Source: Gallaecimonas mangrovi | GTDB taxonomy: Bacteria > Pseudomonadota > Gammaproteobacteria > Enterobacterales > Gallaecimonadaceae | Reading direction: 5' to 3' | DNA length: 64,000 nt | NCBI RefSeq assembly: GCF_003367375.1 | Contig: NZ_CP031416.1 | Span: 1,619,501 to 1,683,500 of the forward strand | In this document: in pieces, positions 1-64,000 of the stretch | Position numbering within the stretch: the stretch's first letter is position 1 | Layout: each line of letters starts with the position of its first letter | The notes under the pieces: generated by a model | What the model was told of the DNA's origin: nothing | Databases searched by the model: none | Seen by the model: the letters and a program-made list of their open reading frames with translations, nothing else | Program-made: the position numbers and the translations under genes

Positions 1-2
1 TA

Positions 3-848
3 CCGTTGCCGTCAGGCATGTGCAGTAAAGGACTACCTATTAGTGGAGCTGGTGGTAATGATGTTCAGGTGGTTGACCAACGAGGTAGCAATGGCAATCA
101 GGGTTCATCTGATGGCAATACACCTCAGCAAACGGAAACAGAAGACAACGGCAGTAAAAATGACAACGGTGGGTTGACCAATTCCGCCGGTTTTCATTAC
201 GTTGGAGGTAAAGGGGCAGGAGGTGCAAACGATCAAGGAGAATACTCTAAAACCTATTCAGCACCGTCAATACATTACGCTTCCGGTCTTTCAACCTTTG
301 ATAAGGTGCAGACCTTCTTTGATGGCTTAGGGATGACAGATATACCTTTTCTAAGCCAAGGGGCCGATATTGTCAGTGGTGGCATGTCAGTCATTACTGG
401 TGATTGGAAAGGTGCAATGCTTTCTGGCATTGGCATGATCCCTTTATTTGGGGAAGAGGCTCTAGCTGCAAAGATAGGTTCTCGGTTGGAGCGTGCATCC
501 AAAGAAGCTGATAAAGTAGAGGATATTGCGGAGGGGGTTACAAAGAGAGGGCCGCTTCCAAACGGCGGTAATGCGAAGCCTCATGGAAATGCCAACCATA
601 ATAGTGCGATTGATAATCGCGTAGGTGAGTTGAAGCAAGATTCGTCGGTTTCGAATATTCGCAAAAACCAACAGCAGGTTGATGTGAACGGCAATAAAGT
701 TGGTACTAATAGGCCGGATATTCAGTATGACCAAGGTGGGTGTCATTACTGCGTTGAGTATGATCATGTGCCTAGAAACAGTACTCGACACGGTGACAAA
801 ATAAGCGCCAATGACCCCAATGTAAAAGTTGAGTTAAACCTTTTGTGA
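3..848 (+). CDS. C-terminal part of a polymorphic (Rhs/CDI-like) toxin, 5' end outside window
   Basis: The frame is open to the left edge, so this is the 3' end of a longer gene. The first ~90 residues are rich in Gly, Asn, Asp and Gln. Around residues 95-160 there is a helical, glycine-rich stretch (IPFLSQGADIVSGGMSVITG, then GDWKGAMLSGIGMIP) of the kind that precedes the toxin tip in Rhs, CDI and related polymorphic toxins. The last ~70 residues (NGNKVGTNRPDIQY ... VEYDHVPRNSTRHG ... SANDPNVKVEL) look like a small toxin domain with conserved Asp/Glu/His, perhaps a nuclease; I cannot name the family with confidence. The stop codon overlaps the next gene region and the DNA is clearly more AT-rich than the rest of the window, as is common for transferred toxin tips. 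No Rhs core motif is visible in the part shown, so the delivery class is inferred. Confidence 0.6.
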   Translation, partial: PLPSGMCSKGLPISGAGGNDVQVVDQRGSNGNQGSSDGNTPQQTETEDNGSKNDNGGLTNSAGFHYVGGKGAGGANDQGEYSKTYSAPSIHYASGLSTFDKVQTFFDGLGMTDIPFLSQGADIVSGGMSVITGDWKGAMLSGIGMIPLFGEEALAAKIGSRLERASKEADKVEDIAEGVTKRGPLPNGGNAKPHGNANHNSAIDNRVGELKQDSSVSNIRKNQQQVDVNGNKVGTNRPDIQYDQGGCHYCVEYDHVPRNSTRHGDKISANDPNVKVELNLL

Positions 849-859
849 TTGGATGTGAG

Positions 860-1312
860 ATGGCAGAACAAGTAAATGCACTAGAGCTATTAAATGATCT
901 TGATGGCTCTGGCTCAGATAAAGAGTTTTACGCAATTAATGAACTTAGGATGCTTGGAAACGAGCTTCCGAAGTTGTTGTTAGATAAATACAGGACTGCT
1001 AGAAAATGGCAGGTTCGAAGCTCTTGCGTTTATCATTCAATTCGCTATGCAAGATCATCAAATGAAGCCGTTGAGTTAGGTGTGATAGCGCTTGCGGATA
1101 AATCTTATGCAGTTCGTTATAGGGCTTGTATGTTACTGGCCTATTCGCTTGATATGAATGTTTTATCAAGTTTAAAGCAACTGGAAAACATTACCTCGCA
1201 TGAAGAAACCCTACTTGATATTCGTGCAGCTATTGATGCTATTGAAAATCAGAACAGTGATTATTTTGTTGATCGAGCTCACTCAGGAAATATGAAATTA
1301 AGAGTCAACTAA
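860..1312 (+). CDS. probable immunity protein for the upstream toxin (helical-repeat protein)
   Basis: Encodes about 150 residues, starting MAEQVNALELLNDLDGSG. The ATG at 860 is chosen; a GTG at 845 overlapping the toxin stop is the alternative. The sequence is predicted to be all-helical, with HEAT-like segments (YRTARKWQVRSSCVYHSI, LADKSYAVRYRACMLLAYSL) and no signal peptide or membrane segment. A small, AT-rich cytoplasmic helical gene directly after a polymorphic-toxin tip is the standard position of the cognate immunity gene. The function is inferred from position; the sequence itself does not identify a named family. Confidence 0.5.
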   Translation: MAEQVNALELLNDLDGSGSDKEFYAINELRMLGNELPKLLLDKYRTARKWQVRSSCVYHSIRYARSSNEAVELGVIALADKSYAVRYRACMLLAYSLDMNVLSSLKQLENITSHEETLLDIRAAIDAIENQNSDYFVDRAHSGNMKLRVN

Positions 1313-1608
1313 GCCCGCAGCGAAGATAAAAAAAGATAAAAAAGTAAGATAAAAGATAAAAAGGACATCCATCTTCTGATTAACCAAAAAGCCACTTTTC
1401 GAATTGCGTCGGCAGTGGTGTATTCGTCAGCCTTTTAGGGTGTTTGCTTTGGTCTGGTGGTGATTTTTTAATAAAACGCAAGTTCCAGGCGAGCGAGACT
1501 ATCAGCGACTGCTGAGGGTGTGTGAGTGTGGTGGCGTGAGGGCTTTACTTTATCCCTTAGCCGCTTGTCTGCCAGAGTCCTGACTGTCGCATAGGCTGTA
1601 ACTTACCC
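1313..1608. other. AT-rich intergenic region with short A-rich repeat, no gene seen
   Basis: About 300 bases between the immunity gene and the terminator of the opposite-strand unit. The first 50 bases hold four imperfect copies of AGATAAAA (about 1323-1364). The rest contains no convincing reading frame, RNA gene or promoter that I can support. The drop in GC marks the edge of the probable transferred toxin segment. Confidence 0.5.
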
Positions 1609-1642
1609 CAATAAAAAAGCGCCCTTGGGCGCTTTTTTATTG
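1609..1642. terminator. bidirectional terminator, perfect 16-bp inverted repeat
   Basis: Arms 1609-1624 and 1627-1642 are perfect reverse complements (AAAAAAGCGCCC / GGGCGCTTTTTT core) with a TT centre. It covers the stop codon of the minus-strand frame ending at 1637 and would also stop transcripts from the toxin/immunity side. Confidence 0.85.
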
Positions 1643-2289
1643 GCAGTAATTGCCGGTGGGAATAACAGCTATTACTTTGGCGTGGCTGCCTTTGGGCAGG
1701 ACAAATTCGGCCGGGCCAACTTCGGAAGCGCCGATGTTGTAGTTATAGGTGTAACCGAGGCGCGTCCAGGGAAAGCCGTTCGCCTGGTAAGAGGCGGCTA
1801 CCTGATTGGCGTACCAGCCTTTATAGGCTGCAGAGACGCCTTTAGGGAAATCGGCGCTGCAGCGCTGCTTGCTGGTGTCGGGGTCGGCGCAGGGGCGAAA
1901 TAGGTTTTTGGCGTTAACTTCTAAAATCACAAAGTCGCGCACCTCACCCGGTACTTGGTGAAGCCCGAGTAGTGCTTGGGTTTGGGGCACTTTGTCTTGA
2001 TAGGTGCGGCAAAGCCGTTTTACGGCGCCATCAAGGGTGACCCAGGTGTCGCCCCAGCTGTTAGTGATGTAGCGGCCTTGGGGAAAGCTGTTTGGATACT
2101 TGCTCCAGGTCACCACCTTAATCATGCCTTTGCCGGGGCTTGGCAATGGCACGGCTTCGCCGGGTTCTATCACGGCGGCATCAGCAAGGGCTGCCTGGTA
2201 GCGGTCAGCGAGGTTGGGGGCGGTGCATCGTTGCTGGCGCAGCCGGCCAGCAACAGCAAGGGAAGGGCAAACCAGAGTCCTTTGGTCAT
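1637..2289 (-). pseudogene. lipoprotein gene broken by a one-base frameshift (unknown function)
   Basis: The ATG at 2289 starts a lipoprotein signal peptide (MTKGLWFALPLLLLAGC, lipobox LAGC) but that frame stops after about 39 residues. The remaining ~190 codons are read in the frame that continues from mtnA (ADAAVIEPGEAVPLPSPGKG onward). Adding one C on the coding strand to the C5 run at 2216-2220 joins the two into one 217-residue lipoprotein. Four or more Cys lie in the mature part, including the penultimate residue. I do not recognise the family. The break may be a sequencing/assembly error in a homopolymer or a real mutation. Confidence 0.6.
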
Positions 2290-3295
2290 GATTCCTGTCT
2301 CTTGATTTAGTGAGTAAAAGCCTCGGGTCGGTAATAAGTCCCCGGTCCGTTATCCAGCCACTGATAAGCGCAGCGGGCGTCACGTCAAAACCTGGATTGT
2401 AAGTCGCTGTTCCTTCAGGAGCCAGTTGTTTACCGCCAAGGCGTAATAGTTCCTCACTTGGCCGCTGCTCGATAGGAATAGCGCTGGCGCCAGCGCAGGC
2501 GCTGTCGACGGTGGTCCAAGGGGCGGCAATATAAAACGGCACCCCATAATGCTTGGCAACAACCGCCAGCATCAAGGTGCCCACTTTATTGGCGGTGTCG
2601 CCGTTAGCGGCAATGCGGTCAGCGCCCACTATCACCAAATCCACCTGGCCTGACGCCAGCAAGCTGGCCGCAGCGCTGTCGGGTTGCAGTTTATGGGCAA
2701 CCCCTGCCTCTTTAAGCTCGAAGGCGGTTAGCCGTGAGCCTTGCCCCAAGGGCCGGGTTTCATCCACCCACACAAAGGGATTAAGGCCTTGTTCTTGGGC
2801 TTTGGTGATAACCCCAAGGGCGGTACCACGGCCAGCGGTAGGCAGGCCACCCGTATTGCAGTGGGTTAGCACCCGGCTATTGGCGGTAAAAAGCGCCAGG
2901 CCATGTTGGCCAATACGCTCGCAAAGCGCCACATCTTCATCAAAAAGCGCAATGGCTGCCGCTTCGATGGTGGCGGCGTCTTTGTCTAACAGCGGGTTCA
3001 GGCGGTCTAACAGGTTCATCAGGTTAACCGCTGTTGGCCGACTGGCCCTTAACGCTGCGCTAACCGCCGCTAAGGTTTGTGGGTCGCTGCCGGCCTTGGC
3101 CAGTACTGCCAGATATAACACCGCCGCCACGCCAATCAAGGGCGCGCCGCGAATGGCCAAGCTTTGAATAAGCGCCACCAGATGCTCGGCGCTTTCTACC
3201 TCAACCCAGCGTTTCTCGGCGGGAAGGGCGCGCTGGTCAAGAATGGTCAGGGTGGCGTCTTGATAACGAAGGGCTGTGGCAATTCTTTCGGTCAT
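1637..3295 (-). CDS. mtnA: S-methyl-5-thioribose-1-phosphate isomerase (frame runs on into the next gene)
   Basis: Residues 1 to ~340 are MtnA, an eIF2B-alpha-like isomerase that converts methylthioribose-1-phosphate to methylthioribulose-1-phosphate in methionine salvage. Recognisable pieces are IRGAPLIGVAA, the catalytic-Cys region THCNTGGLPTAGRGTALGV, and the catalytic-Asp region VIVGADRIAANGDTANKVGT. The start MTERIATALRYQD is chosen at 3295; an ATG at 3325 would add ten residues. As given, the frame stays open for ~210 more codons into the downstream lipoprotein sequence, making an apparent 550-562 residue fusion. If the missing base near 2216-2220 is restored, MtnA ends at about 2205 with ~363 residues, a normal length. 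Divergent from mtnK across met boxes, which supports MetJ control. Confidence 0.85.
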   Translation of the reverse strand: MTERIATALRYQDATLTILDQRALPAEKRWVEVESAEHLVALIQSLAIRGAPLIGVAAVLYLAVLAKAGSDPQTLAAVSAALRASRPTAVNLMNLLDRLNPLLDKDAATIEAAAIALFDEDVALCERIGQHGLALFTANSRVLTHCNTGGLPTAGRGTALGVITKAQEQGLNPFVWVDETRPLGQGSRLTAFELKEAGVAHKLQPDSAAASLLASGQVDLVIVGADRIAANGDTANKVGTLMLAVVAKHYGVPFYIAAPWTTVDSACAGASAIPIEQRPSEELLRLGGKQLAPEGTATYNPGFDVTPAALISGWITDRGLITDPRLLLTKSRDRNHDQRTLVCPSLAVAGRLRQQRCTAPNLADRYQAALADAAVIEPGEAVPLPSPGKGMIKVVTWSKYPNSFPQGRYITNSWGDTWVTLDGAVKRLCRTYQDKVPQTQALLGLHQVPGEVRDFVILEVNAKNLFRPCADPDTSKQRCSADFPKGVSAAYKGWYANQVAASYQANGFPWTRLGYTYNYNIGASEVGPAEFVLPKGSHAKVIAVIPTGNYCQ

Positions 3296-3351
3296 AGCGG
3301 CTTGGCTTTGGTGTAAAAAGCGCATTTTGCCATTTCTAAAAAGAGAGGTGT

Positions 3352-3375
3352 AGACGTCTAAACGTTTTTACGTTT
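3352..3375. promoter_or_regulatory. three tandem MetJ boxes between mtnA and mtnK
   Basis: AGACGTCT (3352-3359, the exact consensus), AAACGTTT (3360-3367) and TTACGTTT (3368-3375) lie head to tail with no spacing, as MetJ operators do. They lie in the 120-bp gap between divergent methionine salvage genes, so MetJ with S-adenosylmethionine very likely represses both. Confidence 0.85.
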
Positions 3376-3415
3376 AAATTGCCGCACTTTGCATTCAGAT
3401 CTCCGGAGTCGAGCC

Positions 3416-4585
3416 ATGCCTTACCAGGCTTTTGATAGCGCCGCTGCAATTGCTTTTGCCAAACAACGCGGCTTTTTACCTGCCGAGGCTGACGTGCATT
3501 GCCGGGAAATAGGCGACGGTAACCTGAACCTGGTGTTTCATCTTTCCACCAGCGATAAAAGCCTCATCATCAAGCAGGCACTACCTTATGCGCGCTGCGT
3601 GGGCGAGTCTTGGCCGCTGAGCCTTGAGCGGGCCCGTATTGAAGCGCAGGTGCTACAAGCCCACGGCAAAGTGGCGGCTGACTGGGTAGTGAAGGTGCTG
3701 GACTTTGACCTTGAACAGTACGCCATGGTGGAAGAAGACCTAAGCCACCTGCAATTGCTGCGAAAGCGCCTTATCAACAGTGAAAAAGTGGCGGCGATGG
3801 GCCAGAACCTGGCTGACTACCTGGCGCAAAGCCTTTACGCCTATTCAGATTTTGAGCTGGACCCTAAAGCGAAAAAAGCGCTGGTAAGCCAGTTCATCAA
3901 CCCTGACTTGTGCCTTATTACCGAAGACTTGTTCTTCACCGACCCTTACCGCGAGCACGAGCGTAACGACATTTTTCCGGCAAGCTTGGCCACCGCTATC
4001 GCCTTTCGTGAAGACGACGCGCTGCTGGCACAGGTTGCCGAGCTTAAAGCACGCTTTTTATCTTGCCCGCAAACCTTGCTGCATGGCGACGTGCACGCCG
4101 GTTCGGTGTTTTCGGGCCCTGGCGAGCTAAAAGTGATTGACGCAGAATTCGGCTTTTTCGGGCCAGTGGGTTTTGATGTGGGCTCGGTGATTGGCAACCT
4201 GCTGCTGGCCTGGTGCCGCCATCACACCTTGGGTAATAGCGACTATGCCGCCTGGCTGGAAAGCGAACTGCTTAGCTTCTGGCAGCGCTTTGAAAGCCGT
4301 TTTAGCGTCTTATTGCAAGGCAGCAAGGATGTGGCGTTAGCGAATGCCCGTTATCAGCAACGCTTCGTGGCGAAGGTGCTGGATGACACCATCGGCTACG
4401 CCGGTTGCGAGCTTATTCGCCGTACCCTGGGCCTTGCCCACGTTGCTGACCTTACCAGCCTTGAAGAGGGCCCGCGGGCCGCAGCCGAGCAAAAAGCCCT
4501 GAGCCTTGGCCGAAGCTTGATTTTGGCAAGCGAGCAGCGCTGTGATATCGCGCTTATTCCGACGCTGTTAAAGACATTTGCCTAA
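3416..4585 (+). CDS. mtnK: 5-methylthioribose kinase
   Basis: A 389-residue cytoplasmic kinase that phosphorylates 5-methylthioribose to the 1-phosphate, the step before MtnA. The choline-kinase-like fold shows a Gly-containing N-lobe (REIGDGNLNLVFHL), the catalytic loop LLHGDVHAGSVF and the metal-binding VIDAEFGFFGPVGFDVG. Length matches the family. The ATG at 3416 is preceded by GGAG eight bases upstream, so an earlier TTG at 3389 is unlikely. Divergent from mtnA and downstream of the met boxes. Confidence 0.93.
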   Translation: MPYQAFDSAAAIAFAKQRGFLPAEADVHCREIGDGNLNLVFHLSTSDKSLIIKQALPYARCVGESWPLSLERARIEAQVLQAHGKVAADWVVKVLDFDLEQYAMVEEDLSHLQLLRKRLINSEKVAAMGQNLADYLAQSLYAYSDFELDPKAKKALVSQFINPDLCLITEDLFFTDPYREHERNDIFPASLATAIAFREDDALLAQVAELKARFLSCPQTLLHGDVHAGSVFSGPGELKVIDAEFGFFGPVGFDVGSVIGNLLLAWCRHHTLGNSDYAAWLESELLSFWQRFESRFSVLLQGSKDVALANARYQQRFVAKVLDDTIGYAGCELIRRTLGLAHVADLTSLEEGPRAAAEQKALSLGRSLILASEQRCDIALIPTLLKTFA

Positions 4586-4597
4586 CGGCAATGACAT

Positions 4598-4626
4598 AAA
4601 AAAGGCCGCTTAAAGCGGCCTTTTTT
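4598..4626. terminator. bidirectional terminator between mtnK and sapF
   Basis: GGCCGCT (4604-4610), loop TAA, AGCGGCC (4614-4620), flanked by A6 and T6. It serves both converging genes and overlaps the sapF stop codon. Confidence 0.85.
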
Positions 4627-5392
4627 AGTTGCCCAGTAAGTTTTGGGCCATCAGCATGCGGCGCGTCACTTCGTGCTGCGGGTCGCTAAACACCTCAAGG
4701 GTGGGGCCCCTTTCCACAACTTCACCGTGGTGCATCACCAACACTTGGTCAGAAATGTGTTTCACAATGCCCATGTTGTGGGACACAAACACGTAAGAGA
4801 GCTGCTGTTTGCGCTGCTCATCGAGCATGAAATTCAGAATTTGCCCCCTCAGCGATACATCAAGCGCCGCCAAGGCTTCGTCACACACCAGTACCTTCGG
4901 GTTTAATATCAGCGCCCGGGCCAGGGCCACGCGCTGTTTTTGGCCGCCGGAGATCATGTGCGGGTAGTAGTCGGCGTGCTCGCCTAAAAGGCCAACCCGC
5001 ACTAAGGTGGCTTCGATTTTGGTCAGTCGCTCACTGGCATTGAGTTCGGTATTGAGCTTTAACGGCTCTTCGAGCTGACGGCCGATGGTGACCCGGGGAT
5101 TTAAGGTGGTGGATGGGTCTTGGAAGATCATTCTAATCGACCGGCACGAGTCCGCCGAGTGTAGTGCCAGCGGTTTGCCGTTAAGTTTTACTTGCCCCGA
5201 GCTTGGTCGTTCGGCGCCCACCAACAATTTGGCCACCGTGGTTTTACCGGAGCCGGTTTCGCCGACAATGGCCAGGGTTTGCCCCGCTTCCAAGTCAAAG
5301 CTCAAAGGCGCCACCGCTTGCATTTTCTCGGCCTTGAACAGCCCACGGCTAGTGTAGCTTTTCGACAGGTCGCTAACTTCTAATAGCGCCAT
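4625..5392 (-). CDS. sapF: peptide ABC transporter ATP-binding subunit SapF
   Basis: A 255-residue ABC ATPase, last gene of sapABCDF. Walker A GETGSGKT is at residues 44-51, the Q-loop Gln near 91, the signature SGGQKQR near 148-154 and Walker B CDEALAALD near 170-178. It lacks the C-terminal oligopeptide extension present in SapD. With SapD it would power a dipeptide-family importer (antimicrobial-peptide uptake or other substrates). It starts two bases after the sapD stop. Confidence 0.92.
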   Translation of the reverse strand: MALLEVSDLSKSYTSRGLFKAEKMQAVAPLSFDLEAGQTLAIVGETGSGKTTVAKLLVGAERPSSGQVKLNGKPLALHSADSCRSIRMIFQDPSTTLNPRVTIGRQLEEPLKLNTELNASERLTKIEATLVRVGLLGEHADYYPHMISGGQKQRVALARALILNPKVLVCDEALAALDVSLRGQILNFMLDEQRKQQLSYVFVSHNMGIVKHISDQVLVMHHGEVVERGPTLEVFSDPQHEVTRRMLMAQNLLGN

Positions 5393-5394
5393 CG

Positions 5395-6396
5395 TTACTC
5401 CTCCATGTTAATGGGGTAATGGCAGGCAAAACGATGGCCTTTTAAATCTTTGACCGGCGGTTTTTCCACGCATTTTCGCTGCGCCCGTGGGCAGCGTGGC
5501 CCCAAGCGACAACCGGTGGGCAGGTGCTGCAATGGCGGAATGGAGCCGGGCAGGGTATGCAAGTGTGACTTGTGTTCTAAGCCTTCGTCAAAGTGCGGAA
5601 TAGAGCGCAACAATGCCTGGGTATAAGGGTGATGGGGGCTTTTCAAAATGCTTTGGGTTGGCCCGGCTTCCACGGTTTGCCCCGAATACATCACGGTAAT
5701 GGCGTGGCTCCATTTGCTGATGGATTCCAGGTCATGGGTTATCAGCAAAACCGACATATTGCCAAGCTGGTTTAGCTTGGCCAATAAGCTAAAAATCCGC
5801 GCCTCGGTGGTCACTTCCATTTGCGCTGTTGGCTCATCGGCGATCAACAGCTTAGGGCCACTGGCAATCGCCATGGCGATCATGACCTTCTGGCAAAGGC
5901 CTTCCGACAGCTCGTGGGGGTAACTATCAAGCACCCTTTTGTGCATGGGAATACCCACCCGGTGCAGCAGCGCTTTGGCTTCCTGGTGGCGCCAGCGGTG
6001 GCGGCCGTAAAGGTTCCAAAAGGGTACCGGGCATTGCTCGTGGGGCAGCACTTCGCAAAGCTGGTCCTGAATTTTCAGCATCGGGTCCAGGCAGCTCATG
6101 GGTTCTTGGAAGATAAACCCCAATTCTTTACCAATAAGCTCGCGGCGGTCTTCTATGGGAAGATCAGACAGCTCGACGCCTTTCCAGTGCATACGGTCGG
6201 CATGCACATGCCAGCTATCGCTTTGCAGTCCCAATATCGCTTTGGCAACCAAAGACTTACCGGAACCCGATTCCCCTACCAGGCCCTGGATCTCCCCTTC
6301 GTTAATAAGCAGGTTAACCTTTTCCACCGCCTGTACTCGCCCCTGTGGGGTGTCTAAGGAAATGGTGAGGTTACGAATATCCAACAGGGCACTCAT
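5395..6396 (-). CDS. sapD: peptide ABC transporter ATP-binding subunit SapD
   Basis: A 333-residue ABC ATPase. Walker A GESGSGKS is at 41-48 and Walker B is LLIADEPTAQME. The signature is the degenerate LSEGLCQK typical of SapD rather than LSGGQ. The C-terminal tail carries the oligopeptide-transporter extension with a Cys cluster (GCRLGPRCPRAQRKC). The start codon touches the end of sapC, so translation is probably coupled. Confidence 0.92.
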   Translation of the reverse strand: MSALLDIRNLTISLDTPQGRVQAVEKVNLLINEGEIQGLVGESGSGKSLVAKAILGLQSDSWHVHADRMHWKGVELSDLPIEDRRELIGKELGFIFQEPMSCLDPMLKIQDQLCEVLPHEQCPVPFWNLYGRHRWRHQEAKALLHRVGIPMHKRVLDSYPHELSEGLCQKVMIAMAIASGPKLLIADEPTAQMEVTTEARIFSLLAKLNQLGNMSVLLITHDLESISKWSHAITVMYSGQTVEAGPTQSILKSPHHPYTQALLRSIPHFDEGLEHKSHLHTLPGSIPPLQHLPTGCRLGPRCPRAQRKCVEKPPVKDLKGHRFACHYPINMEE

Positions 6397-7289
6397 TACT
6401 GCTCCATCCGCGCGTTAAGGGCTTGGCGTAGGCCATCACCCACCAGGTTTACTGCAATAACGGTGGTCAGCAGTGCTACCCCCGGCAAGGTAATGGTCCA
6501 CGGTGCCAAATAGGCCAAATCAGTGGCGCCAGCCAGCATGGTTCCCCATTCCGGCAGTGGTGCTTGGGCGCCCAGGCTTAAAAAGCCAAGGGCACTGATA
6601 TCCAGCACTGCCGCCGACAGCGCTAACGCATATTGGTGAACGATAGAGTCGGCGATGTTGGGCAAAATTACGTCCCACAGCAGCCGAAAGCGGCTAACAC
6701 CGTCCAGGCGGGCGGCCACCACATATTCTTTTTCCATCTCGGAAACCACGGCATCGTGGGTGCTGCGGATAAACTGCGGTACCAGTGCCAGCCACACCGC
6801 CAGCAGCGCCGCTTCCATGCCCGGGCCCTGAATGGCCACAAAGAAAATGGCCAGCAATACCGATGGAATAGAAAGCAGGGTGTCGAGAAAGTGATGCAGT
6901 ATCGAGCCTTGCAGGCCCTTTAACGTGCCCGATATCGCCCCTAACACAACGCCAATCAGCCCGGCACCGGTTACCACCAGCAGTGCTGAGCCAAAGGTCA
7001 GGCGGGCACCATAAAGCAGCCGTGACAGTAAGTCGCGGCCCAAGTCGTCGGTACCAATAAAGTAATCCACGTGGCCGTTTTGGTCCCAGCTGGGGGGTAT
7101 CAAGAGGGCATTGGGGTGCTGTAATTCTGGGTCAAAGGGGGCCACCCAAGGGCCAGCAATGGCAGCCAACAGCAGGCCAATTACGATATAGAGCCCGACC
7201 ATGGCCTGGGGGCTTTTTCTGAACGCACGCCAGGTATGAACCAATGGCGAGGGAATGCGCTCTTCGGCGTAAAGGTTAGGACTCAGCAT
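6396..7289 (-). CDS. sapC: peptide ABC transporter permease SapC
   Basis: About 297 residues of DppC/SapC-type inner-membrane permease. There is one N-terminal membrane helix (VGLYIVIGLLLAAIAG), a loop with FIGTDDLGRDLLSRLLYG, then the binding-protein-dependent transport domain with five more helices. The start MLSPNLYAEERIPSP at 7289 fits SapC N-termini; an ATG 14 codons earlier would overlap sapB more deeply. The chosen start overlaps the sapB stop by 14 bases. Confidence 0.9.
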   Translation of the reverse strand: MLSPNLYAEERIPSPLVHTWRAFRKSPQAMVGLYIVIGLLLAAIAGPWVAPFDPELQHPNALLIPPSWDQNGHVDYFIGTDDLGRDLLSRLLYGARLTFGSALLVVTGAGLIGVVLGAISGTLKGLQGSILHHFLDTLLSIPSVLLAIFFVAIQGPGMEAALLAVWLALVPQFIRSTHDAVVSEMEKEYVVAARLDGVSRFRLLWDVILPNIADSIVHQYALALSAAVLDISALGFLSLGAQAPLPEWGTMLAGATDLAYLAPWTITLPGVALLTTVIAVNLVGDGLRQALNARMEQ

Positions 7290-8307
7290 GGATGCGTTTT
7301 CGATGTAATGGGTCGAGCATGGTAAAGACAATATCGGTTACCACACTAACCAGAATAACAAAGCTGGAGATCAGCAGCAGACAGCCCTGAATAACCGGGA
7401 AATCCCGAGAATAAATACTGTTTATCAGGTAATTACCAATACCCGGCCAATCAAATATGTTCTCGGTAATAATAGCGCCGGAAATAAGCGCCGCGATTTG
7501 CAGCCCCAATAAACGGCCCACCGGTAATAGCGCATTATGCAGGGCGTGGCGCTGCACCACCTTCCACATTGACCAGCCCCGGGCCCGAGAGGCGCGAATG
7601 TAGTTCTTTTTCAACACCTCTTTGAGTGAGGTGCGGGTAAGCCGCGCCACTACGGCGGTTGGAATGGTGGCCAGCACCACCGTTGGCATCACCAAATGCG
7701 CCAAGGCGTCGCGCATCGCTTCCAGACGATAAGGCACGTGCGACAGCCAAATATCCACCAGTAAAAAGCCGGTTTTCGCCGGGATCTCATAAAGCAGGCT
7801 GATACGGCCCGATACCGGCAACCAACCCAGCTTTAACGAGAACAGCATCACTAAAATCAGCGCCCACCAATAAATGGGAATGGAATAGCCAAAAAGGGCA
7901 ATGCTTTGAACTGCGTAGTCGGTGGCGGATTTTCGGTACATGGCCGCAAAAGCGCCAGCCGGAATGCCAATAAGCAGCGCCAGGAACATCGCACTTAAAA
8001 TCAATTCCAAGGTGGCGGGTAAGGTGCGCAGCAGCGCCGGCATCACCGCTTCGCCGCTGGCCAGCGAATAACCCCAGTCACCCATAAATATGCGCTTTAG
8101 GTAATAACCAAACTGCACCACGTAGTTGTCGTCTAAGTGGTAATGCGCCCTAAGCGCGGCAATTTGCCCAGGCCCCAAGCCGTCGGTGTTGGCAACGTGG
8201 CTAAGGGCATTACCCGGGCCAAGGTGGGTCAGGCTAAAGGCGACAATAGCCAGTAATAAAAAGGTGATAACAAACAAATTAATGCGGCGGATAACGTAAG
8301 ACAGCAC
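7276..8307 (-). CDS. sapB: peptide ABC transporter permease SapB
   Basis: A 343-residue DppB/SapB-type permease, with the N-terminal helix YVIRRINLFVITFLLLAI, the FMGDWGYSL periplasmic motif region and a transport domain with about six helices. It starts with GTG overlapping the sapA stop by one base (TAGTG), so the two are translationally coupled. Confidence 0.92.
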   Translation of the reverse strand: MLSYVIRRINLFVITFLLLAIVAFSLTHLGPGNALSHVANTDGLGPGQIAALRAHYHLDDNYVVQFGYYLKRIFMGDWGYSLASGEAVMPALLRTLPATLELILSAMFLALLIGIPAGAFAAMYRKSATDYAVQSIALFGYSIPIYWWALILVMLFSLKLGWLPVSGRISLLYEIPAKTGFLLVDIWLSHVPYRLEAMRDALAHLVMPTVVLATIPTAVVARLTRTSLKEVLKKNYIRASRARGWSMWKVVQRHALHNALLPVGRLLGLQIAALISGAIITENIFDWPGIGNYLINSIYSRDFPVIQGCLLLISSFVILVSVVTDIVFTMLDPLHRKRIHAES

Positions 8308-9932
8308 TACTTCACCCTCCGAGCCTTGGCAAAACTAATGGCCCCGTAGGCGCGCAGGCGCACCCCTTCAATGTTGCTGCGGGTTGCCAAAAAGCGCAGG
8401 CCATGGGCAATAGGAACAACCGGCATGGCGTCATGGAGGTATTGCTGGGCCTTAATGTAATAGGCTTTGCGTTTATCGCGGTCGGTGGTCAGCAGTGCCT
8501 TGGCCAAAATGGCGTCAAAGTCTGGGTCGCACCAGTTGGCCCTGTTGTTACCGCTGGCTAAGGCCGCGCAGGTTAAGGTTGGGCTGAAAAAGTTATCGGG
8601 GTCGGTGTTGTCGGCTGACCAGCCAATCAGCACCGAGTCATGCTCGCCACGGGCTAGGCGGCGGCGAAAGGTGTTCCAGTCATAGGTAATGATGCGCACT
8701 TTGACGTTGATCGCCGCTAAGTCCGACTGAATCAGTTCGGCCATTTTGCGGGCATTGGGATTGTAAGAGCGTGATACCGGCATCGCCCAAACATCGAGGT
8801 TAAAACCGTGCTCAAGGCCGGCGTCAGCTAATAGCTCCCGCGCCTTTTTAAGGTTTTGGGTCATTGGCGGCAGCGAGCTGTCGTAAGCCCAAGAGCTTTG
8901 TGGCAGCAACGAATTGGCTGGCGAGCCGGTGCCGTAATACACCGCCTGCATCATGGTTTTTTGGTCAATGGCCAGCGCCAAGGCATGGCGCACTTTCGGG
9001 TCGTTCAGCGGTGGGCGCTCGGTATTTAATGCCCAAAAGCCGACGTTAAGGCCGGGTTCGGACTGCAATTTAAGGTTTTTATTTTTCTTTATTTCACTGA
9101 GCTCTGAGGCCAGCGGCAGCGCCATAACATCACATTCGCCGGTTACCAATTTCGCCAGGCGCCGCGAGCTTCGCTTGGTGATATCAAAAATCAGCGGGTT
9201 AACGTCTACCGGCCCATCCCAATAATCGGGGTTGGCCTTGAAGCGAATAAAACTGTCTTTGCGGTAGCCTTCAAAGATAAAGGGACCAGTTCCCACCGGT
9301 TGGGTGTCGATGCGCTCTGGCACCCCTTGTGCCAGCAATTGGTTGGCATACTCGGCCGACAGTATTACCGCGTAGTCGGTGGCGATATTAGATAAAAATG
9401 AGGCGTCGGGGCGGTTTAGTACAAAGGTGACTTGGTAGTCGTTGTCTTTGATGATGTCATGCAGCAAAGAGCCCATGCCGATGGCATCAAAAAACGGGTA
9501 GTCGCCACCAGAGACATTATGAAAGGGGTTATTAACGTCCCACTGGCGGCGAAAGCTAAACAGCACATCGTCGGCATCGAAATCACGGCTGGGTTTGAAA
9601 TAATCGGTGGTTTGGAAATGCACGCCGCGGCGCAACACAAAGGTATAGCGCAAGCCGTCGCTGCTCATATGCCAGCTTTTAGCCAGCCGCGGGATCACAT
9701 CGCCGGTTTTCGGGTCGATATCAATCAACCGATTGTATAGCTGGTTGGCGGTTGCATCGGCGGTAGTGCCGGACGTACCGAGCTGCGGGTTAAAGGTTTC
9801 TGGGTTGCCTTCTGAGCAATACACCAGCCCCTGTTGTACCAGGCTCTTATGATTGTCGGAACACGCACAAAGCAACAAGCTCAGCATGCCCAACACCAAG
9901 ACGCGATTAGCCAGCATAACCGATGCCGTCAT
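8307..9932 (-). CDS. sapA: peptide ABC transporter substrate-binding lipoprotein SapA
   Basis: A 541-residue extracytoplasmic solute-binding protein of family 5. The N-terminus is a signal peptide ending in a lipobox (LSLLLCAC), so this form looks membrane-anchored. Family landmarks are the early VYCSEGNPETFNPQ and ATANQLYNRLI, then LAKSWHMSSDGLRYTF, and GWSADNTDPDNFFSP near the C-terminus. First gene of sapABCDF, 86 bases downstream of pspF on the same strand. Internal ATG at 9917 is an alternative start; no strong ribosome site decides. Confidence 0.9.
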   Translation of the reverse strand: MTASVMLANRVLVLGMLSLLLCACSDNHKSLVQQGLVYCSEGNPETFNPQLGTSGTTADATANQLYNRLIDIDPKTGDVIPRLAKSWHMSSDGLRYTFVLRRGVHFQTTDYFKPSRDFDADDVLFSFRRQWDVNNPFHNVSGGDYPFFDAIGMGSLLHDIIKDNDYQVTFVLNRPDASFLSNIATDYAVILSAEYANQLLAQGVPERIDTQPVGTGPFIFEGYRKDSFIRFKANPDYWDGPVDVNPLIFDITKRSSRRLAKLVTGECDVMALPLASELSEIKKNKNLKLQSEPGLNVGFWALNTERPPLNDPKVRHALALAIDQKTMMQAVYYGTGSPANSLLPQSSWAYDSSLPPMTQNLKKARELLADAGLEHGFNLDVWAMPVSRSYNPNARKMAELIQSDLAAINVKVRIITYDWNTFRRRLARGEHDSVLIGWSADNTDPDNFFSPTLTCAALASGNNRANWCDPDFDAILAKALLTTDRDKRKAYYIKAQQYLHDAMPVVPIAHGLRFLATRSNIEGVRLRAYGAISFAKARRVK

Positions 9933-10018
9933 TCGATGTTAAAGAACAGGGGGCGAACTCTACCACTGTTCTGGCTGTGCTACCAACCACTGCATCTTTA
10001 CTTGCCGGCGCGCTCATG

Positions 10019-11071
10019 TCAGTTCTCATCCACACCCAATAATTCGTATTTACGCAGTATGCCCCGCAATTGGTGATAGGTCAGCCCTAGGGCGTCGGCA
10101 CTGCGCTTTTGGTTATATTGGTTGGCCTTGAGCGCTTCCGTCAGCACCTGTATCTCAAACTCTTGGGTTACGGTTTTAAAATCAATAGGAAAGCTTAGGT
10201 GCGGCGCTGCGGTGGTGGGTGGTGCTTTGGCCGCGCCTGCTGGCGGTGGCGCCACTTGCCGGTCCAAGGTGCGCACCGCGCCGCTTGGCCGCCAGGGGGA
10301 TTCAAAAGGGTCAAGAATAATGTGGTGTACCGGCAAATCCGGGTTGTTGTGGCGATACACCGACCGTTCCACCACGTTTTTCAGCTCCCGCACATTGCCG
10401 GGCCAAGCATAGTCCAGCAGCAGTTGCTGGGCCTTTTTGGTAAAGCCAGAGAACAGCGGCTGTTCTAACTGGCGAGCCATATTAATGGCGAAGTGTTCGG
10501 CTAACAGTAAAATGTCGTCTCGGCGCTCGCGAAGTGGCGGCAGGGTAATAACATCAAAAGCCAAACGGTCTAGTAAATCGGCCCGAAAAGCACCTTGCTC
10601 GGCAAGGCTGGGCAGGTCTTCGTTAGTGGCGCAGACCAGGCGCACATCCGATTTCAGGGTTTGGCTGCCGCCAACGCGCTCGTACTCGCCATATTCAATG
10701 ACCCGCAGCAGCTTTTCTTGGATAAGGCCGGAGGTGTTAGCCAGCTCGTCCAAAAACAAGGTGCCACCATCGGCACGTTCAAAGCGGCCACTATGGCGCT
10801 TACCGGCGCCGGTAAAGGCGCCCGCTTCATAACCAAACAGCTCTGACTCCAACAGGTTTTCGTTCAAGGCTGCGCAGTTGAGCTTTAAGTAGCTTTGGTC
10901 CCAACGGCTAGACAAAAAGTGCAGCCGTTCGGCAATCAGTTCCTTACCGGTGCCCCTTTCCCCTATGATAAGCACCGGCTTATGTAGCGGTGCGGCCCGA
11001 GACACTTGCTCCATTACTTCAAGAAAGCTGTTGGCCTGGCCGAGCAGGTTGTCGTGTTTTCTGGTCGCCAT
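10019..11071 (-). CDS. pspF: phage shock protein operon transcriptional activator PspF
   Basis: A 350-residue sigma-54 enhancer-binding AAA+ ATPase with no receiver domain. It shows Walker A GERGTGKE, the sigma-54 contact loop GAFTGA, Walker B GTLFLDELA, the arginine-finger region FRADLLDRLAFDV, and a C-terminal Fis-type helix-turn-helix (NQKRSADALGLTYHQLRGIL). The start MATRKHDNLLGQANSFLE at 11071 matches known PspF N-termini; the 18-codon upstream extension does not. A Pro/Ala-rich linker before the DNA-binding domain is longer than in E. coli. Divergent from pspABC, which it should activate; PspA normally inhibits it. Confidence 0.93.
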   Translation of the reverse strand: MATRKHDNLLGQANSFLEVMEQVSRAAPLHKPVLIIGERGTGKELIAERLHFLSSRWDQSYLKLNCAALNENLLESELFGYEAGAFTGAGKRHSGRFERADGGTLFLDELANTSGLIQEKLLRVIEYGEYERVGGSQTLKSDVRLVCATNEDLPSLAEQGAFRADLLDRLAFDVITLPPLRERRDDILLLAEHFAINMARQLEQPLFSGFTKKAQQLLLDYAWPGNVRELKNVVERSVYRHNNPDLPVHHIILDPFESPWRPSGAVRTLDRQVAPPPAGAAKAPPTTAAPHLSFPIDFKTVTQEFEIQVLTEALKANQYNQKRSADALGLTYHQLRGILRKYELLGVDEN

Positions 11072-11180
11072 GGTGGTCAATTTCGCCAAATAGTGGTTGA
11101 ACTTATGATAAGCCAATTTGTGCAACGAAATTCAAACATAATTTTCTATTAAAATTCAGTGTGTTATATTTTTTGGCAAA

Positions 11181-11197
11181 CTGGCACGCATTTCGGA
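11181..11197 (+). promoter_or_regulatory. candidate sigma-54 promoter of pspABC
   Basis: CTGGCACG at 11181-11188 is a perfect -24 element. The -12 element is poor (TTTCGGA where TTGC is expected); the E. coli pspA -12 is also non-consensus. It lies about 45 bases before pspA and opposite pspF, where a PspF-dependent promoter is expected. Confidence 0.55.
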
Positions 11198-11242
11198 TAG
11201 GGAAGAGCAAGGAACTTTCTTATCTCAGACGAGGAATATGAA

Positions 11243-11908
11243 ATGGGTATTTTCTCTCGCTTCACAGATATCGTGAATGCCAACCTGAATGCCTTGCTGG
11301 ACAAGGCTGAAGACCCGGAAAAAATGGTGCGCCTGATCATTCAGGAAATGGAAGACACCCTGGTTGAAGTGCGTTCTTTGTCTGCCAAGGCGCTGGCCGA
11401 GCGCAAAGATTTAGAGCGTCGCATTGCCAAGCTGGCCGAAAAAGCTAACGACTGGCAGGCCAAAGCCGAGCTGGCGCTCAGCAAAGACCGTGAAGACTTA
11501 GCCAAGGGCGCACTGATTGAAAAGGGCCGGGCTGAAGAAGCCATGACCACCTTGCAGAGCGAGCTTATCCATGTCGAAGAGTCTATCGCCAAGCTGAGCG
11601 AAGAAATTGGCCAGCTCAACGAAAAGCTCACCGATGCCCGCAGCCGCCAAAAAGCCATTGTGCTGCGCAAGCAATCGGCGCAAACCCGCCTGGATGTGCG
11701 CAAGCGTTTTGACGGTGCCAAGGTGGAAGACACCATGGCCAAGTTTGACCAGTACGAGCGCCGCATTGACGATATCGAAGCCCAGGTCGAAGCTTATGAC
11801 TTAGGTAAAGGTAAATCACTGGACGCCGAATTTGCTGCCCTGGCCGCCGATGAAAAGGTCAACCAGGAACTGGACGCCCTTAAAGCCAAGATGGCTAAGA
11901 AAAAATAA
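11243..11908 (+). CDS. pspA: phage shock protein PspA (IM30 family)
   Basis: A 221-residue coiled-coil membrane-remodelling protein starting MGIFSRFTDIVNANLNALLD, the amphipathic helix that binds stressed inner membrane. The next ~190 residues are almost entirely heptad-rich coiled coil. PspA protects membrane integrity and binds PspF to keep the operon off. AGGA lies shortly upstream of the ATG. First gene of pspABC. Confidence 0.96.
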   Translation: MGIFSRFTDIVNANLNALLDKAEDPEKMVRLIIQEMEDTLVEVRSLSAKALAERKDLERRIAKLAEKANDWQAKAELALSKDREDLAKGALIEKGRAEEAMTTLQSELIHVEESIAKLSEEIGQLNEKLTDARSRQKAIVLRKQSAQTRLDVRKRFDGAKVEDTMAKFDQYERRIDDIEAQVEAYDLGKGKSLDAEFAALAADEKVNQELDALKAKMAKKK

Positions 11909-11920
11909 CAGGAGTGAATA

Positions 11921-12157
11921 ATGGAGGACGTGCTGCAGTTGCTCATAGCCCCCATCATCATTTTCATGGTGATAGTGGCGCCAATATGGCTCGTCCTGCA
12001 CTATCGCAGCAAACGCCAGGTAGGGCAGGGCTTGAGCGAAACGGAAAGGGCGCAATTAATGGCGCTGTCGCAAACCGCTGAAAAAATGGCAGACCGTATT
12101 GCCACCCTTGAGCGGCTCTTGGACGAAGAAAGCCCCCAGTGGCGCAATAAAGCGTGA
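11921..12157 (+). CDS. pspB: phage shock protein PspB
   Basis: A 78-residue inner-membrane protein with one N-terminal transmembrane helix (IAPIIIFMVIVAPIWLVLHY) followed by a leucine-zipper-like cytoplasmic helix (AEKMADRIATLERLLDEE). It works with PspC to sense envelope stress and release PspA from PspF. AGGAG lies six bases before the ATG; 12 bases separate it from pspA. Confidence 0.93.
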   Translation: MEDVLQLLIAPIIIFMVIVAPIWLVLHYRSKRQVGQGLSETERAQLMALSQTAEKMADRIATLERLLDEESPQWRNKA

Positions 12158-12174
12158 TAGGCAGGAGAAGCACC

Positions 12175-12555
12175 ATGAATAACGGTTCCCGCACCTTGTA
12201 TCGTTATCCCGACGAGGCCCGCTTTGGCGGCGTTTGTGCCGGTATTGCTCACTACTTTAACCTAGAAACCTGGCTGGTACGGGTGTTGGTGGTAGCAGGT
12301 GTTATTTTGTCGGGTTCGTTCTTTTTCGTCGCTTACTTTGCGCTGTGGTTTATTTTGGAAAAGGCTCCGGTTAAAGCCAGCAGTGAAAAACCGGTGCAGC
12401 TGAAAAACCAAGTTTGGCAAGCCGGCGAGCCGCCGCGCCAGGCGGTAAAAGATCTGAATGAACAGTTCTCTCGGCTTGAAAAAAGGCTGCGAAGCTTGGA
12501 AAGTCATGTAACGTCCACGGAATTTCAGCTTAACCGGCAAATTAGCCGTCTCTAA
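12175..12555 (+). CDS. pspC: phage shock protein PspC
   Basis: A 126-residue PspC-domain protein: an N-terminal amphipathic part (YRYPDEARFGGVCAGIAHYF), one long membrane helix (VLVVAGVILSGSFFFVAYFALWF) and a C-terminal coiled coil (DLNEQFSRLEKRLRSLE). AGGAGAAG precedes the ATG at 12175; a GTG at 12154 overlapping pspB is less likely. No pspD or pspE follows. Confidence 0.92.
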   Translation: MNNGSRTLYRYPDEARFGGVCAGIAHYFNLETWLVRVLVVAGVILSGSFFFVAYFALWFILEKAPVKASSEKPVQLKNQVWQAGEPPRQAVKDLNEQFSRLEKRLRSLESHVTSTEFQLNRQISRL

Positions 12556-12573
12556 GCTGACAGCAAATAGCGA

Positions 12574-12597
12574 AAGGCGCCTGTGGGCGCCTTCTTG
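12574..12597 (+). terminator. hairpin after pspC
   Basis: AAGGCGCC (12574-12581), loop TGTG, GGCGCCTT (12586-12593), then CTTCTTGTT. The T tract is interrupted, so read-through into ycjX is possible. Confidence 0.6.
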
Positions 12598-12611
12598 TTA
12601 TGGGAATAGCA

Positions 12612-13997
12612 ATGCACGGCAGCGATACACTCAAACAATTGGCCAGAACCGCCACCGACACCCTCAAAAGAGGCCTTAACCAACATGTAAGGCTGGCGGT
12701 TACCGGCTTGTCGCAGGCGGGCAAAACCGCCTTTATTACCTCGCTTACCGACCAACTACTCCATGGCAGCCCTCGGCACTTGCCGTTTTTCCCGGTTCAG
12801 GCCGAAGGGCGTTTTCTCGGCGCCAGGGAGGTGCCACAGCCGCACCCGTTACTGCCGCGCTTTCGTTACCGGGAAAACCTCGCATCGCTGAAAGCCGAAC
12901 CACCGCAATGGGGGCCGTCAACCGCTGGCATCAGTGAGCTGCGGCTGCACCTTAAATACAAACCCGACAGCGGTTTGCGCGGCTTTTTCGGGGAGCCGGT
13001 GACGTTGGTGCTGGATATTGTTGATTACCCCGGTGAATGGCTGCTGGATTTAGCGCTGCTTGAAACCGATTACGCCAGCTGGAGCGCGCAGCAGCGCCAA
13101 TTACTTAGCCAGGCACCGCGGGCGGCCCTGGCCGGTAACTGGTGTGTCGATGCCGAGCTTTTTTGCCAGCAAGGCGCCTTAGATGCGGTGCAAACCGAGC
13201 AACTGGCAGAGCGTTACGCCGGTTTACTTAGTGATTTTCGACAGCAGCTTGGCCTTTATTACCTGCAACCGGGCCGCTTTTTATTACCCGGCGAATTAAA
13301 AGGGGCGCCGGTGCTGGCCTTTTTCCCCTGGCTGACCGAAGGCGGTGAAGACACGGCGCTTTTTAAGCATCTTGAGAAGGTCTTTGAGCAATATAAAAGC
13401 GAGGTGGTAAAGCGCTTTTATAAAAATCATTTTGCCAATATTGACCGGCAAGTGGTGTTGGTTGACACCTTGGCGGCGCTTAACCATTCCCGCGCGGCGT
13501 TTTTAGATTTGCAGCTAGCCCTTACCGATATTCTGAAAAGTTTTCAGTACGGCAAAAGCAGTTTGTTGTCGCGGCTTTTTTCGCCGCAAGTCGATAAGGT
13601 GCTCTTTGCCGCGACCCAAGCCGACCGTTTAACCCCTGACCAGCGCCCGGCGCTATCAAGCCTGCTTAGTGAGCTGATTAGCCCGGCGCTGGAACCCATG
13701 CGTTATGCCGGCATTGACGTGGGGGTTGAAACCCTGGCCGCGGTTTGTACTACCCAGGCCGGTAGCGGCCAGCTAGATGGGGAGAACTTGCCTTGCCTGA
13801 AGGGCCGTCTTGACGACGGCCGGCAAGTTACCTTGTTCCCAGGCGATGTGCCATCGTCGCTGCCGCCCTCAACCTTTTGGCAGCAACAAGGTTTTGCCTT
13901 CCCGGCATTTGCGCCGCCCCTTGGCCTTAACTCGCCACTGCCCCACCTGCGCATGGATAAAACCCTGGCCTTTGTTCTTGGAGACAAACTCAAATGA
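12612..13997 (+). CDS. ycjX: YcjX family P-loop ATPase/GTPase-like stress protein
   Basis: About 461 residues of the YcjX (DUF463) family. The nucleotide-binding loop is GLSQAGKTAF near residue 36, and FGEPVTLVLDIVDYPGEWLLDL is the Walker-B/switch-like region. The exact role is unknown; in enterobacteria it belongs to the psp regulon. ATG at 12612 is preferred because GGGA sits just upstream; ATG 12600 lies within the terminator tail. The stop overlaps the start of ycjF by 4 bases, so the two are coupled. Confidence 0.9.
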   Translation: MHGSDTLKQLARTATDTLKRGLNQHVRLAVTGLSQAGKTAFITSLTDQLLHGSPRHLPFFPVQAEGRFLGAREVPQPHPLLPRFRYRENLASLKAEPPQWGPSTAGISELRLHLKYKPDSGLRGFFGEPVTLVLDIVDYPGEWLLDLALLETDYASWSAQQRQLLSQAPRAALAGNWCVDAELFCQQGALDAVQTEQLAERYAGLLSDFRQQLGLYYLQPGRFLLPGELKGAPVLAFFPWLTEGGEDTALFKHLEKVFEQYKSEVVKRFYKNHFANIDRQVVLVDTLAALNHSRAAFLDLQLALTDILKSFQYGKSSLLSRLFSPQVDKVLFAATQADRLTPDQRPALSSLLSELISPALEPMRYAGIDVGVETLAAVCTTQAGSGQLDGENLPCLKGRLDDGRQVTLFPGDVPSSLPPSTFWQQQGFAFPAFAPPLGLNSPLPHLRMDKTLAFVLGDKLK

Positions 13998-15025
13998 CCT
14001 TAAGACTCAGTCGTTTAGTTGAAGACAATCCAGAGCCGATATCCCTGCGTCTGGCCGCTGAAATTGCCGAGGATGATTTTGTGCCAGACCGCGAAGGCGA
14101 ACCCGAGCAGCAAGTCAGCCAGGCGCTAAGTGGCAAGCGCCGCCCCTGGCTGGTGTGGGGGCTTATCTTTTTGCTGCTGGGCGCCATTGGCCAAACTGGG
14201 CTTTGGCTCTATGAGCTTTGGCAAACGCTGCCGGTACTGGCGGTATTGTTTACCCTGGCCACGGTGCTGTTGGGCGCCGGGGCATTAAGGGCGCTTTTTC
14301 GTGAGTGGCTGGCGTTAAGACGCCTTAAAAGACTCGAGCGCGATAGTGCCAGGGCCGCCAACGCCGACACCGGTGACAAAGCGCTAACGGTACTTGAGCA
14401 CAGCATGAAACTGCGGGGCCTTCATAACAGTGCCGCCATGGTGCAGTTTTTAAGCGAAGTGGGCAGCCACGACAGTGGTGAAGAGGTGCAAGGGCGCTTT
14501 CGTCAGCGGGTGCTTAGCGAACTGGACGACAAGGCGCAGGTGCTGGTGCGCCGTTATGCCTTGGAAGCGACCGTGATGGTGGCCGTTAGTCCTTTGGCGC
14601 TCACCGACATGGCCATCATTGCCTGGCGTAACCTGCGGCTTATCCGTGAGGTGGCCAAGGTCTACGGCTTGCAATTGGGGTATTGGAGCCGGGTGCGGTT
14701 AGTGCGGCAAGTGTTTATTAACCTGATTTATGCCGGTGCCTCAGAGCTGGTGGTGGATATTGGTATGAGCACCTTCGGTGCCGACTTATTAGGTAAACTT
14801 TCCGGCCGGGCAGCGCAAGGGTTAGGGGCTGGGTTACTCACGGCACGCCTTGGCTGGCAAGCCATGCGCCTTAGCCGCCCGCTGCCGATGGACGCGCACG
14901 AAAATAAGCGCCTTGGCAAAGCCCGCGCCCGTTTGTTGGTGGATATGGGCAAAGACTTGATGAAGCTACCGGGCATGGTGCTGGGCCGTAAAAAGGCCTC
15001 GGTGGTGGTGGAAGACGATGCTTAA
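13994..15025 (+). CDS. ycjF: YcjF family (DUF697) inner-membrane protein
   Basis: 343 residues. There is an acidic N-terminal cytoplasmic part, two membrane helices around residues 53-95 (LVWGLIFLLLGAIGQTGLWL, then LPVLAVLFTLATVLLGAG), a basic connector and a DUF697 domain (VRRYALEATVMVAVSPLALTDMAI). Function not defined; always partnered with YcjX. ATGA overlap with ycjX. Confidence 0.9.
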   Translation: MTLRLSRLVEDNPEPISLRLAAEIAEDDFVPDREGEPEQQVSQALSGKRRPWLVWGLIFLLLGAIGQTGLWLYELWQTLPVLAVLFTLATVLLGAGALRALFREWLALRRLKRLERDSARAANADTGDKALTVLEHSMKLRGLHNSAAMVQFLSEVGSHDSGEEVQGRFRQRVLSELDDKAQVLVRRYALEATVMVAVSPLALTDMAIIAWRNLRLIREVAKVYGLQLGYWSRVRLVRQVFINLIYAGASELVVDIGMSTFGADLLGKLSGRAAQGLGAGLLTARLGWQAMRLSRPLPMDAHENKRLGKARARLLVDMGKDLMKLPGMVLGRKKASVVVEDDA

Positions 15026-15067
15026 TAGCGGTTTTAGGTTGAATAAAATCAATTTGTTAAGCTCTTT

Positions 15068-15085
15068 TGTAATCATTTTTTTACG
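15068..15085. promoter_or_regulatory. TyrR box upstream of phhA
   Basis: TGTAAT-N6-TTTACG differs from the TyrR consensus TGTAAA-N6-TTTACA at two positions. It lies ~90 bases before phhA, in the position of an activator site, and tyrR is encoded just downstream. Confidence 0.65.
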
Positions 15086-15176
15086 GCTGTAAATAAAGCC
15101 ATCCATCGTGGAGTGCTTTGTAGCCTGGCCGTCACTCAGTACAGTCAAGTTAGGTTTGCAACTAGCAGCACTGACT

Positions 15177-15977
15177 ATGACAAAAGGCACCAGCTACCAA
15201 TCGAAAATGCCAGGGCCTGATGGGGTTATCCATTACACGGTCGAAGAAAATGCCATTTGGCAAACATTGGTTGAGCGCCAGTTGGCCTGTATTGAAGGCC
15301 GCGCCTGCCAGGAATACCTCGACGGTTTAGCACTGTTAAATTTGCCTACACAGCGGGTACCGCAGCTTAGCGAAATTAACGCAGTGCTGGCCGACACCAC
15401 TGGTTGGCAAGTGGCCCAGGTGCCAGCGCTCATTCCCTTCGATGAATTTTTTGCACTGCTGGCCAGTAAGCGCTTTCCGGTGGCCACCTTTATTCGCCGC
15501 CGTGAAGAACTCGATTACCTGCAAGAGCCGGATATTTTTCACGAGATCTTTGGCCATTGCCCGCTACTGACCAACCCCGATTTTGCCCACTTTACCCACC
15601 TTTACGGCCAGCTGGGCCTTAATGCCAGCAAAGAAGCGCGGGTGTATCTGGCCCGGCTTTATTGGTTTACCGTGGAATTTGGTTTGGTCAATACCAACAA
15701 GGGGCTGCGCATTTATGGCGGCGGCATTTTATCGTCGCCCGGAGAAACCCATTATGCGTTGAGTTCAAGCAAAGCTGAGCGCAAACCCTTTGCTGCATTA
15801 GATGCGCTGCGCACCCCTTATCGCATCGACATCATGCAGCCGGTCTATTATGTGCTTGATAACGTTGCCCAGCTTTTTGATGTTGCCCAGCAGGACATCC
15901 TGGCTTTGGTGGATACTGCCAAAGCGCTGGGGCTCTATGAACCCAAATTCCAACCAAAACAAAAACAGGCCAGTTAA
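15177..15977 (+). CDS. phhA: phenylalanine 4-monooxygenase
   Basis: About 266 residues of the short bacterial, tetrahydropterin-dependent, non-haem iron hydroxylase that makes tyrosine from phenylalanine. The iron facial triad is visible: both His in [11 protein letters not shown] and the Glu in WFTVEFGL. The conserved pterin/substrate motifs [15 protein letters not shown] and [10 protein letters not shown] are present. The start [16 protein letters not shown] at 15177 matches bacterial PhhA better than an upstream ATG at 15108. It is followed 10 bases later by phhB, then tyrR, with a TyrR box upstream. Confidence 0.94.
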
Positions 15978-15987
15978 GGAGAATGAT

Positions 15988-16320
15988 GTGACACTTGCCA
16001 GCCAAGAATGTGAAGCCTGCAAGGCCGGTGCTCCCAAGGTTAGCGATGACGAGTTAAACGCTTTTATGAAACAGCTGCCGGACTGGACACCGGTTGCCCG
16101 CGACGGCGTCTTGCAACTGGAACGGGTTTTTAAGTTTAAAAACTTCAAACAAGCCTGGGCCTTTGGCAACAAAGTGGCCGAACTTGCCGAAGCCGAGTTT
16201 CATCACCCCGGCATTTTAATGGAATGGGGACAGGTGACCGTCACCTGGTGGACCCATGCTATTGGCGGTTTGCACAAGAACGATTTCGTTATGGCCGCCA
16301 AAACCGACACCTTGTTGTAA
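15988..16320 (+). CDS. phhB: pterin-4a-carbinolamine dehydratase
   Basis: A 110-residue PCD/DCoH protein that recycles the pterin cofactor of PhhA. It starts at GTG 15988 with a strong AAGGAGA site five bases upstream. The catalytic region is [22 protein letters not shown], holding the His-His pair and Trp typical of the family. Near-adjacent to phhA, as in Pseudomonas. Confidence 0.93.
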
Positions 16321-16345
16321 AACGCCAGCGAACACACAAAAAAAC

Positions 16346-16373
16346 AATGCCGCCCTTGGGCGGCATTTTCTTT
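16346..16373 (+). terminator. terminator of phhAB
   Basis: AATGCCGCCC (16346-16355), TT, GGGCGGCATT (16358-16367), then TTCTTT. Separates phhAB from tyrR. Confidence 0.8.
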
Positions 16374-16427
16374 ATACGCCAGGGCGTTATATCATCACCG
16401 TCCTTGGAAAAGCCCTTTGTGAGCACC

Positions 16428-17978
16428 ATGCGTCTGGAGATCTTTTGTGAGGACAGGCCGGGAATAGCCCGGGAGGTCCTGGACATTCTTGCCGAACGGC
16501 ACATTGATTTGCGCGGTATCGAAGTTGATCCGGTCGGGAAGATGTACCTGCATCTGCCGGACTTGAGCTTTGATGAGCTTAAAACCCTGCTGCCGGCTAT
16601 CCGCCGCATCAACGGGGTGGAAGATGTGCGTACCACGGCCTTTATGCCAACTGAGCGCGACCATTTTGAGTTAGCGACCTTATTGCAAACCTTGCTCGAT
16701 CCGGTGATTTCGGTGGATGCCAAGGGCCGCATTCTGGTGATAAACCCGGCGGCAGCCAAAATCTTAAAAGGCGAAGTGGCTGAGCTACAGGGGCAGTTGC
16801 TGTCTAATTGGCTAAATGGTTTTAACCTGCAGCGCTGGCTGGAAAGTGACGACCCGGCGCCGCTGAGCATGCTGGTAAAACTGGGTGGTCAGCGCCTTTT
16901 AACCGACTTTTTGCCTATTTGGGTTACCGATGAACAGCATCGCCTAACCCTGGCAGGGGCCGTGGTTACCGCAAAAACCCCTATCCGGCCAGTGGGACTT
17001 TATACGCCCGCCACACCCGAATCGGTGTCAATGGAAACCATTCAAGCCCATTCATCGGTGATGAAAAAGCTGCTGCGCCAGGCAAAGAAGCTGGCACAGT
17101 TAGATGCGCCACTGCTTATTCGCGGTGAAACCGGCACCGGCAAAGAGCTGCTGGCAAGGGCTTGTCATGAAACGTCGCCCCGCCACCAAAAGCCATTTTT
17201 GGCGCTGAATTGTGCGTCTTTGCCCGATAACGTTGCCGAAAGCGAGTTGTTTGGTTACGGCCCCAATGCCTTTTCTGGCGCGGCGGCCAACGGTAAACGC
17301 GGCGTGTTTGAAGTGGCCGATGGCGGCACCGTCTTTTTGGATGAAGTGGGAGACTTGGCACCATCCATTCAGGTGAAGCTGCTGCGTTTGCTGCAAGACG
17401 GCACCTTCCGCCGGGTGGGGGACGAAGTCGAGCGCAAAGTGAATGTGCGCATCATTTGCTCAACCCAGCGCGATTTAGAAGCATTGTGCCAGCAAGGACA
17501 ATTTCGCCAAGATTTGTTCTATCGGCTAAATGTACTGAGCCTGGTACTGCCACCGCTTCGGGAACGCAAAGAAGATATTTTGCCGCTGGCGGATTTGTTC
17601 TTAAGCCGCCACAGCGCCGCCATTGGCCGTGAAAAGGTCCAGTTGTCGCAAGCCGCGCAAAACCTGCTGGCCAACTACCCATGGCCTGGCAATATTCGCC
17701 AGCTTGAAAACAGCCTGCTGCGGGCGGTATCGCTCTTGGAAGGCGGCAGCATCGAGCCTAAACACCTGGAACTGCCCAGCCAGACACCGTCGGTCAGTTT
17801 GGGGGATGCGGCCTTGGAAGGCACCCTCGATGAAGTCATGAAGCGTTTTGAAAAGGGCCTGTTGGAAAGGTTGTATCCAGCTTACCCGTCTTCTCGGCAG
17901 TTGGCGAAAAAACTGGGGGTGTCTCACACCGCTATTGCCAACAAGCTGCGCGACTACGGCATTAACAAGAAAAAATAA
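16428..17978 (+). CDS. tyrR: transcriptional regulator TyrR
   Basis: A 516-residue aromatic-amino-acid-responsive regulator, close to the 513 of E. coli. Order: ACT domain (MRLEIFCEDRPGIAREVLDI), PAS domain (~78-190), AAA+ domain with Walker A GETGTGKE and Walker B GTVFLDEVGD, then a C-terminal TyrR-type helix-turn-helix (SRQLAKKLGVSHTAIANKLR). The sigma-54 contact loop reads NAFSGA instead of GAFTGA, as in TyrR proteins that act on sigma-70 promoters. It likely controls phhAB through the box at 15068 and perhaps hppD. Confidence 0.95.
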   Translation: MRLEIFCEDRPGIAREVLDILAERHIDLRGIEVDPVGKMYLHLPDLSFDELKTLLPAIRRINGVEDVRTTAFMPTERDHFELATLLQTLLDPVISVDAKGRILVINPAAAKILKGEVAELQGQLLSNWLNGFNLQRWLESDDPAPLSMLVKLGGQRLLTDFLPIWVTDEQHRLTLAGAVVTAKTPIRPVGLYTPATPESVSMETIQAHSSVMKKLLRQAKKLAQLDAPLLIRGETGTGKELLARACHETSPRHQKPFLALNCASLPDNVAESELFGYGPNAFSGAAANGKRGVFEVADGGTVFLDEVGDLAPSIQVKLLRLLQDGTFRRVGDEVERKVNVRIICSTQRDLEALCQQGQFRQDLFYRLNVLSLVLPPLRERKEDILPLADLFLSRHSAAIGREKVQLSQAAQNLLANYPWPGNIRQLENSLLRAVSLLEGGSIEPKHLELPSQTPSVSLGDAALEGTLDEVMKRFEKGLLERLYPAYPSSRQLAKKLGVSHTAIANKLRDYGINKKK

Positions 17979-18002
17979 GGCGGCCTAGGCCGCCTTATTT
18001 TT
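17971..18002. terminator. bidirectional terminator, perfect 15-bp inverted repeat
   Basis: AAAAATAAGGCGGCC (17971-17985), TA, and its exact complement (17988-18002). It contains the stop codon of tyrR and reaches the stop of the converging DUF1348 gene. Confidence 0.88.
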
Positions 18003-18475
18003 TAAAGCCCCAGCTCTGAAAGCCCTGGGTGGTCGTCGGGCCGGCGCCCTTGTGGCCAGTGGAATAAGCGGTCTTTTTCGTCGATGGCGACATCGTTAAT
18101 AGAGGCGTGGCGATGGGTCATCAGGCCGTTTTCATCAAACTGCCAGTTCTCATTGCCATAAGAGCGAAACCAGTTGCCCTTGGCATCATGCCATTCATAG
18201 GCGTAACGCACGGCAATACGATCCTCGCTATAGGCCCACAACTCTTTGATTAAGCGATACTCCAATTCTTTGGCCCACTTTTGGCTAAGAAAATCCTCGG
18301 CTTGCTGGCGGCCTTCGACAAAGGTGCCGCGGTTACGCCAGCGAGTATCCAGGCTGTAAGCCAAGGCCACCTTGGCAGGGTTACGGCTATTCCAGCCATC
18401 TTCGGCCAGACGGATTTTTTCAATGGCGCTTGCTTTGGTAAAAGGCGGCAAAGGGAGCTTTTGTTGCTCGGTCAT
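18002..18475 (-). CDS. DUF1348 / NTF2-like family protein
   Basis: 157 residues matching the DUF1348 family across their whole length ([66 protein letters not shown]). The fold is SnoaL/NTF2-like; the biochemical role is not known. Its ATG overlaps the stop of the TetR gene by one base (TGATG), so the regulator and this protein are made together. Confidence 0.88.
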
Positions 18476-19053
18476 CAGATGGACTCCTGGCAGTAGGTAT
18501 CGAGCAGCAGGCGTGCGATGTTTTGGGCGCGCTCAGCGGCTTTGGTGTCGTTGAAAATCAGGGCTTGGGTAATGGCGCCGTCGATGAGCAGCAGCAACTG
18601 TTGCGCCAATGGCTCGGGGGCTTTAACGGCGAGCTGCTGGCAATTACACAACAACAGCTTTAGCAGCTTGGTTTTATGCTCTCTGGCTACTTGGCGCACC
18701 GGGTCGTCATGGCTGGCGACTTCACCAGCGGTATTGATAAAGGCGCAGCCATTAAAATCGTCGTGCCCAAACCAGCTATCTAACACCGCAAAGGCGCCAA
18801 GCAGACGCGCCCGGGGGCCATGAAAGCGCGCGACATTTTCTTCAAACCATGCCATCCAGCGGATGTCCCTGCGCTCAAGCGCGGCGGCAATCAAGTTGTC
18901 CTTGTTACCAAAGTGCTTGTAGAGGGTGCGCCTTGATACGCCACTGTCTTTGACAATGGCATCCATACCGGTAGCGGCGATACCGCCCCGGTAAATCAGC
19001 TTTTCGGTGCTGGCCAGCAATTTGGTTGCTGGGCTTTCAGTGTCAGTGCTCAT
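18475..19053 (-). CDS. TetR family transcriptional regulator
   Basis: About 192 residues. The N-terminal helix-turn-helix is clear ([20 protein letters not shown] then [13 protein letters not shown]); the ligand-binding domain follows. The start [14 protein letters not shown] at 19053 is chosen; the frame stays open 44 codons upstream without a plausible domain. Probably represses itself and the DUF1348 gene from the palindrome just upstream of its start. Confidence 0.88.
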
Positions 19054-19065
19054 ATCGCAATAGGG

Positions 19066-19081
19066 TGGAACAATCGTTCTA
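19066..19081. promoter_or_regulatory. candidate TetR operator
   Basis: TGGAACAATCGTTCTA is a near-palindrome (two mismatched pairs) 13 bases upstream of the TetR start codon. Size, symmetry and place fit an autoregulatory TetR-family operator. Confidence 0.5.
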
Positions 19082-19244
19082 CACTGGCAATAAACTTTGT
19101 GCTGTAGTTCAACAAACCATCGATATGCACTCACGGCGGGTCTTACTCGCTGATTAGTATTATCGCAATGGATAACTGTTCTCATTTAGCAGTTGACGAA
19201 CAAGATAATGTCGAAAATAAAATGCCAGGTAGGAGGGCAGGACC

Positions 19245-20195
19245 ATGAAAACCGTCGCATTTTTGATTTTTTCAGATGTGATGATGCTGGATTTTTCGGG
19301 CCCTGCTGAAGTCTTTGCTGTTGCGAATCGTTATCTGCCTGAGCAAGAGCAGTACCTCATTCAAACCATTGGCGCTGAAGACGGTTTAATCACGGCATCA
19401 AACGGTGTCGCTATCCAGCCACAACTCACGCTAGCGCAAGCCCAGCATGCCTTTGATTTGTTGCTCTTTCCGGGGGGGCCAGGCGCCTACGATTTTGGTC
19501 ATCCTCAATGGGTGCCCTGGGTGAAAAGTGCTACCGCCAAGGCAGGGCAGTTTGCCTCTATTTGCACTGGCGCCTTTTTGCTGGCTGAGGCGGGGCTGCT
19601 GAAGGGGCGGCGCGTTACCACCCATTGGCGTTATTTAGAGCGCTTAGCCAAACGCTGTCCTGAAGCGCTGATAGAAAACAACCAGCTTATTGTTCAAGAC
19701 CATAAATTTCTAAGTTGTGGCGGTATTACTGCCGGCATCGATTTGGCGTTATTTATCGTTGAGCAGCATCATGGCCATGAATTGGCGCTTAAGGTGGCCA
19801 AGGTGCTGTTGGTGGTGATGAAACGGCAAGGCGGCCAGGCGCAGTTCAGCCCACTGCTGGCGGAGATAAGTAATGAAGATAATCCGATAAGCCAGGTTCA
19901 GCGCTATGTTGTTGACCATTTGCACGACGATTTTAGCGTTGAAAAAATGGCGGCGATGGCGGCAATGAGCCAGCGGCATTTTAGCCGTAATTTTCAGCGG
20001 CAAGCGGCAATGACGCCGATGGAGTTCGTACGGGCCGCGCGGGTAGATGAGGCAAGAGTTTTATTAGAAACCAGTCAGTTGCCTTTGAAAACCATTGCTT
20101 TTGAATGTGGTTTTAGTGGCCCAAGACAGCTACGGCAGCATTTTCTGGAGTGCCTGGGGATAACCCCGGCTCAATATCGCAGCCGTTTTGGCTAG
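19245..20195 (+). CDS. GlxA-type AraC family regulator (DJ-1/PfpI domain plus AraC helix-turn-helix)
   Basis: 316 residues. Residues 1-~185 are a class I glutamine-amidotransferase-like DJ-1/PfpI domain with a nucleophile-elbow Cys (ASICTGAFLLAEAGLL) and THWR. Residues ~215-316 are an AraC DNA-binding domain (FSVEKMAAMAAMSQRHFSRN, IAFECGFSGPRQLRQHF). These proteins are cytoplasmic sensors whose ligands are often unknown. AGGAGGGCAGG precedes the ATG. Single transcription unit divergent from the TetR gene. Confidence 0.9.
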   Translation: MKTVAFLIFSDVMMLDFSGPAEVFAVANRYLPEQEQYLIQTIGAEDGLITASNGVAIQPQLTLAQAQHAFDLLLFPGGPGAYDFGHPQWVPWVKSATAKAGQFASICTGAFLLAEAGLLKGRRVTTHWRYLERLAKRCPEALIENNQLIVQDHKFLSCGGITAGIDLALFIVEQHHGHELALKVAKVLLVVMKRQGGQAQFSPLLAEISNEDNPISQVQRYVVDHLHDDFSVEKMAAMAAMSQRHFSRNFQRQAAMTPMEFVRAARVDEARVLLETSQLPLKTIAFECGFSGPRQLRQHFLECLGITPAQYRSRFG

Positions 20196-20364
20196 TGATG
20201 GCCGAAATGGGAATCATTTTGGCCGGATTTGGCCTAATTGTATGACCAATTTCGGTGATAAGTGGATTAAAAAAGAGATTCGAGTCCACTAACAAGAGGA
20301 GGCACCGTGACGAGCAAGGCTTAGGTTGAGCCTCTGATGCCAAGCTCTTAGGGTGCACAACAGC

Positions 20365-21795
20365 ATGGATATACCCACCAGCCTTCCGAGCGAGGCCTTA
20401 CGTTTTGGGCCTTTTGTGCTTTATCCGCAGCAACGCCTGTTGCTGGAGAACGGCCGTCAAGTGGACCTTGGCGGTAAGGCCATGGACTTACTCTTGGTCT
20501 TTTTAGAACATCCAGGCCAAACCCTGAGTAAAACGCAATTGATGGCCAAGGTGTGGCCAACCACCATTGTTGATGAAATATCGGTGCGGGTACATATGGT
20601 TGCGCTGCGAAAAGCCTTGGGCGAGAGTCGGCGCAAAGAGCACTATATTTTAACCTTGCCGCAGCAGGGGTATCGTTTTGTTGCTGAGGTTGCATTGCTG
20701 CAACAGGCCGCTGCCGAGGAAGCCAAAACGCCGGCTAATTTACCGGCGTTACTCAATGCCACCTTGGGAAGAGAAACGGAAACCGCCGCAGCTGTTAGGT
20801 TGCTAAGTAGCAGGCGAATGCTGACCCTTATCGGCCCAGGCGGCATTGGTAAGAGCACCGTTGCGATTAGGGCCAGTGAACGTGTTAGTGACCATTTTGC
20901 CGATGGCATTCATTTTCTTGATGTATCGCAGCTGCCTGAACAAATCGATTTGGCGATGGCGCTGACCCACAGCTTAGCGCTGGATACACCGCATCAGTTG
21001 CCCCGTTTTTTTGAACCCTTACAAATGCTGCTGGTGCTCGATAACTGTGAACCACTGGTAGAGCAATGTGCCCACTTGGTGGAGCGGCTGATGCGCCTAG
21101 CGCCAAGGTTAACGGTGTTGGCGACCAGCCGGGAACCTATTCGGGCCGAAGCCGAGTCGGTGCTGCATCTTGGGCCTTTGCCTTATCCGGTTGCCTGCGA
21201 CCGACTGTCGCCTACCGAGGCAATGGACTACGCCGCTATCGCCCTTTTTGTCAGCCGCGCACAAGCAAAAATGTCGGGTTTTGAACTAACGAGCGATAAC
21301 CTTTCGCAAGTTAAAGCGATTTGCCGCCGCCTTGACGGCATCCCCCTGGCCATAGAGTTGGCGTCGGCCAATGTTGACGTGCTGGGGCTTGGCGGCTTGT
21401 GCGCGCAGCTTGACCAGGGTTTATTGCTGTTAGGCTATGGCCGGCGCAATGCCCAGCAGCGCCACCGCACCTTAGAGGCCACTCTGGATTGGAGCTATGG
21501 CCTGCTGAGCCCGCAGGAGCAGCTTTGTTTTCGGGTGTTGGCGATGTTCAGCGGTGCCTTTTCGCTGGGGCAAGCCATGGACGCCTTCCACTTTGACGAA
21601 CAAGCGCGTTGCCGGCTGCTGCAAGACATCACGCAGCTGGTCAATAAATCGTTGCTAGAGGCTGATAGCGGCGGCGAGGTCGCCAAATACCGCTACTTGG
21701 ATACCACCCGCAGCTATGCGCTGGACAAGCTTAAAGAATGCGAACAAGGCCAGATGCTGGTGGGGATGACTGAGCCACTGACGGCCCACTACTAG
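20365..21795 (+). CDS. winged-helix / NB-ARC ATPase transcriptional regulator, short form
   Basis: About 476 residues. Residues ~10-105 are an OmpR/PhoB-type winged helix (LRFGPFVLYPQQRLLLENGR, DEISVRVHMVALRKALGE, QGYRFVAEV). Residues ~125-400 are an AfsR/LuxR-like NB-ARC ATPase with Walker A IGPGGIGKST, Walker B LLVLDNCE, LATSREPIRAE and GIPLAIELAS. Relatives I know usually continue with several hundred residues of TPR-like repeats after the LDTTRSYALDKL motif; this one stops about 20 residues later, so the sensor part is missing. GTG 20353 is an alternative start. It sits directly before the isochorismatase-amidohydrolase-XapX-DoxX operon and is its likely regulator. Confidence 0.8.
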   Translation: MDIPTSLPSEALRFGPFVLYPQQRLLLENGRQVDLGGKAMDLLLVFLEHPGQTLSKTQLMAKVWPTTIVDEISVRVHMVALRKALGESRRKEHYILTLPQQGYRFVAEVALLQQAAAEEAKTPANLPALLNATLGRETETAAAVRLLSSRRMLTLIGPGGIGKSTVAIRASERVSDHFADGIHFLDVSQLPEQIDLAMALTHSLALDTPHQLPRFFEPLQMLLVLDNCEPLVEQCAHLVERLMRLAPRLTVLATSREPIRAEAESVLHLGPLPYPVACDRLSPTEAMDYAAIALFVSRAQAKMSGFELTSDNLSQVKAICRRLDGIPLAIELASANVDVLGLGGLCAQLDQGLLLLGYGRRNAQQRHRTLEATLDWSYGLLSPQEQLCFRVLAMFSGAFSLGQAMDAFHFDEQARCRLLQDITQLVNKSLLEADSGGEVAKYRYLDTTRSYALDKLKECEQGQMLVGMTEPLTAHY

Positions 21796-22198
21796 TGGGC
21801 ATGCTTAATGGGTAAGCGCCGTTAAGCACGATTTTTAACAGCGATTAACTGGGCAGTATTGGCCTGTTGTTTAACCATAAAAAGACCGGCGCGGATGAAG
21901 GCTGCCTCACTCAGCTTTTGTCGGCCGGTATCCTCCGGCCCCCAGTGGGCCCTTCCCCTAACGTGTGTTTAGCCGGCAATAGCCGGCTTTTTTTATGGTG
22001 CTAAAAAGCGGTGGTGCTGTTGGATTTTGTTGGCCCAAGGGTAACGCGAATTAACAGGCTTTAACTCGCCAGCAAGAGCCGTGCTGGCAAACATAGAAGG
22101 GCACATTGCGGTTAGCAAAGAAGGGGCCTGGTGCCATTTTCTGCGCTGGCTCGACCTTAATAAATAACGCGATTCAACAACCCAAAGAGGAATCCCCC
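21796..22198 (+). other. 400-base gene-free region holding a terminator and the operon leader
   Basis: No convincing reading frame. The first half ends in the hairpin at 21971-21994. The second half is the leader and promoter region of the isochorismatase operon; I find no clear -35/-10 pair. A GC-rich stretch around 21885-21960 could fold but matches no RNA family I recognise. Confidence 0.5.
21971..21995 (+). terminator. terminator after the NB-ARC regulator
   Basis: AGCCGGC (21971-21977), loop AATA, GCCGGCT (21982-21988), followed by a T run. Confidence 0.8.
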
Positions 22199-22852
22199 AT
22201 GGCCATCGCCAAAGCTGCTCCAGGTAAAACCCTGCTTTACCCCAATGACCACATTCTGGTGATGATTGACCACCAGTCGCAAATGGCTTTTGCCACCAAA
22301 TCCATTGATGCAGTGACCCTTCGCAACAACGCAGCCTTAGTGGCGAAAGCGGCCAAGGAGTTTGATGTTTCCACCATTTTGACCACCGTGGCCGAAAAGA
22401 GCTTTTCAGGCCCTATCTTCGAGGAGATCAGTTCGGTCTTTCCGGGCTGCTCGGTGATTGACCGCACCACCATGAACACCTGGGAAGATGAGCGTATTGC
22501 TGAGCGTGTTAACAACCTGGGTAAACCGAAAATTGTTTTGGCCGGGCTTTGGACCTCGGTGTGTATTGTTGGCCCAGCGTTATCGGCCCTAGATCAGGGT
22601 TTTGAGGTTTATTTCATTGCTGATGCTTGTGGTGATGTGTCGGTTGAAGCCCACGAAATGGCGATTCAGCGCATGCTGCAAATGGGGGCGCGTCCGATGA
22701 CGTCGCTGCAATACCTGCTGGAGCTGCAACGCGACTGGGCTCGCACTGATACCTACGACCAAACCGTGCAAACCGCCGTTGCCAACGGTGGCGCTTATGG
22801 TTTGGGGCTGATTTACGCCAAAACCATGTTTAACGCCTCTGAAGGGCACTGA
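22199..22852 (+). CDS. isochorismatase-like cysteine hydrolase (YcaC-like)
   Basis: 217 residues of the isochorismatase-like hydrolase fold. The presumed catalytic set is the Asp in ILVMIDHQ, the Lys in TTVAEKSFSGP and the Cys in TSVCIVGPALSALDQGF. It resembles YcaC, whose substrate is unknown. AAAGAGGAA precedes the ATG at 22199. First gene of an operon reaching DoxX. Confidence 0.85.
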   Translation: MAIAKAAPGKTLLYPNDHILVMIDHQSQMAFATKSIDAVTLRNNAALVAKAAKEFDVSTILTTVAEKSFSGPIFEEISSVFPGCSVIDRTTMNTWEDERIAERVNNLGKPKIVLAGLWTSVCIVGPALSALDQGFEVYFIADACGDVSVEAHEMAIQRMLQMGARPMTSLQYLLELQRDWARTDTYDQTVQTAVANGGAYGLGLIYAKTMFNASEGH

Positions 22853-22894
22853 GACAGCCGGCGCCCCGTGCTGGGGCGTCTGAAGGTGACTGTT

Positions 22895-23437
22895 ATGTCC
22901 AAGGATGCCGTTACGCTGGTTATTCGCCATCAGGTAAAAGCCGGTTACAAAGCCCTTTATGAAAACTGGCTACGTAAAGTGACCGAAATGGCCAGCCGTT
23001 ACCCCGGCCATTTGGGGGTTGATGTGATGCACGATGCTGACGATTTTATCAGCGTGCTGCGTTTTTCCAGCGCTGCAGCCCTTGAGCAGTGGCTGGAGTC
23101 GAATGCCCGCAAGCAACTGCTGGACGAAATCGGCCCCTATCTGGCGAAAGAGGAAAGCCGCGAACAACACCAGGGGCATGAATTCTGGTTTGTGCCTTCG
23201 TCAACAAAGGCGTCACCGCCGACACGGTGGAAACAGGCGCTGCTGACCTTTTGGGTGATCCTGCCGTTGACCTTGGGTTTCCCGCTGCTACTCAAACCGG
23301 TTTTTGCCCTCTCGCCCTGGTTAGGAAATTACGTTGCCCGCAGTGTCTTGGTAACGCTTTGCATCGTGCTGTCGGTGGTCTATGTGCTGATGCCACGCCT
23401 CACCAAGCTGTTAGCCCATTGGCTTAACAAGCCCTGA
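22895..23437 (+). CDS. antibiotic-biosynthesis-monooxygenase (ABM) domain protein with membrane tail
   Basis: 180 residues. Residues ~5-100 form a dimeric alpha/beta-barrel ABM domain (TLVIRHQVKAGYKALYENWL, YPGHLGVDVMHDADDFISVL). Residues ~115-170 hold two membrane helices (ALLTFWVILPLTLGFPLLL and VLVTLCIVLSVVYVL). The fusion of an ABM domain to two helices is known in bacteria but its activity is not defined. Start 22895 has AAGGTGA upstream. Second gene of the operon, 42 bases after the hydrolase. Confidence 0.8.
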   Translation: MSKDAVTLVIRHQVKAGYKALYENWLRKVTEMASRYPGHLGVDVMHDADDFISVLRFSSAAALEQWLESNARKQLLDEIGPYLAKEESREQHQGHEFWFVPSSTKASPPTRWKQALLTFWVILPLTLGFPLLLKPVFALSPWLGNYVARSVLVTLCIVLSVVYVLMPRLTKLLAHWLNKP

Positions 23438-23455
23438 GTACAAGGAGTGCTCTTC

Positions 23456-25293
23456 ATGAATGCCGATATTATTTTCAAAAATGGCCGTATCCATACCGTC
23501 GATAAAGCCAACCCCTATGTCAGCGCCGTTGCCATTAAGGATGGCCGTTTTATCGCGGTGGGGAGTGATGCCGAGGCCATGGCCTATTGCCATCAACACA
23601 CCCAGGTGGTCGACCTCAACCGGCGCACCGTTATTCCCGGGCTCAATGACTCGCACCTGCACCTTATTCGCGGTGGTCTTAATTACAACTTAGAGCTGCG
23701 CTGGGAAGGGGTACCCTCGCTGGGTGACGCCTTAGCCATGCTCAAAGCCCAGGCTGAACGCACACCACAGCCGCAATGGGTGCGGGTTGTGGGCGGCTGG
23801 AACGAGTTTCAGTTTGCAGAGCAGCGCATGCCAACCCTTGAAGAGCTTAATCGTGCGGCGCCAGATACTCCGGTGTTTGTACTGCATCTTTACGACAGAG
23901 CCATGCTCAATCGTGCTGCGCTCAAGGTGGTGGGGTATGACAAAAACACCCCCAATCCCCCTGGCGGTGAAATAGTGCGAGATGGCAACGGTAACCCCAC
24001 CGGCATGTTGATTGCCCGCCCTAACGCCATGATTCTTTACGCAACCTTGGCTAAGGGCCCGAAATTGCCGTTGGAATACCAAGTGAATTCCACCCGCCGT
24101 TTTATGCATGAGCTTAATCGGCTGGGTTTAACCAGCGCCATTGATGCCGGTGGCGGCTTTCAGAATTATCCGACGACTATGAAGTTATTCAACAGCTTGC
24201 TGATGCCAACGAACTTACGGTGCGCATTGCCTATAACCTTTTCACCCAAAAGCCCCAAGAAGAATTGGCCGATTTTCAAAACTGGAGCAAGCAAGTTAGC
24301 CCGGGGCAGGGCAGTGATTTCTTCCGCCATAACGGCGCTGGCGAAATGTTGGTGTTTTCGGCGGCAGACTTTGAAGACTTTCTTGAGCCGCGCCCGGACT
24401 TGCCACAATCGATGGAAGACGAACTGGAACCGGTGGTGCGGCATCTGGTAGCCGAGCGCTGGCCCTTTCGACTACATGCAACCTATGACGAATCCATTTC
24501 CCGAATGCTGGATGTGTTTGAGAAGGTTAACCGTGACATTCCTTTCGACGGTTTGCCTTGGTTTTTTGACCACGCTGAAACCATTAGCCCCCAGAACATT
24601 GAACGGGTAAGGGCCTTGGGGGGCGGTATTGCCATTCAAGATCGCATGGCCTTTCAGGGCGAATATTTTGTAGACCGCTACGGCCCGGAGGCCGCCAAGC
24701 AAACGCCCCCCATCAAACGCATGCTGGCAGAAGGTGTGCCAGTTGGCGCCGGAACGGATGCAACACGGGTATCCAGTTACAACCCCTGGACCTCACTTTA
24801 TTGGCTGGTCTCGGGCAAAACCGTCGGTGGCCTTTGCCTGTACCCCGAAGGGTTAGACCGTGCCGAGGCGTTGGCGCTTTTCACCCATGGCAGTGCCTGG
24901 TTTTCATCAGAGCAAGGGCAAAAAGGGCAGATAAAAGTTGGCCAGCTGGCTGATCTTGCCGCCCTTAGTAGCGACTTTTTCAAGGTGGAAGAAGAGGCCA
25001 TCAAATGGATTGAGTCGGTGCTGACCGTGGTGGGCGGCAAAGTGGTTTATGCCAGTGAGGAATTTAAAGACTTAGCGCCGCCCGAATTGCCGGTATTGCC
25101 CGACTGGTCGCCGGTAGCTTTGGTACCGGGACATTGGCGGCCTGGCAGCGACGTTAAGATGAGCGTGCATCACTGCGCAGGAGCCTGTTCTGTGCATGGT
25201 CATTGTCATGACAAGGCGCGCTTTAGCGACGTACCGGTAAGTGATTACCAGGGCTTTTGGGGCGCCTTTGGCTGTTCCTGTTTCGCGTTTTAA
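23456..25293 (+). pseudogene. YtcJ-like amidohydrolase broken by a one-base frameshift
   Basis: The 5' frame (from ATG 23456, AAGGAG upstream) encodes the N-terminal beta-sandwich and metal motif DSHLHLIRGG, and reads correctly to GGGFQNYP near 24171. The 3' frame then resumes with DDYEVIQQLADANELTVRIA and runs to 25293. Adding one base at about 24170-24172 makes one 612-residue enzyme, complete for the Amidohydro_3 family: HATYDESI, FFDHAETI and GAGTDATR carry the remaining His and Asp ligands. The C-terminus is unusually Cys/His-rich (HHCAGACSVHGHCH, then GCSCFAF). The substrate is unknown. The break is either an assembly error or a recent mutation, since the rest is intact. Confidence 0.85.
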
Positions 25294-25307
25294 TTGGGAG
25301 GTGAGTT

Positions 25308-25532
25308 ATGCGACCACTTTTAGGGTTACTGCTGGGGTTACTAATTGGTGCGGGCTGCCGTTTGCTTGGCATACCGCTACCGGCCCCACAAGCGCTGATT
25401 GGTGCGTTACTGGTATTGGCCATGACCTTGGGGTACGGCCTGGTGGGCCTGTTAAATAGCTGCCGCCCTGCCACTCAACAGAGCAACTGCGGCGGCCCCA
25501 GTGGCCGGCGTCAAACAGGAGGCATTCGATGA
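25308..25532 (+). CDS. XapX (DUF1427) small membrane protein, copy 1
   Basis: 74 residues, two hydrophobic helices joined by the family hairpin: GLLIGAGCRLLGIPLPAPQA then ALLVLAMTLGYGLVG. The tail after residue ~50 is polar with two Cys. GGAGGTGA precedes the ATG. The function of XapX proteins is unknown. It overlaps copy 2 by four bases (ATGA). Confidence 0.85.
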   Translation: MRPLLGLLLGLLIGAGCRLLGIPLPAPQALIGALLVLAMTLGYGLVGLLNSCRPATQQSNCGGPSGRRQTGGIR

Positions 25533-25717
25533 CGGCGCTAATGGGCATGGTGTTGGGGCTGCTGATAGGCGGCGGCTGTCGCTGGTTTGATATTCCGGTG
25601 CCGGCCCCGCCTAAACTGATGGGCGCCTTGTTGGTTGTGGCAATGACCCTGGGGTTTATCGCCACCGACGCCTTGTTGGCCAAACCGGCTACTACTGCCA
25701 TGGAGGCCAGTAAATGA
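25529..25717 (+). CDS. XapX (DUF1427) small membrane protein, copy 2
   Basis: 62 residues, closely similar to copy 1 in the core (GLLIGGGCRWFDIPVPAPPK, GALLVVAMTLGF) but without its polar Cys-containing tail. AGGAGG precedes the ATG. ATGA overlaps link it to copy 1 and to DoxX. The pair looks like a tandem duplication that has diverged. Confidence 0.85.
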   Translation: MTALMGMVLGLLIGGGCRWFDIPVPAPPKLMGALLVVAMTLGFIATDALLAKPATTAMEASK

Positions 25718-26121
25718 ACCTGTATTTGCTGATGGTGCGTTGCTGCCTAAGCGCGGTCTTTTTGTTTAGCGGTGTCGATAAAGTGCTGCAATGGACGCAA
25801 GCCCAGCAGGAAGTGGCGGCCTTAGGTTTACCCATGCCAAGTCTGTTGGCCCTGGCCACCATCGTTGTGCAACTGCTTGGCGGGTTGCTGGTGCTATTGG
25901 GTGTGTATCTGCGTTTAGGCTGCCTGCTATTAATGAGCTTTACGGTGCTGGCCACCTTGCTGGCGCATTGGCCGCTCGGGGCGCCAAGTCCCATCATGGC
26001 CCTGACGACCAGCTTGGAGCACGTGGCTATTCTGGGCGGCTTTGCAGCATTGATGCTGCTTGGGCCTGGAGCCTATCGGCTGCCTCAAGTGGCTAAGCCC
26101 AGGCTCCATCCGTCATCGTAG
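25714..26121 (+). CDS. DoxX family membrane protein
   Basis: 135 residues with four hydrophobic helices. The N-terminus MVRCCLSAVFLFSGVDKVLQW is the DoxX signature and GLPMPSLLALATIVVQLLGG the second helix. DoxX proteins are small inner-membrane proteins tied to redox and oxidative stress, with unclear chemistry. Last gene of the operon, followed by a terminator. Confidence 0.85.
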   Translation: MNLYLLMVRCCLSAVFLFSGVDKVLQWTQAQQEVAALGLPMPSLLALATIVVQLLGGLLVLLGVYLRLGCLLLMSFTVLATLLAHWPLGAPSPIMALTTSLEHVAILGGFAALMLLGPGAYRLPQVAKPRLHPSS

Positions 26122-26145
26122 CCATCACCGTTGTTGCCGTTTATT

Positions 26146-26183
26146 GCCAGCCAGGATTTGTGTTCTTGGCTGGCTGTTGTTTT
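26146..26183 (+). terminator. terminator of the isochorismatase-DoxX operon
   Basis: GCCAGCCA (26146-26153), 13-base loop, TGGCTGGC (26167-26174), then TGTTGTTTTT. Confidence 0.7.
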
Positions 26184-26278
26184 TAGCAGCATACCCACCC
26201 TGCTTTTCACCATGCCTGTACCGCCTTGTTGCCAGTCTTTTTTCAGTATCTTGCTGATGCGGCTAGTGGTTTTTCTTG

Positions 26279-26320
26279 TGTAACTTTAGCTTGACGCTTT
26301 TTATGTTACGTTTACGTAAG
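26279..26320 (+). promoter_or_regulatory. candidate control region of the hppD operon
   Basis: TGTAAC-N6-TTGACG at 26279-26296 fits the TyrR consensus at 9 of 12 positions; its right half could also be a -35 element. Just downstream TTACG-TTTA-CGTAA (26307-26320) is a short inverted repeat. Both lie 75-120 bases before hppD. Neither is strong enough to name the regulator. Confidence 0.35.
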
Positions 26321-26395
26321 GGTAAGTATTTTCCTGGCGCTGTAACTCGGGTTATACCTGAAAAAAACACAACCAATAACAACGAGGAATGCAGC

Positions 26396-27475
26396 ATGTC
26401 AGCACCAGCCCCTTCCAATCCTTTGGGAACCGATGGTTTTGAATTTGTCGAATACACCGCCGCCGACCCCAAAGGCATCGACAACCTTAAGGCCCTGTTT
26501 GGTTCACTTGGCTTTGCCGAAGTTGCCAAACACAAACACAAAGAGGCTTGGTTGTACCGCCAGGGCGACATCAATTTTATTGTTAATGGCGAACCTCACA
26601 GCCATGCCTTGGAGTTTGCCAAAAAGCATGGGCCTTCGGTTTGTGCCATGGCGTTTCGGGTGGCTGATGCGCAAAAGGCCTTTGAACACGCGGTTGCTAA
26701 CGGCGCCAAGCCTTATCCCAATCCGGTTGGGGCGATGGAACTAAACATTCCAGCGGTGTATGGCATTGGTGGCTCTTTGCTGTTTTTTGTCGACTTGTAC
26801 GGCGAAAAAGACATTTATAATGTCGACTTTTGTTTTTACAGCGATTTTAAAGCGCGGATGGCGCGGGCTAATGCCGGACTGTTTGAAATTGACCATCTGA
26901 CCCACAACGTGCATCAGGGCAATATGGCGGTATGGGCTGATTTTTACGAGCGTATCGGTAACTTCCGGGAAATCCGCTATTTCGATATTGAAGGCAAGCT
27001 CACCGGCCTGGTGTCAAAAGCCATGACAGCCCCTTGCGGCAAAATTCGTATTCCTATCAACGAGTCGTCTGACGACAAGTCGCAAATTGAAGAATTCCTG
27101 CGCGAATATAACGGTGAAGGCATTCAGCATATCGCCCTGACCACCAACGACATTTATCAAACCGTGGCTGATTTACAAAGCCGCGGCACCGCATTCATGC
27201 GCACCCCGGCAACGTACTACGAGCGTATTAATGCGCGGGTGCCGGGCCATGGTGAAAGTCTTGAAAAGCTGCAGGCATTAAACATCTTGATTGACGGCAT
27301 GCCCAGTAAAGACGGCATTTTGCTGCAAATTTTCACTGAAACCGTTATCGGCCCGGTGTTCTTTGAAATCATTCAGCGCAAGGGGAACGACGGCTTTGGC
27401 GAAGGCAATTTCAAGGCGCTGTTTGAATCGATTGAAGAAGACCAAATTCGCCGCGGAGTGCTAAGTGATGCGTAA
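26396..27475 (+). CDS. hppD: 4-hydroxyphenylpyruvate dioxygenase
   Basis: 359 residues, a two-domain VOC-fold iron dioxygenase that makes homogentisate. The iron ligands are visible in the C-terminal half: His in IDHLTHNV, His in GIQHIALTT and Glu in LLQIFTETV. The C-terminal FFEIIQRKGNDGFGEGNFKA is diagnostic. GAGGA precedes the ATG at 26396. First gene of hppD-hmgA-fahA-maiA; its stop overlaps hmgA by 8 bases. Confidence 0.95.
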   Translation: MSAPAPSNPLGTDGFEFVEYTAADPKGIDNLKALFGSLGFAEVAKHKHKEAWLYRQGDINFIVNGEPHSHALEFAKKHGPSVCAMAFRVADAQKAFEHAVANGAKPYPNPVGAMELNIPAVYGIGGSLLFFVDLYGEKDIYNVDFCFYSDFKARMARANAGLFEIDHLTHNVHQGNMAVWADFYERIGNFREIRYFDIEGKLTGLVSKAMTAPCGKIRIPINESSDDKSQIEEFLREYNGEGIQHIALTTNDIYQTVADLQSRGTAFMRTPATYYERINARVPGHGESLEKLQALNILIDGMPSKDGILLQIFTETVIGPVFFEIIQRKGNDGFGEGNFKALFESIEEDQIRRGVLSDA

Positions 27476-28601
27476 GTGGGCTTCCATACCGCACCGCGAG
27501 GGTATTCATTCGCGCCAGGCCCATGCCGACCTTCCGAAAGAGGGGATCTACGAGCGGGAAATGGGTAAGGAAGGCTTTTTTGGCCCCACCGCCCATTTGC
27601 ACCATCAGCACCCGCCCACCGGTTGGAGTCATTGGGAAGGGCCACTGCGGCCACGGCTCTTTGACTTAAACAAGGTCAAAGGCGAGGGCAACTCGCCATG
27701 GCACAGCGATGTGATTTTGCACAACGCCCACTGCCGTTACCGGTTGTGGCGGCCGCTTGGCAAAATGGAACGCTTGGCCCGCAATGCCGACGGCGACGAT
27801 TTACTGTTTATCCATGAAGGTGAGGCCGAATTTTTCTGTGATTTTGGCCATTTAAGCCTGCGCGACGGCGACTATGTGATGATCCCTCGCGGCACCATGT
27901 GGCGGTTAGAGCCGAAAGCGGCGATGACAATACTGATGATAGAAGCCACTAACGGCAGTTATCAGTTGCCCGACAAAGGCTTGGTTGGGCCGCAAGCGAT
28001 TTTTGACCCGGCAGTGCTGGATATTCCGGCCATGGATACGTGCTTTAAAGCCCAGCAAGGGGAGCAGCGCTGGCAATTGGAGGTCAAACGCCACAACCAA
28101 GTCAGTGTTATTACCTATCCCTTCAATCCCTTGGATGCCATTGGCTGGCATGGCGACCTTTGCGTGCTGCGCCTTAACTGGCGCGACATTCGGCCACTGA
28201 TGAGCCACCGCTACCACCTGCCGCCCAGCGCCCACACCACCTTTGTGGCACCGCGCTTTGTGGTGTGCACCTTTGTGCCGCGGCCAATTGAATCAGACCC
28301 CGGCGCCCTTAAGGTGCCGTTTTATCACGCCAATGATGACTTTGATGAAGTGCTTTTTTACCACGCCGGCGATTTTTTCAGCCGCGACAACATCGAGCGC
28401 GGCATGATGAGTTTTCACCCCGCCGGTTTTACCCATGGCCCCCATCCCAAGGCCTTCCAAGCCGGTCTGGAGCACAAGAAAAAAGCCACCGACGAAGTGG
28501 CGGTTATGCTGGATACCCGCGATGCCCTCGAGGTGGGTAACAGTGCCTCGGCGAGTGAAAATCCTGATTATGTGCGTAGCTGGCAGGGAGCGAAATCATG
28601 A
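27468..28601 (+). CDS. hmgA: homogentisate 1,2-dioxygenase
   Basis: 377 residues, cupin-fold iron enzyme that opens homogentisate to maleylacetoacetate. Landmarks are LLFIHEGEAEFFCDFGHLSL, PFYHANDDFDEVLFYHAGDF (His and Glu ligands) and FHPAGFTHGPHP (third ligand region). The ATG at 27468 has GGAG nine bases upstream. It is shorter than the ~430-residue Pseudomonas/human form and belongs to the shorter bacterial group. ATGA overlap with fahA. Confidence 0.93.
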   Translation: MRKWASIPHREGIHSRQAHADLPKEGIYEREMGKEGFFGPTAHLHHQHPPTGWSHWEGPLRPRLFDLNKVKGEGNSPWHSDVILHNAHCRYRLWRPLGKMERLARNADGDDLLFIHEGEAEFFCDFGHLSLRDGDYVMIPRGTMWRLEPKAAMTILMIEATNGSYQLPDKGLVGPQAIFDPAVLDIPAMDTCFKAQQGEQRWQLEVKRHNQVSVITYPFNPLDAIGWHGDLCVLRLNWRDIRPLMSHRYHLPPSAHTTFVAPRFVVCTFVPRPIESDPGALKVPFYHANDDFDEVLFYHAGDFFSRDNIERGMMSFHPAGFTHGPHPKAFQAGLEHKKKATDEVAVMLDTRDALEVGNSASASENPDYVRSWQGAKS

Positions 28602-29578
28602 AGCTGGCCACCCTAAAAGACGGCAGCCGTGATGGCTGTTTAGTGGTTGTAGACCGCCAACTCAAGCAAGCGGTCAAAGTGGCCCACATTGCCCCAACCC
28701 TGCAGTTCGCGCTGGATAACTGGCAGCAATTGGCGCCGCGCCTTAACGAGGTGTATCTCGCCCTTAACGAAGGCTGCGTTGAGGGGGCCTTTGGTTTTGA
28801 GCAGAGGCACTGCCATTCACCGCTGCCACGGGCATATCAGTGGGCGGACGGCTCCGCCTACGTTAATCATGTTGAACTGGTGCGAAAAGCCCGGGGCGCT
28901 GAGATGCCCGACAGCTTTTGGCACCAGCCATTAATGTATCAAGGCGGCTCGGATAGCTTTATTGGCCCGCGCGACCCGATCAAACTGGCCAGTGAAGACT
29001 GGGGCATCGACTTTGAAGCAGAAGTGGCGGTTGTTACCGATGATGTGCCGATGGGAGTTGATGTGGAAGCCGCTGCCCATCATGTGAAACTGCTGATGTT
29101 AGTCAATGACGTGTCGCTGCGCGGCCTGATACCTGCCGAGCTGGCCAAAGGCTTTGGCTTTTTCCAATCAAAGCCTTCCAGCAGTTTTTCACCGCTGGCC
29201 ATTACCCCCGATGAATTAGGGGATGCTTGGCGCGACACCAAAGTGCACTTGCCGCTGGTCAGTCACCTTAATAGCCAACTTTTTGGCCAGCCTAATTGCG
29301 GCGTTGATATGACCTTTAATTTTGCCACCCTTATCAGCCATGCCGCCAAAACCCGGCCACTGGGGGCGGGCGCCATTATCGGCTCTGGCACCATTTCCAA
29401 CTACGATCGCCGCAAGGGTTCGTCCTGTTTGGCAGAAGTGCGGATGCTCGAAACCTTAGACAGTGGCGCCCCTCGCACGGCATTTATGGCCTTTGGCGAC
29501 CGGGTCAGGATTGAGATGCTTAACGAGCAGGGCCAAAGTTTGTTTGGCGCCATCGACCAACAGGTTGTCAAAGCATGA
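28598..29578 (+). CDS. fahA: fumarylacetoacetate hydrolase family protein
   Basis: 326 residues. It splits fumarylacetoacetate to fumarate and acetoacetate, the last step of tyrosine breakdown. The FAH fold is shown by YQGGSDSFIGPRDPI, the metal-binding Glu residues in WGIDFEAEVAVV and Asp in MLVNDVSLRG, and the late GSGTISNYDRRKGSSCLAEV. This is the short bacterial FAH type (also named HmgB), not the ~420-residue form. ATGA overlaps on both sides couple it to hmgA and maiA. Confidence 0.92.
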   Translation: MKLATLKDGSRDGCLVVVDRQLKQAVKVAHIAPTLQFALDNWQQLAPRLNEVYLALNEGCVEGAFGFEQRHCHSPLPRAYQWADGSAYVNHVELVRKARGAEMPDSFWHQPLMYQGGSDSFIGPRDPIKLASEDWGIDFEAEVAVVTDDVPMGVDVEAAAHHVKLLMLVNDVSLRGLIPAELAKGFGFFQSKPSSSFSPLAITPDELGDAWRDTKVHLPLVSHLNSQLFGQPNCGVDMTFNFATLISHAAKTRPLGAGAIIGSGTISNYDRRKGSSCLAEVRMLETLDSGAPRTAFMAFGDRVRIEMLNEQGQSLFGAIDQQVVKA

Positions 29579-30216
29579 CCCTCTACGGTTATTGGCGCTC
29601 ATCGGCGGCTTACCGGGTTCGCATCGCGATGGCCATTAAGGGAGTGGACTATGTGTCCATTCCCGTTCATTTGGTCAAAGACGGCGGCCAACAACATGGC
29701 CAGGAATATTGCGCCATTAATCCAAGCCAACTGGTGCCTAGCTTAATTGACGGGCCCTTGGTGTTGACCCAGTCGCTGGCCATTTTGGAGTACTTGGAAG
29801 AAACCCAGCCCGGCCCCAAACTCTTGCCTGATGACGCCGGGGCCAGAGCGCAGGTACGGGCTTTTTGCCAAGATATTGCCTGTGACATGCACCCTTTGGA
29901 TAACCTGCGGGTGCTGCAGTATCTCACCGGCGAGCTTAATGTTAGCGAAGCTGACAAGCTCAAATGGTATCGCCACTGGGTTGAAGTCGGCTTTAGCGCG
30001 CTAGAGCAGCGCCTGGTAAAAAGCGCCGGCCAGTATTGCTTCGGTGACACCTTGACCATGGCCGACTGTTGCCTGGTGCCACAACTGTATAACGCCAAGC
30101 GTTTTGATGTGACCTTAACGCCTTTCCCCACCCTCGTTGCGGTGGGCCAGCGCCTCGAACTGCTGGCGGCTTTTCGTTTAGCCGCGCCCAAGCGACAAAC
30201 CGACGCTTGCCAATAA
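29575..30216 (+). CDS. maiA: maleylacetoacetate isomerase (zeta-class GST)
   Basis: 213 residues. N-terminal thioredoxin-like domain with the zeta-class motif SSAAYRVRIAMAIKG, then INPSQLVPSLID and LTQSLAILEYLEE for glutathione binding; the all-helical C-terminal domain has FGDTLTMADCCLVPQLYNA. It isomerises maleyl- to fumarylacetoacetate using glutathione. Last gene of the operon; no clear terminator before the kinase gene. Confidence 0.94.
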   Translation: MTLYGYWRSSAAYRVRIAMAIKGVDYVSIPVHLVKDGGQQHGQEYCAINPSQLVPSLIDGPLVLTQSLAILEYLEETQPGPKLLPDDAGARAQVRAFCQDIACDMHPLDNLRVLQYLTGELNVSEADKLKWYRHWVEVGFSALEQRLVKSAGQYCFGDTLTMADCCLVPQLYNAKRFDVTLTPFPTLVAVGQRLELLAAFRLAAPKRQTDACQ

Positions 30217-30314
30217 CGTCGCCAAGCGCAACTTTCTGAGCGAATTTTCTAACGGCTTAACAACGCGGTGCTAACCTCAGGTAATTACCGCCTAGTTAGG
30301 GAAAACGTAAGTTA

Positions 30315-33300
30315 ATGAAAGCGTTATCGCTTCGAGGCCGATTGTTGGCGGCGTTAGTGGTGTTGCTGGTGATAAGCATCGGCGTTATGGCATTGCTTAG
30401 CGCTTTATTAGACAGGCCCGCTAAAGATGCCGCTGAACAATTACAGCAACAAGCGGCCTTGCTGGACCACGAACTTGCCCATGCGGCCCAGTTTGCGCAG
30501 GCCAGTGCACGGGTGCTGGAGCTGGCTAAGTTTGGCGATGAGCAATTTCGGCTGGGGATCGTTGCCCAAAACCTGGAAACCGATCCGCTGATCTTCGGCT
30601 CTGCCATTGCCTTTTTACCCGAACACACGCCGCCCGGCGCGGTTAAGGCGCCCTATGCCTACCGCAGTGGCAATAAAGTACTGACCTTAGACTTGGCAGC
30701 CAGTTACGATTTTACCCAAACATCACAATGGTTTATCGAACCCATCCGCCTTCGCCAGCCCGGCTGGTCGGCGCCGTATTTTGATGATGGCGGCGGTAAT
30801 GTTTGGATGATCACCTATTCGGTTCCGCTATTTGCACAAAACGACACTGTTTTCGGTGTGGTCACGGTGGATGTCGAGCTCAATAGTCTGGTGAATCAAT
30901 TAAAAGGCGGCAGTGCCCAGCTATTTGACCGTTCAGGACGGTTACTCACGGACTCGGGGACTGAACTTAAAGGCCCTCGCCAACAGCTTCACAATGCCAT
31001 GGTCTTTTTACGCTGGCATAACCAAAACGATGATTCCTCGTTACTGCTGCACTGGCTTATTCCCCTGGGCCTTATCGCCTTGGTTGTGGTGGTGGGCTGG
31101 CTGTATATCAAAAGGCTGACCCGGCCGCTATATACCGTTATTCGTGGTGTCAGTAATTTGATTGATGGTTTACCTGCCAACCAGGTTGAACCTGCCGGTC
31201 CCCCGGAACTAAAACTGCTGGGCACCGGTTTTAACCGCTTTTTATCGGGCGCTTCGCTGTCTTCATCATCGGTGATGGCAGAAGAGTTACTTTCGCATCT
31301 GCCGGTCGCCAGCTACCGCATAGATAGCCAAAATGAACTGCACTATGTGGCGCCATCGGTACGGGAATTCTTGGGTGTTAAGGCCGAGGAGCTTTTGGAA
31401 AGTCAGCGTGGTTTTACTGACTTTATTCATCCAGAAGATGCCGGTGAGGTTGCCGAAAAGCTTGGCCATGCCATAGAGAAACACCAGGCTTACGCCTTGG
31501 AATACCGCTTGATACAACGCAACGGTAAAACCCTTTGGGTGGCCGATAGGGGCGAGCCCTTTTTTGACGCCCAGGGCGTCTATCTGGGGCGGGATGGGGT
31601 GGTGTACGACATCTCTGACAAGCGCCAAGCAAGGGAGCGGCTAAAACGCCGAGAGCAAGCATTAACCACGTTATTTCAAGTGGTGCCTACCGGCCTTGCC
31701 AGCTTAGATGAAGACTTCAAGGTGGTGGAGGCCAACCAGGCGCTCTGTAACTTATTGTCGCTGCGCCATGAACAGTTGCGTGGCGCCTTATTGGGCAGCT
31801 TTTTCCGCCAACAAGACCGTAGCCATATCGTTTCGCTTTGCAATAAGGGTGAAGACTTTGACTGGGAAGGTTACCTGGTGGGTAGCGGCGGCGATATTTG
31901 CTGGGTGTCATTGGCACTCAGGCGGCTGGCGGATAACCGCAGTGTGGCGGTCATTACAGACCTTGACGAGCGGCGCAACATGGAGCGGGCTGTCGAAGAA
32001 GCCAAAATTGCCGCCGACGAAGCCTCTAAAGCGAAAAGCGATTTCTTGGCCAACATGAGCCATGAGATCCGCACCCCCATGAACGCCATTATTGGCTTTG
32101 CCCATTTGGCTCGTGAACGCAGTAACAACCCGTATCTTGCCAAGATAGAGCAAGCTTCTGGCACCTTGCTGCGTATTCTCAACGACATTCTGGATTTCTC
32201 AAAAATTGAAGCCGGCAAAATGTCGGTGGAAAAAGTCGCCTTTAATCTCGACGACACCTTGCTGAACCTGCGTGACATCTTTGCGGATAAAGCGGCTGAA
32301 AAGAAAGTGGAACTGGTATTTAACCTGATGCCGTCCTGCCCCAACCAACTGTTTGGAGATCCCCATCGCCTTACCCAAATTTTGATGAACCTTATCTCCA
32401 ACGCCATGAAATTTACAGAAAAAGGCGAGGTGGTGGTCAGTGTGCAGTACCCGGTTGCAGCGGGGGAGGAATACTTGCAGCTGAGTGTGCGTGACACCGG
32501 TATTGGTATGTCGGCCGACCAGGTTGAAAAGCTGTTTAGTGCCTTTACCCAAGCCGATAGTTCCACTACCCGGCGTTTTGGCGGTACCGGCCTAGGCCTG
32601 GCTATTTCACAGCGGCTTTGCCAATTAATGGGCGGGAAAATCGAGGTGCGTTCTGAGCTGGGGCGAGGGTCCATTTTCACTTTTACCCTGCCGCTGGTAC
32701 CCGAGGGGGAACAGCACAAACCGCTGATGCTGGCCGAGCTGGAAGGCAAATCGGTATTGATTGTCGACGATAACGAAACCCAGCTCGCGGTTTTTGAGGG
32801 GTTAATGCGCGCCTTTGGTTTTAAGGTGCATACCCTCACCAGTGGTCAGCAGGCCATGGACCGGCTTCGCAATGCCAAAGCGATGCCCGATCTAATGATG
32901 GTGGACTGGCAGATGCCGGGTATGGATGGCCTGACGCTGATTGGCAAAATCCGTGAGCAGCCTCGCCAGCCGGGCGCCATTATGATGATTTCTGCCTTTA
33001 CCGATGACGAGCTTATCGCCAACGCCAAGAGCTTGGGGGTTGAGCAGGTGCTGTTAAAGCCGGTGAGCCCGTCACACCTTTTTGAATATGTGTGTTTGTG
33101 CCTTGGTACCCACGAAGGGCATTTGCCGGTGCGGCGGCAGCCAGTCATGGATAACGGTAATTACCCCTCGTTTAAAGGCAAAACCATCTTGCTGGTGGAT
33201 GATAACGATCTTAACCGGGAGGTAGCGCAAACCTTTTTGAGCAAATCGAAAGCGCAAGTGATAGTGGCAAAGGATGGGCAAGACGCCTTGGATAAGCTGG

Positions 33301-34130
33301 CTGCACGTCGTGTTGATTTGGTGCTGATGGATTGCCAAATGCCCATTATGGACGGCTTTGAAGCAACGCGGGTGCTGCGTAACAACCCACAATGGCAGGC
33401 ATTGCCGGTTATTGCCATGACGGCAAATGTTATGGAAGGCGACAAACAGCGCTGCCTTGATGCTGGCATGAATGACCATATTGCCAAGCCGTTAGACATT
33501 CCGGTGATGTTTAGGGTTATCAGTCATTGGCTGGGAGTAGATGACAGCATCGACTTACCGCAACCAAGTCAAAGCTCAGGGCAATGGCCCCAAACGCCAG
33601 AGCTGGATGTGGAAGATGGCCTTAATCGTGTCATGAATGATGCAACGCTTTATCAGCGAGTGCTGCGCCGCTTTTATCAGCAAGTGCCTGAGATGCTAGA
33701 GCCGCAGGACGACGAAACCACGCTTCGCCATTTGCATACCCTAAAAGGCTTGTTGGGCAATATCGGGGCCCACAGTTTGGCCGAGGTTGCTAAAAAGGCA
33801 GAAGACGCGGCGAAAGCGGGGGCCGATACCGCCACGCAATTGGCCAACCTCAAAGTGGAACTGGCGCCTTTGCTGCAGGCAATAGAGAACTGGCTACCAC
33901 AAGAAACCCGAGGCCCGGTCGTGAGCCTTGATAGTGACGCCAAAGCAACTCTTGCTGAACTTAGGCCAGCGCTTGAGGCGGCCGATGCCGAAGCGTTAGA
34001 TAGGCTTGAGAGCTTTATCCAGCAGCATCCTCAGCTACGCTCTGCGCTGGCCGACCTTCGAGGCTACTTAGAGCAATTTGATTTCGACCAGGCGCTGGAA
34101 CAGCTTGATGTGTTGTTGGAGGAGGCATGA
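30315..34130 (+). CDS. hybrid sensor histidine kinase (PAS-PAS-HisKA-HATPase-REC-REC-Hpt)
   Basis: 1271 residues. Membrane helix ~8-30, a ~220-residue periplasmic sensor (PDC/Cache-like; GNVWMITYSVPLFAQNDTVF), second helix ~247-266, then PAS domains at ~320-445 and ~450-560. HisKA has the phospho-His in SHEIRTPMNA at about 583; HATPase shows the N box (LMNLISNAMKFT) and GGTGLGLAIS. Two receivers carry DD at ~818 and ~961 and phospho-Asp in MMVDWQMPG (~863) and LVLMDCQMP (~1005). The Hpt domain has its His in HLHTLKGLLGNIGAH (~1141). All relay residues are intact. The stop overlaps the next gene by 4 bases, so the HD-GYP regulator is its probable output. Confidence 0.92.
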   Translation: MKALSLRGRLLAALVVLLVISIGVMALLSALLDRPAKDAAEQLQQQAALLDHELAHAAQFAQASARVLELAKFGDEQFRLGIVAQNLETDPLIFGSAIAFLPEHTPPGAVKAPYAYRSGNKVLTLDLAASYDFTQTSQWFIEPIRLRQPGWSAPYFDDGGGNVWMITYSVPLFAQNDTVFGVVTVDVELNSLVNQLKGGSAQLFDRSGRLLTDSGTELKGPRQQLHNAMVFLRWHNQNDDSSLLLHWLIPLGLIALVVVVGWLYIKRLTRPLYTVIRGVSNLIDGLPANQVEPAGPPELKLLGTGFNRFLSGASLSSSSVMAEELLSHLPVASYRIDSQNELHYVAPSVREFLGVKAEELLESQRGFTDFIHPEDAGEVAEKLGHAIEKHQAYALEYRLIQRNGKTLWVADRGEPFFDAQGVYLGRDGVVYDISDKRQARERLKRREQALTTLFQVVPTGLASLDEDFKVVEANQALCNLLSLRHEQLRGALLGSFFRQQDRSHIVSLCNKGEDFDWEGYLVGSGGDICWVSLALRRLADNRSVAVITDLDERRNMERAVEEAKIAADEASKAKSDFLANMSHEIRTPMNAIIGFAHLARERSNNPYLAKIEQASGTLLRILNDILDFSKIEAGKMSVEKVAFNLDDTLLNLRDIFADKAAEKKVELVFNLMPSCPNQLFGDPHRLTQILMNLISNAMKFTEKGEVVVSVQYPVAAGEEYLQLSVRDTGIGMSADQVEKLFSAFTQADSSTTRRFGGTGLGLAISQRLCQLMGGKIEVRSELGRGSIFTFTLPLVPEGEQHKPLMLAELEGKSVLIVDDNETQLAVFEGLMRAFGFKVHTLTSGQQAMDRLRNAKAMPDLMMVDWQMPGMDGLTLIGKIREQPRQPGAIMMISAFTDDELIANAKSLGVEQVLLKPVSPSHLFEYVCLCLGTHEGHLPVRRQPVMDNGNYPSFKGKTILLVDDNDLNREVAQTFLSKSKAQVIVAKDGQDALDKLAARRVDLVLMDCQMPIMDGFEATRVLRNNPQWQALPVIAMTANVMEGDKQRCLDAGMNDHIAKPLDIPVMFRVISHWLGVDDSIDLPQPSQSSGQWPQTPELDVEDGLNRVMNDATLYQRVLRRFYQQVPEMLEPQDDETTLRHLHTLKGLLGNIGAHSLAEVAKKAEDAAKAGADTATQLANLKVELAPLLQAIENWLPQETRGPVVSLDSDAKATLAELRPALEAADAEALDRLESFIQQHPQLRSALADLRGYLEQFDFDQALEQLDVLLEEA

Positions 34131-35158
34131 AAGAGGCAACCTTACTGTTGGTCGATGATGTGCCAGAGAACCTGCATATTCTGCGCGAGGCCCTAAAAGA
34201 CACATACAACCTAAAGGTGGCAACCAGCGGTGCTAAAGCGCTGTTGCTGGCACGCAGTGAGCCCAGGCCCGACTTGGTGCTGCTTGATATTATGATGCCA
34301 GACATGGACGGCATTGAGGTGTGCCAAACCTTAAAAAGCGACCCATTAACCCACCGTATTCCTGTTATTTTCGTCACCGCCATGGGCGAAGTGGCCGACG
34401 AAACTCGGGGTTTTAGTGTTGGCGCCGTTGATTACATCACCAAGCCAATTAGCCCGCCTATTGTCAGGGCCAGGGTGGCTAATCATCTGCAGCTTTATCA
34501 GCAAGAGCGTGGGCTTGAGTCGTTAGTTAGGGAGCGTACCAAAGAGCTGGAGGACACCCGCCAAGCGATTATTGTGCGGTTGGGGCGGGCTGCCGAGTAC
34601 AAAGACAATGAAACCGGTATGCATGTGCAGCGCATGAGCCATTACGCCTATGAGATAGCCTTGGCAATGGCTATGCCCAGCGACTGGGCTGAGTTACTGA
34701 AAGCGGCGGCGCCCATGCATGATGTTGGTAAAATCGGTATTCCCGATGCCATTTTGCAAAAGCCGGGCAAGCTTGATGACCATGAGTGGACGGTGATGCG
34801 CACCCATCCAGAAATTGGTGCCGAAATTCTTAAAGACGACCCGTCACCGCTGATGACCATGGCTTGTGTTATCGCACTAACCCATCATGAAAAATTCAAC
34901 GGTGGCGGCTATCCCAAAGGTCTAAAAGGCCAAGATATTCCCCTTGAGGGGCGCATTGTCGCCGTGGCTGACGTCTTTGATGCCTTGACCTCGGACAGAC
35001 CTTATAAAAAAGCCTGGTCGGTTGATGACGCCTTAGCGCTACTGCACAAAGAAGCGGGCCAGCATTTTGACCCGGATGTGGTGCGCGCCTTTGATAGCAT
35101 CGTTGATAAAGTGCCTGGCATTCGTCAGGCCTTTAATGACGCTCACGAGAAGGCATAA
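34127..35158 (+). CDS. response regulator with HD-GYP c-di-GMP phosphodiesterase output
   Basis: 343 residues. Receiver domain 1-~122 with DD near 10, phospho-Asp in LVLLDIMMPDMDG and Lys in DYITKPIS. A coiled linker (LESLVRERTKELEDTRQAII) leads to an HD-GYP domain with MHDVGKIGIP and THHEKFNGGGYPKG, the motif set of active c-di-GMP hydrolases. ATGA overlap with the hybrid kinase indicates one signalling unit that lowers c-di-GMP when phosphorylated or dephosphorylated (direction unknown). Its 3' end overlaps the converging dioxygenase gene by 16 bases. Confidence 0.92.
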   Translation: MKEATLLLVDDVPENLHILREALKDTYNLKVATSGAKALLLARSEPRPDLVLLDIMMPDMDGIEVCQTLKSDPLTHRIPVIFVTAMGEVADETRGFSVGAVDYITKPISPPIVRARVANHLQLYQQERGLESLVRERTKELEDTRQAIIVRLGRAAEYKDNETGMHVQRMSHYAYEIALAMAMPSDWAELLKAAAPMHDVGKIGIPDAILQKPGKLDDHEWTVMRTHPEIGAEILKDDPSPLMTMACVIALTHHEKFNGGGYPKGLKGQDIPLEGRIVAVADVFDALTSDRPYKKAWSVDDALALLHKEAGQHFDPDVVRAFDSIVDKVPGIRQAFNDAHEKA

Positions 35159-35880
35159 CAGTCCATGGCCAATATGCCGTGGCTAATGCTGTGGTGGAGC
35201 TGGCTGGCATCACCGCCGGCCCCCATCGCCACCAGCAGTGGCACAAAATGCTCGGGACTGGGGTGATTCGCCAGTGCTTCAGGCCCTTGTTGCCAATGCA
35301 GCAACGCCGCCTTGTCTTTGGCCAGTAACTTTTCCTTCACCCAGTCGGCAAAGCGGTTAACCCAGGCGGGCGCCGGTGAGCCTTCAGGCTGCAGTGCTCG
35401 TAAGTTATGGGTCAAGGTGCCGGAGCCGATGATAAGCACATTGTCCTGGCGAAGCGCCGCCAATTTCTGGCCCAGTTCATACAAGGCGTCGTTGCTCCAT
35501 GTCACTGGCAGCGACAGGCTCAGCACCGGAATGTCGGCCTTGGGGTACATCAGTGATAGCGGCACCCAGGCGCCATGGTCTAAACCCCTGTCGACAACCA
35601 CCGCCCCTAATTGTTGGCTCAGTTTTGCCGCCAGTTCAGGGGCGCCTTTAGCCGGATATTGCTGCTGGTAGAGGATGTCAGGGAAACCATAAAAATCATG
35701 AATGGTCTCGGGTTCTGCACTGGTACTAACGGCCAGCCCGCGTGTTGCCCAGTGCGCGGAAATAACCACAATGGCACTGGGTTGATAGTGTTTGCCTAGC
35801 TCAATAAGAAAATCCCGAGCTGGCCCTTCGGTAAGGGCCAGCATGGGGGAGCCGTGGGAGATATAAAGGCTCGGTAACAT
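35143..35880 (-). CDS. DODA-type extradiol ring-opening dioxygenase family protein
   Basis: About 245 residues of the LigB/DODA/YgiD family. The metal-binding His residues lie in LYISHGSP, ISAHWATRG, IHDFYGFPD and LDHGAWVPL. E. coli YgiD opens DOPA-like catechols; the natural substrate here is unknown. ATG at 35880 has GTGAGG upstream; the longer frame to 36012 would overlap doxX. Transcribed with DoxX, 10 bases apart. Confidence 0.88.
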   Translation of the reverse strand: MLPSLYISHGSPMLALTEGPARDFLIELGKHYQPSAIVVISAHWATRGLAVSTSAEPETIHDFYGFPDILYQQQYPAKGAPELAAKLSQQLGAVVVDRGLDHGAWVPLSLMYPKADIPVLSLSLPVTWSNDALYELGQKLAALRQDNVLIIGSGTLTHNLRALQPEGSPAPAWVNRFADWVKEKLLAKDKAALLHWQQGPEALANHPSPEHFVPLLVAMGAGGDASQLHHSISHGILAMDCYAFS

Positions 35881-35890
35881 GGTTAATGCC

Positions 35891-36274
35891 TCACGAAAAA
35901 CGTTTGTTAAGGACCAAAGCGCCGCCACCCAGACCGGCCTGAACCAACAGGGCAACAATCCAAAATACCGGAAATTCCCAGCCGCCGCCTTTATTCGAAA
36001 ATACCCAACCATTGTGCATATGAACGGTTAATGCGCCGAGCAGCAGCGGAATAAAGGCCAGGGCCACCCAGCGGGTGTAGAGGCCGAATATCAGCGCCAA
36101 ACCGCCGCCCACTTCCGCCAAAATAGCGATGTAGGCGAAAAAGCCAGGAAAGCCGACCGATTCAAAGTAACCAACGGTACCAGGAATGGTGAAGACAAAA
36201 ATTTTCATTAAGCCGTGGGCAAGGGCCATTACCCCTAAGGACAGGCGTAATAAAGTGGTGGCATAAGCTTGCAT
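35891..36274 (-). CDS. DoxX family membrane protein
   Basis: 127 residues, four membrane helices, with LLRLSLGVMALAHGLMKIF and YIAILAEVGGGLALIFGLYT typical of DoxX. GGAG lies ~7 bases before the ATG. First gene of a DoxX-dioxygenase pair, downstream of a LysR gene on the same strand. Confidence 0.88.
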   Translation of the reverse strand: MQAYATTLLRLSLGVMALAHGLMKIFVFTIPGTVGYFESVGFPGFFAYIAILAEVGGGLALIFGLYTRWVALAFIPLLLGALTVHMHNGWVFSNKGGGWEFPVFWIVALLVQAGLGGGALVLNKRFS

Positions 36275-36367
36275 GGTGTTTCTCCAAGTCAGGATTCAAA
36301 GTTGATGGTGTGACTTTACTTTCCTGTTCATTGAAGATAATCGCCGTATGTGGAACATCATTGGTTC

Positions 36368-37270
36368 CTATTGGGGGATAATCTCGTTTTCCCAGTAGGG
36401 CGGTGAACCCCAGGCTTGGGCCAGAAAATCGAGAAAAGCTTTTACCTTGGCTGGCAGGTGGCGACGGGCCGGATAGACACCATAAATGCCTAACTGCAGT
36501 AATTGCTGGCCGGGCAACACCACCTTGAGCCGGCCGGCTTTAATGCTGTCGTCCACTAAAAAGCTTGGCTGAAAAGCAATGCCCAAGCCGGCCTCAGCCG
36601 CATAGGTCAGCACTTCGCCATTGTTGCTTTCCAAGGGGCCGTCAATGGCGATGTTTTTGCCTTTGATTGGCCAATAGGTAACGCCGCCGCGGCGGTATTT
36701 AAGGCATTGATGCTGATGTAAGTCATCTATGTCGGTGGGGGAGCCATTGGCAGATAAATAGGCAGGGGAGGCCACCAACAGCAGCTGGCACTGTGTCAGT
36801 TGCCTGGCCACCAGGCTTGAGTCGGGCAGGGTGCCAATACGAATGGCTAGGTCGAAACCGTCTTCTAGTAAATCAATCTTGCGATCATTTAGCTCAAGCC
36901 GTACTTCAAGTTGTGGGTGCTGGGCCATAAATTGCGCCACCAAGGGCGCTAAATAGCGGGTGCCAAATGACATGGGGCCATTAATGCGCAGCCGGCCGCT
37001 GATTTGGCTGTGGCCCTGGCTGAGTTCCGCTTCGGCGTCTTGCAATGCTTGCAGTATGCCTTGGCTGCGGACGAGGTAATTTTGGCCCGCTTCGGTTAAA
37101 TGCAAGCGGCGCGTTGTGCGTTGCAGCAGCCGAACGTTGAGGTGTTCTTCAAGCTGCATCACCAGTTTTGACAGTTGCGTGCGTGATATATCCAGCTGCT
37201 CGGCGGCTTTGGTATAGCTGCCCAGCTCCGCGACTTTGACAAAGGCTTCAATGGCGACCAGCAGATTCAA
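36368..37270 (-). CDS. LysR family transcriptional regulator
   Basis: 300 residues: N-terminal LysR helix-turn-helix (AFVKVAELGSYTKAAEQLDI, SRTQLSKLVMQLEEHLNVRL) and a type-2 periplasmic-binding-like effector domain (GRLRINGPMSFGTRYLAPLV). Start overlaps the stop of the pseudouridine synthase gene by 4 bases. Likely controls the DoxX-dioxygenase pair 90 bases downstream; its effector is unknown. Confidence 0.9.
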   Translation of the reverse strand: MNLLVAIEAFVKVAELGSYTKAAEQLDISRTQLSKLVMQLEEHLNVRLLQRTTRRLHLTEAGQNYLVRSQGILQALQDAEAELSQGHSQISGRLRINGPMSFGTRYLAPLVAQFMAQHPQLEVRLELNDRKIDLLEDGFDLAIRIGTLPDSSLVARQLTQCQLLLVASPAYLSANGSPTDIDDLHQHQCLKYRRGGVTYWPIKGKNIAIDGPLESNNGEVLTYAAEAGLGIAFQPSFLVDDSIKAGRLKVVLPGQQLLQLGIYGVYPARRHLPAKVKAFLDFLAQAWGSPPYWENEIIPQ

Positions 37271-37890
37271 AGCGCGTCCTCAAAAGGTGAGGGCGCGGCG
37301 GTTAAGAAATCGGGCATGGCGGTAATGGTGACATGTTCGCCAAGGGCCTCAAAATACAGCCCATAGGCATGCAAACACACCCGGCTAAAAGCCGTGCCGC
37401 CGTAGAGCTCGTCGCCCAAGATAGGAGCGCCAAGGCTTTTCATTGCTACCCGTAACTGGTGCGTTTTACCGGTTTGTGGCCACAAGCGGTAGAGGCGGCG
37501 GCCATCGCCCAAAGCGCTGCTGTCAAAGCGGGTGATGGCGGGGTTTTGGGTGGTGCGTTGTAACCGCCAGGCGCCGCGGCGCGCTTTACTCATATCGCCT
37601 TTTATTAGGCCTTGCTTCTTGTTGGGTTTTTTATCCGACAGCGCCAAATAACACTTTTTGATTTGCCGTTCTTCAAACAGCCGACCTAACTCGGCAGCCG
37701 CGTCGCTGTCTTTGGCGAAGATAATCAAGCCGGTGGTGACCTTATCTAAACGATGCACTGGCCAAAGTTTGCAGCCAAGGGCTTGTTCTGTGGACACAAA
37801 AAAGCCCGGGCCGTCTTCAGCATGAAAGCTCATGGCCTGGGTTTTATCGACAATCACAAAGCGGGGGCTGTCGTGCACCACCTTAAACAA
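37267..37890 (-). CDS. RluA-like RNA pseudouridine synthase (TIGR01621 type)
   Basis: 207 residues with the catalytic motif VHRLDKVTTGLIIFAKDSDA (Asp nucleophile) and PQTGKTHQLRVAMKSLGAPI plus GDELYG near the end. There is no S4 domain. It should isomerise uridine in an RNA not identifiable from sequence. Overlaps the YcaQ gene by 8 bases upstream and the LysR gene by 4 bases downstream. Confidence 0.88.
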   Translation of the reverse strand: MFKVVHDSPRFVIVDKTQAMSFHAEDGPGFFVSTEQALGCKLWPVHRLDKVTTGLIIFAKDSDAAAELGRLFEERQIKKCYLALSDKKPNKKQGLIKGDMSKARRGAWRLQRTTQNPAITRFDSSALGDGRRLYRLWPQTGKTHQLRVAMKSLGAPILGDELYGGTAFSRVCLHAYGLYFEALGEHVTITAMPDFLTAAPSPFEDAL

Positions 37891-38959
37891 ACACCACCTC
37901 CTTTATGCCGTGAAAACGGGCGAAATCAGCTAAGGCCTTATTGAAGCTGCCAAGTAAACCAGAGCCTGGTTTTTTCTGCCAGTGCAATGCTTTAACCAGC
38001 AATTGGTTATTAGGGCGGTCGGCTTTTAGGTCAACCACGCCAACCAGTTTGTCACCATAAAGAATGGGCAGCGCAAAATAGCCAAAGCGGCGCTTGGGCG
38101 CTGGCAGGTAACATTCCAGTTGGTATTGGAAATCGAACAGGCGGTTAAGGCGTTTTCGTTGCAAAATCAAGGGATCAAAAGGTGACAACAACCGTACCTG
38201 GCGAGGGGCCTTTTTAGGGGGCACAGACTCAGCGCAGTGCAGCATGAGCTCACCATTTTGTTCGATGACTTCGCCACTTTTGCGCATTGCGGCCACCGCG
38301 TCTTTTACCAGCGTTTTGTCGCCAGGGCGCAGGTAGGCTATTTCTTCAACCCGGCCAAAGGCCTGGCAGCGAAGAAAGGTGCGCACTAAATAACAACCGT
38401 AGTCGAGGTCACTGGCACGTTCGGTTACGGTATCAGACGGCAATATGCGCTCGGGTAAATCGAACACTTTTTGGAAACCGTCACGATGGCTGACCATCAG
38501 TTCCCCTTCATGAAACAGCTGCTCTAAGGCCTTTTTTTCATCAGACCACTGCCACCAGCCACCCTTGGCTTTAACAAAATCGGAGGCCTTGAGCTGACCT
38601 TCGGCGCGGATGCGATCGAGTACGTAGCGGCACAGCTTGGCGTTTTTCTCAAACCAATGGCGCTGGCCTTCACGAATTCTGTCCATGCGCACGCGAGCAT
38701 AGGGGTAGCTGGTCATGGGTAGGTAGGCGGCTGCGTGAGACCAATATTCAAAGATCTCTCGCTTGGCTTCGGCATCGGCTAATTGGGATTCTTGATAGTG
38801 CGCTACGCGATTAAATAGCTGGTGGTGATGGGCGCGGCTTATGACCTGAATGGCATCAAGTTGCACCGCGCCTAAATGGCTAATCAGGCCACTTAAGCTC
38901 CCTTTCCAAGGTTCATAAAGGTGCTGGCCAGCCAGCACCTTAAGGCGTGATGAGTCCAT
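37883..38959 (-). CDS. YcaQ/AlkZ-like winged-helix DNA glycosylase
   Basis: 358 residues aligning with E. coli YcaQ throughout (EYWSHAAAYLPMTSYPYARV, LSPFDPLILQRKRLNRLFDF, LECYLPAPKRRFGYFALPIL). YcaQ unhooks DNA interstrand crosslinks; the catalytic Gln-x-Asp motif is seen in AVQLDAIQVISRAHHH. ATG at 38959 chosen over 38995 because MDSSRLKVLAGQHLY begins the domain; no strong ribosome site. Somewhat shorter than E. coli YcaQ (410), lacking its C-terminal tail. Confidence 0.88.
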   Translation of the reverse strand: MDSSRLKVLAGQHLYEPWKGSLSGLISHLGAVQLDAIQVISRAHHHQLFNRVAHYQESQLADAEAKREIFEYWSHAAAYLPMTSYPYARVRMDRIREGQRHWFEKNAKLCRYVLDRIRAEGQLKASDFVKAKGGWWQWSDEKKALEQLFHEGELMVSHRDGFQKVFDLPERILPSDTVTERASDLDYGCYLVRTFLRCQAFGRVEEIAYLRPGDKTLVKDAVAAMRKSGEVIEQNGELMLHCAESVPPKKAPRQVRLLSPFDPLILQRKRLNRLFDFQYQLECYLPAPKRRFGYFALPILYGDKLVGVVDLKADRPNNQLLVKALHWQKKPGSGLLGSFNKALADFARFHGIKEVVFV

Positions 38960-39154
38960 TATCGTTGCCGATAGTGAAAAAACGCAGCCTAACACGCTTT
39001 GCTATTGAAGACACCGCCGACAAGGGCTTAAGGCCATGGTGGTACAGGTTAATTGCTACCAACGAATGCTTGGCTACCTGCTGTTATTGGCCGACGGAGC
39101 TAACCTGTACAGGCAAGCACAGAGCACCAGTGCCGATACCAGTAATCCCCTGGG

Positions 39155-39592
39155 TTAATACCAGCGGCGTACCTTGGCACAGTAGTTTTGGTAATCAGCT
39201 TTGAACTGCTCTTTAAGGTGTTTTTCTTCTTTTCTAATAACGAATAACCAAAGGCAGTAGAGACTCACCGGCAGCATGACGATAGCGAAGGGGCTGCTTA
39301 ACCAAAGCGCAAGACCCAAGTAAAAGAGTGCAAACCCCAGGTACATCGGGTTTCGCGAAAATCGATAGGGGCCTTTTGTCACCAGTTTTGTCGCCTCTTT
39401 ACACCCAAAGAGTGGTGTTTTCGCCAGCAGCAGTGTCACGAGTGCCCACAAGGCGATGGCAAGACCCAGCACAACTAACAGCCAAGATAGGGGTTTGAGT
39501 GGGGTTGGATAAAGTTTGTCGAGGGTTAGACCCAGTAAAAAGCCGATCACTAAAAGCACTACCGGTGTAAAAGCGGCAATAGGCGCTTTCAT
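39155..39592 (-). CDS. isoprenylcysteine methyltransferase-like (PEMT/ICMT) membrane protein
   Basis: 145 residues, four membrane helices. The SAM-binding C-terminal part is recognisable: TKGPYRFSRNPMYLGFALFY and RKEEKHLKEQFKADYQNYCA. Substrate unknown; bacterial members often have no prenylated target. GGAGACCTAC lies before the ATG; 12 bases after the DUF4870 gene. Confidence 0.88.
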   Translation of the reverse strand: MKAPIAAFTPVVLLVIGFLLGLTLDKLYPTPLKPLSWLLVVLGLAIALWALVTLLLAKTPLFGCKEATKLVTKGPYRFSRNPMYLGFALFYLGLALWLSSPFAIVMLPVSLYCLWLFVIRKEEKHLKEQFKADYQNYCAKVRRWY

Positions 39593-39603
39593 GTAGGTCT
39601 CCT

Positions 39604-39939
39604 CTATAAAAAACGCAGGCTAAAGGGATAACGAAAAGCATCACCGTTGGCGGTTTTGACGATGCCAATAATGAGCATGACCACATTAAAAATACTCAGC
39701 AGCACCAACAATGGAATACCGATAACCACCATCAACAGCAGCAACGAAACACATGCACCAAGGGTGACGGTAATTTGAAAGTTAACGGCTTCCCGGCCTT
39801 GTTCATCAATGTAAGCTGCACGGTCTTTATTGATGGCCCAAACCACCACCGGCCCTAAAATATTGCCAAGGGGTACTAAGAATCCTGCTAGGGCGGCAGC
39901 GTGGCAGGCAACGGCCCAATTTTTGGTTTGGGTATCCAT
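39604..39939 (-). CDS. DUF4870 membrane protein
   Basis: 111 residues: three membrane segments with ACHAAALAGFLVPLGNILGP, DEQGREAVNFQITV and a C-terminal GDAFRYPFSLRFL, the DUF4870 pattern. ATG at 39939 is preferred because AAGGA lies at proper spacing; the ATG three codons earlier is only one base after it. Function unknown. Co-directional with the methyltransferase gene. Confidence 0.85.
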   Translation of the reverse strand: MDTQTKNWAVACHAAALAGFLVPLGNILGPVVVWAINKDRAAYIDEQGREAVNFQITVTLGACVSLLLLMVVIGIPLLVLLSIFNVVMLIIGIVKTANGDAFRYPFSLRFL

Positions 39940-39999
39940 ATTGCGCATCCTTGTACAAATAACAGCACACCATGGTGCCTGAAAGGCTCGGCCTTAGTA

Positions 40000-41274
40000 T
40001 CAGGCTTCGTCCATAAACCACGCTGAAACAGCAGCAAGGAGTGCCAGCACGCTTAGCATGAGCACCAGCCATTGGGCGTCAAGATATTGGGCAATGGCGG
40101 CGGTTAAACCGCCAATAACCAGCAGCATAATGCCGATAGCGGTATTGGATAAGGCCACTAAGGTTGCGCGGTTTTCACTGTTGGCCATATCAATAAGATA
40201 AGTTTTACGCCCTAAACGCACTCCGGCATGAGCCACGCTGATGGCAAAAATCATAATGGCAAAGCCCCAATTGTTGCCGCTAGCCCCTAACAGCCAAGTA
40301 ATAAGGCCGGTGAGGGCGGTTAGCATTGCTGCCACACACATCACCAAACGGCTAGAGCGGTCAGCAAAGCGCCCCCAAATCGGCCCAGAAAGAAAGCTTG
40401 CAAGCCCTGATGCCAGCAATAGCACGCCCAAGGTTTCAATGTGCTGATTATTTTTACCGGCCATGGCCACCAGAAAAGGCGTCATGAGTGCGCTAGCCAA
40501 CAGTAGCGTGCGGGTGAATAAAAAACGCCGAAACCGGCTATTTTTCATTGCCGTTAAAAACCCTTTCACCGCTGTTTTTAAGCCATTCTTTCCCCCTTCG
40601 GTTGCGCCTTCGTATTCCGGCAGTTGTTGATAAACTGCCGCGGCAACCAGCCAAAGTAAGCCGGCGAGTACCAGCAGGCTACCCAACAGGGCGCTACCTG
40701 GGGAATTAAACCAGCCAAAGGCAACAGCGAGCCCCAAGACAATGACGCTGGCCCCGGCCACACTGGCGGCATAGCCTGACACTTTGCCGCGTTGGTTTTT
40801 GGCGATGGTTTTTCCCTGAACATCTTTAATGGCAACAGAACAAACCCCGCGCGCCAAACTAAAACCGGCTAACAGCGCAAGAATGCTGATGCCCGCCAGT
40901 TCGCCTTTTAGGCAAAATGCCACCCAGGCCATCGCGAGGATGCAAAGGCCTTGTACCACCGAACCTACTACCCAAAAGGTTTTGCGAATGGGCCTTTTGC
41001 GCAGTTCACTGGCAATCGCCAGCTGCGGCAGTAGTGACAAAGACTCTCGCACCGGCACAAGCCAGGCAGTAAGGCCCAGCGGGGCGCCAAGTGCGCCCAA
41101 TAACCAGGTTAAGGTTAATTTAGGGTCAATCAGGCCGTCGCCCGTTTTGGTTAGGCTGAGGGCGACGATATGAATCAGAAAACTGCGAGGTTGATGGTGG
41201 CAGGCTTGGTCGCTAATGTCCTTGCAGGCACGTGCGTCTTCGTCATCCATGAGCTTTTTCAGCCAAACCGCCAT
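40000..41274 (-). CDS. MFS transporter
   Basis: 424 residues with about 12 membrane helices in two halves separated by a charged loop (QQLPEYEGATEGGKNGLK). A cytoplasmic N-terminal segment of ~30 residues precedes the first helix. The half-two motif GPIWGRFADRSSRLVM is MFS-like. A strong AGGAGG precedes the ATG. Substrate not predictable. Confidence 0.85.
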   Translation of the reverse strand: MAVWLKKLMDDEDARACKDISDQACHHQPRSFLIHIVALSLTKTGDGLIDPKLTLTWLLGALGAPLGLTAWLVPVRESLSLLPQLAIASELRKRPIRKTFWVVGSVVQGLCILAMAWVAFCLKGELAGISILALLAGFSLARGVCSVAIKDVQGKTIAKNQRGKVSGYAASVAGASVIVLGLAVAFGWFNSPGSALLGSLLVLAGLLWLVAAAVYQQLPEYEGATEGGKNGLKTAVKGFLTAMKNSRFRRFLFTRTLLLASALMTPFLVAMAGKNNQHIETLGVLLLASGLASFLSGPIWGRFADRSSRLVMCVAAMLTALTGLITWLLGASGNNWGFAIMIFAISVAHAGVRLGRKTYLIDMANSENRATLVALSNTAIGIMLLVIGGLTAAIAQYLDAQWLVLMLSVLALLAAVSAWFMDEA

Positions 41275-41356
41275 TCTAACCTCCTAAAAGTTAAGCTTTT
41301 TTAGCTTTGTCGAAGGGGCGTTTGGCTGGCAAGTTACAACCGCTGCCTTGTTCAGG

Positions 41357-41698
41357 TTACTGCTCGCTCCAGACCGCCAACATGTTGCCGTCCGGATCGG
41401 TAAAATGAAAACGTCTACCGCCAGGAAAACTGAATATCGGCGCTATGATACGGCCACCTTCGGCTTCGATTTGCTGCTGTTTACGTTCCAGTTCTGGGTG
41501 GTAGATCACCACCAGCGGCCTGCCTGCCGGGATAAAGTTGTCTTGTTTGGCAAAGCCACCTTTCAGCTTGCCGTCGTCAAAACTGCTGTAATCGGCGCCA
41601 TAGTCGGTAAATTCCCACTGGAAAACGGTGCTGTAAAACGCTTTTAATCGTTTAATGTCTTTGGCCGGAAATTCAATATAATCAATGTGGTTGCGCAT
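41357..41698 (-). CDS. VOC family (glyoxalase/bleomycin-resistance-like) protein
   Basis: 113 residues, one VOC module: DYIEFPAKDIKRLKAFYSTV, WEFTDYGADYSSF, and the closing RFHFTDPDGNMLAVWSE. Likely a dimeric metal- or ligand-binding protein; substrate unknown. Divergent from the 41731 gene by 32 bases. Confidence 0.88.
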   Translation of the reverse strand: MRNHIDYIEFPAKDIKRLKAFYSTVFQWEFTDYGADYSSFDDGKLKGGFAKQDNFIPAGRPLVVIYHPELERKQQQIEAEGGRIIAPIFSFPGGRRFHFTDPDGNMLAVWSEQ

Positions 41699-41730
41699 GT
41701 TTTCGGTCCATTTAGCCTAGAGGATTTGGT

Positions 41731-42393
41731 ATGAAGGGAGTCTTCCGTTACCTGATAGTTTTAGTTGTGGGGTTTGGTCTGGGGGCTTGGTGGTTGGGTG
41801 GCGCTAATGAGGCGCCGCCAACTCAGCCAGCGCTTAACTACAAGCTCACTCAGGCTCCGCCTCCCAAGCCTACGCCGGTGCCAGCCACTGTCAATATCAC
41901 CGCCCCACCATCGGTGCCTGCCGCTTCACCCCTGGCGCAAACGGACGAGCCTGCAGCCAATACGCAAAATCGTGATCTCGGCGCGGATAGGGCCGAGCAA
42001 GTTGCTGACTTTGAACAGCGTTTAAGTCAAGCCCAAAACGGCAATAGCCATAGCGAGGCTGCTACTCGGCAAATTTGGGCGAGTGCAAAACAGTTAGAAC
42101 AAAGCCGTGATATCAGCATGCAGGCGGTGTCTTGCGATGCCAAGGCGCATTGTATGTACAAAATATGGGGCGACTCTGTGGAAGACGTTATTGCGGCCCG
42201 TGCTGCAATAAGCAAGGCCTTAGCGGAAAATGGCTTTGGCCGCGCACCTATCGGCGTGAATTATGACCACCCTAAAAGTGAGGGCGGCGCCATTACCATG
42301 ATGGTGGAAGATCTGCGAGGTCAAAGGCCGCATCAAGCCGTGTCTTTTGATGAAGTGTTGTTAACTAAAAGCCAAGCTATTACCGCTCACTGA
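41731..42393 (+). CDS. hypothetical membrane-anchored periplasmic protein
   Basis: 220 residues, family not recognised. One N-terminal signal-anchor helix (YLIVLVVGFGLGAWWLGG), then a Pro/Ala-rich linker to ~residue 80 (PPPKPTPVPATVNITAPPSV), then a folded domain with two Cys (MQAVSCDAKAHCMYKIWGD) that could pair. AGAGGA precedes the ATG. The architecture suggests a periplasmic domain held off the inner membrane by a stiff linker. Confidence 0.7.
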   Translation: MKGVFRYLIVLVVGFGLGAWWLGGANEAPPTQPALNYKLTQAPPPKPTPVPATVNITAPPSVPAASPLAQTDEPAANTQNRDLGADRAEQVADFEQRLSQAQNGNSHSEAATRQIWASAKQLEQSRDISMQAVSCDAKAHCMYKIWGDSVEDVIAARAAISKALAENGFGRAPIGVNYDHPKSEGGAITMMVEDLRGQRPHQAVSFDEVLLTKSQAITAH

Positions 42394-42489
42394 ACAAGCG
42401 TGGCTTTCTAAGCAAGCTTGAGCAGGCTGATTATACTTGTGTTACAGGTGTTCACGTGGAGCACCATGCAAGTTCAGAGGAGTGATGTT

Positions 42490-43074
42490 ATGAGTCATAT
42501 CTGGGGCCTGCTTACTCATCCTGACCGTGAGATGCACGATATCGCCAAGGAACACGAGACGGTATCTCACCATTACGTTCATCATGTGCTGATGTTAGCG
42601 GCCATACCGGTGATTTGTGCCTTTATCGGTACTACTCAGGTTGGCTGGAACTTAGGCAGCGGCCATATACCCCTGCAACTGTCGACCGCCTTGCTACTGG
42701 GCATTGTGTTTTATGCGGTGATCTTGGGTGGCGTAGCACTTATGGGTAATGTGATCCACTGGCTGGCAAGGGATTACCCGCAGCGGCCAACGCTAAAAGA
42801 GTGCACCGTATTTGCCGGCTACATTGCCACACCAATGTTTTTAAGTGGCTTGGTGGCGCTGTATCCCATGGTGTGGTTATGCCTGTTAGTGGGGGCGGCA
42901 GGGCTGCTTTATTCCGGCTATTTACTGTTTCTGGCGGTACCCAGCTTTCTTAATATTGCCAAAGAAGAAAGCCTGCGGGTCTCGGGCTCTATCTTCGCCA
43001 TTGGCATTTTGGTCTTTGAGTTTATGCTCGGCCTTGGCGTTGTTATTTGGGGCTTTGGTGCTTATCTCTTTTAA
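42490..43074 (+). CDS. Yip1/YohC family inner-membrane protein
   Basis: 194 residues, five membrane helices. Starts MSHIWGLLTHPDREMHDIAK, as YohC-like proteins do (E. coli YohC is 195). AGAGGAG lies upstream of ATG 42490; upstream in-frame starts are unlikely. Function unknown. Followed by a bidirectional terminator. Confidence 0.85.
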   Translation: MSHIWGLLTHPDREMHDIAKEHETVSHHYVHHVLMLAAIPVICAFIGTTQVGWNLGSGHIPLQLSTALLLGIVFYAVILGGVALMGNVIHWLARDYPQRPTLKECTVFAGYIATPMFLSGLVALYPMVWLCLLVGAAGLLYSGYLLFLAVPSFLNIAKEESLRVSGSIFAIGILVFEFMLGLGVVIWGFGAYLF

Positions 43075-43100
43075 AAAAGGCCGCTGAAGCGGCCTTTTTT
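43073..43100. terminator. bidirectional terminator between the YohC-like gene and nagA
   Basis: GGCCGC (43079-43084), TGAA, GCGGCC (43089-43094), with A6 before and T6 after. Almost the same stem as the terminator at 4598-4626. Confidence 0.85.
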
Positions 43101-44229
43101 ATCCGTTCGATGCCACTTCCAGTAGCTGCGTGCCTTGCACCGTACCGCGTACTTTCATGGCTGGGCAAAGGCCCACCAGTTGGGCTTTCATGCCCGGCTG
43201 AAGCCTTTGCATACCCAGTGCCAGGCGCGGCGTAACGCCAGCCATCGTCAGGGCATCAGCAAACTCAATGCCCATGCCGACCAAGTTGGCCACGCCTTTA
43301 TCCATGGTCAGATTAGAGCCGCCAATGGTACCGTCTGGCCCTAAGCAGCGGCCATCTTCAACGGTGATGGTTTTCCCTGCAAAAGCAAATTGCGCAAGGT
43401 CCGGGGCGCCGCTAGCCGGGGTGGCGTCGGTCACTAAAAACAACTTGTCGGCCAGTACCCGTTTCGCCAATCGTACATTGGTGGCGTTGACATGCACGCC
43501 ATCGGCGACAACGCCGCAATACAGGCCTCTTTCCATGGCCGTTGCTGTAAAACCCGGTGCCCTGGCGCTAATGGGGGGCATAGCATTAAAAAGATGGGTT
43601 GCCATGCTAAGGCCGGCATCAATGCCAGCCAGGCTTTGGGCTTCGTTGGCAAGGGTATGGCCGCCGGAGACAGTGATACCGGCGCGAGTGAGTTTTCTAA
43701 TCACCTCACTGTCGACGGTTTCTGGCGCTAAGGTCAGCACTTTTACGACATCTGCGGCATCAATAATCAGGTTGAGAAGGTCGTGACTGACCGGCCTTAT
43801 TAACCGTGAGTCGTGAATACCACCTCGATTGGGATTAAGCCAGGGGCCTTCCAGATGCAGCCCCATCAACCCTTCCCCTTGATATTGACGAGCAGCCTTA
43901 ATGGCGGCGGCAACTTTAGCGTCTTCATCGGTAATCAGTGTGGCTAGAAAGCCTGTGGTGCCGTGCTGTAGGTTGCCTTCATTGAGTTTTTGAAGGGTGG
44001 GCAGGTCTGGGGTATCGTTAAACAGTAGGCCAAAGCCGCCATTTTGTTGTAAATCGACAAAGCCAGGGGCTATGGTCAGCTCTGAGCAGTCGACCCATGG
44101 CTTAGGGGGCAGCTGGTTATAAGGAAGCCAAGCTTCTAAGATGCCGTCGCTTATCACTAAGTGGCCAGAGATAAACCCTTGACGGGTTAGGATCCGAGCG
44201 CCGGTTAGACTGTATTTGCAATGGGCCAT
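43099..44229 (-). CDS. nagA: N-acetylglucosamine-6-phosphate deacetylase
   Basis: 376 residues of the amidohydrolase superfamily. Proteobacterial NagA features: APGFVDLQQNGGFG in place of the HxH motif, metal Glu in GLHLEGPWLNPNRGGIH, His in SGGHTLANEA and THLFNAMPP, catalytic Asp in LVTDATPASG. It deacetylates GlcNAc-6-P from chitin or cell-wall turnover. No nagB or nagK beside it. Divergent from glnS, recalling the nag-glnS neighbourhood of E. coli. Confidence 0.93.
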   Translation of the reverse strand: MAHCKYSLTGARILTRQGFISGHLVISDGILEAWLPYNQLPPKPWVDCSELTIAPGFVDLQQNGGFGLLFNDTPDLPTLQKLNEGNLQHGTTGFLATLITDEDAKVAAAIKAARQYQGEGLMGLHLEGPWLNPNRGGIHDSRLIRPVSHDLLNLIIDAADVVKVLTLAPETVDSEVIRKLTRAGITVSGGHTLANEAQSLAGIDAGLSMATHLFNAMPPISARAPGFTATAMERGLYCGVVADGVHVNATNVRLAKRVLADKLFLVTDATPASGAPDLAQFAFAGKTITVEDGRCLGPDGTIGGSNLTMDKGVANLVGMGIEFADALTMAGVTPRLALGMQRLQPGMKAQLVGLCPAMKVRGTVQGTQLLEVASNG

Positions 44230-44309
44230 GGGTCTATTGTTTCACTGCCTTTTTTCATGGATCATAGGGGAAATTTTTCACCCTATCAGAAAGTATCAGA
44301 GGACTCGCT

Positions 44310-45968
44310 ATGAGCAATGCGGGCGAAAACCGTCCCAGCAATTTTATCCGCCAAATTATTGATGCGGATCTCCAAAGCGGTAAACATCATAGCGTTCATA
44401 CCCGCTTTCCACCTGAACCTAACGGCTATCTGCACATTGGTCATGCCAAGTCTATTTGCCTTAACTTTGGTTTGGCTGTTGATTACCAAGGGCAGTGTAA
44501 CCTGCGCTTTGACGATACCAACCCTGCCAAAGAAGATCAGGAATTTGTTGATTCCATTGAACGCGATGTGCATTGGCTCGGGTTTGATTGGGCAGGAGAG
44601 GTGCGTCACTCCTCCGATTATTTTGAGCAACTGCATGATTACGCGGTTGAGCTTATCGAAAAGGGCCTGGCTTACGTTGATGAGCTGACCCCTGAGCAAA
44701 TTCGTGAATACCGCGGCTCGTTAAAGGAACCCGGTAAAAATAGCCCCTATCGTGACCGCAGTGTTGAAGAGAACTTGGCGCTATTTAAAAAAATGCGCGA
44801 AGGTGGCTACCAAGAAGGCCAGGCTTGCCTGCGTGCCAAAATTGATATGGCATCGAGCTTTATAGTGATGCGCGACCCGGTACTTTATCGCGTTAAATTT
44901 GCCCACCACCACCAAACCGGCGATAAATGGTGCATCTACCCGATGTACGATTTTACCCACTGTATTTCTGATGCGATTGAAGGCATTACCCATAGCCTTT
45001 GTACCTTGGAATTCCAGGACAACCGCCGTCTGTATGACTGGGTGCTGGATAACATTTCCATTGACACCCATCCGCGCCAGTATGAATTTTCAAGGCTGAA
45101 CCTGGCTTACACCGTGACTTCCAAGCGTAAGCTCAACCAACTGGTGACCGAGCATCATGTTGAAGGTTGGAACGACCCGCGGATGCCTACCATTGCTGGC
45201 ATGCGCCGCCGTGGTTATACCCCAGAAAGCATTCGCGAATTTTGTAAACGCATCGGTGTTACCAAAATGGATAACACCGTTGAAATGGCGATGCTCGAAG
45301 CCTGTATTCGTGATGATCTGAATGAAAATGCGCCGCGCGCTATGGCGGTGCTGGATCCGGTTCGCTTGGTTATCGAAAATTACCCTGAAGGTGAGGTGGA
45401 ATGGCTTGAAGCACCGAATCACCCGAACAAGCCGGAAATGGGTAACCGCCAAGTGCCTTTTAGCCGCGAATTGGTGATTGAAGCGGAAGACTTTCGTGAA
45501 GAGGCCAATAAAAAATACAAGCGTCTGGTCTTGGGTAAAGAAGTGCGGTTGCGTAACAGCTACGTGATTAAAGCCGAACGCGTTGAAAAAGACGATGCCG
45601 GTAATATCACCACCATTTTCTGCAGCTACGATGCCGACACTTTAGGTAAAGACCCCGCCGATGGCCGTAAGGTAAAAGGGGTTATTCACTGGGTCAGCAA
45701 AGCCCATGGCCAGCAAGCCGAAGTGCGCCTTTATGACCGCCTGTTCAACGTGCCTAACCCGGGTGGCGCCGAGGACTTCCTGGCTACCCTTAACCCGGCA
45801 TCCTTGGTTGTCCGCCAGGGGTATGTAGAAGCCTCCTTGGCCCAAGCCGAAGCCGGTAACGGTTTTCAGTTTGAACGATTAGGCTATTTCTGCCGCGACA
45901 GCGAGTCAGAGACCTTGGTCTTTAACCAAACCGTTGGTCTTCGTGACACCTGGGGTGGTGGCGAGTAA
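44310..45968 (+). CDS. glnS: glutaminyl-tRNA synthetase
   Basis: 552 residues, class I synthetase. [20 protein letters not shown] carries the HIGH motif, TVTSKRKL is the KMSKS-like motif, and the anticodon-binding beta-barrels follow ([28 protein letters not shown]). It lacks the Yqey domain. AGAGGA precedes the ATG. Confidence 0.97.
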
Positions 45969-45982
45969 GCCGGTTTTGAGTC

Positions 45983-46013
45983 AAAAAAAGCCGCCATTAC
46001 TGGCGGCTTTTTT
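45983..46013 (+). terminator. terminator of glnS
   Basis: AAAAAAAGCCGCCA (45983-45996), TTAC, TGGCGGC (46001-46007) with T7. Confidence 0.88.
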
Positions 46014-46106
46014 ATGACAGCAACAATCGCTTAATACAGTGCTGGCTGAAGTGCGTGGCAATTGTTATTGGTGATAGGCTAGGACCAAACGCATAGAGAG
46101 GTGGTT

Positions 46107-46661
46107 ATGGATGCATTGGAACTGTTGTTAAATCGTACCTCTGAGCCCAAGTTAGAAGCGCCGGCTCCCGCTGGCGATGCCTTAGAAACACTCTATCAGG
46201 CCGCCTTTCGGGTGCCCGACCATGGCCTGCTGCAACCCTATCGCTTTGTGGTGATTGCCGGCGAGGGCAGGAGCCGGTTAGGTCAGGTTTGCCTCAAAGC
46301 GCTGCTGCAACAAAACCCTGATGCCGACGACAAAGCAAAAGATAAAGCGGCGCATTTATTCGAACGGGCCCCGATGGTGATGGCGGTTATTTCCAATGTG
46401 AAAGAACACCCCAAGGTGCCGGTATTTGAACAACTGGTTACCGCTGGCCTTGCAGCGCATGCCATGCAGATGGCGGCAGTCGCTCAGGGCTTTGGTGGCA
46501 TCTGGCGCACCGGTAGCTACGCCACCGACTATCATGTGCGCCAGGCGCTTGGGGTTGAAGGCGAAGACGAAATTCTGGGCTTTTTGTATTTGGGCACGCC
46601 GGTTAAAAGCAAATTCAAGGTGCCCCGCCCGGATAGCAGTGCCTTTGTTAGTCAGTTTTAA
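46107..46661 (+). CDS. YdjA-like NAD(P)H nitroreductase
   Basis: 184 residues, flavin nitroreductase fold aligned with E. coli YdjA end to end: MDALELLLNRTSEPKLEAPA, RVPDHGLLQPYRFVVI, MQMAAVAQGFGGIWRTGSYA, GFLYLGTP. Probably binds FMN; the physiological substrate is unknown. AGAGG precedes ATG 46107. Followed by a terminator. Confidence 0.9.
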   Translation: MDALELLLNRTSEPKLEAPAPAGDALETLYQAAFRVPDHGLLQPYRFVVIAGEGRSRLGQVCLKALLQQNPDADDKAKDKAAHLFERAPMVMAVISNVKEHPKVPVFEQLVTAGLAAHAMQMAAVAQGFGGIWRTGSYATDYHVRQALGVEGEDEILGFLYLGTPVKSKFKVPRPDSSAFVSQF

Positions 46662-46683
46662 AAGGCCTGCGGGCCTTTTTTTC
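46660..46683 (+). terminator. terminator after the nitroreductase
   Basis: GGCC (46664-46667), TGCG, GGCC (46672-46675), A4 before and T7 after; short stem. Confidence 0.7.
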
Positions 46684-46863
46684 TTGCGCGAGTTTTCGAT
46701 AAAACGCGGTGCGTGACAACACCTAAATAAAGGCGTTATTGTACGGCGGTACTCGCCGCATTTTTGATTAAATTTTTTTGTCCTGACGATAACCAAGCCG
46801 GTTTGTATCATCGCCTCGGCAAGCGCAGAATCTCGCCACTTTTTATCCCCCCTCGGTTTAAAG

Positions 46864-48000
46864 ATGTTTGCCCGTCCTGTGGTGCTGCTGCTTATGGGCC
46901 TGCTGCTGCTCACCATTTCTATTGCGGTCCAAAATACCCTCGTGCCGCTTTGGTTAGCCAAAGCTCAAGTGTCTACGGTAGGCATTGGTAGCGTTACCTC
47001 CCTGTATTTTGTCGGCAACCTGGTTGGCACCTTGGTGGCTGGGCGTTTAATTAATCGCTTAGGCTTTTCGGTGACCTACCAATTGGTGTGCTTAGCCTTT
47101 GTGTTATCGGTATCAGGTTTGTGGCTAAGCCATAGCTTGGCCGGCTGGCTGTGGTGGCGCTTTTTCGCCGGTGTAGCCTGTGCCTGTATTTGGGTGGTGG
47201 TGGAGTCTTGGCTGATGGTGCGGGGAGATGCCACCCAGCGCAGTCAACTACTGGCCGCCTATATGGTGGTTTACTACCTGGGCACGGTGGCCGGGCAAAT
47301 GCTGCTGTCGGTGGCGGATACGCAAATGACACCGGTAATGGTGTGGGTTAGCGCACTGATTGGTGTGGCCATGGTGCCGGTAGCCTTGGCGGGCAAAAGT
47401 CATGTTAACCCGCAACATGCCAGTTGCCGTCCTTTTGCCATGCTGAGGTTAAAATCAGCCCGTAACGGCGTTGTTGGCTGCGTGTTGGCAGGAGTGGTTT
47501 TGGGCTGCCTTTACGGCTTATTGCCGGTATTTTTGTCACGCCAGCACCTTGATGATGCACAAATCGGTCGCTGGATGGCGGTGTTGGTGGCAGCGGGTAT
47601 CGCTGGCCAATGGCCAACCGGCCGCTTGGCTGATCGCTTTGGCCGTCGCCCGGTGCTGCTGGGGCAAATGGCCATTATGACGCTAACGGCGCTTTGGTTA
47701 TCGGTGATGGGTTCACACCACGGTTTTGCCTTGTCGTTGGTGGGCCTGGGTATTGTTGCTTTTACCTTGTATCCGGTGGCCATGGCCTGGGCTTGTGAAC
47801 AAGTCAGCGGTGAGCAACTGGTGGCGATGAACCAAGCTTTGTTGCTGTCTTACTGTATTGGCAGTTTGGCTGGCCCGGCTCTGGCCTCGGTACTGATGGA
47901 TAAAGTGTCTGACACTGGCCTTTTTACCCTGATCGCGGTGGCCACAGCCCTAGTTGGGGTTTGGAGCTGGCGGCAGCGGCCCGCTTTGGTTGCTGTGTAG
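46864..48000 (+). CDS. YcaD-like MFS transporter
   Basis: 378 residues, 12 membrane helices, strongly like E. coli YcaD: AVQNTLVPLWLAKAQVST, FVGNLVGTLVAGRLINRLGF, CIWVVVESWLMVRG, GQWPTGRLADRFGR, FTLYPVAMAWACEQV. Substrate unknown. No good ribosome site before ATG 46864; no better start is visible. Confidence 0.88.
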   Translation: MFARPVVLLLMGLLLLTISIAVQNTLVPLWLAKAQVSTVGIGSVTSLYFVGNLVGTLVAGRLINRLGFSVTYQLVCLAFVLSVSGLWLSHSLAGWLWWRFFAGVACACIWVVVESWLMVRGDATQRSQLLAAYMVVYYLGTVAGQMLLSVADTQMTPVMVWVSALIGVAMVPVALAGKSHVNPQHASCRPFAMLRLKSARNGVVGCVLAGVVLGCLYGLLPVFLSRQHLDDAQIGRWMAVLVAAGIAGQWPTGRLADRFGRRPVLLGQMAIMTLTALWLSVMGSHHGFALSLVGLGIVAFTLYPVAMAWACEQVSGEQLVAMNQALLLSYCIGSLAGPALASVLMDKVSDTGLFTLIAVATALVGVWSWRQRPALVAV

Positions 48001-48019
48001 CTTTTGCAATAATAGTTTG

Positions 48020-48025
48020 TATAAT
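48020..48025 (+). promoter_or_regulatory. -10 element of the toxin-antitoxin operon
   Basis: TATAAT 27 bases before the antitoxin start. No good -35 lies 17 bases upstream. It is overlapped by AT-rich sequence where an autorepressing antitoxin would bind. Confidence 0.5.
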
Positions 48026-48051
48026 GTCTCAAAAGGATGCAGGAGACAGTC

Positions 48052-48402
48052 ATGCAAGCGGTTGCTCAGCTCGACCCGAAAAGCGTACTTAGTAAAGCCG
48101 TATTGAATGCCGGTAAAGACTTGGGGTTAACCCAGGTTGAAATTGGCACTGTGATTGGCCGTAACCGAACGCGCTTGCGAGACGGTATTGAACCTGCCAG
48201 CAAAGAAGGCGAACTGGCGCTGCTGTTAGTGCGCCTTCATCGCAGCCTGTTTGCACTTACCGGCGGCCAAAGTGCGGATATGAAGCACTTTATGGTGACC
48301 CATAATCATCTAAGCCAAGGGGTGCCGAAAGAGCAGGTTGCATCGGTGCAAGGTTTGGTAAAGTTGGTGAACTTGCTTGATGGCCTTAGGGGCAAAATTT
48401 AA
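48052..48402 (+). CDS. Xre/MbcA/ParS-type antitoxin of a RES toxin
   Basis: 116 residues: a helix-turn-helix N-terminal half (LGLTQVEIGTVIGRNRTRLR) and the MbcA/ParS/Xre C-terminal toxin-binding domain (ALLLVRLHRSLFALTGG, KHFMVTHNHLSQGVP). It neutralises the RES toxin and should repress the operon. ATG 48052 has AGGAGA six bases upstream; ATG 48037 lies inside that leader. Its stop overlaps the toxin start by one base. Confidence 0.9.
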   Translation: MQAVAQLDPKSVLSKAVLNAGKDLGLTQVEIGTVIGRNRTRLRDGIEPASKEGELALLLVRLHRSLFALTGGQSADMKHFMVTHNHLSQGVPKEQVASVQGLVKLVNLLDGLRGKI

Positions 48403-49109
48403 TGCACGCTATCCAAGGAATGGGCTGGCGTTTAGTGGAATCGCAAGAACAAGTTGCCACATCACAATTGGTTGATAGTCTGGCCGAGCAGCAATTGCTG
48501 GAAGACTTACTCGATTACGCCAAGCCGCCACGACTACCCGGTACTGAAAGTCTGCATTACTTACTGGCCACACCTTTTCGTTACCCGCCGCTGCGCTGGG
48601 GCTCCCGTTTTGGTCGCCCTCACGAACCTAGCCTGTTTTATGGTGGTAAAACCATCAATGTTACCCTGACCGAAGGGGCTTACTACCGGCTGGTTTTTTA
48701 TCATTCCATGGCCACGCCGCCACCTGGTGAGCTGCTTCGCACCCAGCACAGCCTGTTTGCCTTTTATTACCGCACCGAGCTAGGTGAAAAGTTACAAGAC
48801 CGGCCTGAGCAAGAGGCGCTAACTGACCCTGCTGATTATCGCTATTGCCAGCAATTGGGTAGCGAGCTTCGCCAGCTAGGTGTTGAGGCCTTTGAATACC
48901 GCTCAGCGCGTTGCCCCGACCAAGAGCTTAATGTGGCGCTGTTTACGCCAAAGGCGCTATTAAGTAAAAGGCCGCGCCGACAAACGCGCTGGCTATGTGA
49001 AGTTGGCCCCCATGGCGTGAGCTTTCTTGGCGGTGAGGGCAATGACTTATATCTGTTCCCACTCGAGATGTTTTGGCACAACGGTCAGTTACCGATGCCA
49101 GCTGAATAA
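48402..49109 (+). CDS. RES-domain toxin (NAD-consuming)
   Basis: 235 residues with a RES domain: FRYPPLRWGSRFGRPHEPSL, FYGGKTINVTLTEGAYYRL (active-site Arg, Tyr and Glu region) and a late GVSFLGGEGNDLYLFPLE. RES toxins split NAD+ and stop growth unless bound by the Xre partner. TAATG overlap with the antitoxin gene is the classic arrangement. Flanked by housekeeping genes and a terminator. Confidence 0.9.
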   Translation: MHAIQGMGWRLVESQEQVATSQLVDSLAEQQLLEDLLDYAKPPRLPGTESLHYLLATPFRYPPLRWGSRFGRPHEPSLFYGGKTINVTLTEGAYYRLVFYHSMATPPPGELLRTQHSLFAFYYRTELGEKLQDRPEQEALTDPADYRYCQQLGSELRQLGVEAFEYRSARCPDQELNVALFTPKALLSKRPRRQTRWLCEVGPHGVSFLGGEGNDLYLFPLEMFWHNGQLPMPAE

Positions 49110-49133
49110 AAAAGGCCCCAAGGGGCCTTTTTT
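49108..49133. terminator. bidirectional terminator between the RES toxin and the M1 peptidase
   Basis: AAAAAAGGCCCC (49108-49119), AA, GGGGCCTTTTTT (49122-49133), perfect. Confidence 0.88.
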
Positions 49134-50868
49134 ATTTGTCGGATTGTTTGGCTTTTTTCTTCGCCTGCGCCTTGTCTTTTTGCGCCTTTTTCCAAGCCTG
49201 GTAAACGGCAAAATGCGGCTCGTCTTTTAGCACCTTGGAGTGAGGGTCTAGCTGAATACGCTCGGCATTTCCCACTGTTAACTGGCCGCGACCGCCGGGC
49301 ATTTTAACGGTGTGCACAGCACCGTCGACCATCACCTCTACCGGCATTGGGAACGGGTGCGCCGTTTGCCGCCAAGCAAGATACAAGGTATTGCCCTCGC
49401 GGTGGCTGGCAAGCGCAGGCAGTTTTGCCTGGTACAGGTAGGCATCAAAGAACCACTGCATATTTTGGCCGCTGAGTTTATTAACGATGCTAATAAACTC
49501 TTTACCGGTGCCATAGCGCGGTTTGAAGTGGCCAGGCTCCGGGGTTTGGGTGCCGTAAACCAGTTCACGCAGGGCGTTAAAAAACACCTTGTCGCCTAAA
49601 TAGCCCCTGAGGGTGTGCAGCAACATGGCGCCTTTGGCGTAAATATCTTGGCCGGGGCCGCGTTTTTCATCATAAACCCCTTCTTCGGTTTGCGAGTGGC
49701 CAGACACCAGGGGCCTGATGTTCTTGATGCCTGCCCGAATAGGATAAAGCTGGGCATCATAAGCCATATCTCCCCACAGATATTGGGCGTAGAGTGGCTG
49801 CATGTAGGTGGCAAACCCTTCGTGCAACCAAAAGTCGTCCCAGTCGACATTGGTTAATTGGTTGCCGAACCATTCGTGGGCTAATTCGTGTTGCAGCAGG
49901 CTGTCGTAGCCAAAGATGCTTTGGGCATAATCGTTGCCATAAGCGTTAATCGTTTGGTGTTCCATCCCTTTGTGTGGGGTGTGTACCACGCCCATTTTTT
50001 CATTGGCAAAGGGGTAGGGGCCAATCATCTGTTCAAAAAAGCCAAGCTGTTTTGGAAACTCTTTAAATAGCACTTCAGCCTGTTTTTGCTCGCCCTTGAG
50101 ATACCAGAAATCCATGGGGTAACTATTGCCAAAACGGCTGCGGTAAGTGGCTTGCAGTTTTTGATAAGGGCCAATGTTAAGGGCAATGGCATAGGTGTTG
50201 GGGTGAGCAACCTGCCAGTGGTAGGTGCGCCAACCGTCTTTTTCGGTCACGCCGAGAAAGACGCCATTGCTTGGGGCCACCAGCGGGGCAGGAACAGTAA
50301 TAAAGAGTTCGGCAACGTCTGGCTCGCCGGTGGGCTGGTCGATGCAGGGCCAGAAAATATCGCACCCTTCACCTTGTACGGCGGTGGCTATCCACGGCTG
50401 GCCGTCCGGGGTGTGTGACCAAACAAAGCCGCCATCCCAGGGGGCATGTTTTGCCACATGTGGCTTGCCGGCGTAATCAACGCCAATGTCAAAGGCTTCG
50501 CCTTTGGCGACGGTGGCAGGAAGATGAATGCGTAATCGCCCGTCTGGGTTTTGCCAGCGCGCTTTGGGGAGCGGTATACCGTTTAGGCTGACGGCGTTAA
50601 TGGCAAAGGCCGGGTCTAAATCCACCGACATACTGTTTAGGGCGGCTTTGGCAGTGAAGGTTAATACGGCATGGCCCTCTAGCGCTTTTTGCTGGGGCAA
50701 TATTTTCCAATGCAGTTCGGCTTTGGCGAAATGCAGGTCTTTTTGGCTCTGTGGCATCACGCCGCCTGACTCTTTGGTCAGTGGCGCCAGTGCTGTGGGT
50801 TTGGGCGTTTGCGCCTGTTGAGCACAGCCCGTTGCCAACAGCACTAACATAAAGGTTAATTTTTTCAT
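49132..50868 (-). CDS. M1 family zinc metallopeptidase, lipoprotein
   Basis: 578 residues. The N-terminus is a lipoprotein signal (MKKLTFMLVLLATGC), so the enzyme is envelope-anchored rather than cytoplasmic like PepN. The zinc site is HELAHEWFGNQLTNVDWDDF with the third ligand Glu in WLHEGFATYM; the exopeptidase motif appears as HKGMEHQT rather than GAMEN. It lacks the C-terminal ARM domain of PepN and ends in a Lys-rich tail (KKAQKDKAQAKKKAKQ). ATG 50868 chosen because it begins the signal peptide. Confidence 0.88.
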   Translation of the reverse strand: MKKLTFMLVLLATGCAQQAQTPKPTALAPLTKESGGVMPQSQKDLHFAKAELHWKILPQQKALEGHAVLTFTAKAALNSMSVDLDPAFAINAVSLNGIPLPKARWQNPDGRLRIHLPATVAKGEAFDIGVDYAGKPHVAKHAPWDGGFVWSHTPDGQPWIATAVQGEGCDIFWPCIDQPTGEPDVAELFITVPAPLVAPSNGVFLGVTEKDGWRTYHWQVAHPNTYAIALNIGPYQKLQATYRSRFGNSYPMDFWYLKGEQKQAEVLFKEFPKQLGFFEQMIGPYPFANEKMGVVHTPHKGMEHQTINAYGNDYAQSIFGYDSLLQHELAHEWFGNQLTNVDWDDFWLHEGFATYMQPLYAQYLWGDMAYDAQLYPIRAGIKNIRPLVSGHSQTEEGVYDEKRGPGQDIYAKGAMLLHTLRGYLGDKVFFNALRELVYGTQTPEPGHFKPRYGTGKEFISIVNKLSGQNMQWFFDAYLYQAKLPALASHREGNTLYLAWRQTAHPFPMPVEVMVDGAVHTVKMPGGRGQLTVGNAERIQLDPHSKVLKDEPHFAVYQAWKKAQKDKAQAKKKAKQSDK

Positions 50869-51069
50869 AAAGCTACACCAAGTAAGCAATATCTTATCAA
50901 TACGCTGTTATCAAGTTGTAACCAATGGCGCTAGTCCCGTTGTAATAGCCATCAGGCTTGAATGAACAAAATCGAGATGTTTTAAAGCACCGTTCAGCTT
51001 GTCACAAAATTGGCACTGTCGAGGGCTGCCCTTTCCCTTTACAATGCGCAGCCCGTTGAAGGAGTCGTT

Positions 51070-52260
51070 ATGAGCCGCAGTTCTGCAACCGCAGTGATTT
51101 TCGTTGGTTTTTTCCTGCTGGGAATGGTGTTCATTCTTTGGGGCATTTTGTTACCCGACATGGCCCATTCACTGGCAATGAGTGAAGTGGTCAGTGGTGC
51201 CTTTTTCACCCTGATCTCCATGGGCATGATTGTCGGTGCCTTTATCGGCGGCAAGTATGTTCAAAAGTTTGATTTCTTATCACTGTTCTCGGTGTTGGCG
51301 GTGATCGTCACCGTACTGCTGCTGTTGCTGTCTTTTGTGCACTACTGGTTGTACTTACTGATAGGGGCCTTTTTGCTGGGCATCGTCAGCTCCAGCATGT
51401 TCACCATTGGCCATACCTTGATTGCCAGGCTGCATGTGGCAAAACGTTCGGCAATGATGGGGCTAATGGATTTTATGTTTAGCCTGGGCACACTGGCGGC
51501 GCCTTTTTACGTATCCGGCCTGTATGCACTCGACCACACCTGGCGGTGGCCACTGCGGGTGTTGGCCGTTGGCCTTGTCTTTTTGGCTGTCTTTGCCTGG
51601 CGCACCGCGCAGAAAGGCAAAAAGTTGGCCCCTATCGGTGAAGCCAAGAATAAAGAAAGCCTTTCCTATGGCGATGTCATAAAAAAGCCGGTGTTTTTGT
51701 TTTTGGCGCTAGCAGGGGTTGGCTATGGGGCCGTGGAATTTGGTAACGGCAACTGGTTTGTCAGTTATGCGCAAAATGGCCGCGGTTTTGACGGTGATAA
51801 AGCCCGTTTTATCTTTGCCTTTTTTACCGCCGGAATGGTGCTAAGCCGGTTAGGTTTCTCCATCTTCTTGCGCTGGTTTAGCAATCACCGGCTGATGGTG
51901 ATCTTGGCCAGTATTATGACGGTTGGCGCCTTTACCATTAAGCTCACCAGCGACCCTTATATTATGTCTTTTGGCAACTTCCTGGTCGGCCTTGGCTTGG
52001 GAGGGCTGTTCCCATTGATGCTGTCAGCAGCGATGGATATCGACAGTGACAAGGGGCCGCTGTTGTCCGGTATTTGTGTGATTGGCTCATCAACCGGTGT
52101 GCAAATGGCGTCTTTTGGTACCGGCCTTTGGGCCAACTACGCGCCATTGGCAACGGCGTTTTGGACCATTCCGTTAGGCGCCAGTTGGTTGTGGCTGATG
52201 GCCTTTCGCTACAGCCGCGAATTAAAAAAACGCCAATCAGTTGAGGGCGCTGTCGCTTAA
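51070..52260 (+). CDS. MFS transporter
   Basis: 396 residues, 12 membrane helices (FVGFFLLGMVFILWGILLPD at the start, LGIVSSSMFTIGHTLIARLH, GNFLVGLGLGGLFPLMLSAA). The pattern resembles the FucP/TsgA sugar-type MFS group, but the substrate is not predictable. AAGGAG precedes ATG 51070. Its 3' end overlaps the converging RraA-like gene by 24 bases. Confidence 0.85.
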   Translation: MSRSSATAVIFVGFFLLGMVFILWGILLPDMAHSLAMSEVVSGAFFTLISMGMIVGAFIGGKYVQKFDFLSLFSVLAVIVTVLLLLLSFVHYWLYLLIGAFLLGIVSSSMFTIGHTLIARLHVAKRSAMMGLMDFMFSLGTLAAPFYVSGLYALDHTWRWPLRVLAVGLVFLAVFAWRTAQKGKKLAPIGEAKNKESLSYGDVIKKPVFLFLALAGVGYGAVEFGNGNWFVSYAQNGRGFDGDKARFIFAFFTAGMVLSRLGFSIFLRWFSNHRLMVILASIMTVGAFTIKLTSDPYIMSFGNFLVGLGLGGLFPLMLSAAMDIDSDKGPLLSGICVIGSSTGVQMASFGTGLWANYAPLATAFWTIPLGASWLWLMAFRYSRELKKRQSVEGAVA

Positions 52261-52716
52261 AATAATGCCGTTTTTATCGGCATAGAGCCATTGGCCTGGG
52301 TAGATGTTGGCACCTGCGCACCTAAGCGTAACGCCAGTGTCGCCCAGGCCTTTTCGCTCTGTTTTAAAAGGGGTTACCCCCAGCGCTTTTACCCCTAAAT
52401 CCAGCGTGGCAATTTCACCCGCGTCACGAATGGCACCGAAAATAACCACCCCGGCCCAGCCGTTGTCCACCGCGCTTTTCGCGATAAGATCGCCCATTAG
52501 CGCTTTTTTCAGGGAATTGCCGCCATCCACAACCAACACTTTGCCTTGGCCGGGGCTGGCCAGCAGTTCTTTAACGCGTGAGTTGTCCTCAAAGCATTTC
52601 ACCGTGACCACCTGGCCCCAGAAAATGGCTTTACCGCCTAAATCCTGCATCGGGGTTTCAACCCACTCCAAGCCTTCGGGGTGGGCATCACAAAGGTCGG
52701 GCAGTAAGTCGAGCAT
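52237..52716 (-). CDS. rraA: RraA family protein (RNase E regulator / HMG aldolase-like)
   Basis: 159 residues of the RraA fold: GQVVTVKCFEDNSRVKELLA, GKVLVVDGGNSLKKALMGDL, AGVVIFGAIRDAGEIATLDL. In E. coli RraA binds and inhibits RNase E; related proteins are aldolases, and the GxxRD part of GAIRDAGE occurs in both. AGGAGG five bases before ATG 52716 decides the start. Confidence 0.88.
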   Translation of the reverse strand: MLDLLPDLCDAHPEGLEWVETPMQDLGGKAIFWGQVVTVKCFEDNSRVKELLASPGQGKVLVVDGGNSLKKALMGDLIAKSAVDNGWAGVVIFGAIRDAGEIATLDLGVKALGVTPFKTERKGLGDTGVTLRCAGANIYPGQWLYADKNGIILSDSALN

Positions 52717-52878
52717 GTTGCCTCCTAAATGCAATAACTGATAAGACCTGTTACACCATAATCTTCCAGCAAGGCCATCTCAATAGTTAAGCGCCGAGCT
52801 GTGGCTGGTATTTCACGTTGCTTTGGGGCATTTGCTGAGCTTTAGTTAAGAGGCGCTCTGTATCAAAGGACTGAACAG

Positions 52879-53703
52879 ATGAAAGCCTTCTTATCACTTT
52901 TACTAATGCTGGTTTTTGGCAATGCCAGTGCTGAACAACCACTACTGGCAAACCATTACCATGGCGGTATTGATGTCAGCCAGTATTGGGTCAGTGAAAA
53001 ACTCGATGGTGTGCGTGGCCGCTGGAATGGCCAGCAACTGCTAACCAAAACGGGTAACCCCATTGCGGCGCCCAAATGGTTCACCGAGCCCCTTCCCAAG
53101 ACGCCACTGGACGGTGAACTTTGGATTGGCCGCGGCCAATTCAGCCAGGTTGCCGCCATTGTCCTTGATAGCCATCCGAATGACGCCGCTTGGCGGCGCG
53201 TGCATTACATGCTGTTTGATATGCCCCAAGCAAGCGGGGACTTTTCTGCGCGGCTAAAAACCATGCAAGCCTTGGTACTGAAACTAAAACTGCCTTGGGT
53301 TGAGGTTATTCCCCAGCAGCGGCTGGCAAACGATAAAGCACTTCAGCAACAACTGGATAAGGTGACCCAAGCCGGTGGTGAGGGGCTAATGCTGCACCGG
53401 GCCGATGCCCTTTATTACCATGGCCGCAGCAATGATTTGTTAAAACTGAAAAAGACCGACGACATGGAAGGCACGGTGCTGGCCATAGAACCAGGCAAGG
53501 GCAAATACCAAGGCATGATGGGTTCTTTACTTATCGAACTTGATAACGGTATTCGCTTTAAGCTTGGCGGCGGCTTTAGTGACCATGACCGGGCACATCC
53601 ACCAAAGGTGGGCGACAGGGTGACCTTTTCTTTTAATGGCTATACCAAAAACGGCAAGCCGCGTTTTGCCCGATTTTTACGGGTGCGGCCCAATGGCGCC
53701 TAA
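52879..53703 (+). CDS. ligE: ATP-dependent DNA ligase, Lig E type, with signal peptide
   Basis: 274 residues. Signal peptide 1-~19 (MKAFLSLLLMLVFGNASA), then adenylation and OB domains only. Motif I is EKLDGVRGRW with the AMP-accepting Lys at about 41; motif III LDGELWIGRG; motif IV GEGLMLHR; motif V DLLKLKK. Lig E proteins are periplasmic nick sealers in Gram-negative bacteria, perhaps for uptake DNA or biofilm DNA. Confidence 0.9.
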   Translation: MKAFLSLLLMLVFGNASAEQPLLANHYHGGIDVSQYWVSEKLDGVRGRWNGQQLLTKTGNPIAAPKWFTEPLPKTPLDGELWIGRGQFSQVAAIVLDSHPNDAAWRRVHYMLFDMPQASGDFSARLKTMQALVLKLKLPWVEVIPQQRLANDKALQQQLDKVTQAGGEGLMLHRADALYYHGRSNDLLKLKKTDDMEGTVLAIEPGKGKYQGMMGSLLIELDNGIRFKLGGGFSDHDRAHPPKVGDRVTFSFNGYTKNGKPRFARFLRVRPNGA

Positions 53704-53710
53704 AACAACA

Positions 53711-53731
53711 CCGGCGCCAAAAAGGCGCCGG
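53711..53731. terminator. strong hairpin after ligE
   Basis: CCGGCGCC (53711-53718), loop A5, GGCGCCGG (53724-53731). No T tract follows on the plus strand; it lies between converging genes. Confidence 0.45.
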
Positions 53732-53754
53732 GAATACAAGCGTCAGGCAGGCCC

Positions 53755-53964
53755 TCAAACTGGGGTCACGTTTTCCGCTTGCGGGCCTTTCTGACCCTGG
53801 GTAACTACCATGGTCACTTTCTGGCCCTCAGACAGGGTGCGGCGACCGCTACCATTGATGGCACTGAAGTGTACGAATACGTCTTTACCGCCTTCTTGCT
53901 CAATGAACCCGAAACCCTTCTCGTCATTGAACCACTTGACGGTACCTTGCACTTGATTTGACAT
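53755..53964 (-). CDS. cold-shock domain protein (CspA family)
   Basis: 69 residues, one cold-shock domain with RNP1 KGFGFI and RNP2 VFVHFS. Binds single-stranded RNA/DNA. The leader upstream (53965-54180) is long and holds a GC-rich hairpin (GCCGGC repeats at 53986-53999), as for many csp mRNAs, but I see no classical cold box. Confidence 0.95.
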
Positions 53965-54225
53965 GACTCTTTATTCCGATTGGCGGCCGGCAGGCCGGCT
54001 TGTATACAAACCCAAGAAAAAACAATACATTCCTCAGGGTAAGCATGGTCCTTTCCATACTTGAATCCCATCATGTCGTTATCTGTTCAGAAAGTAAACT
54101 AGCTAAATGTATAAGATTGACGTCAACTGTCATTAGTGGTCCAACCTTCTATCTGGCTAGACCATGTTAGGCCTCGTTACGGGGTAGACTTAAGGTAGTT
54201 TAGGAAGAGGTTTAAAACTAAGCCT

Positions 54226-54930
54226 ATGTTTTTGAAAGATTACCATCAGGAAATAGCAGACGGGTTTGCATTTAGCCGCGCTCAGGCCAGCCGTTTTGCC
54301 AAAGGGGTTGCTGCTGATTTCAATCCCATACACGACGAAGACGCCAAGCGTTTTTGTGTACCCGGTGATTTGCTGTTTGCCATGCTGGTTAGTCGTATTG
54401 GCTTGCATCAAAAGATGTGTTGCACCTTCTCCGGCATGGTCGGCGGTGATGTGGCGCTGCACCTAGAGTGCCAGCAACAACATGCCCGTATTGTTGATGC
54501 TGCTGGCAAAGAATATCTGGATATGGCGTTTGCTGGCGATAAAAACCCAGACAAAGCGCTTATCGAAACCTTGGTTAAACGCTATGTGCGGTTTTCCGGG
54601 CAGAATTTTCCGCCCATTTTATTGCCATTGATGAAAGACAAAGCGGTAATGGTGAACCCGGCCCGGCCGTTGGTGATGTACCAAAGCATGGCCATTGATC
54701 TGAAATCCGTTGCCCTTGACGATCCGCAAATTGAGTTTTCTGGTGCCGATCTTGATGTTGAAGGCCGCCGCGGTAACGCCCGTTTACGCTTTGATTTTGT
54801 TGATAACGGCCAGGTTGTTGGCTGTGGCGAGAAATTGATGGTGTTGTCGGGGCTAGTGCCTTACGACCAAACCGAAATGGATAAAATGGTGGCGTTTTAT
54901 TACGAGCGAAAAAACAGTTACGCCGCCTGA
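54226..54930 (+). CDS. DUF3581 family protein
   Basis: 234 residues starting MFLKDYHQEIADGFAFSRAQ, with FNPIHDEDAKRFCVPGDLLF, a hot-dog-fold-like N-terminal half, and a second half (FSGADLDVEGRRGNARLRFD). Matches the DUF3581 family seen in marine gammaproteobacteria. The dehydratase-like pattern is suggestive, but no activity is known. The plus-strand unit ends in a hairpin. Confidence 0.85.
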   Translation: MFLKDYHQEIADGFAFSRAQASRFAKGVAADFNPIHDEDAKRFCVPGDLLFAMLVSRIGLHQKMCCTFSGMVGGDVALHLECQQQHARIVDAAGKEYLDMAFAGDKNPDKALIETLVKRYVRFSGQNFPPILLPLMKDKAVMVNPARPLVMYQSMAIDLKSVALDDPQIEFSGADLDVEGRRGNARLRFDFVDNGQVVGCGEKLMVLSGLVPYDQTEMDKMVAFYYERKNSYAA

Positions 54931-54931
54931 C

Positions 54932-54957
54932 AAAAACGCCGCATTGCGGCGTTTTTT
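54932..54957 (+). terminator. terminator after the DUF3581 gene
   Basis: AAAAACGCCGC (54932-54942), ATT, GCGGCGTTTTT (54946-54956); also serves the converging DUF1543 gene. Confidence 0.85.
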
Positions 54958-54959
54958 CG

Positions 54960-55451
54960 TTACAGCAGAATGTAATCGGATTGCTGCAAGATACCGTTGT
55001 GTGAGCCTTCCTTTAGCTGAATAAAACGCCCTTCAATACAATCGATGGGAATGCAGTCGTCAACGTCCAGCAAGGCGTCGGTATGGGGTTTGTCCCATTG
55101 CCTATTGTATTGGTTTTTGCCTTTTTGCTTGGCTTCGGCCTTGTCTTTGGCAACCACCAGCAGGTATTGGTGCGCTTCGCCAAAATCGCCGTCTTGGTAG
55201 CCGCCTAAGTTGATGAAAAACAGCCTGGGTTCGCCAACGGCCGGGGCACTGCTCGATAAGGTAATTTGGTATTGGTCGACCCCATCAACCGCCATCCATG
55301 AATCAATATGCAAGCCTTTAGGGCTGCCAAACCATTGGCTTTTAAGCTGCTCGAAGGTTTCCTCGAACGATTTTGCTACCGCAAACACCACATCATGTAC
55401 TTCGATTTTGGCATTGGCATGTCGTCCACCCAGCATTACCACGTATAACAT
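54960..55451 (-). CDS. DUF1543 domain protein
   Basis: 163 residues: MLYVVMLGGRHANAKIEVHD, FVAVAK-like start, then LFFINLGGYQDGDFGEAHQY and DDCIPIDCIEGRFIQL. Matches DUF1543 twice (two half-repeats). No known function, no signal peptide. Confidence 0.82.
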   Translation of the reverse strand: MLYVVMLGGRHANAKIEVHDVVFAVAKSFEETFEQLKSQWFGSPKGLHIDSWMAVDGVDQYQITLSSSAPAVGEPRLFFINLGGYQDGDFGEAHQYLLVVAKDKAEAKQKGKNQYNRQWDKPHTDALLDVDDCIPIDCIEGRFIQLKEGSHNGILQQSDYILL

Positions 55452-55504
55452 CCGCGTACTCCTTGGTTAGGCTTGGGCATGGTAATGCATGGCCGGTATT
55501 TTTG

Positions 55505-56443
55505 TCAGCCTGCCAATAAGCATTCGGGCAGCGGATTTTCAGTACGCAGTTTTTGGGAAATATCGCCAATGGCTTCACGCAACCAGCGGTGCGCCGGGTT
55601 ACGGTCGTTGCGCTCATGCCAAAGCAGTGAAATGGGTTTTTTGGGAAGATCAACGGGCGGTTTGGTGACCCAAAGGTCGCCACATTGGCTGTATTCAAAA
55701 ATGGCCGCATAGGGCAGGGTGGAAATGAGGTTGCTGTTGGCCAGTAACTTGGGCACCACAGAAAAATGGTTGGTGGTCATGGCAACCCGGCGGCTGAGGT
55801 TACAGTCGGCAAGCAGGCAATCAACAAGGCCGCGGCTTTCACCGGCCAGTGACACCATTAGGTGGTCGGCACTAATGTAGTCATCCAAAGATAACGGCTT
55901 ATGGGCCAAAGGATGATGGTTGCCCATGCTGGTGGCATAGTAAGAATCAAATAAATGCATGAACCGCAGCTGCGGCGCCATGTTGGGCACTGGCTGGGCA
56001 ATCACAAAGTCCACTTCAGCATTAAGTAGCATTGACTGCATGTTATCCAGGGTAAAAGGCACCGCCGCGATATCAACGCCAGTGGCTTCTTTTTCAATGC
56101 GTTGGCGAAGTCTGCCCCAATAAAGATCCACCACCACATCAAAAACCCCCAAGCGAAAGCTGTAGCGGTCTTGGTCGGGAACAAAGGGCTCTGGGTCAAC
56201 GGCGTTACGAATGGTCTGTAACTGTTGCCGGGTTTGTTCCCAAAGGCCTTTTGCAAAAGGGGTGGGGATAATGCCGCGGCCTTCTTTGATGAAAATGGGG
56301 TCGCCAAAGCTCACCCGCATGCGCGAAACCGCGTTGGATACGGCAGGTTGCGTCATGGCCAGCACGCTGGCGGCCCGAGACACCGACCCTTCACGCATAA
56401 TGGCGTCAAAGATCACCAGCAAATTCAGATCCAACTGCTTCAT
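55505..56443 (-). CDS. LysR family regulator divergent from the RND efflux operon
   Basis: 312 residues with the LysR helix-turn-helix (REGSVSRAASVLAMTQPAVS, NAVSRMRVSFGDPIFIKEGR), of the NodD/LeuO-like subgroup by its start MKQLDLNLLVIFDAIM. GGTGA precedes ATG 56443. The palindrome at 56457-56473 lies just upstream, so it probably controls itself and the pump. Inducer unknown. Confidence 0.9.
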   Translation of the reverse strand: MKQLDLNLLVIFDAIMREGSVSRAASVLAMTQPAVSNAVSRMRVSFGDPIFIKEGRGIIPTPFAKGLWEQTRQQLQTIRNAVDPEPFVPDQDRYSFRLGVFDVVVDLYWGRLRQRIEKEATGVDIAAVPFTLDNMQSMLLNAEVDFVIAQPVPNMAPQLRFMHLFDSYYATSMGNHHPLAHKPLSLDDYISADHLMVSLAGESRGLVDCLLADCNLSRRVAMTTNHFSVVPKLLANSNLISTLPYAAIFEYSQCGDLWVTKPPVDLPKKPISLLWHERNDRNPAHRWLREAIGDISQKLRTENPLPECLLAG

Positions 56444-56456
56444 ATCATCACCAATA

Positions 56457-56473
56457 TGAATGTTTAACATTCA
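56457..56473. promoter_or_regulatory. 17-bp perfect palindrome, probable LysR operator
   Basis: TGAATGTTTAACATTCA is symmetric about 56465. It lies between the LysR start (56443) and the efflux adaptor start (56547), and has T/A ends as in LysR-type sites. Confidence 0.65.
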
Positions 56474-56546
56474 ATATATAAATTAGACGGCGTAATTGTG
56501 CGACCAGAGAATAGTGACGTCAATCACGAATCCTTTGGAGCTCTTC

Positions 56547-57755
56547 ATGTCGTCTCCCTCACGACTGATGTTAACCAGTTTGTTGTTACTGGCCGGTTGT
56601 TCCCCCCAGGCACAAACAGCGGCAACAAAGCCGCAACCGCCGGTGGTCACGGTGGCAAAAGTCATCAAAAAGCCCATTAACGAGTGGGACCAATACACCG
56701 GCCGTTTGCAGGCGCCGCAGCAAGTGAACATTCGGCCCAGGGTGTCGGGTTACATCGACAAGGTGGCCTTTAGTGAAGGCAGCTTGGTGAAAAAGGGCGA
56801 TTTATTGTTCCAAATCGACCCTCGCCCTTATGCGGCAGAAGTAGCGCGCTTGCAAGCTCAGCTGCAAAGCGCCCAGGTGCAAGCCAAGCAGGCCAGCGCC
56901 GAGGCCAACCGTGCTAAGCATCTTAAAAACAGCGCCATGAGCGCCGAGCAAGCCGATGCCCGTGAATCGGCGGCGCAAACGGCTATTGCCACGGTAAAAG
57001 CCACTGCGGCGGCGCTAGAGGCTGCCAAACTCAGCCTTGAATTTACCGATATACGCGCGCCGGTGGCAGGGCGGGTGTCTCGGGCCTATATCACCGCCGG
57101 TAACTTGGTAACCGCAGGCTCAAGCCTACTGACGACCCTGGTGTCAACCCAGGCCATTTACGCCTATTTTGATGCCGACGAGCAGCGTTTTATTGAATAC
57201 AGCCAGCGGGCGAGAGACGGCCTGCGCCAAGGCACACGCGACCCTGACCAAGTGGTGATGATGGGGCTGGCGGGCAGCAATAATTACCCCTTTATTGGCC
57301 ATATCGATTTTGTCGACAACCAAATTAATGCCCAAACCGGCACTATCCGCGCCAGAGCCGTTTTTGATAACCACGATGGTTTGCTCACCCCTGGCATGTT
57401 TGCCCGCATTCGCTGGGCGTCGAGCAAGATGCACCCGGCGTTGCTGATAAAAGACGTTGCGGTCGGTACCGACCTGGGTAAGAAGTACGTGTTGGTGATG
57501 GACGCCAAACACCAGCTTAGCTACCGCAACGTAACCTTGGGGCCGCGTTTAGACAGTGGCTTGCGAGTGGTTACCCAGGGGCTGACTGATGCTGACACTA
57601 TCGTCGTCAATGGCCTGCAACGGGTGCGCCCTGGTGTCACCGTTACCCCCGAAACCGAACCGATGGCAAGCCCAGCGCAATTGCAGCAATTAGCCCGCAG
57701 CAATGGCCCGCAAATACTTCCCGGCGCCGCAACGCCATTGACCGCTGCCCGTTGA
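56547..57755 (+). CDS. RND efflux periplasmic adaptor lipoprotein (MexE/AcrA family)
   Basis: 402 residues. Lipoprotein signal (LMLTSLLLLAGC), then lipoyl half (VNIRPRVSGYIDKVAFSEGS), a coiled-coil hairpin (~100-165), second lipoyl half (FTDIRAPVAGRVSRAYITAG), beta-barrel and membrane-proximal domains. TTGGAG precedes ATG 56547. It links the pump to an outer-membrane channel. Closest by sequence feel to MexE-type adaptors. Confidence 0.92.
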   Translation: MSSPSRLMLTSLLLLAGCSPQAQTAATKPQPPVVTVAKVIKKPINEWDQYTGRLQAPQQVNIRPRVSGYIDKVAFSEGSLVKKGDLLFQIDPRPYAAEVARLQAQLQSAQVQAKQASAEANRAKHLKNSAMSAEQADARESAAQTAIATVKATAAALEAAKLSLEFTDIRAPVAGRVSRAYITAGNLVTAGSSLLTTLVSTQAIYAYFDADEQRFIEYSQRARDGLRQGTRDPDQVVMMGLAGSNNYPFIGHIDFVDNQINAQTGTIRARAVFDNHDGLLTPGMFARIRWASSKMHPALLIKDVAVGTDLGKKYVLVMDAKHQLSYRNVTLGPRLDSGLRVVTQGLTDADTIVVNGLQRVRPGVTVTPETEPMASPAQLQQLARSNGPQILPGAATPLTAAR

Positions 57756-57765
57756 GGAGTTCTGA

Positions 57766-60700
57766 GTGAATTTTTCCGCCTTTTTTATTAAGCGGCCCAT
57801 CTTTGCCGGTGTGCTGTCGATTATTTTGCTGATCGCAGGTTTACTGGCGGTATTTAAACTGCCTATTAGCGAATACCCGGAAGTGGTGCCTCCGACGGTG
57901 GTGGTTACGGCTAACTACCCGGGCGCTAACCCTAAAGTGATTGGCGAAACCGTTGCCACGCCGCTGGAGCAGGCCATCAACGGTGTCGAAGGCATGTTGT
58001 ATATGTCGTCGCAGTCCACCTCTGATGGCCGCATGACCTTAACCGTTACCTTCGCCCTTGGCACCAATTTAAATGATGCCCAGGTTGAGGTGCAAAACCG
58101 GGTGGCCCAGGCACTGCCAAAATTGCCAGAAGACGTGCAGCGCCAGGGGGTTGTCGCGCAAAAATCCTCCCCCGATCTGACCATGGTGGTGCATTTAACC
58201 TCACCCGATAACCGCTACAACATGTTGTATTTGTCCAACTATGCACTGCTGAATGTTAAAGATCAGCTCGCGCGCTTAAACGGGGTAGGGGATGTACGGC
58301 TGTTTGGTGCCGGTGAGTATTCGATGCGGGTATGGCTTGACCCGAACAAGTTAGCGGCGCGTAACCTCACCGCCTCTGACGTTGTTGATGCCATTCGTGC
58401 TCAGAACACGCAGGTTGCGGCGGGTTCACTGGGCGGGCCGCCAGATGCCAATCATTCCGATTTTCAGTTGCTGATCAATGTCAAAGGGCGTCTGGCTGAC
58501 GAAAAAGAGTTTGCCAATATCGTGGTGCATGTTGGTGACGACGGGCAGATCACCCGTATCAAAGACATTGGCCATGTGGCGCTTGGGGCTGACTCTTATG
58601 CCTTGCGCTCCTTGCTTGATAACAAGCAAGCGGTTGCGATGCCCATTTTTCAGCGCCCCGGTTCCAATGCCATCGACCTTTCTAATGAAGTGCGGGCCAA
58701 GATGGCCGAGCTGAAGAAGAAATTTCCGCAAGGCATGGACTACTCCATTGTCTACGACCCAACGGTGTTTGTACGCGACTCCATCAAAGCAGTGGCCCAC
58801 ACCCTGCTGGAAGCCATTGTGCTGGTGGTGTTGGTGGTTATTTTATTCCTGCAAACCTGGCGGGCGTCGATAATCCCGCTGGTGGCGGTGCCGGTGTCTT
58901 TGGTTGGCACCTTTGCGGTGATGTACCTCTTTGGCTTTTCCCTTAACGCCTTGTCGCTCTTTGGCATGGTGCTGGCTATCGGCATTGTGGTGGATGACGC
59001 CATCGTGGTGGTGGAAAACGTTGAGCGCAACATTGCGCTGGGTAAAACACCGATAGAGGCTACCAAGCAGGCCATGACCGAGGTTACCGGCCCCATTATT
59101 GCCACCGCCTTGGTGTTGGCTGCGGTGTTTGTACCAACCGCCTTTATCTCAGGTTTAACCGGGCAGTTTTATCGCCAGTTTGCGCTAACCATTGCCATAT
59201 CAACCTTTATCTCTGCCTTTAACTCCCTGACCTTAAGCCCGGCGTTAGCGGCCTTGTTGCTAAAAGGCCATGACGCCCCCAAAGACCGCCTAACCAGGCT
59301 ACTCGATTGGCTGCTGGGGTCTTGGCTGTTTAGGCCCTTTAACCGCTTTTTTAACCGGGCGGCAGACGGCTATGTGTTTGGGGTTCGCAAATTGGTGCGT
59401 GGCAGCGCCATTACCTTGGTGCTTTATGGTGGCTTGCTGGCACTGACCGGTTTGAGCTTTCACCATGTTCCCAGTGGCTTTGTGCCCAGCCAAGACAAGC
59501 AATATTTGGTGTCTTTTGCCCAGCTACCGGATGCAGCAACCCTTGATAGAACCGATGCGGTTATTCGCAAAATGAGCGAAATTGCCCTCAAGCACCCAGG
59601 GGTTGAGCACGCGGTAGCCTTCCCGGGGTTATCGATTAACGGCTTTACCAATAGCACCAATAGCGGCGTGCTTTTTGTCACCCTCAAACCCTTTGATGAG
59701 CGCAAAAGCCCGGCGTTGTCGGCCAATGCGATTGCCGCTGACCTTAACCGCGAATTTTCGAAAATCCAGGAAGCTTATACCGCTATTTTCCCACCACCAC
59801 CGGTGATGGGCTTGGGCACCATTGGCGGCTTTAGGCTGCAGGTGGAAGACAAAAACAGCCTGGGCTATGAAGCGCTTTATCAGCAAACCCAAAAGGTCAT
59901 TCAAAAGGCGTGGCAGAACCCGGCGCTCACCGGAATATTCTCTAGCTTTCAAGTGAGTGTGCCGCAGCTGAATGTGGATGTAGACCGCGAGAAGGCCATG
60001 GTGCAAGGGGTATCGCTGCCGTCGATTTTCGATACTTTGCAGATTTACTTAGGGTCGTTATATGTGAATGACTTCAACCGCTTTGGCCGCACCTTTCAGG
60101 TGAATGCCCAGGCCGGCCCCGAGTTTCGGCAAGACCCGCAGCAGATACGCCTCTTTAAGGTACGCAACCGTGATGGTGACATGGTGCCGTTGGGGAGTTT
60201 TGTCACCCTGACCCAAAGCTCGGGCCCCGACCGGGTGATGCATTACAATGGTTATCCCACCGCTGAAATTAATGCCGCCCCGGCGCCGGGTTACAGCACC
60301 GGGCAAGCGCAGGCCGCCATTACACGCATCTTGAACCAGAGTTTGCCCAATGGCATGACCTATGAGTGGACCGAACTGACCTATCAGCAAATTCTGGCCG
60401 GTAACACCAGTTATATCGTGTTCCCATTGGTCATCATTCTGGTGCTGTTAGTGTTGGCGGCGCTTTATGAAAGCTGGTCTTTACCACTGGCGATTATTCT
60501 TATCGTGCCGATGACCCTGCTCAGCGCCATGGTTGGGGTGATGCTCAAGGGCAGTGACAACAACATTTTCACCCAAATTGGCTTGATTGTGTTGGTAGGG
60601 CTTGCCTGTAAGAACGCCATCTTGATTGTGGAGTTTGCCAAAGAGCAAGAAGAGCTTTACGGCAAAAGTATTGTTGATGCGGTGCTGGAAGCCTGCCGGC

Positions 60701-60924
60701 TGCGGCTTCGCCCCATTCTGATGACATCCATGGCCTTTATCATGGGGGTAGTGCCGTTGGTACTGTCTACCGGTGCGGGCAGTGAAATGCGCCAAGCCAT
60801 GGGCACGGCGGTTTTTGCCGGCATGATTGGGGTGACATTCTTTGGTTTGTTGCTGACCCCGGTATTTTACGTGGTAATACGCCGCATGGTGGCGCGGCGA
60901 CGGGCCAAAAAACAGAACGCATGA
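57766..60924 (+). CDS. RND multidrug efflux pump, HAE1 family (MexF-like)
   Basis: 1052 residues, 12 membrane helices and two large periplasmic loops. Proton-relay Asp pair in GIVVDDAIVVVENVER; N-terminus FFIKRPIFAGVLSIILLIAG; late GLACKNAILIVEFAKEQEEL. Starts at GTG with GAGGAG upstream, 10 bases after the adaptor. No outer-membrane factor gene follows, so it must share a TolC/OprM-type channel encoded elsewhere. Confidence 0.94.
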   Translation: MNFSAFFIKRPIFAGVLSIILLIAGLLAVFKLPISEYPEVVPPTVVVTANYPGANPKVIGETVATPLEQAINGVEGMLYMSSQSTSDGRMTLTVTFALGTNLNDAQVEVQNRVAQALPKLPEDVQRQGVVAQKSSPDLTMVVHLTSPDNRYNMLYLSNYALLNVKDQLARLNGVGDVRLFGAGEYSMRVWLDPNKLAARNLTASDVVDAIRAQNTQVAAGSLGGPPDANHSDFQLLINVKGRLADEKEFANIVVHVGDDGQITRIKDIGHVALGADSYALRSLLDNKQAVAMPIFQRPGSNAIDLSNEVRAKMAELKKKFPQGMDYSIVYDPTVFVRDSIKAVAHTLLEAIVLVVLVVILFLQTWRASIIPLVAVPVSLVGTFAVMYLFGFSLNALSLFGMVLAIGIVVDDAIVVVENVERNIALGKTPIEATKQAMTEVTGPIIATALVLAAVFVPTAFISGLTGQFYRQFALTIAISTFISAFNSLTLSPALAALLLKGHDAPKDRLTRLLDWLLGSWLFRPFNRFFNRAADGYVFGVRKLVRGSAITLVLYGGLLALTGLSFHHVPSGFVPSQDKQYLVSFAQLPDAATLDRTDAVIRKMSEIALKHPGVEHAVAFPGLSINGFTNSTNSGVLFVTLKPFDERKSPALSANAIAADLNREFSKIQEAYTAIFPPPPVMGLGTIGGFRLQVEDKNSLGYEALYQQTQKVIQKAWQNPALTGIFSSFQVSVPQLNVDVDREKAMVQGVSLPSIFDTLQIYLGSLYVNDFNRFGRTFQVNAQAGPEFRQDPQQIRLFKVRNRDGDMVPLGSFVTLTQSSGPDRVMHYNGYPTAEINAAPAPGYSTGQAQAAITRILNQSLPNGMTYEWTELTYQQILAGNTSYIVFPLVIILVLLVLAALYESWSLPLAIILIVPMTLLSAMVGVMLKGSDNNIFTQIGLIVLVGLACKNAILIVEFAKEQEELYGKSIVDAVLEACRLRLRPILMTSMAFIMGVVPLVLSTGAGSEMRQAMGTAVFAGMIGVTFFGLLLTPVFYVVIRRMVARRRAKKQNA

Positions 60925-60966
60925 CGCCTCTGGCGTTTTTTGCCGGCCTTTATGGCCGGCTTTTTT
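60924..60966 (+). terminator. tandem terminators after the RND pump
   Basis: ACGCC/TCT/GGCGT (60924-60936) with T5, then GCCGGCC (60942-60948), TTTAT, GGCCGGC (60954-60960) with T6. The second also serves the converging COG0523 gene. Confidence 0.85.
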
Positions 60967-61948
60967 ATGGCAAAAGGGCGGCTTTTAAACCGGCCTCTAA
61001 AAAGTCGCCGTCTAGCTGTTCGTGGTCAATTAGCTCAATTTTGCTATCGCTATCGATGTCGATCTCGGTGATTGCCAAAGCGCCATCGACGGCGTTAAAG
61101 GCCATCATGCCTTTTTCGGTCATCATGACTGCTTTTAACCGCAACACGTCGCAGGCGCTGAGTAAAAACCACAATTCGCGAAAATCAAAGCGCGTTTTCG
61201 GAGCAAACAAAAAGCCCAGGCTATGCATGCCGTCTTGGTGCTGCTCGCGGCGAATAAAGTGCTGGCCTTGTGGCACGTGCAATGTAGCCGGTAACACCGT
61301 ATCAACGGCCTGTTGCTGCGCTTTAATCAACTTTTGCGCCGCCGGTCGCGGTGGGGTTTGTAACAGGCTGACAGGCACTTGCCCTTGGCTCAGCCAACAA
61401 CGTTTTTCGGTTAAACCTAAGGCATCGGCCTTGGCGTACGCGGCTGTCTGTTGCGGGCAATTGGCCAGGTCTGTTTTGTTAAACACCAATACATCGGCCA
61501 GGGCCAACTGTTGGCGATAGGTATCATGGCTGAGGTAGCGATTGTCAAACAGCGACTGGGGGTTTACCAAGGTTAGGGTAGCGCCCATGGCCAACACCCC
61601 TTGGTATTGGCTGGCACAGAGCTGCTCAAGCAGTGAGGCCGGATGGCCAAGGCCGGTTGGCTCAATCAGCAATACATCCAGTTGCTGCTCTCGCAGTAAT
61701 TGATTCAAAGCCACCTGCATGGGCAGGCCTTGGGCGCAGCAAATACAGCCACCGGGGACTTCGCGAATGGCAGCGCCACTGGCACTTAACAGGGCGCCAT
61801 CAATACCCACTTCGCCAAACTCGTTAACCAGCACGGCCCATTTTTGTCCGTCTGGCTTATTGGCAAGTAAATTGAGAATGGTGGTGGTTTTTCCGGTACC
61901 GAGAAAGCCGGTAATAATGTGGGTTTTGGTCGGGATTTGAAACTTCAT
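60965..61948 (-). CDS. COG0523 (CobW/ZNG1-type) metallochaperone GTPase
   Basis: 327 residues: Walker A GFLGTGKTTT near residue 14, the metal-binding CxCC motif in VPGGCICCAQG, LIEPTGLGHPASLL, and FNKTDLAN for guanine binding; the C-terminal CobW domain follows. A His-rich tail is absent. These GTPases deliver metal, often zinc, to client proteins. ATG 61948 forms an ATGA overlap with the small upstream gene. Lies beside a Zur-type gene, which points to zinc. Confidence 0.9.
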   Translation of the reverse strand: MKFQIPTKTHIITGFLGTGKTTTILNLLANKPDGQKWAVLVNEFGEVGIDGALLSASGAAIREVPGGCICCAQGLPMQVALNQLLREQQLDVLLIEPTGLGHPASLLEQLCASQYQGVLAMGATLTLVNPQSLFDNRYLSHDTYRQQLALADVLVFNKTDLANCPQQTAAYAKADALGLTEKRCWLSQGQVPVSLLQTPPRPAAQKLIKAQQQAVDTVLPATLHVPQGQHFIRREQHQDGMHSLGFLFAPKTRFDFRELWFLLSACDVLRLKAVMMTEKGMMAFNAVDGALAITEIDIDSDSKIELIDHEQLDGDFLEAGLKAALLP

Positions 61949-62244
61949 GACTTCCAATGAAAATGCGGCGGCCGGCTGCCATCAAGGGCGAGCAGAATAC
62001 GGCAGTGAATAATATCAAAGTCGTCTTTTTCGTCCAAAAGCCCGACCTGGATCTCAGTGAAATTATCCGTGGTAAAAGGACCGCCAAGGGTGAGCATCCA
62101 ATCAGCACCGGGGATCACCGCATCAACGGCACCGCGCTCTTCAAACTCCAGCGTAATATCAACCAGATCCTCGGCACTGAGGTGGTCGGCAGCCTTGGTT
62201 AGGAAAAGTTCGTAACCCCAGTCAATTGCATCGTCGATAGACAT
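61945..62244 (-). CDS. small acidic protein paired with the COG0523 GTPase
   Basis: 99 residues starting MSIDDAIDWGYELFLTKAAD, very acidic, ending GSRPPHFHWKS. No signal peptide or membrane helix; family not recognised. AGGAGCC six bases before the ATG and an ATGA overlap with the GTPase make them one transcription unit. Confidence 0.75.
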   Translation of the reverse strand: MSIDDAIDWGYELFLTKAADHLSAEDLVDITLEFEERGAVDAVIPGADWMLTLGGPFTTDNFTEIQVGLLDEKDDFDIIHCRILLALDGSRPPHFHWKS

Positions 62245-62525
62245 AGCGGCTCCTGTTGCGAAGGCCGCTATTGTCGCGCAATTTTTCGCCCTTGTGCAGG
62301 GCTTTATTGGATATTTGAAAAAACAGCCTTCCATGGCTGACGACGTCCTGCACCAGGGAGTACGGTGTGTGATTGAAACTAACGGTGTTAGTGGTTATTC
62401 AACAGGGCAGGAAGCGAATAGCTTTGTATGTAAATGCTTGATCTGACGTTTAATATTGGTTCCAGTTGTATGACTCTGCCTTTACACCGATAATGGCGGC
62501 CCAACACTTATACAGTGCGGACGCT
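62245..62525. other. intergenic region between the COG0523 unit and zur
   Basis: 280 bases, no gene seen. It must carry the promoters of both divergent units. I searched for a Zur-type palindrome (TGTTATATTATAACA-like) and did not find a good one; short repeats such as CTAACGGTGTTAG (62379-62391) are weak. Confidence 0.4.
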
Positions 62526-62978
62526 ATGAACAGCCATACCCAGCAATTACTTATTGAAGCCGAGCAGCGCTGCCGCCAATCTGGCCGGCAATGGACTTCT
62601 CAGCGCGCTGATGTGCTCAGTGTGTTGGCCGACTGCCGTGGTCCCGTTACCGCTTATGAATTGCTGGATGCCATTAAAGCTGTGCACCCTAATCCGAAGC
62701 CGGCCACTGTTTACCGGGCCTTGGAGTTTTTCATGGAATTGGGGCTTGTTCATAAACTGGATTCGGCCAACCGCTTCGTGCTTTGCAGCCACCAGCATGA
62801 GCATCACCACCGTGCGCAATTTCTTATCTGTGATAGCTGCGGTCATGTTGATGAAGTGCCTGTGCCTGGTAACTTATTGAAATTGCTTGAATCTGAAGCC
62901 GACAAGCTAGGCTTTACCATGGCCGACAAAGGTCTGGAGATCCACGGTAAGTGCCGGGATTGCACAAAACAGCATTGA
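62526..62978 (+). CDS. zur: Zur-type Fur family regulator
   Basis: 150 residues. Winged helix (SQRADVLSVLADCRGPVTAY, KPATVYRALEFFMELGLVHK), regulatory metal site region CSHQHEHHHRAQFLICDSCG and structural-zinc Cys pairs CDSC and CRDC. The pattern and length fit Zur better than Fur (PKPATVYRALEFF). Divergent from the COG0523 pair, its likely target, though no clear Zur box is seen between them. ATG 62526 chosen; upstream codons to 62466 are not conserved. Confidence 0.9.
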   Translation: MNSHTQQLLIEAEQRCRQSGRQWTSQRADVLSVLADCRGPVTAYELLDAIKAVHPNPKPATVYRALEFFMELGLVHKLDSANRFVLCSHQHEHHHRAQFLICDSCGHVDEVPVPGNLLKLLESEADKLGFTMADKGLEIHGKCRDCTKQH

Positions 62979-63018
62979 GAAATTTTTTCGCTGTCATTAC
63001 GCTTACGTAAACGGATTA

Positions 63019-63045
63019 TAAATAACCGCGCTTTGCTGCCGATAG
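63019..63045 (+). promoter_or_regulatory. sigma-28 (FliA) promoter of the chemoreceptor gene
   Basis: TAAATAAC (63019-63026), exactly 11 bases, then GCCGATAG (63038-63045); consensus is TAAAGTTT-N11-GCCGATAA. Start point would be ~25-30 bases before the ATG at 63076. Class-3 flagellar control is typical for chemoreceptors. Confidence 0.8.
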
Positions 63046-63075
63046 GGCAGTATGGCGAGACGTAAGAGTCATAAC

Positions 63076-64000
63076 ATGCGAACAAACCTGCCTGTTACTG
63101 GCCGCGAACGCACCTTTAGTTCGGAGCGGCGGCTAGTGTCTATTACCGATCTTAACGGGATCATTACCTACAGTAATCCCGATTTTGTTGAGATAAGCGG
63201 TTACAGCAAAGCCGAGCTGGAAGGTCAGCCGCACAATATTGTGCGCCATCCCGACATGCCCGCTGCTGCTTTCGAAAACATGTGGGCGCACTTAAAGGCC
63301 GGTAAACCATGGATGGGGCTGGTGAAAAACCGCTGTAAAAACGGTGACCACTACTGGGTGCAGGCTTATATCACGCCGATCACCGACCAAGGTCGAGTCG
63401 TGGGGTACGAATCGGTGCGTAGCTGCCCCAGTCGCGATGACATCAGCCGCGCTGAAGCCCTCTATTTGCTGATCAATAAAGGCAAAAAAGCCAGTCTTAA
63501 AAAAATTGAACCGCAATTGGTGGGTATTGCCCTTGGGGCGCTGGTTATGGCGCTTTTTTACGCCCTTGGCTGGCGGCTCGCGGCTGAGCTGTGGGTTATG
63601 GCAGCCTTTGCGGTATATGGCATTTGGAGCCGCATTAAACGCAATACCATCTTTGCCAGTTTAAGCGCCTTACTCCCTAAAGCCTTTAGTGACGAACTGG
63701 CGGTAAAAGCCTTTACCGATAATAGTGACCAGCTTGGGGTGCTAAAGGTGAAAATCTTATCGACCAAAGCCCACTTAGACATGGTGATGACCCGTATTGA
63801 TGGCGCCGCGAATGAGGTGTCGGCGAACGCCGATGAAGGCTTAGCGCAAACTGAAAAAGTGGTTGGCCAAATAGCAAGGCAGCAGCGGGAAACCGAACGG
63901 GTGGCAACGGCCATGCAGCAGATGACCACCACCATTGCAGAAGTCTCAGGCCATGTGCAGGCCACCGCCGACAAAGCCGAATCGGCCAGACAGCTGGCGT
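63076..64000 (+). CDS. PAS-domain methyl-accepting chemotaxis protein (Aer-like), 3' end outside window
   Basis: First 308 residues. PAS domain 1-~115 (LVSITDLNGIITYSNPDFVE, HPDMPAAAFENMWAHLKAGK, WVQAYITPITDQGRVVGYES), of the Aer/energy-taxis type; two adjoining membrane helices ~155-195 (VGIALGALVMALFYALGW, LWVMAAFAVYGIW); then a HAMP-like linker and the start of the signalling coiled coil (TERVATAMQQMTTTIAEVSG). No stop to the window end. The cytoplasmic N-terminal PAS suggests sensing of redox or energy state. Confidence 0.9.
   Translation, partial: MRTNLPVTGRERTFSSERRLVSITDLNGIITYSNPDFVEISGYSKAELEGQPHNIVRHPDMPAAAFENMWAHLKAGKPWMGLVKNRCKNGDHYWVQAYITPITDQGRVVGYESVRSCPSRDDISRAEALYLLINKGKKASLKKIEPQLVGIALGALVMALFYALGWRLAAELWVMAAFAVYGIWSRIKRNTIFASLSALLPKAFSDELAVKAFTDNSDQLGVLKVKILSTKAHLDMVMTRIDGAANEVSANADEGLAQTEKVVGQIARQQRETERVATAMQQMTTTIAEVSGHVQATADKAESARQLA

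What the first reader, a model, noticed from the sequence alone, without database searches (positions are those of the whole stretch)
20353..26121. Uncharacterised enzyme-membrane operon: isochorismatase-like, ABM-membrane fusion, amidohydrolase, XapX x2, DoxX, with an NB-ARC regulator
Six tightly spaced or overlapping genes combine two hydrolases, a possible monooxygenase-fold protein tethered to the membrane, and three small membrane proteins of unknown function. I recall similar sets near winged-helix ATPase regulators in other proteobacteria. The set reads like a stress- or toxin-detoxifying pathway acting at the membrane, with no known substrate. This is the best candidate for an undescribed system in the window.
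Basis: partly seen in the sequence, partly recalled or inferred. Interest (0 to 1): 0.7.

Follow-up and report, generated by a model that had tools for sequence, protein, structure and literature searches.

The report
Conserved two-hydrolase membrane-linked operon, uncharacterised
This stretch carries a gene set, two hydrolases plus small membrane proteins, that recurs as a travelling unit in many soil and plant bacteria and has no known job; in this particular genome its central enzyme gene is split by a one-base frame break.

Summary
Six genes (YcaC-like hydrolase, ABM domain fused to a membrane tail, amidohydrolase, XapX, XapX, DoxX) lie head to tail at 22,199-26,121. The regulator at 20,353 is a separate unit and has no NB-ARC match. 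The amidohydrolase is broken in this genome: a one-base length difference near 24,170 puts its motifs in two frames. Sister-species copies are whole.

The amidohydrolase occurs in 46 of 398 sampled Pseudomonadota genomes. Of 53 orthologue places, 47 have a YcaC-like gene nearby (40 close relatives, 7 divergent only), against 0 of 20 distant amidohydrolases. In 45 amidohydrolase genomes, 28 of 35 XapX genes lie within 5 kb of it (about 0.13 expected). Membrane partners look exchangeable: ABM-fusion or XapX, rarely both. The family has a C-terminal Cys/His tail in 52 of 53 orthologues, 0 of 20 controls. The tree conflicts with taxonomy, so it moves horizontally.

Most likely it is a stress-inducible hydrolytic detoxification (or scavenging) pathway for an amide- or acyl-containing electrophile. 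Substrate and role are inferred, not shown. Ten searches of an open-licence library listed no paper that I recognised as describing it.

The parts
19245..20195 (+). GlxA-type regulator gene (DJ-1/PfpI domain + AraC HTH), neighbour conserved in part of the relatives
   Evidence: Pfam DJ-1_PfpI 83.7 bits, HTH_18; same order in sister genomes; 10 of 52 phylum loci
20353..21795 (+). winged-helix (Trans_reg_C) regulator with weak AAA-type ATPase match; probably its own transcription unit
   Evidence: similar length in sisters, 468 and 476 aa; 11 of 52 loci
21971..21996 (+). terminator-like hairpin with T run between regulator and operon
   Evidence: a pattern match, not proof; 21 sites found in 7.7 kb vs 12.1 in shuffles
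22199..22852 (+). YcaC-like cysteine hydrolase, 217 aa; D24, R89, C122 conserved
   Evidence: PF00857 98.9 bits; residues invariant in 41 of 41 rows (window plus 40 close homologues); match D19/R84/C118 of solved YcaC; dN/dS 0.018 vs G003
22895..23437 (+). ABM domain fused to a C-terminal hydrophobic (two-helix-like) segment, 180 aa
   Evidence: PF03992 34.8 bits; 23 of 52 loci; the hydrophobic tail is read from the sequence, no membrane predictor was run
23456..24451 (+). amidohydrolase, first half (carries the HxH motif at 23654-23662); frame runs out of register near 24170
   Evidence: PF07969 positions 1-192; dN/dS 0.05
24170..24173 (+). place of the one-base length difference that breaks the amidohydrolase frame
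   Evidence: alignment with sister genome G003
24220..25293 (+). amidohydrolase, second half (carries the conserved H, H, D of the presumed metal site)
   Evidence: PF07969 positions 207-472; 87-88% identical to sisters; dN/dS 0.044
25159..25290 (+). family-specific C-terminal Cys/His tail (CxxxCxVHxHxH ... FWGxxGCxCFAF)
   Evidence: GCxC end in 52 of 52 and 80 of 80 orthologue loci, 0 of 20 distant Amidohydro_3; absent in one further orthologue, L245
25308..25532 (+). XapX small membrane protein 1
   Evidence: TIGR03510 42.1 bits, cut-off 27.8
25529..25717 (+). XapX small membrane protein 2
   Evidence: TIGR03510 54 bits
25714..26121 (+). DoxX membrane protein, 135 aa
   Evidence: PF07681 66.6 bits; 23 of 52 loci
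26146..26174 (+). terminator-like hairpin after DoxX, 11 pairs
   Evidence: pattern match

Best explanation
A horizontally moving, regulator-linked two-hydrolase pathway. SHOWN: an amidohydrolase with a family-specific Cys/His tail and a YcaC-type cysteine hydrolase form the conserved core; near it come small membrane proteins that replace one another (ABM-fusion or XapX, with or without DoxX), often an alpha/beta hydrolase, and an MFS or outer-membrane channel protein. INFERRED: the two enzymes act one after the other on the same compound, an amide- or acyl-bearing electrophile (of plant, fungal or oxidised-quinone origin). The amidohydrolase opens the C-N or C-O bond using its metal; the Cys hydrolase removes the reactive second group. 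The membrane proteins hold the enzymes or hand over a membrane-soluble substrate, and the transporter removes the product. Local AraC/GlxA/LysR/winged-helix regulators switch it on by sensing the compound or the damage. In the window's strain the pathway is most likely off, because the amidohydrolase frame is broken, unless the break is an assembly error.
For: Core pair: a YcaC-profile hit within 8.5 kb in 47 of 52 orthologue loci (40 at 290 bits or more, 7 only by a divergent member at about 150 bits), none in the 53rd, vs 0 of 20 controls. All 19 of 398 genomes with a close YcaC relative are in the amidohydrolase list (2.2 expected, p 3e-20, genomes not independent; 14 of 14 genera; the window's own genome is one of the 19, and G321 has only a 49% amidohydrolase); 19 of 21 places are beside it, 2 on other contigs. 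XapX: 28 of 35 within 5 kb, 0.13 expected. ABM or XapX: 22 only ABM, 20 only XapX, 1 both, 9 neither of 52; at least 3 switches on a quick tree. Conserved catalytic residues: D/R/C in 41 of 41 YcaC-like rows, H67, H69, H341, H373, D435 in 12 of 12 amidohydrolases (that these bind metal is recalled family knowledge). YcaC's active Cys is a strong nucleophile that took up acrylamide, and the authors suggest stress response or nutrient metabolism (PMC4519933, passages). Stress-type neighbours: pirin 9 of 52 and 18 of 80 vs 0 of 20; katG 2 of 52 and an Azotobacter plasmid; FMN reductase next to ycaC in Priestia and next to the third XapX of the own genome. Low dN/dS on both enzymes.
Against: No expression, substrate or phenotype data. 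Pirin enrichment against controls is only p 0.055. The neighbour genes would also suit a nutrient pathway. In 9 of 52 loci the amidohydrolase has a Tat-like start, so there it may be outside the cytoplasm, away from the YcaC-like enzyme, which weakens 'one enzyme hands to the next'. 15 of 80 find_related loci lack a YcaC hit, and 13 of these show no other set member by tblastn. In many Pseudomonas loci the neighbour is a divergent isochorismatase-family protein (31-36% identical), perhaps with another substrate. No promoter-like site was found before the operon. The window copy is broken. The structure model of the amidohydrolase was too poor to use (pLDDT 42.7).
Confidence: 0.4

Rival explanations
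1. Nutrient pathway: the same two hydrolases release nitrogen or carbon from a plant- or fungus-derived amide or lactam; membrane proteins and the outer-membrane channel take it up.
For: An Alginate_export-type outer-membrane channel in 12 of 52 loci, among them both sister genomes, suits uptake; on plasmids the gene is mostly in rhizobia and Pantoea (102 Rhizobium, 83 Sinorhizobium, 52 Pantoea, 18 Ensifer of 383 records); XapX (DUF1427) was listed in 2005 as a domain of plant-associated proteobacteria (PMC554113, passages); in the window genus it sits beside tyrosine degradation genes.
Against: No further degradation enzyme recurred in the clustering of 53 loci (one search lists regulators, pirin and a few others); MFS_3 of 'transmembrane secretion effector' type in 19 of 52 suits export; the plasmid collection is biased by what was sequenced.
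Confidence: 0.3
2. A sax-like isothiocyanate resistance locus: AraC regulator, metallo-beta-lactamase-fold hydrolase and isochorismatase-like protein acting on plant isothiocyanates.
For: A beta-lactamase-fold gene is nearby in 10 of 80 loci, 1 of 52, L245 and S. meliloti, with AraC regulators in several; saxB is described as uncharacterised (PMC12903958, passages); that saxB is isochorismatase-like is recalled only.
Against: The beta-lactamase-fold gene is missing from most loci and from the window set; the best family match of the two copies scanned is AidB lactonase, below cut-off; 'amidohydrolase' does not occur in the sax paper. I did not compare with SaxA or SaxB sequences.
Confidence: 0.1
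3. Signal breakdown (quorum quenching or hormone turnover) by the amidohydrolase with the lactonase-like and alpha/beta hydrolases.
For: Beta-lactamase-fold neighbour most similar to AidB lactonases; many hydrolases together.
Against: That neighbour is rare; conservation of the core across Proteobacteria and a Priestia plasmid at 62-82% identity suggests a common compound rather than varied signals.
Confidence: 0.07
4. In this genome the operon is a decaying leftover with no function (this can hold together with any of the readings above for the relatives).
For: Frame break puts the HxH motif and the H, H, D motifs in two frames; two genes of the sister's set (alpha/beta hydrolase, outer-membrane channel) are not at the corresponding places in the window; in sister G001 YcaC-like, ABM and XapX were not found at the locus.
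Against: All other frames open and dN/dS 0.02-0.19, both amidohydrolase halves still at 0.04-0.05, so any loss is recent; an assembly error is not excluded because no reads were available.
Confidence: 0.35

Closest known systems
YcaC cysteine hydrolase (E. coli 1YAC; P. aeruginosa 4WGF/4WH0)
   Same: Sequence family over about 170 residues (E 3e-31 and 9e-28) and the D-R-C active-site residues
   Different: Well below the NCBIfam YcaC equivalog cut-off (126.8 vs 310 bits); steady neighbour of the amidohydrolase
Amidohydro_3 / YtcJ-like amidohydrolases (PF07969; PDB 3ICJ, 3IGH uncharacterised)
   Same: Family match and conserved HxH, H, H, D
   Different: C-terminal Cys/His tail absent from 20 of 20 distant members and from the 49-51% relatives in G001 and G321; no NCBIfam family over cut-off
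XapX (TIGR03510, DUF1427)
   Same: Both small proteins over cut-off
   Different: The name comes from the xanthosine region (recalled); here 28 of 35 XapX of amidohydrolase genomes lie with the amidohydrolase, and 5 of the 13 others inspected look to lie with nucleoside genes (read from N-termini)
DoxX / HvfX-type membrane proteins
   Same: PF07681 over cut-off
   Different: HvfX equivalog cut-off not reached (41.8 vs 80)
sax isothiocyanate genes of Pseudomonas
   Same: AraC regulators in part of the loci, hydrolases, plant-associated hosts
   Different: Beta-lactamase-fold gene mostly absent; amidohydrolase not named in the sax paper passages; no sequence comparison made

Membership tests
YcaC equivalog (NF041461) | score over 310 bits | tested here: not met
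   126.8 bits
YcaC-type cysteine hydrolases | D-R-C active site | tested here: met
   D24, R89, C122 in 41 of 41 rows, window included; in a wider set D24 50, R89 51, C122 51 of 51; paper residues D19, R84, C118
Amidohydro_3 (PF07969) | profile match over cut-off | tested here: met
   197 and 217 bits for the two halves; 449 bits for a whole sister copy
Amidohydro_3 (PF07969) | HxH and H, H, D motifs in one polypeptide | tested here: not met
   in the window they fall in two frames; together in 12 of 12 whole orthologues aligned
XapX (TIGR03510) | score over 27.8 bits | tested here: met
   42.1 and 54 bits
DoxX (PF07681) | score over 23.6 bits | tested here: met
   66.6 bits
ABM monooxygenase (PF03992) | domain score over 23.1 bits | tested here: met
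   34.8 bits
ABM monooxygenase (PF03992) | oxygenase activity | not testable with these tools
   needs an assay; no solved relative by sequence at E<=0.01
NB-ARC ATPase regulators | NB-ARC domain match | tested here: not met
   at E<=1e-3 only Trans_reg_C and weak AAA_16/AAA_22 under cut-off
sax isothiocyanate resistance | beta-lactamase-fold isothiocyanate hydrolase in the set | tested here: not met
   no such domain among the nine window ORFs scanned
sax isothiocyanate resistance | isothiocyanate hydrolysis | not testable with these tools
   needs an assay
Known anti-phage defence genes | PADLOC model match | tested here: not met
   0 of 7 proteins at E<=1e-3

The most novel reading that the evidence does not exclude
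A new kind of membrane-coupled hydrolase complex: the amidohydrolase's Cys/His tail is a metal- or redox-sensing plug that docks onto whichever small membrane protein the locus supplies (ABM-fusion or XapX), so activity is switched by metal, thiol oxidation or a membrane quinone. This would give XapX (DUF1427) its first function.
Probability: 0.15. Interest if true: 0.75.

Novelty: new variant of a known kind. Interest (0 to 1): 0.52.

Why it matters
The amidohydrolase is in about one in nine sampled Pseudomonadota genomes, on many plasmids of rhizobia and Pantoea and on one of Priestia, mostly at 60-82% identity. Something that conserved and that mobile should have a clear use in soil or on plants, and none was found in the papers searched. 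It also ties the unexplained XapX family, flagged in 2005 as plant-associated, to a definite enzyme pair, which makes its function testable.

Tried and rejected
Chance neighbourhood: rejected by controls. Defence system: no PADLOC match. Programmed frameshift: judged unlikely because the 53 orthologue places counted are each in one frame. Truncated regulator: rejected. Sax locus: not supported. Structure prediction of the amidohydrolase: a 22-sequence alignment gave pLDDT 42.7; not used, and no fold search was made. An ABM structure job was never accepted. PHROGs gave nothing useful beyond weak or unnamed matches for the YcaC-like protein and DoxX.

Literature: ten searches, three of which returned nothing. 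Only PMC554113, PMC12903958 and PMC4519933 were opened, as passages. The others were judged by listing alone, among them PMC5445863, which holds four of the family names, PMC4959519 (DoxX and isochorismatase once each) and PMC13268207 ('XapX' once). The library holds open-licence papers only and supplements could not be read, so 'not described' is limited to that.

Genomes of one genus are not independent. Of the 46 genomes, one is the window's own (broken) and one, G321, has only a 49% relative. The 53 orthologue places are the 52 at 62% identity or more plus G003; 52 were scanned, the 53rd (L245) later: it lacks the tail and the YcaC, ABM, XapX and DoxX hits. G321 (L246: 49% identical, YcaC adjacent, no tail) and the 51% paralogue in G001 were left out as distant. 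For G300 the XapX and DoxX lie on another contig end (L210); it is counted as lacking them. The 20 controls are 20 of the 34 distant places, nearly all from the window's order, so they are not matched by phylum. The profiles for one search were built from loci of the set itself. Pirin was counted over whole fetched stretches of unequal length, three of the nine hits being weaker (58-210 bits). The 0.13 expected assumes 4.5 Mb genomes and random placing.


Full report
WHAT IS THERE. The window lies in a single-contig genome of 4.07 Mb. On the + strand, 22,199-26,121 holds six closely packed genes: a YcaC-like isochorismatase-family hydrolase, an ABM domain with a hydrophobic C-terminal segment, an amidohydrolase, two XapX proteins and DoxX. 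Terminator-like sites lie before and after them (21,971-21,988 and 26,146-26,174); no sigma-70-like promoter was found before them (pattern matches only). The winged-helix regulator (20,353-21,795) and a GlxA-type regulator (19,245-20,195) precede them. Genes that I read, by recall of the families, as tyrosine degradation (4-hydroxyphenylpyruvate dioxygenase at about 26,390 and others) follow.

THE BROKEN GENE. The amidohydrolase is split. The first frame matches profile positions 1-192 and the second 207-472 of PF07969. Compared with sister genome G003 there is one base less near 24,170. The first frame keeps the HxH motif and the second keeps the conserved H, H, D, so neither half has the whole presumed metal site. 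Sister copies of 613 and 663 codons (the second counted from its first start codon) and the other orthologue places, 53 in all, are each in one frame. dN/dS against G003 is 0.05 and 0.044 for the halves and 0.018 for the YcaC-like gene, so any loss is recent, or it is an assembly error; without reads I cannot tell.

THE SET IN RELATIVES. G003 has GlxA, winged-helix regulator, an alpha/beta hydrolase, YcaC-like, ABM-fusion, amidohydrolase, XapX, XapX, DoxX, an Alginate_export-type channel, then the dioxygenase gene; in G001 amidohydrolase, DoxX and channel are there but no YcaC-like, ABM-fusion or XapX hit. Two other same-genus genomes (G002, G004) have only distant amidohydrolases (29 and 31% identity).

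CO-OCCURRENCE. In an even draw of 398 Pseudomonadota genomes, 46 hold the amidohydrolase at E<=1e-120 (one of them, G321, at 49% identity only). XapX is in 32; both are in 25, against 3.7 expected; by genus 22 against 4.4 expected. In 45 amidohydrolase genomes, 28 of 35 XapX lie within 5 kb of it, 0.13 expected. In 52 orthologue loci the neighbours within 8.5 kb are: YcaC-like 47 (40 close, 7 only a divergent member), ABM-fusion 23, DoxX 23, XapX 21, MFS_3 19, alpha/beta hydrolase 18, AraC 14, channel 12, winged-helix 11, GlxA 10. A 53rd, L245, has none of the first four but has beta-lactamase-fold, AraC and winged-helix genes. Around 20 distant amidohydrolases: YcaC-like 0, XapX 0, DoxX 0, ABM 1, GlxA 3. 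From the other side, close YcaC relatives (E<=1e-70) occur in 19 of 398 genomes, all in the amidohydrolase list; 19 of 21 places are beside it, the other two on other contigs. Plasmids: 383 records at E<=1e-60, 353 of them at 60-80% identity, including a Priestia plasmid with YcaC, hydrolase, ABM and amidohydrolase genes together. In the 80 find_related loci: YcaC 65, ABM 61, DoxX 35, winged-helix 33, XapX 2 over the whole stretches.

SHAPE OF THE SYSTEM. In most loci that have one, the ABM-fusion or XapX lies about 1.2 kb before the middle of the amidohydrolase, and rarely do both occur: 22 ABM only, 20 XapX only, 1 both, 9 neither of 52. On the amidohydrolase tree these two labels switch at least three times (quick tree, SH-aLRT only). 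The tree mixes families and classes. The window's second half falls in a supported group of 20 rows: 3 of its own genus and 17 of one other family, f30, which I take to be Pseudomonas because its 80-85% identity to the query equals that of the named Pseudomonas loci. This implies transfer. DoxX presence needs 14 changes, so it comes and goes. A Tat-like start is found in 9 of 52.

THE TAIL. The 52 scanned orthologues and the 80 find_related loci all end with GCxC plus an aromatic residue; HxHxH precedes it in 51 of 52 and 80 of 80, the fuller C..C.xHxHxH form in 47 of 52 and 80 of 80. None of 20 distant amidohydrolases has it. The exception is L245. The relatives at about 50% identity in G001 and G321 lack it. 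I recall no description of it; no family model or paper seen here named it.

ENZYMES. The YcaC-like protein keeps D24, R89 and C122 in 41 of 41 rows. These align with D19, R84 and C118 of YcaC, whose cysteine took up acrylamide in the crystal (PMC4519933, passages). The amidohydrolase keeps H67, H69, H341, H373 and D435 in 12 of 12. A solved 81-residue fragment, 3GGM (BT9727_2919), matches its N-terminus strongly.

FUNCTION. Hydrolases without organic cofactors, a nucleophilic-cysteine enzyme, exporter-type MFS proteins, local regulators and neighbours such as pirin (9 of 52; 18 of 80; 0 of 20), katG and an FMN reductase point to removal of a reactive acyl or amide compound. The channel protein and the plant-associated distribution point about as well to feeding on one. 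I put detoxification at 0.4 and catabolism at 0.3. Neither is shown.

NOVELTY. Each family is known; the combination was not met in the ten searches made. I call it a new variant of a known kind (hydrolytic detoxification or degradation operons), with an unexplained element, the tail, and a close link to XapX.

Noticed in passing
G000:C1:68362-68505 (locus L039, about 8345-8512): A third XapX in the own genome lies beside an NADPH-dependent FMN reductase and an AraC regulator; the FMN reductase pairing is also in G001 (L243).
   Followed up: partly
L232-L236: Five of 13 XapX genes inspected away from the amidohydrolase sit between what look like a purine nucleoside phosphorylase and a deaminase gene (read from N-termini by recall, not scanned), in line with the origin of the XapX name; the other eight have other surroundings.
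   Followed up: partly
Escherichia albertii plasmids (hits H95-H97): Partial matches to the amidohydrolase (56-79% of its length); 13 Escherichia records in all hold a match.
   Followed up: no
PDB 3GGM: A solved 81-residue 'uncharacterized protein BT9727_2919' (a Bacillus locus name, recalled) looks like an N-terminal piece of this amidohydrolase family.
   Followed up: no
window about 36020-36259, - strand (G000:C1:1655520-1655759): A second DoxX gene in the window, away from the operon.
   Followed up: no
L069, L074, L080-L082, L084, L086, L097, L103, L111, L120, L126, L128: Thirteen Pseudomonas amidohydrolase copies with the tail but with no other set member found nearby by tblastn; L084 starts with a twin-arginine-type signal. 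A stand-alone form.
   Followed up: partly
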